A DNA stretch of 37,418 nucleotides from Rhodovarius sp. GTDB taxonomy: Bacteria > Pseudomonadota > Alphaproteobacteria > Acetobacterales > Acetobacteraceae. The notes under the pieces were generated by a model, which had not been told where the DNA came from, did no database searches, and was given only the letters and a program-made list of their open reading frames with translations. This document shows positions 1 to 37,418 of the stretch, one piece after another. The stretch is from contig JANWYF010000010.1 of NCBI GenBank assembly GCA_025057055.1, positions 1 through 37,418 on the forward strand, given 5' to 3'. The first letter of the stretch is position 1, and each line of letters starts with the position of its first letter. The translations under genes and the position numbers were made by a program.

Positions 1-537
1 ACCTCATCGGTCGCGCAGGCCGACTTGATGGAGGCGCTGGGCGCACGGCCGATCATCATCCCCTTCGCCCAGATCGTCCCGGCGATCCGCGGCGGCCTCG
101 TGGATTGCGCGATCACCGGCACGCTCTCGGGCTTTGCCATCGGGCTGCACGAGGTGACGAGCCATGTGCACATGATGGCGATCTCCTGGGGCCTCTCGGC
201 CTTCGCCGTGCACCGGCCGACCTGGCGGGCCCTGCCGGCCGATGTGCGCGACGCGCTGCGGCGCGGCCTGGCGGAGCTCGAGGCGGAAATCTGGCGCGCC
301 GCCGAGCGCGAGACCGAAGAGGGGCTGCAATGCAATGCGGGACAGGCGGGCTGCCCGGCCGGTCGGGCCGGGCGGATGCGCCTCGTGCCGGTCAGCGCCG
401 ATGACGAGGCCCGGCGCAGCCGGCTGCTGCGGGAGGTGGTGCTGCCGCGTTGGCTGGATCGCTGCGGCCCAGGCTGCGCCGATGCCTGGAATGCAACCCT
501 GGCACCGCTGACCGGGCTGGAGCTGACCGCGCCATGA
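1..537 (+). CDS. TRAP transporter solute-binding protein, DctP family (3' part)
   Basis: The gene enters from the left edge; 178 C-terminal residues are visible in frame 1 and end at TGA 535-537. The text around 'IIIPFAQIVPAIRGGLVDC', then 'ITGTLSGFAIGLHEVTSHVH' and the helix 'LPADVRDALRRGLAELEAEIW', is the usual C-terminal lobe of DctP-type periplasmic receptors for organic acids. Such proteins normally feed a DctQM permease, but none follows: the stop overlaps the start of a histidine kinase (ATGA, 534-537). The receptor may therefore serve as the periplasmic sensory partner of that kinase (inference). The last 60 residues, with two cysteines in 'CNAGQAGC', look extended compared with typical family members. 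The N-terminus and signal peptide lie outside the window. Confidence 0.8.
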   Translation, partial: TSSVAQADLMEALGARPIIIPFAQIVPAIRGGLVDCAITGTLSGFAIGLHEVTSHVHMMAISWGLSAFAVHRPTWRALPADVRDALRRGLAELEAEIWRAAERETEEGLQCNAGQAGCPAGRAGRMRLVPVSADDEARRSRLLREVVLPRWLDRCGPGCADAWNATLAPLTGLELTAP

Positions 538-3353
538 GCAGCAGCCGCGTGCTGCGCGTCAGCTTGATCCTGGGCGTGCTTTCGCTGCTGATCGTGCAGA
601 TCGCCCTCAATGTCTTCGCCGTGCAGCGGTCGCATGATGCCCTGGCGCGGCAGGCACAGGAGAGCATCGAGCGCGCCGCCAGCAGCATCGAGGGCGCCAT
701 CAACCGCACCTTCGTCCAGGTGGATGCGCTGCTGGCCGGCCTACCTGCGATGATGGCGCCTTTCCTCGGTCCCGCCGGCCTCGATGAGCGGGGGGCGACG
801 GAACTCCTCCGCCAGCTCAACAGCCAGAACTTCGTCTTCCGCGATCTCATCATCGCCCGCCCCGACGGCACCCCGATCGTGACCGCGCTCGCTGCCTCTC
901 GCCGCAGGCCGCTGCCCATGGAACTGAGCGAGGCAGCGCCCGAACCCGGGCAAGCTGCCGGCGGCCTCACCCTCTCGCGCCCCTGGCGCAACCCGGCCAG
1001 CGGGGAATGGTCGGTGCTGCTGATGCGCCGGCTCGAGATGCGCGGCCTGGGGCCGGTGATCGCCGTCGCCGAGATGCCGGTCTTCTCGATCGGCATCCTG
1101 CTCGGCTCCGGCGGGCAGCCGCCGGGCCAACGCGTCTTCCTCCATCACACGCGGCTTGGCGTGCTCGGAACGCTGCCGCTGGATGAGGGCCTGCTCGGCC
1201 GGCCGCTCCCCGAGGTGGCGAGCGATCCCGCCGCGGTCTTCCATGCCGAGCGCGCCACGCTCTATCGCCACATCGCCATTCATGCCGAGCTCGACCGCAG
1301 CATCGCCATGGCCGGCTGGCTGGAAGACCGCCAACGCGCCGCGGTCAGCTCCGGTGCCATCGGCGTGCTGCTCATTGCCCTGCTCGCGGCGCTGCTGTTC
1401 TGGGTGCATGTGCGCGACCGCGCCGAGGCGGAGCGTCAGCGCTGGCGGGCGATGCTCGAAGATGCGCTGAACAGCATGTCCGACGGCTTCGTCATGTTCG
1501 ACGCGGCGGACCGGCTGGTCATCTGCAACGAGAGCTACCGCAAGATGTATGCGGTCTCCGCCCCCTTCATCTACGAGGGCGCGCATTTCGACGACATCAT
1601 CCGCGAAGGTGCCAAGCGCGGCCAGTATCCGCAGCTCGAGGGCGACATCGAGGCCTTCATCGCCGATCTGCGCCAGAAGCGCCGCAGCGGCGTGATGGCC
1701 TTGGAGCGTCTGCTGCCCGATGGGCGCTGGGTGCTGATCACCGAACGGCCGACGCGCGACGGCGGGACCGTGGGCATCCGCACCGACATCACCGCGCTCA
1801 AGGCCACCATGGCTGAGCTCGCGCAGGCGCGGGATGCGGCGCAGAAGGCGGCGGCCGAGAAGAGCATGTTCCTGGCCCGCATGTCGCATGAGCTGCGCAC
1901 GCCGCTCAACGCCGTGCTCGGCTTCGCCGAGCTCCTCCTCGCCGACCGTCGGCTCGAGGAGGGCCAGCGCGAGCAGCTGCGCCTGATCCACGAGGCGGCG
2001 ACGCATCTGCGCGACATGGTCAACACGCTGCTCGACCTCTCCAAGGCCGAGGCGGGGCGGCTCGAGCTGCGGCGGGATGCGGTCAGGCTGGCCGAGGTCG
2101 CAGAGATCTGCACCAGGCTGGTCGAGCCTGAATGCGCGCGCAAGAGGATCCGCCTCGCTCTCCATCTCGATCCCAAGCTGCCCGCCATGGTGCGCGGAGA
2201 CGCGCTGCGGCTGCGGCAGATCATGCTCAATCTGCTCTCCAACGCGACCAAATTCGCCCCGGCGGAGGGGCAGGTGGAGCTGCGCCTGCGCCTCTCGGCC
2301 GATGGGGGGCGCTGGCTGATCGAGGTCGAGGACAACGGCCCCGGCATTCCAGCCGACCGCCGTCACCTGCTGTTCCGGGACTTCAGCCAACTCGCGACCG
2401 CGCCGGGGGGTGAGGGCGGCACCGGCCTTGGCCTTTCCATCACCGCCCAGCTCGTCGCGGCGATGGGCGGCAGTGTGCGCTGCATCGATGGCGGGCTGGG
2501 GGGGGCCTTGTTCCAGGTAGAATTGCCGCTGGAGCCTGCGCAGGAGGCGGAAGCCAGCGCGGTGCGGGAAGCGACGGCTCCCCCCTCGCCCGCCCCGGCC
2601 GCATCTTCGCCCGCAGCGGAGGGTGCGCATGTGCTGGTGGCCGACGATGTCGCGGTCAACCGGATGCTGATGCGCATGCTGCTCGAGCAGGAGGGCCACC
2701 GCGTGACGCTCGCCAGCCACGGGCGCGAGGTCCTCGATCTGCTTGCCACCGAGAAGCCCGACCTGCTGCTGCTCGATGTGCATATGCCGCTGCTCGACGG
2801 GCTGGAGACGGCACGGCGCATCCGGGCGGCCGAGGCGGAGGGAGAGCATCTGCCCATCGTGGCGCTCACCGCCTCCGCCCTGCCGGAGCAGATCGCAGCC
2901 TGCGAGGCAGCCGGGATGGATGGGCATCTGGCCAAGCCTGTCACCCGAGAGGAGCTTCTGGCCGCCATCGCCCGCTTCAGCCGCAAGCGCGGCGGCGGGG
3001 CGCTTGCACCGCCCGTGCTCGACCAGCCCGCCCTGGCGCGCCTGCGCGAGGAGCTGGGCCCGGAGGCGCGCCTCGCCCTGCTCGAGCAGATCCGCTCCGG
3101 CATCGCGGCGATCGCTGGCTCTCCGCCGCTGGAGGGAGAGCAGCTGGCCGAACGCGCCCGCGGTCTGGCTGCCGCCCTGCGGCGAATCGGAGCCGAGGCA
3201 CTGGCGCTGGCCAGCGAAGGGCTGGCGCAGGCGGCGGCGGATCCGGCCAAGCTGGAGGCGGCGCTGGCCGCCTGGCAGGAGGCCAGGGCCGCCCTGGAGC
3301 CCGCGCTCGCGCAGATCAGAGCCGAGGAAGGAGCCCAGCCCGCCGTGGCCTGA
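534..3353 (+). CDS. Hybrid sensor histidine kinase with PAS and receiver domains
   Basis: 939 residues, starting at the ATG that overlaps the preceding stop. In order: membrane helix at about 8-28; periplasmic sensor region at about 30-270; second helix at about 271-294; PAS domain at about 306-420 ('MSDGFVMFDAADRLVICNES'); HisKA with H452 in 'MSHELRTPLNAV'; HATPase at about 560-665 with N box 'NLLSNATKFA', 'EDNGPGIP' and 'GTGLGLSI'; receiver at about 698-817 with acidic pair D704/D705, phospho-acceptor D748 in 'LLLDVHMPLLDG', and lysine in 'LAKPVTREEL'. Residues 823-939 are helical and sit where an Hpt domain is often found, but the expected 'AHxLKG' histidine is absent ('AERARGLAAAL'). The kinase and receiver therefore look active, while the phosphorelay must leave through an external Hpt or act within the receiver. 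The coupled TRAP receptor gene suggests organic-acid sensing (inference). Confidence 0.9.
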   Translation: MSSSRVLRVSLILGVLSLLIVQIALNVFAVQRSHDALARQAQESIERAASSIEGAINRTFVQVDALLAGLPAMMAPFLGPAGLDERGATELLRQLNSQNFVFRDLIIARPDGTPIVTALAASRRRPLPMELSEAAPEPGQAAGGLTLSRPWRNPASGEWSVLLMRRLEMRGLGPVIAVAEMPVFSIGILLGSGGQPPGQRVFLHHTRLGVLGTLPLDEGLLGRPLPEVASDPAAVFHAERATLYRHIAIHAELDRSIAMAGWLEDRQRAAVSSGAIGVLLIALLAALLFWVHVRDRAEAERQRWRAMLEDALNSMSDGFVMFDAADRLVICNESYRKMYAVSAPFIYEGAHFDDIIREGAKRGQYPQLEGDIEAFIADLRQKRRSGVMALERLLPDGRWVLITERPTRDGGTVGIRTDITALKATMAELAQARDAAQKAAAEKSMFLARMSHELRTPLNAVLGFAELLLADRRLEEGQREQLRLIHEAATHLRDMVNTLLDLSKAEAGRLELRRDAVRLAEVAEICTRLVEPECARKRIRLALHLDPKLPAMVRGDALRLRQIMLNLLSNATKFAPAEGQVELRLRLSADGGRWLIEVEDNGPGIPADRRHLLFRDFSQLATAPGGEGGTGLGLSITAQLVAAMGGSVRCIDGGLGGALFQVELPLEPAQEAEASAVREATAPPSPAPAASSPAAEGAHVLVADDVAVNRMLMRMLLEQEGHRVTLASHGREVLDLLATEKPDLLLLDVHMPLLDGLETARRIRAAEAEGEHLPIVALTASALPEQIAACEAAGMDGHLAKPVTREELLAAIARFSRKRGGGALAPPVLDQPALARLREELGPEARLALLEQIRSGIAAIAGSPPLEGEQLAERARGLAAALRRIGAEALALASEGLAQAAADPAKLEAALAAWQEARAALEPALAQIRAEEGAQPAVA

Positions 3354-3676
3354 GGCAGCTGTTGCGCCACCCCCCGCAGCCGCCATCCGCACGGCACGGC
3401 CACCGCCCCATCGGCGGTGCCGGGTGCACGGGCCGACGGTGGCGGCACCGCCCGTCCGCGCGGCTGCCCCGCGGCGCCTGCTGGCCGAGCCCTCGCCTCC
3501 GCGGGGAGGGTGAGGCCGTGAAAGGACCCGGCGGTCAGCCGGGCGTGCGGGGTGCCGCAGCAAGGTGGACAGCGCGCCGAAGCCTGACCCCGCGCGGGCG
3601 AACGCAGCGAGGGCGCCTGGGGCCTGGCATGGCGGAGGCGCCTGGTCACGCCCCGGGCAGGCCCCGCCAAGGCGCT
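3354..3676. other. Intergenic stretch between converging genes; no gene seen
   Basis: About 320 bases of GC-rich sequence separate the kinase stop from the hairpin behind the glycosyltransferase. Both strands have open frames but no recognisable protein, ribosome binding site or codon pattern. There is no clear intrinsic terminator for the kinase gene. Confidence 0.5.
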
Positions 3677-3698
3677 GCGGCGGAGAGGTCTCCGCCGC
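3677..3698 (-). terminator. Perfect 10-bp hairpin directly after the glycosyltransferase stop
   Basis: GCGGCGGAGA (3677-3686), a 2-nt centre, then its exact reverse complement TCTCCGCCGC (3689-3698). On the minus strand it begins at the base after the TAG stop at 3699-3701. There is no U tract, so it may act with Rho or protect the 3' end rather than terminate intrinsically. Confidence 0.5.
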
Positions 3699-6194
3699 CT
3701 AGAGAAGGAAGCCCGCCTTGGTCAGCGCCGCCCGCATCGCCGCGCCGGTCGTCTCCTCGCCGAAGCGTTCCCGGATGAAGGCGAGCCCTGCGGCCGAGAG
3801 CTCGGCGTTCAGCGCCTCATCCTCCTCGAGCCGGCGCAGCCGCTCGGCGATGCCGGCGGCATCCTCGGCAACCAGCCAGGTGAGCGGGGCAGGAAGATGG
3901 AGGCCCTCGGCGGCGATCGGCGTCATCACGCAGGGCAGGCCATGGGCGAAGCTCTCCAGCACCTTGCCCTTGATCCCGGCACCATAACGCAGCGGCGCGA
4001 CGGTCGAGCGATGACGATGCAGCGCATCGGCGAGCCCCGGGACATGGCCTCGCACCTCGATATTGCCGCGATGTTCCGCCTGCACCGCAGGCGTGACGTG
4101 GCTGCCGTAGATGGCGACCCGAAGATCGCCGAGCAGGGGCCGGATTTCGCTGCCCAGCCACAGCACGGCGTCGATGTTGGGCGGGTGCTGGAAGCTGCCG
4201 ATGAAGGCGGTGCCGGAGCGCTCGGCGAAGGGCTTCTGCACCGGCCGCGGCGTCACCGGCCAAGGCACGACCTCGACCTGGGCGTCGGGCACCAGCCGGG
4301 CCAGCAGCTCGGCTTCCGCCGGGCTGTGGACGATGCAGCAATCGGCCGCGGCGATCAGCGAGAGCTCCTCGCGCTTGAGCCGTGCGGCGGCGGCCGCGGC
4401 CTCCGCATCGCCGCGCAGGGCGGCCTCGCGCTCCTCGCGCAGGAAATGCAGATCGGCCACGCAGTAGACGATACGGCTCCTCGGCCAATGCCGGCGCACC
4501 ATGCCGAGATAGCGCGAGGCGTTGCCGAAGCGGTGGATGTAGACGAGATCAGGGCTCATTCCGGAGCGGCGCAGCAGCCACTCCATGGACTGGACATAGG
4601 GGTGGTAGAGGCACTCGATCCCGCGCTTCTGCAGGGCGCTGGTGTAGGGTTCGATCTTGGCCATATTGTCGGCGGGCACGAAGCTGACCTTGAAGCCCAG
4701 GCGCTGCAGCAGCTTCATGTGGGTGACCGCCGCGTTGGAGCCCGCATCCTTATCCGGCGTGGGCACCGAGTCGTCGATGAACAGGGCGCGCTGCCGCACC
4801 GTCCGCTCGGCCTCGAGCTCCGGCATCTCGCCGTTCATGCGGTGGCTGGCCAGCACGTCGCGCCAGCGTTCATAGAATTTGCGGTGGTTGATCTTCTGGT
4901 AGCGCTTGAGGCCGGGTCCGTTGACGTCGGTGCCGTTGGACTGCCCCTCGAGGTGGATGATCGAGGAGGCGGGCTGCACCACCACCCGCCGGCCTGCTTC
5001 GCGCACCCGGAAGCAGAGGTCCGTATCCTCGTAATAGGCTGGCGCATAGCGCATATCGAAGCCGCCCAGCTTCTCGAACAGGGCGCGTTCGATCATCAGC
5101 GCGGCGCCGGAGACGTAGTCGGCATCGCGCATATAGAGGAAGCGCGGGTCGTCCGGGTCCTGGTTGCGCCCCCAGTTCCAGCCATCGCCCAGGCGCCAGA
5201 TGATCCCGCCCACCTCCTGCAGCTTGCCGTCGGGGAAGAGCAGGCGCGACCCTGCGACGCCGATGCGAGGGTCGTATTCGAAGCTCTCCACCAACGCATC
5301 GAGCCAGCCCGGGCGCATCAGCGTGTCGTTGTTGAGGAAGAACAGGTAGCGCCCCCGCGCCGCCGCCGCGCCTGCGTTGCAGCTGCCGACAAAGCCCAGG
5401 TTGCGGCTGTTGCGCAGCACCCGCACGCAGCCGCTGAAGGCCACCGGGGCGAGCAGCGTCTCATCGGTTGAGGCGTCATCGACGATGATCACCTCGAAGC
5501 TTCGCTCCGGCAGATGGTTGAGGATGCTCGCCAGACAGGCGTGGGTGAGGGCGAATTTGTTGTGGACCGGAATGATCACCGAGACTTCGGGATTGTCGAA
5601 CTCCGGCAGCCGGATCGGCTCGAGCCCGCCGAGCAGCCGCAGCATCGCGGCCTCGACCGGGGATTCCGGCTCGCCCATGGCAAGGCGGGCATCTTCGACA
5701 CGGCGCAGGGCGGCAACCAAGCTCTCGGTGATTGCCGAGAGGTCGAAGAGATCGCGCGCCCGGCGGCAGGCATTGTCGACCAGGCGGTTGATGAAGGCGC
5801 CGGCGGTCGCGTCGAAATCGGCTTCGGGGTCAACCAGCAGCGTTGAGGCCTCGGGCAGATCGAGGCCGGTGGCGGCATCGCGCAACCTGACGCGCGCCGC
5901 CACGCCGGCCATGAAGGCCCGCGGCGGGCGGATCACAAAGCCCGCGCAGCCATCGCCGATCCCGGCATCGAGCAGATCCTGGCGGAAGCGATCGGCTGCC
6001 ACGCGGCAGACGACCTGATCATCCATCAGCAGCTCGAGCTCGACGCGGCGCTTCGGGTCGGCCGGGTCATAGGCCCAGCCGTAAATGATGTCGAGCGAGA
6101 CGAGGTCGATGCCGTAGCGGAGCGCCGAGGTCCGCGAGAGAGGCCGCTGCTGCTCCTCGGTTTCGGTCGCGGCGGGGCGTTGTTCGTCGGGCAT
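3699..6194 (-). CDS. Two-domain glycosyltransferase (GT2 + GT4-like)
   Basis: 831 residues. Residues 1-200 form an N-terminal region with a beta-rich segment ('YGIDLVSLDIIYGWAYDP') found in some large polysaccharide glycosyltransferases. GT-A (GT2) domain at about 204-430: 'VSVIIPVHNKFALT', 'VDDAST' (239-240), 'FFLNNDT' (288-290) and 'YYEDTDLCFRVREAG'. A second GT-B (GT4-like) domain at about 480-815 has 'FIGSFQHPPNIDAVLWL' and the C-terminal donor-site region 'APLRYGAGIKGKVLESFAHG'. It probably adds sugars to a surface polysaccharide or O-antigen; the actual sugars cannot be read from sequence. The ATG at 6194 has GGAG six nt upstream. It lies 75 nt behind the S24 repressor on the same strand, so the two may share a transcript. 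Confidence 0.85.
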   Translation of the reverse strand: MPDEQRPAATETEEQQRPLSRTSALRYGIDLVSLDIIYGWAYDPADPKRRVELELLMDDQVVCRVAADRFRQDLLDAGIGDGCAGFVIRPPRAFMAGVAARVRLRDAATGLDLPEASTLLVDPEADFDATAGAFINRLVDNACRRARDLFDLSAITESLVAALRRVEDARLAMGEPESPVEAAMLRLLGGLEPIRLPEFDNPEVSVIIPVHNKFALTHACLASILNHLPERSFEVIIVDDASTDETLLAPVAFSGCVRVLRNSRNLGFVGSCNAGAAAARGRYLFFLNNDTLMRPGWLDALVESFEYDPRIGVAGSRLLFPDGKLQEVGGIIWRLGDGWNWGRNQDPDDPRFLYMRDADYVSGAALMIERALFEKLGGFDMRYAPAYYEDTDLCFRVREAGRRVVVQPASSIIHLEGQSNGTDVNGPGLKRYQKINHRKFYERWRDVLASHRMNGEMPELEAERTVRQRALFIDDSVPTPDKDAGSNAAVTHMKLLQRLGFKVSFVPADNMAKIEPYTSALQKRGIECLYHPYVQSMEWLLRRSGMSPDLVYIHRFGNASRYLGMVRRHWPRSRIVYCVADLHFLREEREAALRGDAEAAAAAARLKREELSLIAAADCCIVHSPAEAELLARLVPDAQVEVVPWPVTPRPVQKPFAERSGTAFIGSFQHPPNIDAVLWLGSEIRPLLGDLRVAIYGSHVTPAVQAEHRGNIEVRGHVPGLADALHRHRSTVAPLRYGAGIKGKVLESFAHGLPCVMTPIAAEGLHLPAPLTWLVAEDAAGIAERLRRLEEDEALNAELSAAGLAFIRERFGEETTGAAMRAALTKAGFLL

Positions 6195-6269
6195 GGGGGC
6201 TCCGGGCGCGGGAATGGGTCACCCGTCCTCGCTCATATCGCGCCCGGTCTGCCGCGGCCAGACCCTTTG

Positions 6270-6917
6270 TCACTGGCTGGCCCAGAGGATGCGGTGCATC
6301 CAGGCGAGATCGGCGAGGTCGAAGCTGTAGTTGGGATGGGCTGGATTGAGGCTTTGCAGCTCGATCCGCCGGGCCGATTGGCGCAGCAGCTGCTTGGCCA
6401 TCACCTCCCCCTGCCGGGTGCGCACCACCACGCGATCGCCGCGGCGGACCGGCGCGGCCGGGGAGACGATGACGATATCCCCGTCGCGGAAGACGGGCTC
6501 CATGGAATCGCCTGAGATCTCGAGCGCATAGGCGTTGGGGTCGGTGATGTCGGGCAGGGTGATCTCATCCCAGCCGCCGCCCACCGGAAATCCGCCGTCG
6601 TCGAAGAACCCCTCGCCCCCCGCCTGGGCCAGGCCGATCAGCGGGATGCGCCGGCCCTGGCCGCTGTTGCGGCCTCGCCCCCCCGGGGCCTGGCCCGAGA
6701 CGAGGGCGGCAAACGTCTCGATCGGTGTTCCGGTGGCGGCCAGCACCTTGGCCACGCTCTCGGTCGAGGGCCAGCGCGCGCGGCCGTCGGGCCCGGTGCG
6801 CTTGGAGGGGTTGAAGGCGGTCGGGTCGAGTCCCGCGCGGCGCGCCAGCCCCGAGGGCGAGAGGCCGTTCTCCGCCGCGATGGCGTCGATGGCCCGCCAG
6901 ACGTCGTCATGTCGCAT
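6270..6917 (-). CDS. S24-family (LexA/CI-like) transcriptional repressor
   Basis: 215 residues with the start at ATG 6915-6917. An N-terminal helix-turn-helix (about 5-70, 'GLSPSGLARRAGLDPTAFNP') is followed by a LexA-type peptidase: candidate Ala-Gly cleavage bond at 99-100 ('LAQAGGEG'), nucleophile S138 in 'EISGDSMEPVFRDGD' and general base K175 in 'GEVMAKQLL'. Proteins of this type repress phage or stress genes and cleave themselves with RecA after DNA damage. It is divergent from the phage structural cassette, as expected of a repressor. Close relatives also occur as ordinary chromosomal regulators in alphaproteobacteria, so control of the cassette is an inference. The ATG has no Shine-Dalgarno; a -10-like GATAAA ends 7 nt before it, suggesting a leaderless mRNA. 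Confidence 0.85.
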   Translation of the reverse strand: MRHDDVWRAIDAIAAENGLSPSGLARRAGLDPTAFNPSKRTGPDGRARWPSTESVAKVLAATGTPIETFAALVSGQAPGGRGRNSGQGRRIPLIGLAQAGGEGFFDDGGFPVGGGWDEITLPDITDPNAYALEISGDSMEPVFRDGDIVIVSPAAPVRRGDRVVVRTRQGEVMAKQLLRQSARRIELQSLNPAHPNYSFDLADLAWMHRILWASQ

Positions 6918-6924
6918 GGCCGGC

Positions 6925-6953
6925 TTTATCCTAGGTCTAGGTTCTTCACGCAA
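6925..6953 (-). promoter_or_regulatory. Candidate leaderless promoter of the S24 repressor gene with internal palindrome
   Basis: On the minus strand, TTGCGT (6948-6953), a 17-nt spacer and GATAAA (6925-6930) lie 7 nt before the ATG. The spacer holds the perfect inverted repeat CCTAG-GT-CTAGG (6930-6941), well placed for autorepression. The -35 matches only TTG of the consensus. Confidence 0.45.
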
Positions 6954-7001
6954 CAGGAAAAAACGCACAATCCCTCTTGCCGCGCCACAACCTCCGGTTT
7001 A

Positions 7002-7016
7002 GTTCTGGTTTTGTTC
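7002..7016 (+). promoter_or_regulatory. LexA (SOS) box upstream of the phage cassette
   Basis: GTTCTGGTTTTGTTC is an exact match to the alphaproteobacterial LexA operator GTTC-N7-GTTC, with the usual T-rich spacer. It ends 28 nt before the ATG of the first cassette gene, in the divergent region between the S24 gene and the cassette. It would bind host LexA, or perhaps the S24 repressor, making the cassette damage-inducible. Confidence 0.75.
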
Positions 7017-7044
7017 GCGCCGCGGACCAAGCCAGGAGAGAGAG

Positions 7045-7434
7045 ATGCCCGCAGCCCCCCGCCCCCAGCGCCACCCCGTCCTGCGCCACGCCCCCCGCAC
7101 CGAGCCCTTCGCCAGCGCCGAGGAAGCCTGGTTCTGGACCATGGCAGCCCTCATCGCACGCCAGGAGGGCGCCCGCATCCTGGCCGGCGTCGGCCGCATC
7201 CCCCGCCCCTGCGAACCCGACGACGTGCTGCGCTGCCTCGACCGCCTCTACCGCCAGCGCCGCATCGACCTCGAACATGCCAGGGTGCTGCGCCGTTTTG
7301 GTGAGCGCGGCATCCCCCCCAACCCCCGCTACCCCGAGGAGCGCACCGCCCATCGCCTGTGGCAGGAGGCGCTGTCGCGCCTGGAATGGCCGCTGCGGGT
7401 CAAGGGCATTGTCGCCGGGGGGCCTGCCGCCTGA
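7045..7434 (+). CDS. Conserved protein of alphaproteobacterial phage clusters, unknown function
   Basis: 129 residues, first gene behind the LexA box, with a strong ribosome binding site (AGGAGAG, 6-9 nt before ATG 7045). It is mostly helical and basic, with 'FASAEEAWFWTMAALIARQEG', 'CLDRLYRQRRIDLEHARVL' and a C-terminal 'LEWPLRVKGIV'. I recognise this pattern from structural gene clusters of alphaproteobacterial prophages, always without an assigned function. It has no signal peptide, membrane helix or catalytic motif. The stop overlaps the next start (ATGA), so the two are translationally coupled. A DNA-binding or late-regulatory role would suit its place but is speculation. Confidence 0.75.
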   Translation: MPAAPRPQRHPVLRHAPRTEPFASAEEAWFWTMAALIARQEGARILAGVGRIPRPCEPDDVLRCLDRLYRQRRIDLEHARVLRRFGERGIPPNPRYPEERTAHRLWQEALSRLEWPLRVKGIVAGGPAA

Positions 7435-8186
7435 TGCGCCCGGCCCATCTGCGCAGCGCCAAGGGGCAGGCGGTCTGGATCGTCTTCTCGGGCGCCGGCC
7501 ATCTGCCCTGGCAGCGCCTGCTGGCCCCCGGTTTCCGCCACTGCTTTGCCGCCCTGCACGATGCACAAGGCTGGCTGGTGCTGGATCCCCTCTGGGGCCG
7601 GCTGCTGCTGGCCCGGCTCGAGGTCGCCCCCGACTTCGACCTCCCCGGCTTCTACCTTCGTGCCGGGCTGCTGCCGATCGGCCCCTTCCGCCCCGGCCCG
7701 CCCGCGCCCTTCGCGCTGCCGCTGCCGCTCACCTGCGTCTCGGTCTGCCGGGCGGTGCTCGGTGCCGGTGCGCCCCTCGCCCTCACCCCGCGGGGGTTGG
7801 CGCGCCGGCTCATGCGACGTGCGCGGAAAATGTTCTTGACATCGGACTTTGATCCTGTATATCCGGGCCCCGTCAACGGGCGAAGCACGCCCACCGCCAG
7901 GCCGGCCCCTCCCGCCGAGGGGACCGGCCTTTTTCGCGCCATCACATCGAGGAGTGCAGGGCCCATGGGCAGCCTGTTCAGCGCGCCAAAGCCGGTGCGC
8001 ATCGACCCGCCGCCGCCTCCCCCCGCCCCGCCGGCCCCCGAGCCCGCCCGCATCGCCGAGGCGGCGCGCAGCGAGGCCCGGCTGCGGCTCGCGCGCAGCC
8101 GTCTCGGCACCATTGCCACCAGCGAACGCGGCGTCCTCGCCGCACTGCCGGTCGGACTGGCGCGCAAGAGCCTGCTCGGGGAATGA
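7434..8186 (+). CDS. Phage-associated protein of unknown function, open reading frame fused to the next small gene
   Basis: The ATG at 7434 overlaps the preceding stop. Residues 1-130 form a compact domain ('FRHCFAALHDAQGWLVLDPLWG', 'TCVSVCRAVLGAGAP', 'LTPRGLARRL') seen upstream of portal genes in related phages; the conserved Cys and His suggest an enzyme-like fold, but I cannot name it. In such genes a stop is expected soon after 'RRLMRRA'. Here none occurs: the frame runs through a promoter and an intrinsic terminator (about residues 131-177) and continues in frame into the separate 73-residue gene that begins at 7965. It is either a true 250-residue fusion or a gene that has lost its stop. 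The linker is rich in Pro and Arg and looks non-coding. Confidence 0.6.
   Translation: MRPAHLRSAKGQAVWIVFSGAGHLPWQRLLAPGFRHCFAALHDAQGWLVLDPLWGRLLLARLEVAPDFDLPGFYLRAGLLPIGPFRPGPPAPFALPLPLTCVSVCRAVLGAGAPLALTPRGLARRLMRRARKMFLTSDFDPVYPGPVNGRSTPTARPAPPAEGTGLFRAITSRSAGPMGSLFSAPKPVRIDPPPPPPAPPAPEPARIAEAARSEARLRLARSRLGTIATSERGVLAALPVGLARKSLLGE
7836..7863 (+). promoter_or_regulatory. Sigma-70 promoter inside the cassette
   Basis: TTGACA (7836-7841, perfect consensus), a 16-nt spacer and TATATC (7858-7863) make the best promoter visible in the window. Expected transcription start is near 7870, only about 30 bp before a terminator hairpin. Confidence 0.65.
7870..7934 (+). ncRNA. Candidate small RNA or attenuated leader, about 65 nt
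   Basis: It is bounded by the consensus promoter upstream and the intrinsic terminator at 7899-7934. The 5' part can form either CCCG-TCAA-CGGG (7869-7880) or GGGC/GCCC (7878-7881 with 7889-7892); these share bases and exclude each other. The segment is in frame with the surrounding reading frame but has the look of non-coding DNA. It may be a stand-alone regulatory RNA or a leader that controls read-through into the portal operon. I know of no named family that fits. Confidence 0.45.
7899..7934 (+). terminator. Intrinsic terminator before the portal operon
   Basis: Arm AGGCCGGCCCCT (7899-7910), 7-nt loop, arm AGGGGACCGGCCT (7918-7930, one bulged A) and a run of five T (7930-7934). This is the clearest Rho-independent terminator in the window. 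Confidence 0.75.
7965..8186 (+). CDS. Small proline-rich phage protein preceding the portal
   Basis: 73 residues from ATG 7965, with GAGGAG about 10 nt upstream. The protein begins 'MGSLFSAPKPVRID', has a run of seven prolines with Pro/Ala-rich flanks, then a basic helix, and ends 'LARKSLLGE'. Small proteins with this layout (short hydrophobic start, proline stretch, 'RxxLLG' end) commonly sit just upstream of podovirus portal genes; their function is unknown. It is also the in-frame tail of the longer frame from 7434. The independent start is favoured because of its own ribosome binding site and the terminator just upstream. Portal translation starts 4 nt after its stop. Confidence 0.65.
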   Translation: MGSLFSAPKPVRIDPPPPPPAPPAPEPARIAEAARSEARLRLARSRLGTIATSERGVLAALPVGLARKSLLGE

Positions 8187-8190
8187 GGCG

Positions 8191-9600
8191 ATGAGCCCGG
8201 CCGACATCCTCTCCCGCATGGAACGGGCGCTGGCCCGCCGCCGCCCGCATGAGGCGCTGTGGACCGAAGCCTACAGCTACGCCCTGCCCGGTGCTGGCCA
8301 GCGCGCCCAGCTCTTCGACGCCACCGCCGCCGACGCCGCGGAGCAGCTCGCCGCCTCCCTGCTCGCCGAACTCACCCCGCCCTGGTCGCGCTGGTTCGGC
8401 CTCGCCCCGGCCGAAGGACTGGCCGAGAGCGCGGAGGCCCAGGCCATCGCCTTCGCCCTCGAGGGCACCGCCCGCATCCTCCAGCGCGAGCTTGACCGCT
8501 CCAACTTCGCGGTCGAGATGCACCAGGCCTTCCTCGATCTGGTCATCACCGGCACCGGCGTGATCCTCATCGAGGAGGCGCCGCTCGGCGAAGCCTCCGC
8601 GCTGCGCTTCGCCGCGGTGCCCATCCTCTCGGCCGTGCTTGAGGAGGATGCCGCAGGCCGCCTGACCACCATCTATCGCGAGCTGCGCCTCTCTGCCGAG
8701 GAGATCACCCGACGTTTCCCGCGGGCGGTGCTGCCGCCCGCACTCTCGGCCGATCCGACCGCACGCCAGCGCGTGGTGGAGGCGGTCTGGCCGGCGGGCG
8801 CCAGCACCCGCTACGCCGCCCTGCTCGCCCCCGCCGGGCAGGAGCCGCTGCTCCTCGCCGAAGGCAGCTTCGCCGAAAGCCCCTTCATCGCCTTCCGCTG
8901 GCTCAAGGCACCGGGCGAGGTCTACGGCCGCGGGCCGGTGATCAAGGCGCTGCCCGACATCCGCACCGCCAACCGTGTGGTCGAGCTGATCCTGCAGAAC
9001 GCCTCGATCGCCTGCACCGGGATCTGGATGGCCGAGGATGACGGCGTGCTCAATCCGGCCACCATCGAGCTCAAGCCCGGCGCGATCATCCCCAAGGCGC
9101 CGGGCAGCGCGGGCCTGACCCCGCTCGCCGCGCCGGGCAGCTTCGACGTCTCGCAGATCCTGCTCGATGACCTGCGCCGGCGCATCCGCGCCGCGCTGCT
9201 CGCCGATCGCCTCGCCCCGCCGCCCTCGGGGAAGATGACCGCAACCGAGGTGCTCGAGCGCAGCGCCGAGACCGCGCGCCTGCTCGGCGCCACCTATGGC
9301 CGGCTGCAGAGCGAGCTGCTGACGCCGCTGATCGCGCGCTGCCTCTCGATCCTCGCCCGCCGCGGTGAGGTGCCGCCGCTGCTGCTCGAGCGCGAGGGCG
9401 TGCGGCTCTGCTACGAAAGCCCGCTCGCCCGGGTGCAGGGGCGCGCCGATGCCGCCAACACCCTGCTCTTCCTCGATGCGGTCGCGCGCATCGGCGGGGC
9501 CGCCGCGGCCCAGGTCGATGCCGCCTCCGCCGCCCGCTGGCTCGCCCGCACCCTCGGTGCGCCGGCCGAGATCCTGATCCCCCCCGCCCCCCAGGAGTGA
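8191..9600 (+). CDS. Podovirus portal (head-to-tail connector) protein
   Basis: 469 residues; the ATG at 8191 lies 4 nt after the preceding stop. The protein matches the T7 gp8-type connector family: 'WTEAYSYALPGAG' near the N-terminus, 'LTPPWSRWFGL', 'ITGTGVILIEEAP', 'SPFIAFRWLKAPGEVYGRGPVIKALPDI' and the C-terminal 'MTATEVLERSAETARLLG' helix. The dodecameric ring forms the DNA entry vertex, seeds capsid assembly and docks terminase and tail. Length is a little shorter than T7 gp8 (about 535 residues). No break or missing block is evident. It is the first gene of the T7-ordered late block. Confidence 0.9.
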   Translation: MSPADILSRMERALARRRPHEALWTEAYSYALPGAGQRAQLFDATAADAAEQLAASLLAELTPPWSRWFGLAPAEGLAESAEAQAIAFALEGTARILQRELDRSNFAVEMHQAFLDLVITGTGVILIEEAPLGEASALRFAAVPILSAVLEEDAAGRLTTIYRELRLSAEEITRRFPRAVLPPALSADPTARQRVVEAVWPAGASTRYAALLAPAGQEPLLLAEGSFAESPFIAFRWLKAPGEVYGRGPVIKALPDIRTANRVVELILQNASIACTGIWMAEDDGVLNPATIELKPGAIIPKAPGSAGLTPLAAPGSFDVSQILLDDLRRRIRAALLADRLAPPPSGKMTATEVLERSAETARLLGATYGRLQSELLTPLIARCLSILARRGEVPPLLLEREGVRLCYESPLARVQGRADAANTLLFLDAVARIGGAAAAQVDAASAARWLARTLGAPAEILIPPAPQE

Positions 9601-9608
9601 TGCGAGAG

Positions 9609-10331
9609 ATGACCGAGAATCTGCTCGAGACCGCCCTCGAGACGCCGCGCCGGCCGCGCCCGGAGGATGTGCCCGAGAAGTTCTGGGATGCCGAACGCGG
9701 CGAGCTGCGCGTCGATGCCCTGCTCAAATCCTATCGCGAGCTGGAACGGCGTCTCTCCCAGCGCCTCGCTCGGCCGGCCGAGGATGCGGACGAGGAAGAA
9801 AAGCGCCGCTGGCGCGAGCTGCTCGACATCCCGGACAGCCCGGATGGCTACGACATCACGCCGCCCGAGGGGCTCGGGATCGACCCCGAGGTCAATGAGC
9901 GCTTGCATCGCGCCGGCTTCTCCCGCGCCCAGGTGCAGCTCGTCTACGACCTCGCGGCTGAACGGTTGCTGCCCTTGATCGTCGAGGCGGCGCAGCAGTT
10001 CGAGGCGGAGCGGCAGATCGAACGTCTGAAGCAGCATTTCGGCGGCGAGGAGCGCTTCCGCCGCATCGCCCGCCAGATCTCGGCCTGGGGCCGGCAGAAC
10101 CTGCCCGCCGCGGTCTTCGAGGCGCTCTCCACCACCTATGAGGGGGTGCTCGCGATGGAGCGCATGATGCAGGGCAGCGAGCCCGCGATCGCGCGCGAGG
10201 CCGAGATCCCGCCCCCCGAAAGCGAGGAGGAGCTTAGGCGGATGATGCGCGATCCGCGCTACTGGCGCTCGCGCGAGCCGGAGTTCGTCCGCCGCGTCAC
10301 CGAAGGCTTCCGCCGCCTGGTCGGCGGCTGA
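9609..10331 (+). CDS. Capsid assembly scaffolding protein
   Basis: 240 residues, acidic and largely coiled-coil ('EKRRWRELL', 'AAQQFEAERQIERLKQHFGG'). It has the layout of the T7 gp9-like scaffold: 'VPEKFWDAERGELRVDALLKSYRELE' near the N-terminus, 'LDIPDSPDGYDI' in the middle, and a basic C-terminus that binds capsid. It lies between portal and capsid, as in T7. Possible starts are GTG 9597, ATG 9600 and ATG 9609; I chose 9609 because AGGAG (9593-9597) is 11 nt away, whereas it almost touches the earlier ones. The overlap form TGATG at 9598-9602 keeps 9600 possible. Confidence 0.8.
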   Translation: MTENLLETALETPRRPRPEDVPEKFWDAERGELRVDALLKSYRELERRLSQRLARPAEDADEEEKRRWRELLDIPDSPDGYDITPPEGLGIDPEVNERLHRAGFSRAQVQLVYDLAAERLLPLIVEAAQQFEAERQIERLKQHFGGEERFRRIARQISAWGRQNLPAAVFEALSTTYEGVLAMERMMQGSEPAIAREAEIPPPESEEELRRMMRDPRYWRSREPEFVRRVTEGFRRLVGG

Positions 10332-10342
10332 GAGAGCGGCTT

Positions 10343-10375
10343 CCGGCGCGCGCCTCCCCCCGCATCGCGCGCCGG
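10343..10375 (+). other. Perfect 10-bp inverted repeat between scaffold and capsid genes
   Basis: CCGGCGCGCG (10343-10352), a 13-nt C-rich loop, and its exact reverse complement at 10366-10375. There is no T run. It is the first of two hairpins in the 244-nt gap before the capsid gene. Confidence 0.6.
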
Positions 10376-10412
10376 GCGGGGCTGGAGCGGCCCATCGCCT
10401 GCTCGCCCCGCG

Positions 10413-10459
10413 CGCCCGCCGGCCGGCGGCCCGCCTCCTCCCCCCCCGGCCGGCGGGCG
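10413..10459 (+). other. Perfect 14-bp inverted repeat between scaffold and capsid genes
   Basis: CGCCCGCCGGCCGG (10413-10426) and its exact reverse complement at 10446-10459, with a 19-nt pyrimidine-rich loop. Such a stem could partly terminate, or set a processing point that gives the capsid gene its own stable mRNA end. Confidence 0.6.
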
Positions 10460-10575
10460 GCCCCGTCGCCCGCGCCCCACCCGCCAGCGGCGCCCGGGCC
10501 CCCCAGCGCGGCGCGCGGCCCGCAGGGAGAACCGCGCCCGCGCCCCCACCCCTCGCAATCCGGAGAGCTTCGAGG

Positions 10576-11409
10576 ATGTCGACGATCGATCAGGCCTTCA
10601 TCAAGCAGTACGCGGCCGAGGTGCACGAGGCCTACCAGCGCCAGGGCAGCAAGCTCAGGCCCACCGTGCGCAGCAAGACCGGCGTGCGCGGCGCCTCCAC
10701 CGTCTTCCAGCGGATCGGCCGCGGCTCCGCCGCCGCCAAGCTGCGCAACGGCATCGTGCCGGTGATGAACATCGACCACGCCCCGGTCGAGTGCTTCCTG
10801 CAGGACCACTACGCGGGCGACTGGATCGACCGCATGGATGAGCTCAAGATCAACCACGACGAGCGGGCGGTGATCGCCAATGCCGGCGCCTATGCCCTCG
10901 GCCGCAAGACCGACGAGCTGATCATCGCCGCCCTCGACACCACCGACAACGAGGCGGTGGGCGATCAGGCCGGCCAGACCGACAATGACGGCCTGACCCG
11001 CAACAAGGTGCTGCTCGCCTTCGAGAAACTGGGCCAGGCCGACGTGCCCGACGACGGCCAGCGCTTCGCGGTGGTGGGCTGGAAGCAGTGGAGCGAGCTC
11101 TTGACCATCCCCGAGTTCGCCCACGCCGATTACGCGGGGCCCGAGGAGCTGCCCTGGAAGGGCGGCACCCAGGCCAAGAAGTGGCTGGGGGCGCTGTGGA
11201 TCCCGCACTCCGGCCTGACCAAGGTCGGCAACCTGCGCTACTGCTACTTCTACCACCGCACGGCGGTCGGCCACGCCGTCGCCTCCGAGGTGGTGACCGA
11301 CATCACCTGGCACGGCGACCGCGCGGCCTGGTTCGTCAACAGCATGATGAGCCAGGGCGCGGTGCTGATCGACCCGCAGGGGGCGGTGCGCATGCGCTGC
11401 AAGGAGTAG
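10576..11409 (+). CDS. Major capsid protein
   Basis: 277 residues with GGAGAG about 9 nt before ATG 10576. It belongs to the phage capsid family found in many podoviruses: N-terminal 'IDQAFIKQYAAEVHEAYQRQGSKLRPTVR', central 'DHYAGDWIDRMDELKINHDERAVIANAGAYALGRKTDELIIAAL', and 'RFAVVGWKQWSELLTIPEFAHADY'. The C-terminal part ('WFVNSMMSQGAVLIDPQGAV') is complete. The fold is expected to be HK97-like, but sequence similarity to the HK97 or RcGTA capsid is not visible. No protease gene or cleaved leader is seen, in keeping with scaffold-driven, protease-free assembly as in T7. The gene is bracketed by strong hairpins on both sides. Confidence 0.85.
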   Translation: MSTIDQAFIKQYAAEVHEAYQRQGSKLRPTVRSKTGVRGASTVFQRIGRGSAAAKLRNGIVPVMNIDHAPVECFLQDHYAGDWIDRMDELKINHDERAVIANAGAYALGRKTDELIIAALDTTDNEAVGDQAGQTDNDGLTRNKVLLAFEKLGQADVPDDGQRFAVVGWKQWSELLTIPEFAHADYAGPEELPWKGGTQAKKWLGALWIPHSGLTKVGNLRYCYFYHRTAVGHAVASEVVTDITWHGDRAAWFVNSMMSQGAVLIDPQGAVRMRCKE

Positions 11410-11440
11410 GCGCAAGCACCCGGCCGATCCGATCCGCCCA

Positions 11441-11472
11441 AGGGGGCGGCGCCCCAGCCAGGCGCCGCCCCT
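11441..11472 (+). terminator. Hairpin behind the capsid gene, in the T7 T-phi position
   Basis: AGGGGGCGGCGCC (11441-11453), 7-nt loop, GGCGCCGCCCCT (11461-11472): a stem of about 12 bp, 32 nt after the capsid stop. Only a short mixed pyrimidine stretch follows, so termination is probably partial. T7 has its late terminator at the same place, between genes 10 and 11. Confidence 0.6.
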
Positions 11473-11505
11473 CCGCTTCCGTCAGAACCGCACCGGAACA
11501 TCGCC

Positions 11506-12075
11506 ATGGCCCTGACTGCGCTCGCGCTCTGCTCGCGCGCCCTGCTCAAGATCGGCGCCCGGCCCATCGCCTCGCTCGACGACGGCACGGCCGAGGCGGA
11601 AGTGGCGGCCAACCTCTACCCCGCCACGCGCGATGCGCTGCTCTCCCTCCATCCCTGGTCCTTCGCCACCGCGCAGGAGAGCCTGCCGCGCCTCGCCGCC
11701 CTGCCCAGGGCCGATTTCGCCTACGCCTTCCAGCTGCCGGCGGGTTTTCTGCGCGCGCTCTCTGCCGGCAGCCCCGGCAGCGGGGAGGGGCTGCGCTACC
11801 GCATCCTGGAAGACCGCCTGCACTGCGATGCGCCGCAGGTCGTGCTGACCTACATCTTCCGCCCCGATGAATCCGCCTTCCCGCCCTTCTTCGCCCAGGC
11901 GCTGGTCGCGCGGCTGGCCGCCGAGTTCTGCCTGCCGCTGACCGAGGCGACGGGGCGTGCCCAGCTGCTGTTCCAGCAGGCCGAGGCCGCGCTGCGGGCC
12001 GCCCGCCACGCCGACAGCGCGCAGGCAAGCCCGCGCGCGCTGCGCCACTTCCCCCTGGTTGCGGCGCGAGGCTGA
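11506..12075 (+). CDS. Tail tubular protein A (gp11-like adaptor)
   Basis: 189 residues. The start 'MALTALALCSRALLKIGARPIASLDDGTAEAEVAANLYPATRDALLSLHPWSFA' is the hallmark of T7 gp11-type adaptor proteins (helical ring between portal and nozzle), and 'LQLPAGFLRAL'-like text ('FQLPAGFLRALSAG') follows as in the family. The C-terminal helices ('LVARLAAEFCLPLTEATGRAQLLFQQAEAALRAARHADS') are complete. It begins 96 nt after the capsid gene, behind the hairpin. Its stop is 2 nt from the next ATG, so it is coupled to tail tube B. Confidence 0.88.
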   Translation: MALTALALCSRALLKIGARPIASLDDGTAEAEVAANLYPATRDALLSLHPWSFATAQESLPRLAALPRADFAYAFQLPAGFLRALSAGSPGSGEGLRYRILEDRLHCDAPQVVLTYIFRPDESAFPPFFAQALVARLAAEFCLPLTEATGRAQLLFQQAEAALRAARHADSAQASPRALRHFPLVAARG

Positions 12076-12077
12076 GC

Positions 12078-13958
12078 ATGACGCAACTGCGCACGCTGAA
12101 GAGCAGCTTCGCCGCCGGCGAACTCGCCCCCGAGCTGCTCGGCCGCGCCGATCTGCGCGCCTATGCCAATGGCGCGCGGCGGCTGCGCAACGTCTTCATC
12201 CAGCCGACGGGCGGCATCACGCGCCGGCCGGGGCTGCGCCATCTGGCCATGCTGCCCGGGCCGACGCGCCTGATCCCTTTCGAGTTCAACACCGAGCAGA
12301 CCTATCTGCTCGCGCTTTCGCACCAGCGGCTGCAGGTCTTCCTGGCCGATGCGCTGGCCGCCGAGCTGCCTGCGCCCTGGAGCGAGGAGATGCTGCCCCA
12401 GCTCGCCTACACCCAGAGCGCGGATACGCTGCTGATCGCGCATCCCGACCTCGCGCCGCTTGCGATCACCCGCAGCGGCCATACCAGCTGGACGATCGGC
12501 GGCTGGAACTGGAGCGAGGTGCCGACCCACCGCTTCGCCCCGCCGGAGGTGACGCTCACCCCCTCCGCCACCACGGGGACCATCACCCTCACCGCCTCGG
12601 CCCCGGTCTTCGAGGAGGGGCATGTGGGCGCGCGCTGGCGGGTGGCGGGCAAGCGGGTGGATATCGCCGCCCGCCTCTCTCCCACCCAGGCGATCGCCCA
12701 GGTGCTCGATCCGCTGCCCTCGACGGAGCCGACGCGCGATTGGGAGGAGGGGGCAATCTCCTCGGTCCGCGGCTGGCCGGTCAGCATCTGCTTCCACCAG
12801 GACCGTCTGGTGATCGGCGGCACGCGCGATCTGCCCAACCGCCTCTTCCTCTCGCGCAGCGGAGACCTGTTCAACTTCGACACCGGCCAGGGGCTCGACG
12901 ATGAGGCGATCTCCTTCGGCCTGGTCTCGGACCAGGTCAATGCGATCCGCGCGGTCTTCTCGGGCCGGCATCTGCAGGTCTTCACCTCGGGCGGCGAGTG
13001 GATGGTCAGCGGCGATCCGCTCACCCCGGCCTCGATCCAGCTGACGCGGCAGACCCGGGTGGGCAGCCCGGTCAAGCGCATGATCCAGCCGGTGGATGTG
13101 GACGGCAGCACGATCTTCGTCGCCCGCCACGGGCGCGCGGTGCACGAGTTCGCCTATACCGACGTGCAGCAGATCTACCAGGCGCATGATCTGGCCATGC
13201 TCGCCTCCCACCTGGTGCGCGAGCCGGTGGCGATGGCCTACGACCAGCGCGCGCGGCTGCTGCACGTGGCGATGGAGGATGGCAGCCTTGCCACCCTCAC
13301 CCTCTTCCGCGCCGAACAGGTGACCGCCTGGACCGCCCAGCACACCGAAGGCGCCTTCCGCTCCCTCGCCGAACTCGACGGGACCGTCTATGCGGTGGTC
13401 GAACGCTGGGGAACGCATCGGCTGGAGCGTTTCGACCCCGCCCTCTACCTCGATGCCGCGCTGGAGGGCGAGGCAGCGGCCCCGCAGGATGAGTGGTCGG
13501 GCCTCGAGCATCTCGAGGGGCGGATGGTCGGCATCCTGGCCGATGGCGCACCGCAGCAGGACCAGCGCGTCGCCGAGGGACGGATCCGCCTGCCCGAGGG
13601 GGCGCGCCGGGTGCAGGCCGGCCTGCGCTTTACCCATGTCATCGAGCCGCTGCCGCCCGAACTGCTGACCGGCATCGGCACCCGCGCCGCACCGATCCGC
13701 CTCGTCTCGGCCACCTTCCGCCTGCTCGAGACCGCCGATTTCGCGGTCGATCTCGGCCGCGGGCCGGAGCAGGTGCCCTTCCGCCGCCTCGATACGGCGC
13801 TGCTCGACGCGCCGCCGATCCGGTTCTCGGGCGATGTCCGCCTGCGCGCACTCGGCTGGCGGCGCGATGCCATGCAGCCGCTGTGGCGGATCGAGGGGCA
13901 CGCCCCGCTGCCGATGACGCTGCTCTCCGTCACCACCGAGATGAGGATGACCGACTGA
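12078..13958 (+). CDS. Tail tubular protein B (gp12-like nozzle)
   Basis: 626 residues with ATG 12078 close behind the tail tube A stop. The opening 'LKSSFAAGELAPELLGRADLRAYANGARRLRNVFIQPTGGITRRPGL' is the signature of podoviral nozzle proteins. The rest is beta-rich with propeller-like repeats: 'RGWPVSICFHQDRLVIGGTRDLPNRLFLSRSGDLFNF', 'VSDQVNAIRAVFSGRHLQVFTSGGEWMV' and 'SGDVRLRALGWRRDAMQPLWRI'. It is shorter than T7 gp12 (about 794 residues). In T7 this hexameric nozzle closes the tail tip and carries the fibres. The stop overlaps the next start (TGATG). Confidence 0.88.
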   Translation: MTQLRTLKSSFAAGELAPELLGRADLRAYANGARRLRNVFIQPTGGITRRPGLRHLAMLPGPTRLIPFEFNTEQTYLLALSHQRLQVFLADALAAELPAPWSEEMLPQLAYTQSADTLLIAHPDLAPLAITRSGHTSWTIGGWNWSEVPTHRFAPPEVTLTPSATTGTITLTASAPVFEEGHVGARWRVAGKRVDIAARLSPTQAIAQVLDPLPSTEPTRDWEEGAISSVRGWPVSICFHQDRLVIGGTRDLPNRLFLSRSGDLFNFDTGQGLDDEAISFGLVSDQVNAIRAVFSGRHLQVFTSGGEWMVSGDPLTPASIQLTRQTRVGSPVKRMIQPVDVDGSTIFVARHGRAVHEFAYTDVQQIYQAHDLAMLASHLVREPVAMAYDQRARLLHVAMEDGSLATLTLFRAEQVTAWTAQHTEGAFRSLAELDGTVYAVVERWGTHRLERFDPALYLDAALEGEAAAPQDEWSGLEHLEGRMVGILADGAPQQDQRVAEGRIRLPEGARRVQAGLRFTHVIEPLPPELLTGIGTRAAPIRLVSATFRLLETADFAVDLGRGPEQVPFRRLDTALLDAPPIRFSGDVRLRALGWRRDAMQPLWRIEGHAPLPMTLLSVTTEMRMTD

Positions 13959-14398
13959 TGGCTGCGCTCGCTTCCATCGCCACCTTGATCGGCGCCGGCG
14001 CCGGTCTCATCGCCCAGGCCCGGCAGGCGCAGGCCCAGGCCGCCATGCAGCGCGCCCAGGCCGAGCAGCAGCGCGAGGCCGAACGCGCCCGCCAGGAACA
14101 GCTCGCCGCCCAGCAGCAGGCCGAGGCGCGTGCCCGCGCCGCCATGCTCGCGCGCACCGTGGCCACCACCCGCGCCCGTCTCGCCGCCTCCGGCCTCTCG
14201 CCCGATGACGGGTCAGGGGCGGCACTCACCGCGGGACTGGCCGCCGAGGCCGCCGCCGCCCGCGCCGATGACGACCGCATCTTCCGCGCCCGCCTCGCCG
14301 CCGGGCGTGCCTCGCTGCTCAACCCGGATGCCAGTTTCACCGGCTTCCTGCGCGCCGGACAGGCCTTCGGCACCGCCCTGCGCAGCCTGCTCGATTGA
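13958..14398 (+). CDS. Small coiled-coil virion protein, possible internal/ejection protein
   Basis: 146 residues starting in the TGATG overlap. A glycine/alanine-rich hydrophobic segment (about 2-20, 'ALASIATLIGAGAGLIA') is followed by a long Gln/Ala/Glu/Arg coiled coil (about 22-75) and a conserved-looking end 'TRARLAASGLSPDDGSGAALTAGLAAEAAAARADDDRIFRAR'. Its place between nozzle and fibre is where T7 encodes internal core proteins gp13-gp16. It best resembles short gp14-like proteins that insert into the outer membrane on ejection. It is the only gene in this slot; no gp15 or gp16 (over 700 residues each) is present. The function is inferred from position and shape. Confidence 0.6.
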   Translation: MAALASIATLIGAGAGLIAQARQAQAQAAMQRAQAEQQREAERARQEQLAAQQQAEARARAAMLARTVATTRARLAASGLSPDDGSGAALTAGLAAEAAAARADDDRIFRARLAAGRASLLNPDASFTGFLRAGQAFGTALRSLLD

Positions 14399-14409
14399 AA
14401 GGGACCCCC

Positions 14410-16743
14410 ATGGCCGAGCACATCCGCATCGGCGATATCGCGCCGCGCATCCACTACGCGACGGATGGCGTGCAGAACGCCTTCACCTTCCCCTTCCCGA
14501 TCTTCAGCGCCGCCGATCTGCAGGTGCGCCTGGATGGGCTGCCGGTGGCCAGCGGCTTCTCGGTGCAAGGGGCCGGGCGCAGCGAGGGGGGCCAGGTCGT
14601 CTTCGACACCCCGCCGCCGGCCGGCCGCCGCCTGACCCTGTTGCGCCGCCTGCGCCTCGCGCGCACCAGCGACTTCCAGGACAACGGCGTGCTGCGCGCG
14701 CGGGTGTTGAATGACGAGCTCGACTACCAGGTGGCCGCGCTGCAGGAGCTGCGCGATGAGATCGCGGGCGCGATCCGCCTCGACCCCTCAGAGAGCGCCG
14801 AGCTGCGCCTGCCCCCCGCCGCCGCCCGGGCCAACCGCGTGCTCGGCTTCAACGCAACGGGCGGGATCGCGCTGCTGCCGCAGGGCGGGCTGGTGACCTC
14901 GGCCTTCCCGGGCGCGGTGCCGCGCAGCGTCGAGGACAAGCTGGCCGAAAGCCTTTCGGTGCGCGATTTCGGCGCGGTGGGTGACGGCGTGGCCGATGAC
15001 GGACCCGCCCTGCAGGCGGCGATGAGCGCCGCCGCTGCCTCTGGCCGGTTGCTGGTCATCGGAGAGGGCACCTGGCGCACCACCATGCCGCTCACCCTGC
15101 CCGGGGAAGCCGCGGGGCTCGTCATGTCCGGCGTGATCCTCTACGCTGGGCCGACCGGGGTCGCCCTGACCATTGGCAATGGCAGCACCTATCGCACCGC
15201 CACACGCCGCTATCTGGGGCTGCGAGTCCAGCGCGCGACTCAATCCGACTGGCAGAATGAGGACGACATCGGCATCCGTCTGGTCAATCTGGACGCCTGC
15301 CTTGTCGAGATTCGCCAAGCAGAGGGGTTCACTATCGGCGTCCAGACCCTAGGCGACGCACGCGGCTTCGAGGACAGCACGCTGCACTTGGGCCGCATCG
15401 TGAACAACTGCATCGGCCTCGACGTGCGCTGCGCCACCGCTGCTGGGTGGAACAACTCGGTGGTCTATGTCGGCGGGCATTTCGCCAATGCCTCCTCGGT
15501 CCACCCCACCATGAGCCGCTTCGGCGTGCGCTTCTCCGCCGCCCCCGGCGCCTACAACCGCCACAACGCGCATGTCTTCCTCGGACCGGCGTTCGAGCTT
15601 CAGCGTCAGGGCACGCCGGGCACGGTGGACGCCATCCCGTTCCTGGTCGAGTGCGGGGATGCGCGCTGCATCATCGCCCGTGGCATCCGGATGGAGCAGT
15701 GCAGCCCGGTGGTGGCACGCCATGTCGGCGGGTCTAACGACTGCGTGTATGAGGTTGGCTACAACGGCACTTACGGCTTCACAGGTGCGACAATCGACTA
15801 CGCGCCGGGCGCCACTCGGGCTGGTGGCAGCGTGGTCTGCTACCATCAGGCGGCGGCGGTGCACCACGCGCCACGGCTGGTCGCCGAGGCGGCGAATGTG
15901 CGGGCCAGGGCGTTCCGCCAGACCGTGGACGCAGCGGATGGCATCGGTTTCGACGAGATGGCGGTGCTATCGTCCAACCCGAACGGTCCGCCGACTGACC
16001 TCAATGGCTTCTGCTTCGCCGGGTTGTCGCTGATCACCCTGAACTCGGACAGTGTGGGGCTGCCGACCTCCCGCGCCTTGGCGTTCGTGGTGGACGCCAG
16101 CGAGTGCAAGGAGTTCGTGATCGCTGCAGAGGGCACCTCGCTGCGCCCCATCGTCATGCAGTTCGACGCGAATGAGCAGGTGCTGGGGGCGTCGGCGCCG
16201 ATCCTCTTCTCCAACATGAACGCGGTGTTCGCCGGGAGTCCCTCTTTCTGGTGGGAAGGTAACGTCAACCTGGACACGCTGACGGCTGGGCTGCCGCTGA
16301 ACCGACTGCAACGGGTCACGCTGCACCCTTCGGCCAAGTTCGCCGTGCTGGGCGTGCGTGGCGGCACCTCGGGTGCCACGCTGACCGCGCTGCGCATCTT
16401 TGCCCCGGCTACGCATGCGCCGCGGCTGATCTATGGCGGTCCGAGGCGGTGGGGGGTGCGCGAGTATACGGTGCAGGACCCGGACTGGGTCGTTCCTTCG
16501 CTGGGGCCTGGCGCCACGGCGACGCGAGACGTGACGCTCCCCGGCGTCCGGCAGGGCGACTTCGTGAGCGCAGGCTTCGCCAAGACTAGCGGCTTCCAGA
16601 ACGGCGGCGTGATCTTCCACGCATCGGTTGGCGGCACGGCCGGGACCAACCAGGTGCGAGTGACGGCGCACAACGTCTCTTCCGGCACGATCAATGTCGG
16701 GGCGGGGACGTTGTTTGTGCGCGCCGTCAAGCCGCGGCTGTGA
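14410..16743 (+). CDS. Tail fibre / tailspike with T7-like anchor and beta-helix domain
   Basis: 777 residues from ATG 14410 (a TTG at 14395 is possible but has no ribosome binding site). Residues 1-125 match the T7 gp17 N-terminal anchor ('FTFPFPIFSAADLQVRLDG', 'QVVFDTPPPAGRRLTLLRRLRLARTSDF', 'ALQELRDEIAGAIRLD'). A pectate-lyase-like beta-helix starts at about residue 183 ('SVRDFGAVGDGVADDGPALQAA'), the form used by capsule or O-antigen tailspikes. The C-terminal 90 residues look like a beta-sandwich ('TRDVTLPGVRQGDFVSAGF', 'VRVTAHNVSSGTINVGAGTLFVRA'). From about 15150 onward codon use shifts visibly: more A and T, and codons such as CTG/TTC/GGT mixed with AAT, ACT and CAA. The receptor-binding part was probably exchanged by recombination. 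No separate fibre chaperone is seen. Confidence 0.85.
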   Translation: MAEHIRIGDIAPRIHYATDGVQNAFTFPFPIFSAADLQVRLDGLPVASGFSVQGAGRSEGGQVVFDTPPPAGRRLTLLRRLRLARTSDFQDNGVLRARVLNDELDYQVAALQELRDEIAGAIRLDPSESAELRLPPAAARANRVLGFNATGGIALLPQGGLVTSAFPGAVPRSVEDKLAESLSVRDFGAVGDGVADDGPALQAAMSAAAASGRLLVIGEGTWRTTMPLTLPGEAAGLVMSGVILYAGPTGVALTIGNGSTYRTATRRYLGLRVQRATQSDWQNEDDIGIRLVNLDACLVEIRQAEGFTIGVQTLGDARGFEDSTLHLGRIVNNCIGLDVRCATAAGWNNSVVYVGGHFANASSVHPTMSRFGVRFSAAPGAYNRHNAHVFLGPAFELQRQGTPGTVDAIPFLVECGDARCIIARGIRMEQCSPVVARHVGGSNDCVYEVGYNGTYGFTGATIDYAPGATRAGGSVVCYHQAAAVHHAPRLVAEAANVRARAFRQTVDAADGIGFDEMAVLSSNPNGPPTDLNGFCFAGLSLITLNSDSVGLPTSRALAFVVDASECKEFVIAAEGTSLRPIVMQFDANEQVLGASAPILFSNMNAVFAGSPSFWWEGNVNLDTLTAGLPLNRLQRVTLHPSAKFAVLGVRGGTSGATLTALRIFAPATHAPRLIYGGPRRWGVREYTVQDPDWVVPSLGPGATATRDVTLPGVRQGDFVSAGFAKTSGFQNGGVIFHASVGGTAGTNQVRVTAHNVSSGTINVGAGTLFVRAVKPRL

Positions 16744-16766
16744 GGCGAGAGGGAAGAGCGCCGGCC

Positions 16767-17081
16767 ATGCCCAAGCGCAACCTGCAGAAGCTCGGCCTCG
16801 ACACCGAGGAGCTGCTCGCCCGCATCGCCCGCGACTACCGCGACTTCCTGACCGGCAACGCCGCCTATCAGGAGATCGAGGCGGCGAAGCTCTTCCGCGC
16901 CCGCCACGATGCCGGTCGGGCCGGGCTGGCCCATCTCGAGGCGCTGCTCCGCCTGGCCGCCGCCCAGGGCGAGGGGGCGGAGCCGTCGGCGCTGCTCGAT
17001 GCGCTCAGGCGCGCCCGGGCTGCGCTGGCCGAAGCCGCCTCGGGCGAGGACGGCGCCGATGACGATCCCGCCGGCGGCTGA
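16767..17081 (+). CDS. Probable small terminase subunit
   Basis: 104 residues from ATG 16767 with GGGAAGAG about 9 nt upstream. It is helical and acidic at the C-terminus ('ASGEDGADDDPAGG'), beginning 'MPKRNLQKLGLDTEELLARIARDYRDFLTGNAAYQEIEAAKLFRARHDAGRAGLAHLEALLRL'. No clear helix-turn-helix can be read. It overlaps the large terminase start by 23 nt, as small and large terminase genes often do, and the T7 order (fibre, small terminase, large terminase) supports the call. The evidence is mainly position and size; an unrelated packaging helper is possible. Confidence 0.55.
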   Translation: MPKRNLQKLGLDTEELLARIARDYRDFLTGNAAYQEIEAAKLFRARHDAGRAGLAHLEALLRLAAAQGEGAEPSALLDALRRARAALAEAASGEDGADDDPAGG

Positions 17082-18495
17082 TTTCCCGGAGTTCGTCTGG
17101 CTCTGGAACGAGCTGCAGGGCCAGGCGATGCCGCCGCACCACCGCAGGATGGCGCGCTGGCTGGCGGAGAGGCATGCGCAGGGGCATCGGCGCCTGCTGC
17201 TGATGGCCTTTCGCGGTGCCGGCAAATCGAGCCTGGTCGGGCTGTTCTGCGCCTGGTGGCTGGCGCGCGAGCCGGAGGCCCGCATCCTGGTCCTGGCGGC
17301 TGAACATTCCCTGGCCCAGCGCATGGTGGCGCAGGTGCGGCGCATCATCGAACGCCATCCGCTCTGCGCCCATCTCCTGCCCGCCGGGGCGGAGGCCTGG
17401 GCGGCCGACCGCTTCACCGTCGCACGCCGGCGGGTGCTGCGCGATCCCTCGATGCTCGCCCAGGGGATCGGCGGCAACATCACCGGCGCGCGCGCCGACC
17501 TCATCGTCTGCGACGATGTCGAGGTGCCGGGCAACTGCGACACGCCGGCCAAGCGCGAGGAGCTGCGCACCCGCCTGGCCGAGGCCGAGTTCGTGCTGGT
17601 CCCGGGCGGGACCCTGCTCTTCGTCGGCACGCCGCACTGCGCCGAGAGCCTCTACCGCCCGGGGGTGGAGCCGCTGCTCAAGGGCTGCCGGCGGCTCCGC
17701 CTGCCGCTGCTGGATCGGCACGGCCGATCGGCCTGGCCAGAACGCTTCGATGCGCAGACGATCGCCGCGCTGCGCGAGCGCGTCGGGCCGCTCGCCTTCG
17801 CGCGGCAGATGCAGCTCGAGCCGATCCAGGATGCGGCGGCCCGGCTCGATCCCGCGCTCATCATCGCCTACCGGGAGGAGCCGGCCTACCGCGAAGCGCA
17901 GGGCCGGGCGCAGCTCTTCCTGCTCGGCCGGCGCATGGTCTCGGGTGCGGCCTTCTGGGATCCGGCCTTCGGCCGACCCGACCGCGGCGATGGATCGGTC
18001 CTCGCCTGCGCCTATGCCGATGCCGAGGGGCGCTTCTACCTGCAGCGCGTCCTCTGGCTGACCGCCGATGACATGGCGGCCGAGGATGCGGCGACCCAGC
18101 AGTGCCGCGCGGTGGCGGCGGTGCTGCGCGCGCTGCATCTGCCCGCGGTCTTTGTCGAGACCAACGGCATCGGCCGCTTCCTGCCGGCCCTGCTGCGCCG
18201 GGTGCTGGCGGCCGAAGGCGTGGCGGCCGCGGTGCGCGAACATGCCAACCACCGCCCGAAGCAGGAGCGGATCCTGGGCGCGCTCGATCCGCTGCTCGCC
18301 GCCCGGCGCCTCTATGCCCATGCCGAGGTGCTGGCCGGTCCCTTCGCGCGGGAGATGGCAGCCTGGCGCCCCGACGACCGCAACGCCCGTGACGATGCCC
18401 TGGATGCGGTGGCCAGCCTCGTCCTCAGCGAGCCGGTGCGGCTGCCGCTGGTGCCGCTGCCCCCGCGCCCGCCGCCCTGGCGGGGCGGCGCATGA
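17059..18495 (+). CDS. Terminase large subunit (packaging ATPase and nuclease)
   Basis: 478 residues from ATG 17059. The ATPase domain has Walker A 'AFRGAGKSSL' (50-59) and Walker B 'LIVCDD' (148-153) followed by 'VEVPGNCDTPAKREEL', and coupling motif 'LLFVGTPH' at about 186-193. The RNase H-like nuclease keeps D301 in 'WDPAFG', E368 in 'VFVETNG' and the acidic pair in 'RNARDDALDAVA' (445-446). It belongs to the T7 gp19/podovirus type, slightly shorter than T7 gp19 (about 586 residues). All catalytic residues are present, so packaging is probably functional. It cuts and pumps DNA through the portal using ATP. The 3' 71 nt are overlapped by a minus-strand gene. Confidence 0.9.
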   Translation: MTIPPAADFPEFVWLWNELQGQAMPPHHRRMARWLAERHAQGHRRLLLMAFRGAGKSSLVGLFCAWWLAREPEARILVLAAEHSLAQRMVAQVRRIIERHPLCAHLLPAGAEAWAADRFTVARRRVLRDPSMLAQGIGGNITGARADLIVCDDVEVPGNCDTPAKREELRTRLAEAEFVLVPGGTLLFVGTPHCAESLYRPGVEPLLKGCRRLRLPLLDRHGRSAWPERFDAQTIAALRERVGPLAFARQMQLEPIQDAAARLDPALIIAYREEPAYREAQGRAQLFLLGRRMVSGAAFWDPAFGRPDRGDGSVLACAYADAEGRFYLQRVLWLTADDMAAEDAATQQCRAVAAVLRALHLPAVFVETNGIGRFLPALLRRVLAAEGVAAAVREHANHRPKQERILGALDPLLAARRLYAHAEVLAGPFAREMAAWRPDDRNARDDALDAVASLVLSEPVRLPLVPLPPRPPPWRGGA

Positions 18496-18694
18496 TCTCC
18501 GTGGCATGGCGCTCCAGCCCTGCCGCGGTCGCGCCATAGCGCCCATCGGCCCGCAGCTCCACGAAGCCCATGCCGGCAAGCCGGCGCAGGCACGGCTCGT
18601 CAGCCAGGCCAGGCGGCCGCCCGACATCGCCCACCAGCCACAGGCGATGCAGCGCCGAACGGCAACAGGTCTCGAGATAGGGCTCGTTCCACAT
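18425..18694 (-). CDS. Small winged-helix-like protein antisense to the terminase end
   Basis: 89 residues on the opposite strand, filling the otherwise empty gap between terminase and the next gene. From ATG 18692-18694 it reads 'MWNEPYLETCCRSALHRLWLVGDVG', 'LADEPCLRRLAGMGFVELRADGRYGATAAGLERHATEI': a helix-helix-strand-turn-strand-helix arrangement like a winged helix. The last 17 residues are Ala/Pro/Gly-only because they lie over terminase codons. I believe similar small proteins occur at this place in related elements, and the sequence before the overlap looks coding. It could be a regulator made against the direction of the late genes, or an accessory gene. An earlier start (18730) would cover the next gene's ribosome binding site. 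Confidence 0.55.
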   Translation of the reverse strand: MWNEPYLETCCRSALHRLWLVGDVGRPPGLADEPCLRRLAGMGFVELRADGRYGATAAGLERHATEIMRRPARAAGAGAAAPAAAAPAR

Positions 18695-18728
18695 CGCTCC
18701 ACGCGTTCCAGCCGGAAGGACATATAGC

Positions 18729-19019
18729 ATGAATGCCGAGGATTTCTCCCCCGCCCTCGCCATGCTGGTGCTACAAAGCCCGCTCGCGGCATGGCTGTTC
18801 TACGTGCTGCACGGCATCCGGCGCGAGCTCGACCGCCGCATCGAGCACGGCGATCAGCGCACCGGCGACGGGCTGAGCCGCACCCGCGACGAGCTCGCCG
18901 CCTTCAAGCTCGAGGTGGCGCGCACCTATGTGCCGCTCTCCCTGATCCGCGAGATGGAACGGCGGATGAGCGAGCAGCTGGCCCGCATCGAGGCCAAGAT
19001 CGAGGGCATGCTGCGATGA
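18729..19019 (+). CDS. Small membrane/coiled-coil protein, possible holin
   Basis: 96 residues with GGAAGGA about 11 nt before ATG 18729. One hydrophobic helix at about 9-28 ('ALAMLVLQSPLAAWLFYVLHGI') precedes a charged helical tail ('RRELDRRIEHGD', 'MERRMSEQLARIEAKIEGMLR'). The stop overlaps the lysin start (ATGA). Size, single membrane span, charged tail and position before an endolysin suit a class III holin or pinholin. It could instead be a membrane-anchored packaging or spanin-like helper; the call rests on topology and context. Confidence 0.6.
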   Translation: MNAEDFSPALAMLVLQSPLAAWLFYVLHGIRRELDRRIEHGDQRTGDGLSRTRDELAAFKLEVARTYVPLSLIREMERRMSEQLARIEAKIEGMLR

Positions 19020-19438
19020 GCCCGGCCGAGATCCTGGCCCGCACCCTTCATGCCGAGGCGGGCGGCTGCCCGGCGCGGGGCATCGAGGCGCTGGCCGCGC
19101 TGATCCTGAACCGGGCGCGCGCCGCCCTGGCCTGTCCGACGGCCCGCGCGCGCTTCAGCGCCGAGCGCAGGGCGCCCGACCTGGCGGGGATGGTGGCGCT
19201 CGTCTGCCTGGCCCCCTTCCAGTTCCCGGCGCTGCGCCGCACGCCGCGCCCGGCCGAGGACGACCCGGTGCTCGCCATGTGCCGGCGCATCGCCGCCCGC
19301 GCCTTGGCGGGCAGCCTGCCCGATCTCGCGCAGGGGGCGACCCATTTCCACCGCCTCTCGGAGCTGCCGGCCTGGGCCATCGGCCGCCAGCCGGTGGCCG
19401 AGATAGGCGGGCTTGCGCTCTACCGCCTGGCGGCGTGA
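19016..19438 (+). CDS. SleB-family cell wall hydrolase (phage endolysin)
   Basis: 140 residues from the ATG overlapping the previous stop. The N-terminus 'ILARTLHAEAGG' followed by 'GIEALAALILNR' is the core of the SleB/CwlJ hydrolase_2 fold, with E14 as likely catalytic glutamate; 'GATHFHRL' and 'WAIGRQPVAEIGGLALYR' complete the domain. Such enzymes cleave peptidoglycan glycan strands. There is no signal peptide, so it needs a holin, and the gene before it is the candidate. It is the last phage-like gene of the block; no spanin pair is evident. Some chromosomal lysozyme-like proteins of alphaproteobacteria share this family, but position favours an endolysin. Confidence 0.82.
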   Translation: MSPAEILARTLHAEAGGCPARGIEALAALILNRARAALACPTARARFSAERRAPDLAGMVALVCLAPFQFPALRRTPRPAEDDPVLAMCRRIAARALAGSLPDLAQGATHFHRLSELPAWAIGRQPVAEIGGLALYRLAA

Positions 19439-19448
19439 CAGAGGGGGC

Positions 19449-19805
19449 ATGGAGGAGCGCTTCATCTACACCCTGGTCCGCCGCACCGACTGGGAGGCAG
19501 CCCGGGCCGCCGGCCATGACGCCGGCAGCGAGGACGACCGGCGCGATGGCTTCCTGCACTTCTCGACCGCTGCGCAGCTGCGCGCGACCGCCGCCCGGCA
19601 CCGCCGCGGCGAGCCCGAGCTGCTGATGGTCGAGGTCGAGGCCGCCGCGCTCGGCCCCGCGCTGCGCTACGAGCCGGCTTCGGGCAGCCGCCCCGGCCTC
19701 TTTCCCCACCTCTATGGCGTGCTGCCGCTCTCGGCGGTGGTGCGGGTGCTGCCGCTGCCGGTCGGGCCGGATGGGCTGCACGTCTTCCCCGAGGGCTGGC
19801 CCTGA
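19449..19805 (+). CDS. DUF952 family protein
   Basis: 118 residues from ATG 19449, behind the purine-rich AGAGGGGG. 'FIYTLVRRTDWEAARAAG', 'DGFLHFSTAAQLRATAARH', 'LLMVEVEAAALGPALRYEPASGSRPGLFPHLYGVLP' and 'VVRVLPLPVGPDG' are the family's conserved blocks. DUF952 proteins have a fold related to ADP-ribosyltransferases/phosphotransferases, but their reaction is unknown. In many alphaproteobacteria the gene stands next to pyrD, as it nearly does here, so it marks the return to host chromosome after the phage block. Its stop (TGA) directly abuts the stop of the convergent exporter gene. Confidence 0.85.
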   Translation: MEERFIYTLVRRTDWEAARAAGHDAGSEDDRRDGFLHFSTAAQLRATAARHRRGEPELLMVEVEAAALGPALRYEPASGSRPGLFPHLYGVLPLSAVVRVLPLPVGPDGLHVFPEGWP

Positions 19806-20672
19806 TCAGCCCCGGCCGCCGGCCCGGCGCACGGCGCGTTCGCTCATCACGCAGGCCAGCACCACCACCACCCCGCCGGCGATCACCGCCGGCTCCGGCG
19901 GGCGGCCGAACAGCAGCAGATCCAGCGTCACCGCCCAGGGCAGGGCGATGAACTCGAAAGGTGCAAGCCGCGCCGCCGGGGCATGGCGGAAGGCCAGCGC
20001 CATGAGCACCGCGGCCGCCCCGGCCATCACCCCATTGGCAATCAGGCGCAGCCACTGCAGCGCATCGGGCGCGACCCAATGCCAGCCGGCGAAGGGGGCG
20101 GAGGCCAGGATGCCGACCACCCCGGGCCAGAGGATCAGGCGGGCGATCCCGGTCTCCATCCTGAGGCCGCGGTTGATGGTGATGGTGATGGCGTAAAACA
20201 GCGTGCCCAGCGCGGCGGCGGCGAAGCCGGTCAGACTCGCCCCCTCTCCCTCACCGAGCTGCGGCCAGAGCGCGGCCAACACCCCGCTGAAGCCGACACC
20301 GACCCAGAGCCAGGCGCGCGCCGGCACCTCCTCCCGCAGGAAGAGGCGGGCCAGAAGCAGCGTCAGGAAGGGGGCCGTGAAGTAGACGAGATAGCCGTCG
20401 GCCAGCGGCAGATGGCGGAAGGCGACGAAGAAGCACATGCCAGAGCCCAGCATCGAGAAGGCGCGGGCAGCATGCAGCCAGGGATGGCGCGAATAGAGCG
20501 TCCCCCCGGCCCCGTGCCAGAGGGCGCGCGCGGCAGCAAGCAGCAGCAGCAGCGCGACATGGCGAATGAGCAGCGCCTGCGCGGCGCTGAACTGCTGCGC
20601 GAGGCCCTTGCTGTTGGCATCGACCAGGCCGAACAGCATCAGGGCCGCCATCAGGAAGAGCGGACCTTGCAC
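19806..20672 (-). CDS. EamA/DMT-family transporter
   Basis: 288 residues with about ten membrane helices in two repeats of five, the drug/metabolite transporter plan. It starts with a GTG codon at 20670-20672. Repeat 1 has 'ARAFSMLGSGMCFFVAFRHLPLADGYLVYFTAPFLTLLLARLFLREEV'; repeat 2 has 'GAAAVLMALAFRHAPAARLAPFEFIALPWAVTLDLLLFGRPPEP'. It probably exports a metabolite such as an amino acid or nucleotide precursor; the substrate cannot be read. It is transcribed against its neighbours and separates the DUF952 gene from pyrD. Confidence 0.85.
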   Translation of the reverse strand: MQGPLFLMAALMLFGLVDANSKGLAQQFSAAQALLIRHVALLLLLAAARALWHGAGGTLYSRHPWLHAARAFSMLGSGMCFFVAFRHLPLADGYLVYFTAPFLTLLLARLFLREEVPARAWLWVGVGFSGVLAALWPQLGEGEGASLTGFAAAALGTLFYAITITINRGLRMETGIARLILWPGVVGILASAPFAGWHWVAPDALQWLRLIANGVMAGAAAVLMALAFRHAPAARLAPFEFIALPWAVTLDLLLFGRPPEPAVIAGGVVVVLACVMSERAVRRAGGRG

Positions 20673-20743
20673 CCTCAGCCCATAGCATGCCCGCGCGGCG
20701 CTGGCTTCCCAGGCGGGCAGGGCTCTGGCATGCCGCGCGGCGG

Positions 20744-21784
20744 ATGACGCCTGCCCTCGCCTCAGCCCTCACACCGCTGTTGCGGCTGTTCGATGCCGAA
20801 ACCGCCCACCACCTGGCGCTGGCCGCGCTGCGGGCGGGGCTTGCCGGCCGCGCCCGGGCCGATGCCCATCCGGTGCTGGCCACCCGGGTATTCGGCCTCT
20901 CCTTCGCCAATCCCCTGGGGCTCGCTGCCGGCTTCGACAAGGACGCCGAGGCGGTGCTGCCCCTCTTCGCCCTGGGCTTCGGCTTCATCGAGGCCGGGAC
21001 CGTCACCCCCCGGCCGCAGCCCGGCAATCCGCGCCCGCGCCTCTTCCGCCTGGCCGAGGATCGGGCGGTGATCAACCGCATGGGCTTCAACAATGCGGGC
21101 ATCGAGAGCTTCCTGGCCCGGCTGCGCGACCTGCCGCGACCGCTGCCCGGGGTGTTCGGGGCCAATATCGGGATCAACAAGGAGGGGGCGGATCCCGAAC
21201 GGGATTACGCCGCGCTCTATGCCGCGCTGGCGCCTCTCGTCGATTATGTGACGATCAACATCTCCTCCCCGAACACGCCCGGCCTGCGCGACCTGCAGGC
21301 AGAGGCCCGGCTGGCCGCGATCCTGGCCGCCCTGCCGGCCGAACGCCGCGTGCCGGTGCTGGTCAAGCTCGCCCCCGACCTGCCGGAGGAAGCCCTGCCT
21401 GGCATTCTCGATGTCTGCATCGCGGGCGGGGCGGCGGGGGTGGTGATCTCCAACACCACCCTGGCGCGGCCGCCCCTCTCCTCCCGCCATGCCGGGGAGG
21501 CGGGCGGCCTGTCGGGCCAACCGCTGTTTGCCCGCAGCACCGAGATGCTGCGCCGCGCCTATCGCCATGCCCGCGGGCGGCTGGTCTTCATCGGCGTGGG
21601 GGGCATCGCCACGCCCGAGCAGGCACTGGCCAAGATCAAGGCCGGCGCGAGCCTGCTGCAGCTCTACACCGGCCTCATCTATGCCGGGCCTGCCCTGGTG
21701 CCGCGGCTGCTCGCCGGCCTCGCGGCGCTGCTCGCGCGGGAAGGTTTCGCCCAGGTTGCCGATGCGGTGGGGGTAGAGGCGTGA
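20744..21784 (+). CDS. pyrD: Dihydroorotate dehydrogenase (quinone), class 2
   Basis: 346 residues from ATG 20744. It oxidises dihydroorotate to orotate with ubiquinone in pyrimidine synthesis, on the inner face of the membrane. Motifs: N-terminal membrane-binding helices ('LLRLFDAETAHHLALAALR'), 'NPLGLAAGFDKDAEAV', 'FGFIEAGTVTPRPQPGNPRPRLFRL', 'INRMGFNN', 'NISSPNTPGLRDLQ' with the class 2 catalytic serine, 'VLVKLAPDL', 'NTT', and the FMN phosphate loops 'IGVGGI' and 'LLQLYTGLIYAGP'. Length is normal. The stop overlaps the GTG start of the HAD gene, indicating coupled translation. Confidence 0.95.
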   Translation: MTPALASALTPLLRLFDAETAHHLALAALRAGLAGRARADAHPVLATRVFGLSFANPLGLAAGFDKDAEAVLPLFALGFGFIEAGTVTPRPQPGNPRPRLFRLAEDRAVINRMGFNNAGIESFLARLRDLPRPLPGVFGANIGINKEGADPERDYAALYAALAPLVDYVTINISSPNTPGLRDLQAEARLAAILAALPAERRVPVLVKLAPDLPEEALPGILDVCIAGGAAGVVISNTTLARPPLSSRHAGEAGGLSGQPLFARSTEMLRRAYRHARGRLVFIGVGGIATPEQALAKIKAGASLLQLYTGLIYAGPALVPRLLAGLAALLAREGFAQVADAVGVEA

Positions 21785-22632
21785 GGATCCTGGAATCGAT
21801 CGCCGAGACCTTCGGCGACTATGACGGCTATGTGCTCGACCTGTGGGGCGTGGTGCATGACGGCCGCCGCCCCTATCCGGGCGTGCCGGAGGCGCTGGCG
21901 GCCATGCGGGCGGCCGGCAAGCGCATCGCCTTCCTGACCAACGCGCCGAGGCGGGCCTGGTTCATCCGGCGCATGCTCGATGGCATGGGGCTCGATCGCG
22001 CCCTCTATGACGGCATCATGAGCAGCGGCGAGGCGACCTGGATGCTGCTCAAATCCGGCGCCGATCCGCGCTTCCGCGGCCCCGCCTACCACATCGGGCC
22101 GGAGCGCGACCTCTCCGTCGTCGAGGAGGGCGCGGCCGAACTCGTGCGCGATATCCGGGCGGCGCGCTTCCTCCTCAACACCGGCCCCGATCCGGAGCGT
22201 GGGCCGAGATCGGTCGAACCCTATCGCGAGGAGCTGGCCGCCTGCCGCGCCGCCGGCCTGCCCATGCTCTGCGTCAATCCCGACCGGCATGTGATGGTGG
22301 GCGGCGAGCGCATCCTCTGCGCCGGGGCGCTGGCGGATGTCTATCGGGAGATGGGCGGCGAGGTGCTGGAGATCGGCAAGCCCGATCCGGCGGTCTATGG
22401 CCCGACCCTGGCGCTGCTCGGCGATCTGCCGCGGCATCGGGTGGTGGCGGTGGGGGATACGCCGCATACCGACCTCGCCGGCGCGGCCCATGCGGGGCTG
22501 GATGCGATCTGGGCGATGACCGGCCTCTTCGAGCATGCCCATGGCCGGGAGGTGTCGCCCGAGAGGCTCGCGGAACTGGCCGCGGAGGCCGGGGTGGCGC
22601 CGCGCGCAGCGCTGCGGGCCTTGCGCGTCTGA
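21781..22632 (+). CDS. HAD superfamily class IIA hydrolase (TIGR01459-like)
   Basis: 283 residues from GTG 21781, overlapping the pyrD stop by 4 nt. Motif I 'YVLDLWGVVHDG' (nucleophile and acid Asp, with Trp-Gly between), motif II 'FLTNAPR', motif III lysine in 'EIGKPDPAVYGPTL' and motif IV 'VAVGDTPHTDLAGA' are all present, with the class IIA cap between motifs II and III. Relatives are phosphatases of small phosphometabolites (NagD, 4-nitrophenylphosphatase type). Coupling to pyrD may mean it clears a nucleotide-pathway phosphoester (inference). Confidence 0.9.
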   Translation: MRILESIAETFGDYDGYVLDLWGVVHDGRRPYPGVPEALAAMRAAGKRIAFLTNAPRRAWFIRRMLDGMGLDRALYDGIMSSGEATWMLLKSGADPRFRGPAYHIGPERDLSVVEEGAAELVRDIRAARFLLNTGPDPERGPRSVEPYREELAACRAAGLPMLCVNPDRHVMVGGERILCAGALADVYREMGGEVLEIGKPDPAVYGPTLALLGDLPRHRVVAVGDTPHTDLAGAAHAGLDAIWAMTGLFEHAHGREVSPERLAELAAEAGVAPRAALRALRV

Positions 22633-22770
22633 ACCGTGCGCGCAGGAAGGGGGCGGCGGGCACAGCCGGCCGGCAGCCTTCCAGGCACGGCCCGAGGGAG
22701 GCGGGAGAGGGGCACCCGATGAGAGCCGGGCGCGCGGAGGGCAGCGACCATGACGCCCCGGCCCGGCCGA

Positions 22771-22799
22771 TTCCGGCCGCGGCGGATCGGCCCTAGTCT
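22771..22799 (+). promoter_or_regulatory. Candidate leaderless promoter of the racemase-like gene
   Basis: TTCCGG (22771-22776), 17-nt spacer, TAGTCT (22794-22799), then ATG after 6 nt. No Shine-Dalgarno is present. The same spacing and similar hexamers precede sspB. Confidence 0.4.
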
Positions 22800-22805
22800 G
22801 CCCCC

Positions 22806-23897
22806 ATGACCGCCGTCCCGCCGCTGACCATCCGCAGCTTCCGCATCCGTGCCGTCGATGCGCCGCTCGATCCGCCGCTGTGCAACAGCCTGGGCCGCAT
22901 CACCCGCGCCCCGCTCGTGATCGCCGAGCTGCAGACGGCAGAGGGGCCGCGCGGCAGCGCCTATGTCTTCGCCTATACGCCGGCCGCCCTGCTGCCGCTG
23001 GCCGCCCTGGCCCACAATCTGGCCGAGGGGCTGGTCGGCCGGCCCTGCGCGCCGCAGCCGCTGTGGCAGGAACAGCAGGAGCGCTTGCGCCTGCTCGGCA
23101 CCGAGGGCCTCGTGACCATGGCGATCGCCGTGCTCGATATGGCGATGTGGGATGCGCTGGGCCAGGCGGCAGGAGTGCCGCTCGCGGTGCTGCTCGGCGG
23201 CACCACCGATCCGCTGCCCGCCTATGCCAGCCTGCGCGGCTGGGGCCCGGCCATGCTGGAGGCCGAGGCGGCCGCCGCCGTCGCCGCCTGGGGCGCGCGG
23301 GCCGTGAAGTTCAAGCTCGGCCATCCGCGGCTTGAGGAGGATCTGGACACGGTCCGCGCGGTGCGCGCGGCCGTCGGGCCGGATGTCGAGATCATGGTGG
23401 ACTACAACCAGGCCCTCTCCCGGCCTGAGGCCCTTCGCCGCGGCCTGGCCCTGCAGCGGCAGGATGTGCGCTGGATCGAGGAACCGCTGCACGCCACCGA
23501 TGACGAGGGCCTCGCCGAGCTGTCGCAGCGCCTGGCCATCCCGGTCCAGGGGGGCGAGAACTGGTGGGGCCCGGCCGGGATGGCGCGCAGCCTGGCCGCC
23601 CGGGCGGTGCGGCTGTGCATGCCCGATGTGATGAAGATGGGCGGCATCACCGGCTTCCTGCGCGCGGCGGCGATCGCGGCGGCGCATCGCATCCCGATGT
23701 CAAGCCACATCTTCATCGAGGCGAGCGCACAATGCCTGCCGGTCGTGCCCACCCGCCACTGGCTCGAGCATCTCGACCTCGCCGCGCCGCTGCTCGCCGA
23801 GACGATCGCGCTGCGCGATGGCTGCGCGCTGGTGCCGGACCGCCCGGGTCTCGGCCTGCGGTGGGATGAGGCAGCGCTGGCCCGCTACGCGGCGTAA
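22806..23897 (+). CDS. Mandelate racemase-like enzyme (enolase superfamily)
   Basis: 363 residues. Sequence and residue spacing follow Pseudomonas mandelate racemase closely: 'VFAYTPAALLPL' in the capping domain; base K170 in 'VKFKLG' (with K168); metal ligands D199 ('IMVDYNQALS'), E225 ('WIEEPL') and E251 ('GGENWWGP'); D274 ('MPDVMKMGG'); base H301 ('PMSSHIFIEASA'); and E321 ('HWLEHLDLA'). These sit four residues beyond K166, D195, E221, E247, D270, H297 and E317 of the known enzyme, so both racemising bases are kept. It likely abstracts the alpha proton of a 2-hydroxy acid using Mg2+. No mandelate pathway genes lie nearby, so the substrate may be another hydroxy or sugar acid. Confidence 0.88.
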   Translation: MTAVPPLTIRSFRIRAVDAPLDPPLCNSLGRITRAPLVIAELQTAEGPRGSAYVFAYTPAALLPLAALAHNLAEGLVGRPCAPQPLWQEQQERLRLLGTEGLVTMAIAVLDMAMWDALGQAAGVPLAVLLGGTTDPLPAYASLRGWGPAMLEAEAAAAVAAWGARAVKFKLGHPRLEEDLDTVRAVRAAVGPDVEIMVDYNQALSRPEALRRGLALQRQDVRWIEEPLHATDDEGLAELSQRLAIPVQGGENWWGPAGMARSLAARAVRLCMPDVMKMGGITGFLRAAAIAAAHRIPMSSHIFIEASAQCLPVVPTRHWLEHLDLAAPLLAETIALRDGCALVPDRPGLGLRWDEAALARYAA

Positions 23898-24241
23898 GCC
23901 GGGCCCCTGCGGGCCCGCGGCGGCCTTGCCCCCGCCCCGGGCGCGCGGGCATCGGCGCAGAGGCGAAGGGGCGCCGGCTGCGACGGCCGCAGCCTGCATG
24001 GCGGCCGATCGGGGCAGCCGATGCGCCTTGCCGGGAGGGTGGGCGAGGTGCCGCGCAGGCCGGCGCCCCCTCCGTTCAGGCCGCGCCATGCCCGGCGGCG
24101 AAGCGACGGAAGCGCCCGGCCGAGGCCAGCGGGAGCCTCCGCCGCCGCCTGGGCAAGCCCTGGGGGGCGGGGCGCGACGGCCCAGTCCCGCACACCCGCT
24201 TCGCCGCCGCCTGCGCCCGAAGCCTCCCCGGGATCGCGGCT
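23898..24241. other. Intergenic stretch, hairpin then no gene seen
   Basis: About 340 bases of GC-rich DNA between the racemase-like gene and the oxidase subunit gene. Apart from the hairpin at 23901-23916 I see no ribosome binding site, conserved protein or RNA signal on either strand. Confidence 0.5.
23901..23916 (+). terminator. Short hairpin after the racemase-like gene
   Basis: GGGCCC-CTGC-GGGCCC starts 3 nt after the TAA stop. It has a six-bp GC stem and no T run; partial terminator or 3' end stabiliser. Confidence 0.4.
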
Positions 24242-24400
24242 TCAGCCCCAGATCAGATAGAGCAGGATCAGCACCGTGGCGGTCGCGGCGATCGCGACCT
24301 TGGTGAAGGCGATGAAGGAGTTCCACATCGCCTGGCGCTCCGCCAGGATGTCCTGCGCCTTCACCTCGACGAACTCGATCTCGGTCTTCTGTTCTGCCAT
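24242..24400 (-). CDS. aa3-type cytochrome c oxidase subunit IV (small)
   Basis: 52 residues. A short polar N-terminus ('MAEQKTEIEFVEVKAQDILAE') is followed by 'RQAMWNSFIAFTKVAIAAT' and one membrane helix ending 'LILLYLIWG'. This is the plan of the bacterial aa3 oxidase subunit IV: the 'W..F..FTK' turn and a single C-terminal span. It packs against subunits I and III of the oxidase in the inner membrane and is not catalytic. AGGGAAGG lies just before the ATG. As in many alphaproteobacteria, it stands alone, away from the other cox genes. Confidence 0.88.
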   Translation of the reverse strand: MAEQKTEIEFVEVKAQDILAERQAMWNSFIAFTKVAIAATATVLILLYLIWG

Positions 24401-24910
24401 GGCCTTCCCTTGAGCCTTGCCCGCGCCGAGGCGCGCTGCCGCATCCGGCTGCCGAGATAGAGCAGAAAACCGCTACCGCAAATCACCCGCGGGGCTGTCG
24501 CGGCCAGGCGGGTGCAAGCCAGGCCAGCCAAGGCCAAGCGGCCGAGGCGCTGCAGCGCGCGGCCGCCGCCCCCGCATGCCGCCGCCGCTTCCCTGGCGCG
24601 GAGCCATCGCCCCCGCCGCGCTGCCGCCCCGGGGCCCAGCCCGCCCAGGCGGCCCCTGCTGAGGGAACCGCGGGAGGGCTGCCGGCCGGTTGTCCCGTGC
24701 GGCTGCCGCCGCCCGCCCCCGGATGGGCCGGCCGCCAAGCCCCGGGCCCGGAAGGGCGATGTGCTCGCCGTGGCAGCCCAGCCTGCGCAACTGCCCAGAG
24801 TTGCGGCGCCCGGCGGTGCGGAGGGGCAGCCCTCTGCCCCTGCGAAGGCTTGCCCGGACCCTTCTGCGGCGCAACTCTTCCGCCCAGCCACGCTTCGCCA
24901 CGGGGGTTTC
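24401..24910. other. Intergenic stretch between divergent genes; only a weak promoter seen
   Basis: 510 bases between the oxidase subunit gene (leftward) and the solute receptor (rightward). A slightly AT-richer patch around 24455-24486 could hold the leftward promoter. The rest is GC-rich with open frames on both strands but no recognisable product; no promoter for the receptor stands out. Confidence 0.5.
24454..24481 (-). promoter_or_regulatory. Weak candidate promoter for the oxidase subunit IV gene
   Basis: On the minus strand, TTGCGG (24476-24481), 16-nt spacer, TATCTC (24454-24459), about 54 nt before the ATG. Each hexamer matches only three consensus positions. Confidence 0.3.
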
Positions 24911-25882
24911 ATGTCCGCCATCCCACGCCGTTCGCTGCTCGCAGCCCCGGGGCTGCTCGCTGCCCTGCCTGCCACCGCCCAGGAATGGACGCCCACCGGC
25001 CCGGTGCGGCTGATCAACGGCTTCCCGCCCGGCGGCAGTCCCGACATCCTGGCCCGCGCCATGGCGAGCCACGTCCAGACGCTGCTCGGCCAGCCCATGG
25101 TGGTGGAGAACCGCGCGGGTGCCGGCGGCGTCATCGGTGCCCGCGCCGCCGCCCAGGCCGCACCGGATGGGCATACCATCCTGCTTGCCGTCATCTCCCA
25201 TGTGCTGCAGCCCTACATGAACGAGCAGGCGGGCTTCCGGGTGGAGGATTTCCGCGCGGTCACCTGGCTCGCCACCACGCCGCTTGCGGTGGTGGTGCGC
25301 CACGATTTTCCGGCCCGCACCATCCAGGAATGGGATCGGCTGGTGCGCGCCAACCCCGATCGCTACACCGCCGCCACCGCCGGCCAGGGCACGCCGCACC
25401 ACATGGCGACCGAGCTCTACATGCAGGCGACCGGCGCGCGGCTGCGCATGGTCCCCTATCGCGGCACGGCACCGGCGCTGACCGACATCCTGGCCGGCAC
25501 GGTCGACATGATGTTCGCCGATCTGGCCGCCGCGCTGGGCCAGATCCGGCAGGGGGCGCTGCGCGCACTCGCCGTTACCACCGCCCGCCCGGTGCCCGCC
25601 CTGCCCGATGTGCCGCTGATGAGCGCGACGGTGGTGCCGGGCTATGAGGCCTATTCCTGGGTCAATTGGTGGGTGCCGGCGCGCACGCCCGATCACATCG
25701 TGCAGCGCCTCAACCGCGTGGCCGTGCAGGCGCTGAACCAGCCTGACGTGACGGCCCGCGCGGCCGAGGTGGGCTTCCTGGTGGAGGGCACAGGCGTGGC
25801 CGAGGCCGAGGCCTTTGTCCGCCGCGAGGCCGAGAAGTGGTCGAGCCTGATCCGCGCCCGCAACCTGCGGGTCGAGACCTGA
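24911..25882 (+). CDS. Tripartite tricarboxylate transporter receptor (Bug/TctC family)
   Basis: 323 residues. An N-terminal export signal with twin arginine ('MSAIPRRSLLAAPGLLAALPATAQ') is followed by the Bug fold: 'VRLINGFPPGGSPDILARAMA', 'PMVVENRAGAGGVIGARAAAQA', 'PDGHTILLA', 'MVPYRGTAPALTDILAGTVDMMFADLAAAL', 'ALAVTTARPVPALPDVPLM' and 'YEAYSWVNWWVPARTP'. Such periplasmic receptors close around a carboxylate ligand by two water-mediated contacts and normally hand it to TctAB. No TctAB gene is near; orphan receptors of this kind are very numerous in Acetobacteraceae and Burkholderiales. The ligand is unknown. Confidence 0.9.
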   Translation: MSAIPRRSLLAAPGLLAALPATAQEWTPTGPVRLINGFPPGGSPDILARAMASHVQTLLGQPMVVENRAGAGGVIGARAAAQAAPDGHTILLAVISHVLQPYMNEQAGFRVEDFRAVTWLATTPLAVVVRHDFPARTIQEWDRLVRANPDRYTAATAGQGTPHHMATELYMQATGARLRMVPYRGTAPALTDILAGTVDMMFADLAAALGQIRQGALRALAVTTARPVPALPDVPLMSATVVPGYEAYSWVNWWVPARTPDHIVQRLNRVAVQALNQPDVTARAAEVGFLVEGTGVAEAEAFVRREAEKWSSLIRARNLRVET

Positions 25883-25938
25883 GCTGAGCGGCACGACCGG
25901 CCGCGGCCGGCCCGGCTCGCGGCAGCGGAGGGGCCGGT

Positions 25939-25967
25939 TTCCGGCAGCCCTCGCGCTCGGCTATGCT
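25939..25967 (+). promoter_or_regulatory. Candidate leaderless promoter of sspB
   Basis: TTCCGG (25939-25944), 17-nt spacer, TATGCT (25962-25967), ATG after 8 nt; no Shine-Dalgarno. Confidence 0.4.
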
Positions 25968-25975
25968 GCCCAGCC

Positions 25976-26506
25976 ATGAGCGAGAGCCCGCCTGAGAGCC
26001 TTCTGCCCTATGAGCGCTGGACGGAACGCGCGCTGCGCGGCGTGGTGGTCGATGCGCTGGAGCATGTGGCCCGACACGGCCTGCCGGGCGAGCACCACTT
26101 CTACCTGAGCTTCCGCACCGACCATCCGGGCGTGGTCATGCCCGGCCATCTCCGTGCGCGCTATCCGCAGGAGATCACGATCGTCCTGCAGCACCGCTTT
26201 TGGGACCTGGCGGTCGACCGCAGCGCCGGCAGCTTCTCGGTCAGCCTGAGCTTCGGCGGCGTGCCGGCGCGGCTGACCGTCCCCTTCGCAGCGCTGACCG
26301 CCTTCCACGACCCCGCGGTGCGCTTCGGCCTGCGCTTCGAGCCCGAGGACGCCGCCGCGACCGGCCTGGCCGCGGAGGCTGCCACAGCCCCGGCTGCCCC
26401 GGCCGAGGAGCAGCAGCCCGCGCCCACCCCCGCCCCGGCTGCGGAGCGCACCGCGGAGACCCCGCAGGTGGTCAGCCTGGAAGCCTTCAGGCGGAAGCGG
26501 GATTGA
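25976..26506 (+). CDS. sspB: ClpXP adaptor SspB, alphaproteobacterial type
   Basis: 176 residues. The substrate-binding domain covers about 8-125: 'YERWTERALRGVVVDALEHVARHGLPGEHHFYLSFRTDHPGVVMPGHLRARYPQEITIVLQHRFWDL' and 'FSVSLSFGGVPARLTVPFAALTAFHDPAVRFGLRFE'. A disordered Ala/Pro/Glu linker leads to the C-terminal ClpX-binding tail 'VVSLEAFRRKRD'. SspB holds ssrA-tagged and other substrates and delivers them to the ClpXP protease in the cytoplasm. Domain, linker and tail are all complete. A fumarase gene follows, an arrangement seen in other alphaproteobacteria. Confidence 0.9.
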   Translation: MSESPPESLLPYERWTERALRGVVVDALEHVARHGLPGEHHFYLSFRTDHPGVVMPGHLRARYPQEITIVLQHRFWDLAVDRSAGSFSVSLSFGGVPARLTVPFAALTAFHDPAVRFGLRFEPEDAAATGLAAEAATAPAAPAEEQQPAPTPAPAAERTAETPQVVSLEAFRRKRD

Positions 26507-26733
26507 CGGCCGGACGGCGTCGGTGGCGCCGGAAGCATCGGCGGGCCGGCGCCCTTCTGCCCAGGAGGTTGCGGGACGGGACAGGTGATGGGCCTGCTCC
26601 AGCCGGCGGCGGCGCGCTGCTTGCGCTGCACACCGACCCCGACCGCCTCTCGCCCGATATGGACCTGCCGGGCTGACGCGGCGCGGCGCCTCGGCTAGGG
26701 AGGAGCCAAGATATTGACGGGAAGGCCAGCCCC

Positions 26734-28377
26734 ATGCCCCTCGACACCCGCCCTGCCGGTTTCCTCTACCGGCCGATGTTCCCCCTCGGTCCCGACGACA
26801 CCCCCTACCGCCGCCTGCCGATCGAGGGGGTGAGCACGATCGAAGTCGGCGGCAAGCGGGTGCTGCAGGTCCCGCCCGCGGTGCTGGAGGAGCTCGCGCT
26901 CGCCGCCTGCAAGGATGCCTCCCATCTGCTGCGGCCTGGGCATCTCGCCCAGCTGCGGGCCATCCTGGATGATCCGGAGGCGACGCCGAACGACCGCTTC
27001 GTGGCGCTCGAGCTGCTCAAGAACGCCAATATCGCGGCCGGCTTCGTCCTGCCGATGTGCCAGGATACCGGCACCGCCATCATCTTCGGCAAGAAGGGCC
27101 AGCGCGTCTGGGTCGAGGGCGATGAGGAGGAGGCGCTCTCCTTCGGCGTCCATCGCGCCTATACCGAGACCAACCTGCGCTACTCGATGATGGCCCCCCT
27201 CTCCACCTTCGAGGAGGTCAACACCGGCAACAACCTGCCGGTCCAGTTCGACATCATGGCCGCCCCGGGGGAGGATCACGCCGAGGAGTTCCACCTGCTC
27301 TTCGTGCTCAAGGGCGGGGGTTCGGCCAACAAGACCTTCCTCTACCAGCAGACGCGGGCGCTGCTGAGCAAGGCGAAGCTGCTCGCCTTCCTCGAGGAGA
27401 AGATCAAGACGCTCGGCACCTCCGCCTGCCCGCCCTATCACCTGGCGGTGGTGATCGGCGGCACCAGCGCCGAGGCGACGCTCAAGGCGGTCAAGCTCGC
27501 CTCCACCCGCTATCTCGATTCGCTGCCCACGCGCGGGGACCGTTCGGGCCATGCCATCCGGGATCCGGAGCTTGAGGCGGAGATCCACAAGCTGACGCAG
27601 AATCTCGGCATTGGCGCGCAGTTCGGCGGCAAATACTTCTGCCATGACGTGCGCGTGATCCGCATGAGCCGCCATGGCGCCTCGCTGCCGATCGGCATTG
27701 GCGTCTCCTGTTCGGCGGATCGCCAGATCAAGGCCAAGATCACGGCGGAGGGCGTCTTCCTCGAGGAGCTGGAGCGTGACCCGGCGCGTTTCCTGCCGGA
27801 TCACGACGAGGAGAGCCTGGGCGGGGAGGTGGTGCACATCGACCTCGACCAGCCGATGGATCAGATCCGCGCCATTCTCTCCCGCTATCCGGTCAAGACG
27901 CGGCTGTCCCTGACCGGCACCATGGTCGTGGCCCGGGATATCGCGCATGCGAAGCTGATGGAGCGGCTGGAACGCGGGGAGGGGCTGCCGGACTACATCA
28001 AGAACCACCCGGTCTATTACGCGGGGCCTGCCAAGACACCGCAGGGCTACGCCACGGGGAGCTTCGGCCCGACCACCGCCGGCCGGATGGACAGCTATGT
28101 CGAGGCCTTCCAGGCCGCCGGCGGCAGCCTGGTGATGCTCGCCAAGGGCAACCGCTCGCGGGCGGTGCGCGAGGCGTGCAAGAAATACGGCGGCTTCTAC
28201 CTGGGCAGCGTGGGCGGGCCGGCAGCGCGGCTGGCCCAGGATTGCATCAAGCATGTCGAGGTGCTGGAATATCCCGAACTCGGCATGGAAGCGGTGTGGA
28301 AGATCCGGGTCGAGAACTTCCCGGCCTTCATCGTCATCGACGACAAGGGCAACGATTTCTACGACGGGCTGGAGTGA
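26734..28377 (+). CDS. Class I fumarate hydratase (iron-sulfur)
   Basis: 547 residues with GGAAGG about 10 nt before ATG 26734. It hydrates fumarate to malate in the TCA cycle using an oxygen-sensitive 4Fe-4S cluster. Cluster cysteines are C109 ('[21 protein letters not shown]'), C232 ('[20 protein letters not shown]') and C326 ('[16 protein letters not shown]'), which correspond to C105, C224 and C318 of E. coli FumA. The C-terminal beta domain has '[23 protein letters not shown]' and '[21 protein letters not shown]'. Length equals FumA/FumB. The frame is intact. Many alphaproteobacteria have only class I or only class II; which applies here cannot be told. Confidence 0.95.
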
Positions 28378-28565
28378 GAGATGCCCGCGCCGCACCCCTC
28401 TCTCCTGGCCCGCGCAGCGGCTGGCGAGTGGCCGCCGGGCGCCGGGCCGGGCCTGCGCGGCGGACCGGCGCGGCCGCTCCTCGTCTTGCCTGACCGTTCT
28501 CCGGCCGGGGCGCGGCGCCGGGCCTCGCCTCACCCGGCGGTCTGCGGCCGCCAGGCGGGGATGGC

Positions 28566-28964
28566 ATGAGCGGGCGGCGCCTCATCTCCTCGGGCTCGCT
28601 CTTCGAGGAGCAGATCGGCTATTCCCGCGCCGTGGTCGATGGGGATTACGTCTTCGTCTCCGGCACCACGGGCTACGATTACGCCACCATGACCATCGCC
28701 GATGACGTGGTGGCCCAGGCCGAACAGTGCTTCCGCAACATCGCCGCCGCTCTCGCCGAAGCAGGCGCGAGCCTCGATGACGTAGTGCGGGTGCTCACCA
28801 TCGTCCCGCGGCGGGAGGATTGGGAGGCCTGCTGGCCCGTCTTCCGCCGCTATCTCGGCCGGGCGCGGCCGGCTTCCACCCTGATTCATGCCGGTTTGCA
28901 GAACGAGGCGATGCGCATAGAGATCGAAGTCACGGCCCGGCTGCGCCGCGCCGCGGGGGGGTGA
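28566..28964 (+). CDS. RidA family (YjgF/UK114) protein
   Basis: 132 residues from ATG 28566. 'YSRAVVDGDYVFVSGTTGYDY' and 'QCFRNIAAALAEAGASLDDVVRVLTIVPRREDW', then 'ARPASTLIHAGLQNEAMRIEIEVTAR' follow the family. R101 and E119 are at the places of the RidA residues that bind and activate the imine (R105, E120). RidA proteins hydrolyse reactive enamines/imines released by PLP enzymes; members of divergent subgroups act in catabolic pathways. The gene is 3 nt from the VOC gene and close to an aminotransferase, so it probably deaminates that pathway's imine (inference). Confidence 0.88.
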   Translation: MSGRRLISSGSLFEEQIGYSRAVVDGDYVFVSGTTGYDYATMTIADDVVAQAEQCFRNIAAALAEAGASLDDVVRVLTIVPRREDWEACWPVFRRYLGRARPASTLIHAGLQNEAMRIEIEVTARLRRAAGG

Positions 28965-28967
28965 ACC

Positions 28968-29363
28968 ATGCGCTTCGCCGTCGACCGGCTCGACCACCTC
29001 GTGATCAACTGCCGCGACGTCGAGATCACCGCCGCCTGGTATGAGCGGGTGCTGGGCATGGAGCGCGAGATCTTCGGCCGCGACCAGCGCACGGCGCTGC
29101 GCTTCGGCGGGCAGAAGATCAATCTGCGCCCGCATGACCATCCGGTCACGGAATGGCCGACCGGGCGCGTGACCGCCCCGGGCAGCCAGGACCTCTGCTT
29201 CATCGTGACGGTCAGCGCCGAACAGATCGTGGCCCATCTGCACCGGCTGGGGGTTGCCATCGAAGCCGGCCCGGTGGAGAAGGCCGGCGCTCTCGGCCCG
29301 ATCGAGAGCGTCTATTGCCGCGACCCCGACGGCAATCTGATCGAGATCAGCACCTACGGCTGA
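28968..29363 (+). CDS. VOC family (glyoxalase/dioxygenase fold) protein
   Basis: 131 residues. Two beta-alpha-beta-beta-beta units: 'RLDHLVINCRDVEITAAWYERVLGMERE' and 'DLCFIVTVSAEQIVAHLHRLGVAIEAGPVEKAG', ending 'ESVYCRDPDGNLIEISTYG'. The metal ligands are probably H13 or so in the first strand, H at 'RPHDHP' or 'LHRLG', and the C-terminal Glu in 'LIEIS'. Such proteins coordinate a divalent metal and may be isomerases, lyases or dioxygenases. It starts 3 nt after the RidA stop and precedes the aminotransferase, so the three probably form one operon. Confidence 0.85.
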   Translation: MRFAVDRLDHLVINCRDVEITAAWYERVLGMEREIFGRDQRTALRFGGQKINLRPHDHPVTEWPTGRVTAPGSQDLCFIVTVSAEQIVAHLHRLGVAIEAGPVEKAGALGPIESVYCRDPDGNLIEISTYG

Positions 29364-29410
29364 GGCCGGCCCGAGCCGCGCTTCCCGCCCTTGCCCCGAG
29401 GATGCTTCCC

Positions 29411-30598
29411 ATGCCCGAACCCCGCGGCCGGATGTTCTTCGCCAATCCTGGCCCCACCAACATCCCCGACTCCGTCCTGCACGCCTGCGCCCATCCCTCC
29501 ATCGACTTCAACGATGACGCCTTCTTCGCCGTCTATGAGCGCTGCGTGGCCGGGCTGAAGCGGGTGTTGCGCACCGAACACCACATCTTCTTCTACACCG
29601 CCTCAGGCCACGGCGCCTGGGAGGCCTCGATGGCCAATCTCTTCAGCCCGGGCGATGCGCTGCTGGTGATCGAGACCGGGCATTTCTCCGACTCCTGGGC
29701 GAAGATGGGCCGTGCGCTCGGGCTTGCGATCGAGACCGTGCCGGCCGACTGGCGCGAGGGGGCGCGGATCGCCGACATCGAAGCCGCCCTCGCCGCGGAC
29801 CGGTCGCACCGGATCAAGGCGGTCTGCGCCGTGCACAACGAGACCGCGACCGGCACCGTCCTGCCCTTGGCCGAGGTGCGCGCGGCGATGGATGCCGCCC
29901 GCCATCCCGCCCTGCTGCTGGCCGATACCATCTCCTCCCTCGCCTCCCTCCCCTTCGAGATGGACCGCTGGGGCGTGGATGTGGTGGTGGGCGGCAGCCA
30001 GAAGGGGCTGATGCTGCCGACCGGCTTTGCCTTCAACGCGGTCAGCCCCAAGGCGATGGAGGCGCATCGCCGCTCCCGCCTGCCCCGGCACTACTTCGAC
30101 TGGTCGGAGATGCTGACGCGCCGGCACAAGAGCTTCATCGGCACCATCCCGACCGGGCTCTTCTACGGCCTGCAGGAATCCCTTCGCCTGCTCGAGGAAG
30201 AGGGGCTTGAGAATGTCTGGGCGCGCCATAGCCGCCTTGCCCGCGCGGTGCGCGCGGCCATCGCCCACTGGTCGGGCAATGGCCGGGGGCCCGAGCTCTT
30301 CTGCCGCAACCCCGAACGCGTCTCGGACAGCGTGAGTGCGATCCTGATGCCGGAGGGGCATGACGCCGACGCCCTGCGCGCGACCTGCCGGCAGCGCTTC
30401 CATATCTCGCTCGGCGGTGGCCTCTCCCGCCTCGCCGGCCGGGTGTTCCGGATCGGGCATCTCGGTGATCTCAACGAGCCGATGATCCTTGGCACCCTCG
30501 CCGGGGTGGAGATGGCGCTGAAGCTCAACGGCGTGCCCTATCGGCCGGGCGGGGTGGAGGCGGCGATGGAGTGCCTCACCTCTGGCGCGGCGGGCTGA
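29411..30598 (+). CDS. Class V aminotransferase (serine/alanine-glyoxylate type)
   Basis: 395 residues; ATG 29411 chosen because AGGA at 29399-29402 is at good distance (ATG 29402 lies on top of it). PLP site: K198 in 'GGSQKGLMLPTGFAF', D172 in 'LLLADTISSLASLPF', and 'TASGHGAWEASMANLFSPGD' for phosphate binding. The start 'FFANPGPTNIPDSV' and end 'LSRLAGRVFRIGHLGDLNEPMILGTLAGVEMAL' are typical for serine-glyoxylate aminotransferases. It moves an amino group between a small amino acid and an oxo acid. With the RidA and VOC genes upstream and a solute receptor downstream it suggests catabolism of an amino acid or amine. Confidence 0.9.
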   Translation: MPEPRGRMFFANPGPTNIPDSVLHACAHPSIDFNDDAFFAVYERCVAGLKRVLRTEHHIFFYTASGHGAWEASMANLFSPGDALLVIETGHFSDSWAKMGRALGLAIETVPADWREGARIADIEAALAADRSHRIKAVCAVHNETATGTVLPLAEVRAAMDAARHPALLLADTISSLASLPFEMDRWGVDVVVGGSQKGLMLPTGFAFNAVSPKAMEAHRRSRLPRHYFDWSEMLTRRHKSFIGTIPTGLFYGLQESLRLLEEEGLENVWARHSRLARAVRAAIAHWSGNGRGPELFCRNPERVSDSVSAILMPEGHDADALRATCRQRFHISLGGGLSRLAGRVFRIGHLGDLNEPMILGTLAGVEMALKLNGVPYRPGGVEAAMECLTSGAAG

Positions 30599-30642
30599 TC
30601 CGCACTATCGGGCGGGGGGGAAGAAGCGTCCGGGGAAACGCC

Positions 30643-31629
30643 ATGATCCTGCGCCGTTCCATCCTCGCGCTGCCGGCCCTGGCGGCGCCTGCCCTGGCCC
30701 AGCCGGCGGGCTGGCCCGACCGGCCGATCGTCTTCGTCTCTCCCTTCCTGCCCGGGGGCAGCACGGACATCATCGCGCGCATCATCGCCGATCGGGTGGC
30801 GCCGCGGCTTGGGCCCCAGGCCCGGATCATCGTCGAAAACCGCGCCGGTGCCGGCGGTTCGATCGGCAGTGAATGGGTGCGCCAGCGCCCGCCCGACGGC
30901 TATACGTGGCTGCTTGCCAGCGCCTCCTCCCACGGGACCAATCCCGCCGCACTGCCGCACCAGACGCCCTATGACCCGGTCGACGGGTTCACCCACCTCG
31001 CCGTGCTGGGAGATGCGCCGCTGGTGGTCGGGGTGCCCGCCAATTCTCGCTTCCGCACCCTGCAGGAGCTGATCGCCTTCGCCCGGGCCCATCCCGGACG
31101 GCTCTCCTGGGGCAGTTCCGGTGCCGGCGGCATCGGGCATCTGGCCGGCGAATATCTGCGGGTCGCAGCCGGCGGCTTCCAGGCCGAGTATGTCCCCTAT
31201 CGCGGCGGCAGCCAGGTGGCCGAGGCGCTGACCAAGGCCGAGATCGATTTCGCGATGGAGGTCTTGGCCTCCGCCGCGCCGACCATGCGCGCCAACCTCA
31301 CCCGCGCCTTGGCGGTGACCGGCTCCGAACGCCACCCCCTCTTCCCCGATATCCCGACGGTCGCGGAATCGGGGCTGCCCGGCTATGAGATCCGCACCTG
31401 GAACACGGTGGCGGCCCCGCGCGGCATGGATCCGGGCCTTGCCCGCCACATCAATGCCGCGCTGAACGAGGTGCTGCGCGAACCCCAGACCGTGCAGCGG
31501 CTGGAGATTGCCGGCCTCGACCCCCGGCCGGGCAGCACGGTGGAGTCGACGCGCCAGTTCGTCGCCGACCAGGTTGCCCTCTTCCGCGACATCGTCCAGC
31601 GCGCTGGGCTGCGGATCGGTCGGCAATAG
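30643..31629 (+). CDS. Tripartite tricarboxylate transporter receptor (Bug/TctC family)
   Basis: 328 residues from ATG 30643, 44 nt after the aminotransferase. Signal peptide 'MILRRSILALPALAAPALAQ'. Family blocks: 'FVSPFLPGGSTDIIARIIADR', 'RIIVENRAGAGGSIGSEWVRQ', 'PDGYTWLLAS', 'YVPYRGGSQVAEALTKAEIDFAMEVLAS', 'ALAVTGSERHPLFPDIPTVAESGLPGYE'. No TctA or TctB partner is nearby. Position at the end of the RidA-VOC-aminotransferase group suggests it binds the substrate or product of that pathway. Confidence 0.9.
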   Translation: MILRRSILALPALAAPALAQPAGWPDRPIVFVSPFLPGGSTDIIARIIADRVAPRLGPQARIIVENRAGAGGSIGSEWVRQRPPDGYTWLLASASSHGTNPAALPHQTPYDPVDGFTHLAVLGDAPLVVGVPANSRFRTLQELIAFARAHPGRLSWGSSGAGGIGHLAGEYLRVAAGGFQAEYVPYRGGSQVAEALTKAEIDFAMEVLASAAPTMRANLTRALAVTGSERHPLFPDIPTVAESGLPGYEIRTWNTVAAPRGMDPGLARHINAALNEVLREPQTVQRLEIAGLDPRPGSTVESTRQFVADQVALFRDIVQRAGLRIGRQ

Positions 31630-31632
31630 CTC

Positions 31633-31662
31633 TTGCCCGCCGGGCGGGGCGGCGCACATGCT
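31633..31662 (+). promoter_or_regulatory. Candidate leaderless promoter of the TPR gene
   Basis: TTGCCC (31633-31638), 18-nt spacer, CATGCT (31657-31662), ATG after 8 nt; no Shine-Dalgarno. ATGCT-N8-ATG is shared with sspB. Confidence 0.35.
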
Positions 31663-31670
31663 GGTCCGCC

Positions 31671-32240
31671 ATGCTTCTGCTGCTGCTTCCGCTGGCCCTG
31701 CTGGCCTTCCTCCCGCCGGCTGCCGCGCAACCGGCGGGGCAACGCCCCCCCGCCGCGCACCAGACCGAACTCGACCGCGCCTTCGCCGCCCTGCGCGACG
31801 CGCCGGATGAGGAAGGGGCGCTGCTCGTGGAGCGGCGCATCCTGCAGCTCTTCAGCGCGCGCGCGACACCGGCGGTCGCGCTGCTGCTGGCGCGCGGCCA
31901 GCGCAATCTGGCCGCCGGCCAGCCCGAGGATGCGCTTGAGGATTTCGACGCCGCCATCACCCTGGCCCCGAACTTGCCCGAGGCTTGGCTGGGCCGCGCG
32001 CTCGCCCATCACGCGGCGGGCCAGCTGGCCGCCGCCCTGGCCGATCTGCAGCATGTGCTGCGGCTGGAACCGCGGCATTGGATCGCGCTCGATCACCTCT
32101 CGCGCTGGCAGGCGGAGGCCGGCAACCACCTCGCCGCTCTGCGCAGCTTCGAGGCGGTGCTCGCGATCCATCCCAAGCTGCGCGGCGGGCAGCAACGGCT
32201 GCAGGATCTGCGCCGCCGCGCGCTCGGGGAGGACGCCTGA
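31671..32240 (+). CDS. Exported tetratricopeptide repeat protein
   Basis: 189 residues. An N-terminal signal peptide (leucine-rich, ending near 'PPAAAQP') precedes about three TPR units: 'ALLLARGQRNLAAGQPEDALEDFDAAITLAPNLPEAWLGRALAHHAAGQLAAALADLQHVLRLEPRHWIALDHLSRWQAEAGNHLAALRSFEAVLAIHP' shows the W/L-G-A-P spacing. TPR arrays bind other proteins, here probably in the periplasm. The partner is unknown. It converges with the ATP synthase operon. Confidence 0.85.
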   Translation: MLLLLLPLALLAFLPPAAAQPAGQRPPAAHQTELDRAFAALRDAPDEEGALLVERRILQLFSARATPAVALLLARGQRNLAAGQPEDALEDFDAAITLAPNLPEAWLGRALAHHAAGQLAAALADLQHVLRLEPRHWIALDHLSRWQAEAGNHLAALRSFEAVLAIHPKLRGGQQRLQDLRRRALGEDA

Positions 32241-32431
32241 CCCGCTGCCCTCGCTACGCGGACGGCGGGGCCTGTCGTACAGGGAGGCGGCAGGCCAGGG
32301 CGTGCCGGGCTTGAGCTGCGCCGAGCACGCGGCCGGACGGGCCGCGGGCGGCTCCCGCCGGCCAAGCAGGAGGCATCCCTGGCCGTCCGAGGAGAGGCCT
32401 CCGGCAGCGGCGAGTGCCGGCGGCGGCACCG

Positions 32432-32449
32432 CGGGGCCCGTAGGCCCCG
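32432..32449 (-). terminator. UACG-capped hairpin behind the ATP synthase operon
   Basis: On the minus strand CGGGGCC-TACG-GGCCCCG begins 18 nt after the atpF stop. The 7-bp GC stem is closed by a C(UACG)G tetraloop, one of the extra-stable UNCG loops. No U run follows, so it may mark or protect the 3' end. Confidence 0.5.
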
Positions 32450-32466
32450 GCAGCGCGTCTTCCCCT

Positions 32467-32955
32467 TCAGGCGGCGCGCAGGGCGCGCGGCAACTCCTCG
32501 ATCGAGCGGTCGATCATCGCCGCATCGGCTTCGGCGCTGAAGCTTTCGGCGATCACCGCGCGGGCCGCGGCCGCGGCCACTTCCGCCGCGGCGGCGCGGA
32601 CTTCCGCCAGGGCGGCCGCTTCGGCAGCGGCGATGCGCTCCATAGCGAGCCGCTCCCGCCGGGCGGCGGTGGCCTCTGCCTCGGCCGCTGCCTGGGCGGC
32701 GAGGCGTTCGGTCTCCGCCTTGGCGCGCTCGATCATCCGTTGCGCATCGGCCAGGGCCTGGGCGCGCTCGGCCTCGGCCGCGCGCAGCATGGCCTCCGCC
32801 TCCTCCCGCAGGCGGGCGGCTTCGGCCAGCTCTTCGGCGATGCGACGGCTGCGCGCATCGAGCAGCGCGGTGATGCGCAGCCAAGCCAGCCGGCCGAAGG
32901 CGGCGACGAAGATGATGAAGCTCGCGGCGACCCAGAATGTGGGATCGGACAGCAT
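32467..32955 (-). CDS. atpF: ATP synthase F0 subunit b
   Basis: 162 residues. One N-terminal membrane helix ('FWVAASFIIFVAAFGRLAW') and a long charged Ala/Glu/Arg coiled coil ('RLREEAEAMLRAAEAERAQALADAQRMIERAKAETERLAAQ') that forms the peripheral stalk joining F0 to F1. Its ATG overlaps the stop of the b' gene by one base (TGATG), so the two stalk halves are made together. Last gene of the operon. Confidence 0.92.
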   Translation of the reverse strand: MLSDPTFWVAASFIIFVAAFGRLAWLRITALLDARSRRIAEELAEAARLREEAEAMLRAAEAERAQALADAQRMIERAKAETERLAAQAAAEAEATAARRERLAMERIAAAEAAALAEVRAAAAEVAAAAARAVIAESFSAEADAAMIDRSIEELPRALRAA

Positions 32956-33455
32956 CAGGCGCTCCCTCTCGCAGCCAGGGCGCGGTCGACGGCGGCCTGG
33001 ACCCGGGCGGGATCGGCGCTGCCGGTCAGGCGGGCGACCAGGGCGGTCGCGGTCTCCGTCGCCACATCGCGCAGCGCGCCCATGGCGGCGTTGCGCGCGG
33101 CCTCGATCCGCGCCTCCGCGGCGGCGATCTGGGCGGCCAGCCGGGCATTCAGCGCCTCGCTGCGCGCCTGGGCCTCGGCGTCCGCCGCCTCGAGCGCCGC
33201 CGCCACAGCCGCCTGCGCTTCAGCCCGCGCCTTCTCGATGGCGGCGCGCATTTCCGCCATCGCGGCATCGGCTGCCGCCTTGGCGGCCTGCGCGGCCTCC
33301 AGATCGGCGGCGATGCGGGCGGCGCGGGCTTCCAGCACCTCGCCCACCTTGGGCAGAACCTTGCCCGCGAGCAGGAGGTAGAGGCCGCCGAAGATGATCA
33401 GCAGCCACACCACCTGCGCGAGCAGCAGGGGGTTGTCAAAGTCGAGCTGGGGCAT
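32955..33455 (-). CDS. ATP synthase F0 subunit b'
   Basis: 166 residues. N-terminal 'MPQLDFDNPLLLAQVVWLLIIFGGLYLLLAGKVLPKVGEVLEARAARIAADL' is the usual start of the b' paralogue in photosynthetic and other alphaproteobacteria; a long coiled coil follows. With subunit b it makes a heterodimeric stalk. It lies between atpE and atpF with a 65-nt gap behind atpE. Confidence 0.92.
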   Translation of the reverse strand: MPQLDFDNPLLLAQVVWLLIIFGGLYLLLAGKVLPKVGEVLEARAARIAADLEAAQAAKAAADAAMAEMRAAIEKARAEAQAAVAAALEAADAEAQARSEALNARLAAQIAAAEARIEAARNAAMGALRDVATETATALVARLTGSADPARVQAAVDRALAARGSA

Positions 33456-33520
33456 GCGCCCGCCCTCCTTTCACTCTCCGGCTCCGGAATGCGGCCGGGT
33501 GCGGCCGGCCGCAGGCGCCC

Positions 33521-33745
33521 TCAGGCGAAGAGGATGAGGAAGGCGATCAGCAGGGCGAAGAGCGCCACCGCCTCGGTCAGGGCGAAACCCAGGATGCCGA
33601 TCGGGAAGACCGCATCGCGGGCCGCCGGGTTGCGCGCCACGCTGTTGATCAGCGAGGAGAAGATGTTGCCGATCCCGAGACCGACACCGAACAGCGCGAT
33701 CACGGCGAGGCCGGCGCCGAGCGCCTTGGCGGCTGCAACTTCCAT
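33521..33745 (-). CDS. atpE: ATP synthase F0 subunit c
   Basis: 74 residues forming two membrane helices joined by the polar loop 'ARNPAARD'. The proton-binding carboxylate is E58 in '[16 protein letters not shown]'. No second acidic or Q/S set for sodium binding is evident, so the ring is likely proton-driven. A strong purine-rich ribosome binding site (GGAAGGAAG) precedes the ATG, in keeping with the many copies needed per complex. Confidence 0.95.
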
Positions 33746-33794
33746 CTGTGGCTTCCTTCCTTCCTAGGAGCTGTGGGGGGGATCCGCGCGCCGC

Positions 33795-34550
33795 TCAGTG
33801 CAGGTGCACCGCGTCGTGCAGATAGATGCAGGTGAGGATGGCGAACACATAGGCCTGCAGGAACGCCACCAGCACCTCAAACCCGACCAGCGCCACGTTG
33901 AGCGCCAGCGGCATGACCGACAGGAACGGCCCGACCGCCCCGAGGCCCGCCAGCATGACAACGAAAGTGGCGAAGACCTTCAGCATCACGTGGCCGGCCA
34001 CCATGTTGGCGAAGAGGCGGATCGAGAGGCTGACCGGCCGCGACAGGTAAGAGACGATCTCGACCGGGACGATGATCGGGGCAAGCCAGACCGGCGCGCC
34101 TTCCGGGAAGAAGTAGCCGAAGAACTTGCGCCCGTGGATCATCAGCGCAACGACCGTGATCAGCACGAAGACGATCGCCGCCAGGGCGAAGGTGACGGCG
34201 ATATGGCTCGTGAAGGTGAAGGCGTAGGGCAGAAGCCCCAGCATGTTGCCGACCAGGATGAACATGAACAGGGTGAAGACGAAGGGGAAGAAGCGCTTGC
34301 CTTCCTCTCCCACCTGGTCGGTCACCATCCGGTAGATGAACTCGTAGCTCGCTTCGGCCAGGGATTGCAGCCGCCCGGGCACCACCGCGCGCGGCCGCAT
34401 CCCCCAAGTCATGAGCGCGAGAATGATCGCCGCCGCGATCAACATATGCAGGTTGGATTGGGTGAAGTTCACCGCCGCGCCGAGGACACCCAGCGCGGGC
34501 GTCAGCTCGAACTGGCTCAACGCGTCGATCGTCTTGCCTTCCGCCGCCAC
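33795..34550 (-). CDS. atpB: ATP synthase F0 subunit a
   Basis: 251 residues. Membrane protein with the essential arginine (about R178) in 'SLSIRLFANMVAGHVMLKVF', plus 'GNMLGLLPYAFTFTSHIAVT' and a C-terminal 'FEVLVAFLQAYVFAILTCIYLHDAVHLH'. It forms the two proton half-channels next to the c ring. I chose GTG 34550 because AGGGG ends 6 nt before it; a TTG at 34556 would lie against that site. The gap to atpI is 20 nt. Confidence 0.92.
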   Translation of the reverse strand: MAAEGKTIDALSQFELTPALGVLGAAVNFTQSNLHMLIAAAIILALMTWGMRPRAVVPGRLQSLAEASYEFIYRMVTDQVGEEGKRFFPFVFTLFMFILVGNMLGLLPYAFTFTSHIAVTFALAAIVFVLITVVALMIHGRKFFGYFFPEGAPVWLAPIIVPVEIVSYLSRPVSLSIRLFANMVAGHVMLKVFATFVVMLAGLGAVGPFLSVMPLALNVALVGFEVLVAFLQAYVFAILTCIYLHDAVHLH

Positions 34551-34570
34551 CTGCAACCCCTGTCTGCCGC

Positions 34571-34861
34571 TCAGCCCCGATCACGCTTCCGCGGGTTGAA
34601 CAGCCGATAGACGTTCAACACCCCGGCGGCGCTGCCCACCAGGAACATCACCAGGAAGAGCCACGGCCAGGTGCCCAGCCAACGGTCAAGCAGCAGGCCG
34701 AGACCCACGCCGACCATGAGGGCCGAGACCACCTCCACCCCGGCGCGGAACCCCACGCCCCATGGGCCGGCCGGCAGCTGGCCCCGCCCCTGTTCCCTCT
34801 CCAACCCATGGCGGAGACGGGCGTCCCGGAGGCGGCGGTCGAAGCCGTCCTGCTGACCCAT
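34571..34861 (-). CDS. atpI: ATP synthase accessory protein AtpI
   Basis: 96 residues from ATG 34859-34861. An arginine-rich N-terminal tail ('DGFDRRLRDARLRHGLERE') precedes two membrane helices: 'GVGFRAGVEVVSALMVGVGLGLLLDRWLG' and 'PWLFLVMFLVGSAAGVLNVYRLF'. AtpI helps assemble the c ring and may carry Mg2+; it is the first gene of the F0 operon in many alphaproteobacteria. The genes for F1 are not in the window, as usual for this class. Confidence 0.85.
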   Translation of the reverse strand: MGQQDGFDRRLRDARLRHGLEREQGRGQLPAGPWGVGFRAGVEVVSALMVGVGLGLLLDRWLGTWPWLFLVMFLVGSAAGVLNVYRLFNPRKRDRG

Positions 34862-34934
34862 GCCATGACCCCCCTGCGGATGCCCGCTGAAGGCATGGGG
34901 CGGATACGGGCAGACCCCCAGGGTGTCAACCCGT

Positions 34935-37259
34935 TCATGCGGCCGCCGCCGCGCGGGCCAGCGCCAGCACCGCCTCGGCCGGCATCGGCCGCGCCAGGAG
35001 AAAGCCCTGCACCATGTCGCAGCCGAGCGCATGCAGCTGGCGGAGCTGCTCCTCGGTCTCCACCCCCTCGGCCACCACCTGAGCGCCCAGGCTGTGGGCC
35101 AGGCGCACCACCGTCTCGACGATGCGCGGTGCCGCCCCGCCCCGCTCGATCGCCGCCACGAAGCTGCGGTCCACCTTGATCACGTCGACCGGCAGGTCCT
35201 GCAGATAAGCGAGCGAGGAGAAGCCCGTGCCGAAATCGTCCAGGGCGATGGACACGCCGAGGGAGCCGAGGCTTGCGAACATCTTCCGCGCGGCGGCGGA
35301 ATCGCCGATGAAGGTGCTCTCGGTCACCTCGATCTCGAGCAGCTCGGCCGGCAGGTCGGCCTCCTCCAGCGCCTCGCGCACCAGGGCGAGCACGTGGCCC
35401 TCCGCCACCAGCTCGGCCGAGAGATTGACCGCCACCGGCAGCTCTAGCCCCGCGGCGCGCCATTCCGCCGCCTGGCGGGCGGCCGCGCGCAGCACGAAGC
35501 GCGCCAGCGGCAGCGCGAGCCCGGCCTCCTCGGCCAGGGGGACGAACAGCGCGGGCGAGAGCGGGCCATGGCGCGGATGGGTCCAGCGCAGCAGCGCCTC
35601 CACCCCCGCAAGGCGGCGGCCGGGCAGGCGGAATTTGGGCTGAAAGACGATGTGCAGCCCGCCTTCGGCCAGAGCCTGCACCAGGTCAACCTGCAGGGCG
35701 CGGCGAGCGGCGGCCTCATCCTCCATCTCGGGGCGGAAGAGGGCGAAACGCCCGCGCCCGGCCCGGCGCGCCTCGCGCAGGGCGAGCTCGGCCCGAGCGA
35801 ACAGCGCCTCCGGCGGATCGCCGGGTTGATGCACCGCCACCGCCCCCAGGCTGGCCGTGCAGCGGACCGAGACGCCGTTGACCTGGTAGGGCTGCGCCAG
35901 CACCGCCACCACCCGCTGTGCGAGGGCCGCCGCATCGGCCGGATCGCCGATGCGCTGGAGCACCGCGAACTCGTCCCCGCCCAGCCGCGCGGCCAAATCC
36001 CCCGCCCGGATGATCCCGCGCAGCCGGGCCGCCGCCGCGAGCAGCACCGTATCCCCCGCCGCCTGCCCATGGCTGTCGTTGACCCGGCGGAACTGGTCGA
36101 GGTCGATGACGTGCAGCGCGAAGGGACGGCTGGCCGCCTGTTCGGCCGCGGCCGCCAGCGCGCGGGCGAACTGGGCGCGGTTGACAAGGCCGGTCAGGCC
36201 GTCGTGCTCGATGAGATGCTGGGCACGGCGTTCCGCCTCCCGCCGTTCGGTCACATCAAGGCCGATGCGCAGCAGCCTCACCGGCAGCCCTGCCTCCGCC
36301 GCGACCGGGGCGGTGGTCACCACCAGCACCCGGCGCGAGCCATCGGCATGGACGAACTCCCTCTCCCGCGCGGCGATCGGCTGCCCCTGCGCCAGCACCG
36401 CCTGGAGATCGGCCTCCAACGCCGGCGAGAGGCCGGCCTCGGTCGGGCGGCGGCCGACCAGCTCCTGCTCCGGCCTGCCGGTGTATTCGACCACCGCCCG
36501 GTTGACGAAGACGCAGCGCAAATCCGGCCCATAGGCCGAGATCAGCGCCGGGGTGTGATCGATCACGGTGCGCAGCAGCAGGCTCGCGGCACGGCTGTGG
36601 GCCGAGGCTTCCTCGGCCCGGCGCTGCGCGGCCTGCGCCTGCAGCGAACGCCGCCAGAGCAGCGCCACCAGCACCGCATTGGCGAGGACCAGCAACAGGA
36701 ACCCGGCGGCAAACGCGGCGACATGCCGCGCCACCTCGAGCTGGCGGGCGCGCTCGCGGTCCTGGCGGATGGCATGGAGCAGCCGACCCGCCTCGACCAG
36801 CGGCTCCTCGAGCCTGCTGAGCCGCGCGAGCAGCTCCGGCAGCCGGCCGGGCGCCGGTGGCAGCGCCTCCTCGATGAGGCGCAGAACGCCGAGCATCTCG
36901 GGCAGACGGTCCAGCAGGGCCGAGAGGCCGGGTGAATCCTCCCAGCTCTCGAGGATCTCGAGCTGCTGGATCCGCCCCCATAGCAGATCGAGCCGCAAGG
37001 GCAGCTCGGCCAAGGCTGAGGGATCGCCAGCGGCACTGCGCGCCAGAGTGGCGGAAAATCGCTGCAGCTCGATCTGCGCCTGCGTGACCTGCCAGAAGCT
37101 CCAGCGATGGCGCTCGGCCTCGGCGCGGTGGCTCCGCACCAGCCCCTCGAGCCCAAGGCCAAGCCCGGCCGCCACCAGGACGCAGAGCAGACTCAGTCCC
37201 AGTAGCAGCGCCCGACGGGCACGCGAGAGGTCGGCCAAGAGACGGGCGATCGCTCTCAC
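34935..37259 (-). CDS. GGDEF-EAL cyclic di-GMP protein with PAS sensor
   Basis: 774 residues from GTG 37259, which overlaps the upstream stop (GTGA). Membrane helices at about 17-38 and 180-202 enclose a helical periplasmic sensor; PAS at about 228-334 ('[23 protein letters not shown]'). The diguanylate cyclase has intact 'RLGGDEF' (GGDEF 427-431) with inhibitory I-site R-x-x-D five residues before. The phosphodiesterase domain keeps 'EALLRW' (554-559), 'VNLSAEL', 'EVTES', '[13 protein letters not shown]', 'IKVDRSFV' and 'AEGVETEEQ'. Both activities look possible; which dominates cannot be told. The upstream overlap with a molybdopterin-oxidoreductase-like gene suggests that protein signals to it. 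The F0 operon follows 73 nt downstream on the same strand. Confidence 0.92.
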
Positions 37260-37418
37260 GCCGCCTCGATCAGCCGGAGTTGCCAGACGGCGCGGCGATG
37301 AAAGAGCGGGAGGTCGAGCCCGGGCCGGGCCGACCACGGATAGAGCAGCCAGAAAGGACCGCGATCGCGCACCGTCAGCAGCACACCGTTGCGCCGCCAG
37401 GCAAGGAACAGGCCGTGG
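37256..37418 (-). CDS. Molybdopterin-oxidoreductase-like protein (3' end)
   Basis: The last 53 residues of a gene that enters from the right edge: '[29 protein letters not shown]', '[19 protein letters not shown]', then TGA at 37256-37258. '[10 protein letters not shown]' and the closing 'WQLRLIE' are typical of the end of small exported proteins with a sulfite-oxidase-type molybdopterin fold, which in proteobacteria often precede a membrane GGDEF or histidine-kinase gene. The identification rests on a short stretch. Its stop overlaps the GTG start of the GGDEF-EAL gene. Confidence 0.6.

Follow-up and report, generated by a model that had tools for sequence, protein, structure and literature searches.

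A conserved promoter-leader-terminator element, predicted to attenuate late transcription, in a podovirus-like gene cluster of Acetobacteraceae

Late-gene switches and the analysed locus

In phage lambda the late promoter pR' is followed by a short leader (6S RNA) and the terminator tR' before the late operon, and the gene for the regulator, Q, lies upstream. RNA polymerase pauses at a consensus sequence whose longer form reads GG...TGYG. The consensus itself is described as a Y at -1, a G at +1 and a G at -10 (PMC10268239), and pausing at lambda pR' is reported at positions 16-17 (PMC7876045). The known Q families share no sequence similarity with one another, according to the Discussion of PMC9371919. 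Gene transfer agents are characterised in PMC9662315 by endogenised genes, often spread over several loci, by mostly vertical inheritance and by the carriage of random host DNA.

The window, by which we mean the whole stretch of 37,418 nucleotides that was analysed, is one contig, C41, of the 251 that make up a 3.07-Mb genome. Family searches revealed a compact T7-like cluster of about 13 kb (6270-19438) with chromosomal genes on either side, in the order divergent S24 repressor, gA, gB, p831, portal, scaffold, capsid, tail tubes, small internal gene, tailspike, terminase and lysin (Table 1). Among the cluster proteins scanned there was no match to integrase or replication families, and a DNA similarity search of phage records gave a single weak match, within the portal gene. 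The nearest row to the window on the portal tree is Rhodovarius crocodyli, and the window's end branch is long. Going by sequence, we find ahead of the late genes a conserved, putatively attenuating late promoter. Its best explanation, and in our judgement a fairly probable one, is a Q/AlpA-like, SOS-gated antitermination switch.

Table 1. Features of the cluster and of the element before its late genes, with window coordinates.
Feature	Position	Strand	Evidence
S24/LexA-fold (CI-like) repressor, divergent from gA	6270..6968	-	Pfam Peptidase_S24 3e-22; phrog_4 repressor 7e-26; 73/80 loci
GTTC-N7-GTTC box between repressor and gA	7002..7016	+	70/96 distinct repressor-gA intergenic regions
gA, 129 aa, candidate Q-like antiterminator	7045..7434	+	79/80 loci; AF2 model; VIA-align to Q21
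gB (extent from relatives, end approximate; frame here open to 8186)	7434..7850	+	79/80 loci
GGAAAA, start of A-rich stretch 5' of the -35 (possible UP element)	7825..7830	+	A at 64-92% per position, 141 aligned copies
-35, TTGACA	7836..7841	+	pattern scan; 141-copy alignment
-10, TATATC (16-nt spacer) or TATCCG (18-nt spacer, relatives' register)	7858..7865	+	aligned relatives
Predicted +1 (YR+1Y)	7872	+	R and Y columns 135/135 distinct segments
5' hairpin, GGGCG-AAGCA-CGCCC	7878..7892	+	pause core G-10 = 7879, Y-1 = 7888 (+17), G+1 = 7889
Predicted intrinsic terminator, bulged 13-bp stem + U5	7899..7934	+	folding; hairpins in relatives
First late gene, phrog_831 (p831)	7965..8186	+	phrog_831 2.7e-6
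Portal (Head-tail_con)	8191..9600	+	Pfam 1e-122
Late cluster remainder: scaffold, major capsid, tail tubes A + B, internal protein (by position), tailspike, terminase large subunit, lysin	9597..19438	+	family searches

Promoter, pause and predicted leader RNA

Relatives were gathered by their portal gene, for which 20 of 60 genomes, including that of the window, gave matches. Species genomes yielded 468 portal stretches, of which 80 were kept (those with names come from Roseomonas-like genera and other Acetobacteraceae, the rest being MAGs with family, order or class names), and viral contigs yielded 329, of which 80 were kept. A position matrix trained on 148 distinct portal-upstream regions recognised the promoter-leader element in 141 of them. 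A closer inspection of the seven others revealed three with fewer than 400 bases of flank (L111, L131, L175) and four with distant portals (L016, L017, L018, L021), the first of which still carries CTTGACA and ACGGGACAATTGCGTC. With a covariance model built without the window, the window scored 30.2 bits (E 8e-7) and the next match 11.3 bits.

The promoter TTGACA-N16-TATATC, as proposed by a sequence-only reading of this DNA, is present and unique in the window: a pattern scan found it once at 0 mismatches and found no near-copies elsewhere (0 other sites at up to 3 mismatches, against a mean of 1.6 in shuffles). In aligned relatives the -10 lies two bases later, which gives an 18-nt spacer and corresponds to TATCCG (7860-7865) in the window; either register fits the window sequence, which does not decide between them. 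A generic scan of the window for promoters and terminators listed neither the 7836 promoter nor the 7934 terminator, because it accepts only -10 boxes that end in T and stems free of bulges. No conserved binding element was seen in the -35/-10 spacer over 141 aligned copies, and no clear -10-like element with A2 and T6 was visible by eye in their first transcribed bases. Transcription would start at 7872, where the full YRY motif is kept in 121 of the 135 distinct segments.

A promoter-proximal consensus pause is predicted at +17. G-10, Y-1 and G+1 (with Y-1 set on position 61, and the paused RNA end at +17) are present in 136 of 136 copies examined, part of this agreement being built in, as the profiles used to find the copies cover the pause positions. 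These comprise 108 distinct cis copies and 28 others selected by hand, 20 of them unlinked and 8 triad. The motif with TG at -3/-2 is found in 106 of the 108 cis copies, 19 of the 20 unlinked and five of the eight triad copies. The window's copy is one of the two cis exceptions, and it alone of the 136 has CA (7886-7887, in the loop) for the near-invariant TG. The second copy in the window's genome (G000:C224) keeps TG at these positions.

The RNA predicted from 7872 to 7934 (about 63 nt) folds into exactly two hairpins, with a minimum free energy of -36.6 kcal/mol (z -4.15) that 0 of 200 dinucleotide shuffles equalled. The 5' hairpin has five base pairs, GGGCG/CGCCC, and dominates its end of the RNA, since the transcript from +1 folds into these two hairpins only, with an MFE frequency of 0.71. 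Two mutually exclusive 5' stems had been suggested from the sequence alone. The rival stem would need TTGAC from the -35 to pair with GTCAA, and as the -35 lies outside a transcript from +1, folding lends no support to such competition there. Rfam gave 0 matches in the window, with no family above its gathering score, and the open-access literature searched gave no description of the leader element, which had been called undescribed.

The second hairpin comprises 11 G-C and two A-U pairs (7899-7930) before U5, and termination would fall at about 7934. An RNA of about 65 nt with a bulged 12-bp stem and five T had been expected; the hairpin and its T run stood, with the stem corrected to 13 bp and the RNA to about 63 nt. 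Among relatives, a hairpin of dG <= -20 kcal/mol before at least three T is found in 135 of 141 leaders (29.4 shuffled), and one of dG <= -25 before at least four T in 107 of 141 (5.0 shuffled), whilst 26 of 141 lack a hairpin of dG <= -20 before at least four T. These stricter criteria were used because a looser one, any hairpin before T3, says little: it picks out 137 of 141 leaders (in L039 it wrongly took the 5' hairpin) and also 103.6 of 141 when shuffled. The terminator stem sequences vary between genera.

The first 22 or so transcribed bases, GYCAACGGGCGANNTGCGYCCG, are the best conserved part of the 141-copy alignment, above the promoter. Within the 108 distinct cis hairpins, the pyrimidines opposite G (positions 54, 61, 63, 64 and 65) have changed 57 times, in every case C>T, whereas the five paired Gs (51, 52, 53, 55 and 62) have changed to A three times and otherwise 11 times. 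One unlinked copy carries A at position 54. Mapped onto the portal tree, the paired-pyrimidine changes represent at least 18 events, always C/T. We also examined alignment A5 (75 of 87 non-redundant leaders, with the window held out and mis-cut and some similar rows dropped); alignment A6, with 76 of 77, likewise holds the window out. The 375 cells of the five core pairs in A5 contain 37 one-sided changes, all to G.U or U.G, and eight broken pairs. In the named structure 89.8% of cells are paired; column shuffles give 87.8% and slid versions 30-58%. The covariation score and the doubly changed cells lie above all shuffles, and two of five covariation measures do not (doubly changed pairs 1 against 1.3; further pair types 8 against 7.3). 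Of the 71 cells of the outer A-U pair (5-25), 36 do not pair, and an independent-pairs test of the outermost pair (positions 50/66) had just four pairs, too few for a decision. We read this pattern as a 5-bp RNA hairpin under selection, kept mainly via C-to-T (G·U) changes. The linker 3' of it (A5 columns 24-45) is frequently a C/U-rich, anti-Shine-Dalgarno-like TTCCTCCCGATCC outside the window's clade.

The same inverted repeat, at about +7 to +21, could alternatively act at the DNA level, as an operator bound by the S24 repressor or gA, with the RNA hairpin as a by-product. Such an operator would account for a near-palindrome at the start site, seen as CAACGGGCG...CGCCCGTTG in some copies, and the Caulobacter GafZ palindrome GCGCCCG-CTGGCGC, as given in PMC11150451, is like the GCGCCCGCTGGC of many relatives. 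However, a DNA duplex would treat C>T and G>A alike, so that 57 changes of the one kind against three of the other favour the RNA hairpin, and the loop is asymmetric. We consider an operator unlikely.

Second locus and the upstream gene gA

The window's genome contains two strong promoter-leader matches, on C41 (41.1 bits) and on C224 (35.6 bits), the next scoring 14.5. Two leaders were found in eight of nine genus genomes, the ninth genome being 69% complete, and in G005 both copies lie on one contig, 174 kb apart. The second copy is followed by an ORF of about 800-870 aa with a tailspike-type N-terminus in nine of the ten loci with sequence; the exception, the second R2 match of G023, is weak (28 bits) and has no tailspike after it. 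Family searches were made in two of these nine loci, where the ORFs have tailspike family matches and a phrog_18004 protein lies just before, and the others share the same N-terminal letters. A GP4-type fibre protein (Pfam Gp80, 1.5e-21) comes after the tailspike in the window's genome. Because the second copy precedes a tailspike/fibre operon, the leader marks a set of operons. Moreover, eight fetched stretches (L207, L210, L212, L214, L221, L222, L223 and L225) have gA directly 5' of a leader with no portal within the stretch; seven of these units include the repressor and six have pyrD nearby downstream. In L272, which covers the location of L207, the gA-leader unit is followed by a short phrog_18004 gene. 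These units without a portal may represent a reduced system, or another one, governed by this switch. Genome G022 (L211, L212, L220, L271) has five R2 leader matches of 28-53 bits, more than any other genome in that leader search. One R1 match, L216 (G169:C67), has no promoter ahead and was judged false.

These copies bear on whether the segment encodes a stand-alone, trans-acting small RNA, built of the 5' hairpin, a C/U-rich, anti-Shine-Dalgarno-like seed UUCCUCCC and the terminator, whose place before the late operon is incidental. In many genera the anatomy is that of a typical small RNA, and leader copies at other loci suit this proposal. However, the second copies likewise stand before phage structural operons in nine of ten loci, and the window's clade has lost the seed-like linker but retained the 5' hairpin, which makes a role in trans less likely. 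No promoter was listed between the terminator and the late genes by the strict scan that also missed the 7836 promoter. We regard a small RNA of this kind as quite unlikely. The sequence-only reading had offered either a small RNA or an attenuator; the conserved layout, the Q-like neighbour and the second copy favour the attenuator, and a short RNA is expected as its by-product.

The gene gA was detected in 84 of 150 genomes of the family and in 30 of 240 sampled from the class. When its AlphaFold (AF2) model (mean pLDDT 76.5) was searched with VIA-align, the top four entries were all Q21 (Z 7.6-6.5 over 91-96 of 129 residues, 8-9% identity) and the next unrelated entry had Z 3.1; all of these, those of Q21 included, lie below the Z of about 13 under which the program warns of common helix arrangements. 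Foldseek also placed Q21 at the top, with six of 26 hits to Q21 at E values of 2.7-8.2, which are not significant. Searched against Pfam, PHROGs, NCBIfam and PDB sequences, the gA sequence matched no Q family and was not placed in the Q21/Phage_antitermQ family (PF06530), for which a search of the window's genome also returned nothing. Its PHROG matches are weak and unnamed (phrog_27202, 12 of 50 members, best 0.006; phrog_15782, 9 of 50, best 6e-4). The modelled likeness to Q21 is a lead, not proof, to gA as a putative antiterminator. As for gB as a regulator, a fold search without a significant match led us to reject it. The protein alignments A3 and A4 hold the window with 49 of 85 and 37 of 106 non-redundant proteins, respectively.

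Leader and gA occur together in 59 of 150 family genomes, with the leader only in 6, gA only in 25 and neither in 60, giving an odds ratio of 23.6 for which the Fisher p ignores kinship. Both searches covered 150 genomes selected in the same way, which we take to be identical sets. With its strict filters, the leader search overlooked the main copy in the window, and what it matched in G000 is the C224 copy. Weak matches (24-27 bits) account for three of the six leader-only genomes. The box between repressor and gA, which we take to be an alphaproteobacterial LexA-type box, would be expected in 0.5 of the 96 regions from mononucleotide shuffles, and its exact form is absent in 26. This suggests SOS control through the box, with LexA or the local repressor as the candidate binder.

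The order repressor-gA-gB-late genes recurs outside Acetobacteraceae. In 24 gA loci of other families (31-70% G+C) a repressor was found in 22, gB in 23 and a portal in 19, with scaffold or terminase in three more. Six of the 24 have a promoter and then a terminator before the late genes (0.2 shuffled), with differing initial sequences, and no such pair was found in the other 18. The layout may be older than the present leader.

A plain insulator or leaky terminator, working without a dedicated antiterminator, gains some room from the fact that the likeness of gA to Q comes from a predicted fold. However, here a promoter lies 5' of the terminator and is conserved along with the pause core, leader copies stand at other loci and gA co-occurs with the leader, all of which make a plain insulator very unlikely.

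An open upstream frame also meant that conservation outside it needed showing: in the window the gB frame runs on from 7434 to 8186, past promoter, hairpin and terminator into p831. Among 137 loci, gB stops inside the promoter in 112 and within the leader in 11, and the frame is open into p831 in 11, namely the window and loci with portals 70-79% like the window's. The element is still conserved where gB stops inside the promoter, and its conservation therefore does not come from the gB frame. This rules out the coding sequence of a gB-p831 fusion as the whole explanation, to which we give next to no credence, for all that the frame is open in the window. Conservation beyond the coding frame had been named beforehand as a check, and it was found; the element is genuine and unexplained by coding. 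Translation through the leader, in the window and the ten related loci, could itself influence the terminator.

The proposed switch and known systems

The element has the look of an old T7-like prophage that became domesticated, and it fits one that is largely vertically kept. Of eight genomes from different genera, five have DUF952, pyrD and had downstream of the cluster, one has DUF952 only and two have none of the three; upstream genes are common to four of the eight. Genus labels change 19 times on the portal tree, against 34.3 when shuffled and a minimum of 9; for four of ten genera (Roseococcus, Rubritepida, Paracraurococcus and Roseicella) the clustering does not exceed chance. In 15 of 15 pairwise comparisons of gA, portal, capsid and repressor, pN is lower than pS. 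Known here from its genes alone, the element is consistent with some of the gene transfer agent criteria set out in PMC9662315; endogenised genes do lie on several loci, in the main cluster and in the tailspike/fibre locus with its like leader. The 6270-19438 cluster, at a chromosomal address common to several genera, is a candidate podovirus-type gene transfer agent. The Sabulicella cluster (L075) is seemingly without the genes from tail tube B to tailspike, its terminase lying about 4 kb past the portal start.

In the antitermination switch that we favour, RNA polymerase would start at about 7872 and halt at the consensus pause with an RNA of about 17 nt, and by default would stop at the 7934 terminator to leave an RNA of about 63 nt. 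DNA damage would relieve repression at the LexA-type box or by the S24 repressor, and gA would be made. It could then load on the paused polymerase and carry it past the terminator, switching on p831 and the operon from portal to lysin and, through the like leader elsewhere, the tailspike/fibre operon. The 5' hairpin would form as the RNA emerges and may be a signal for gA or keep it threaded on the RNA. The leader thus construed probably keeps the late particle genes off until an antiterminator lets polymerase pass. Antitermination gating the operon from portal to lysin had already been proposed from the sequence, and the conserved promoter, leader and terminator, the candidate Q-like gA and the second copy lend it support. 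The switch would serve a multi-locus podoviral particle that is inherited for the most part vertically, possibly a gene transfer agent. A wider reading, on balance doubtful, takes the leader as the signature of a new class of podovirus-derived, gene transfer agent-like particle kept vertically in Alphaproteobacteria, whose scattered loci are co-activated by a new family of Q-like antiterminators once DNA is damaged, with a 5' RNA hairpin too wide for the nozzle locking the antiterminator on the transcript.

If the switch is as proposed, leader and gA together would offer a means, visible in sequence, to find, map and turn on a podoviral element widespread in Acetobacteraceae and other Alphaproteobacteria. 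Q/AlpA-type antitermination would extend to a protein family without sequence similarity and with a conserved 5' RNA hairpin, and a podovirus-type gene transfer agent in Alphaproteobacteria would become directly testable.

Among described systems, lambda pR'-tR' with Q is similar in its promoter, leader and terminator before the late operon, and its upstream regulator gene and its pause at about +16/17 (PMC7876045) are paralleled by the candidate gA and the predicted pause. Here, in contrast, no lambda-type -10-like element with T6 was seen, the 5' RNA hairpin is conserved, there is a second target locus and no sequence relation of gA to Q was found. Phage 21 Q (Q21) is approached by gA in predicted fold, over 91-96 residues, but not by a sequence family match. 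The put RNA of HK022, as presented in PMC9378689, is likewise a nascent RNA element tied to the suppression of termination; put acts alone, however, whereas here a gene accompanies the leader. Caulobacter GafZ is an antiterminator over an alphaproteobacterial domesticated particle cluster and has the palindrome given above. In the account of PMC11150451, however, GafZ works with GafY and IHF, its palindrome lies between -35 and -10 and the terminator lies past the first gene. Many relatives have a leader consensus, GCGCCCG-nTGGC at about 7887-7899, that is like the GafZ site of PMC11150451 but placed after +1, maybe by chance in G+C-rich sequence. The Pseudomonas alpR-alpA-PalpB-tB system (PMC9371919) resembles the present layout in having a self-cleaving LexA-like repressor, a small antiterminator gene and a promoter with a downstream intrinsic terminator. 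There, as PMC9371919 describes it, the AlpA site lies between -35 and -10, a spacer that is unconserved here, and the output of AlpA is lysis genes, whereas here it would be particle genes on two loci.
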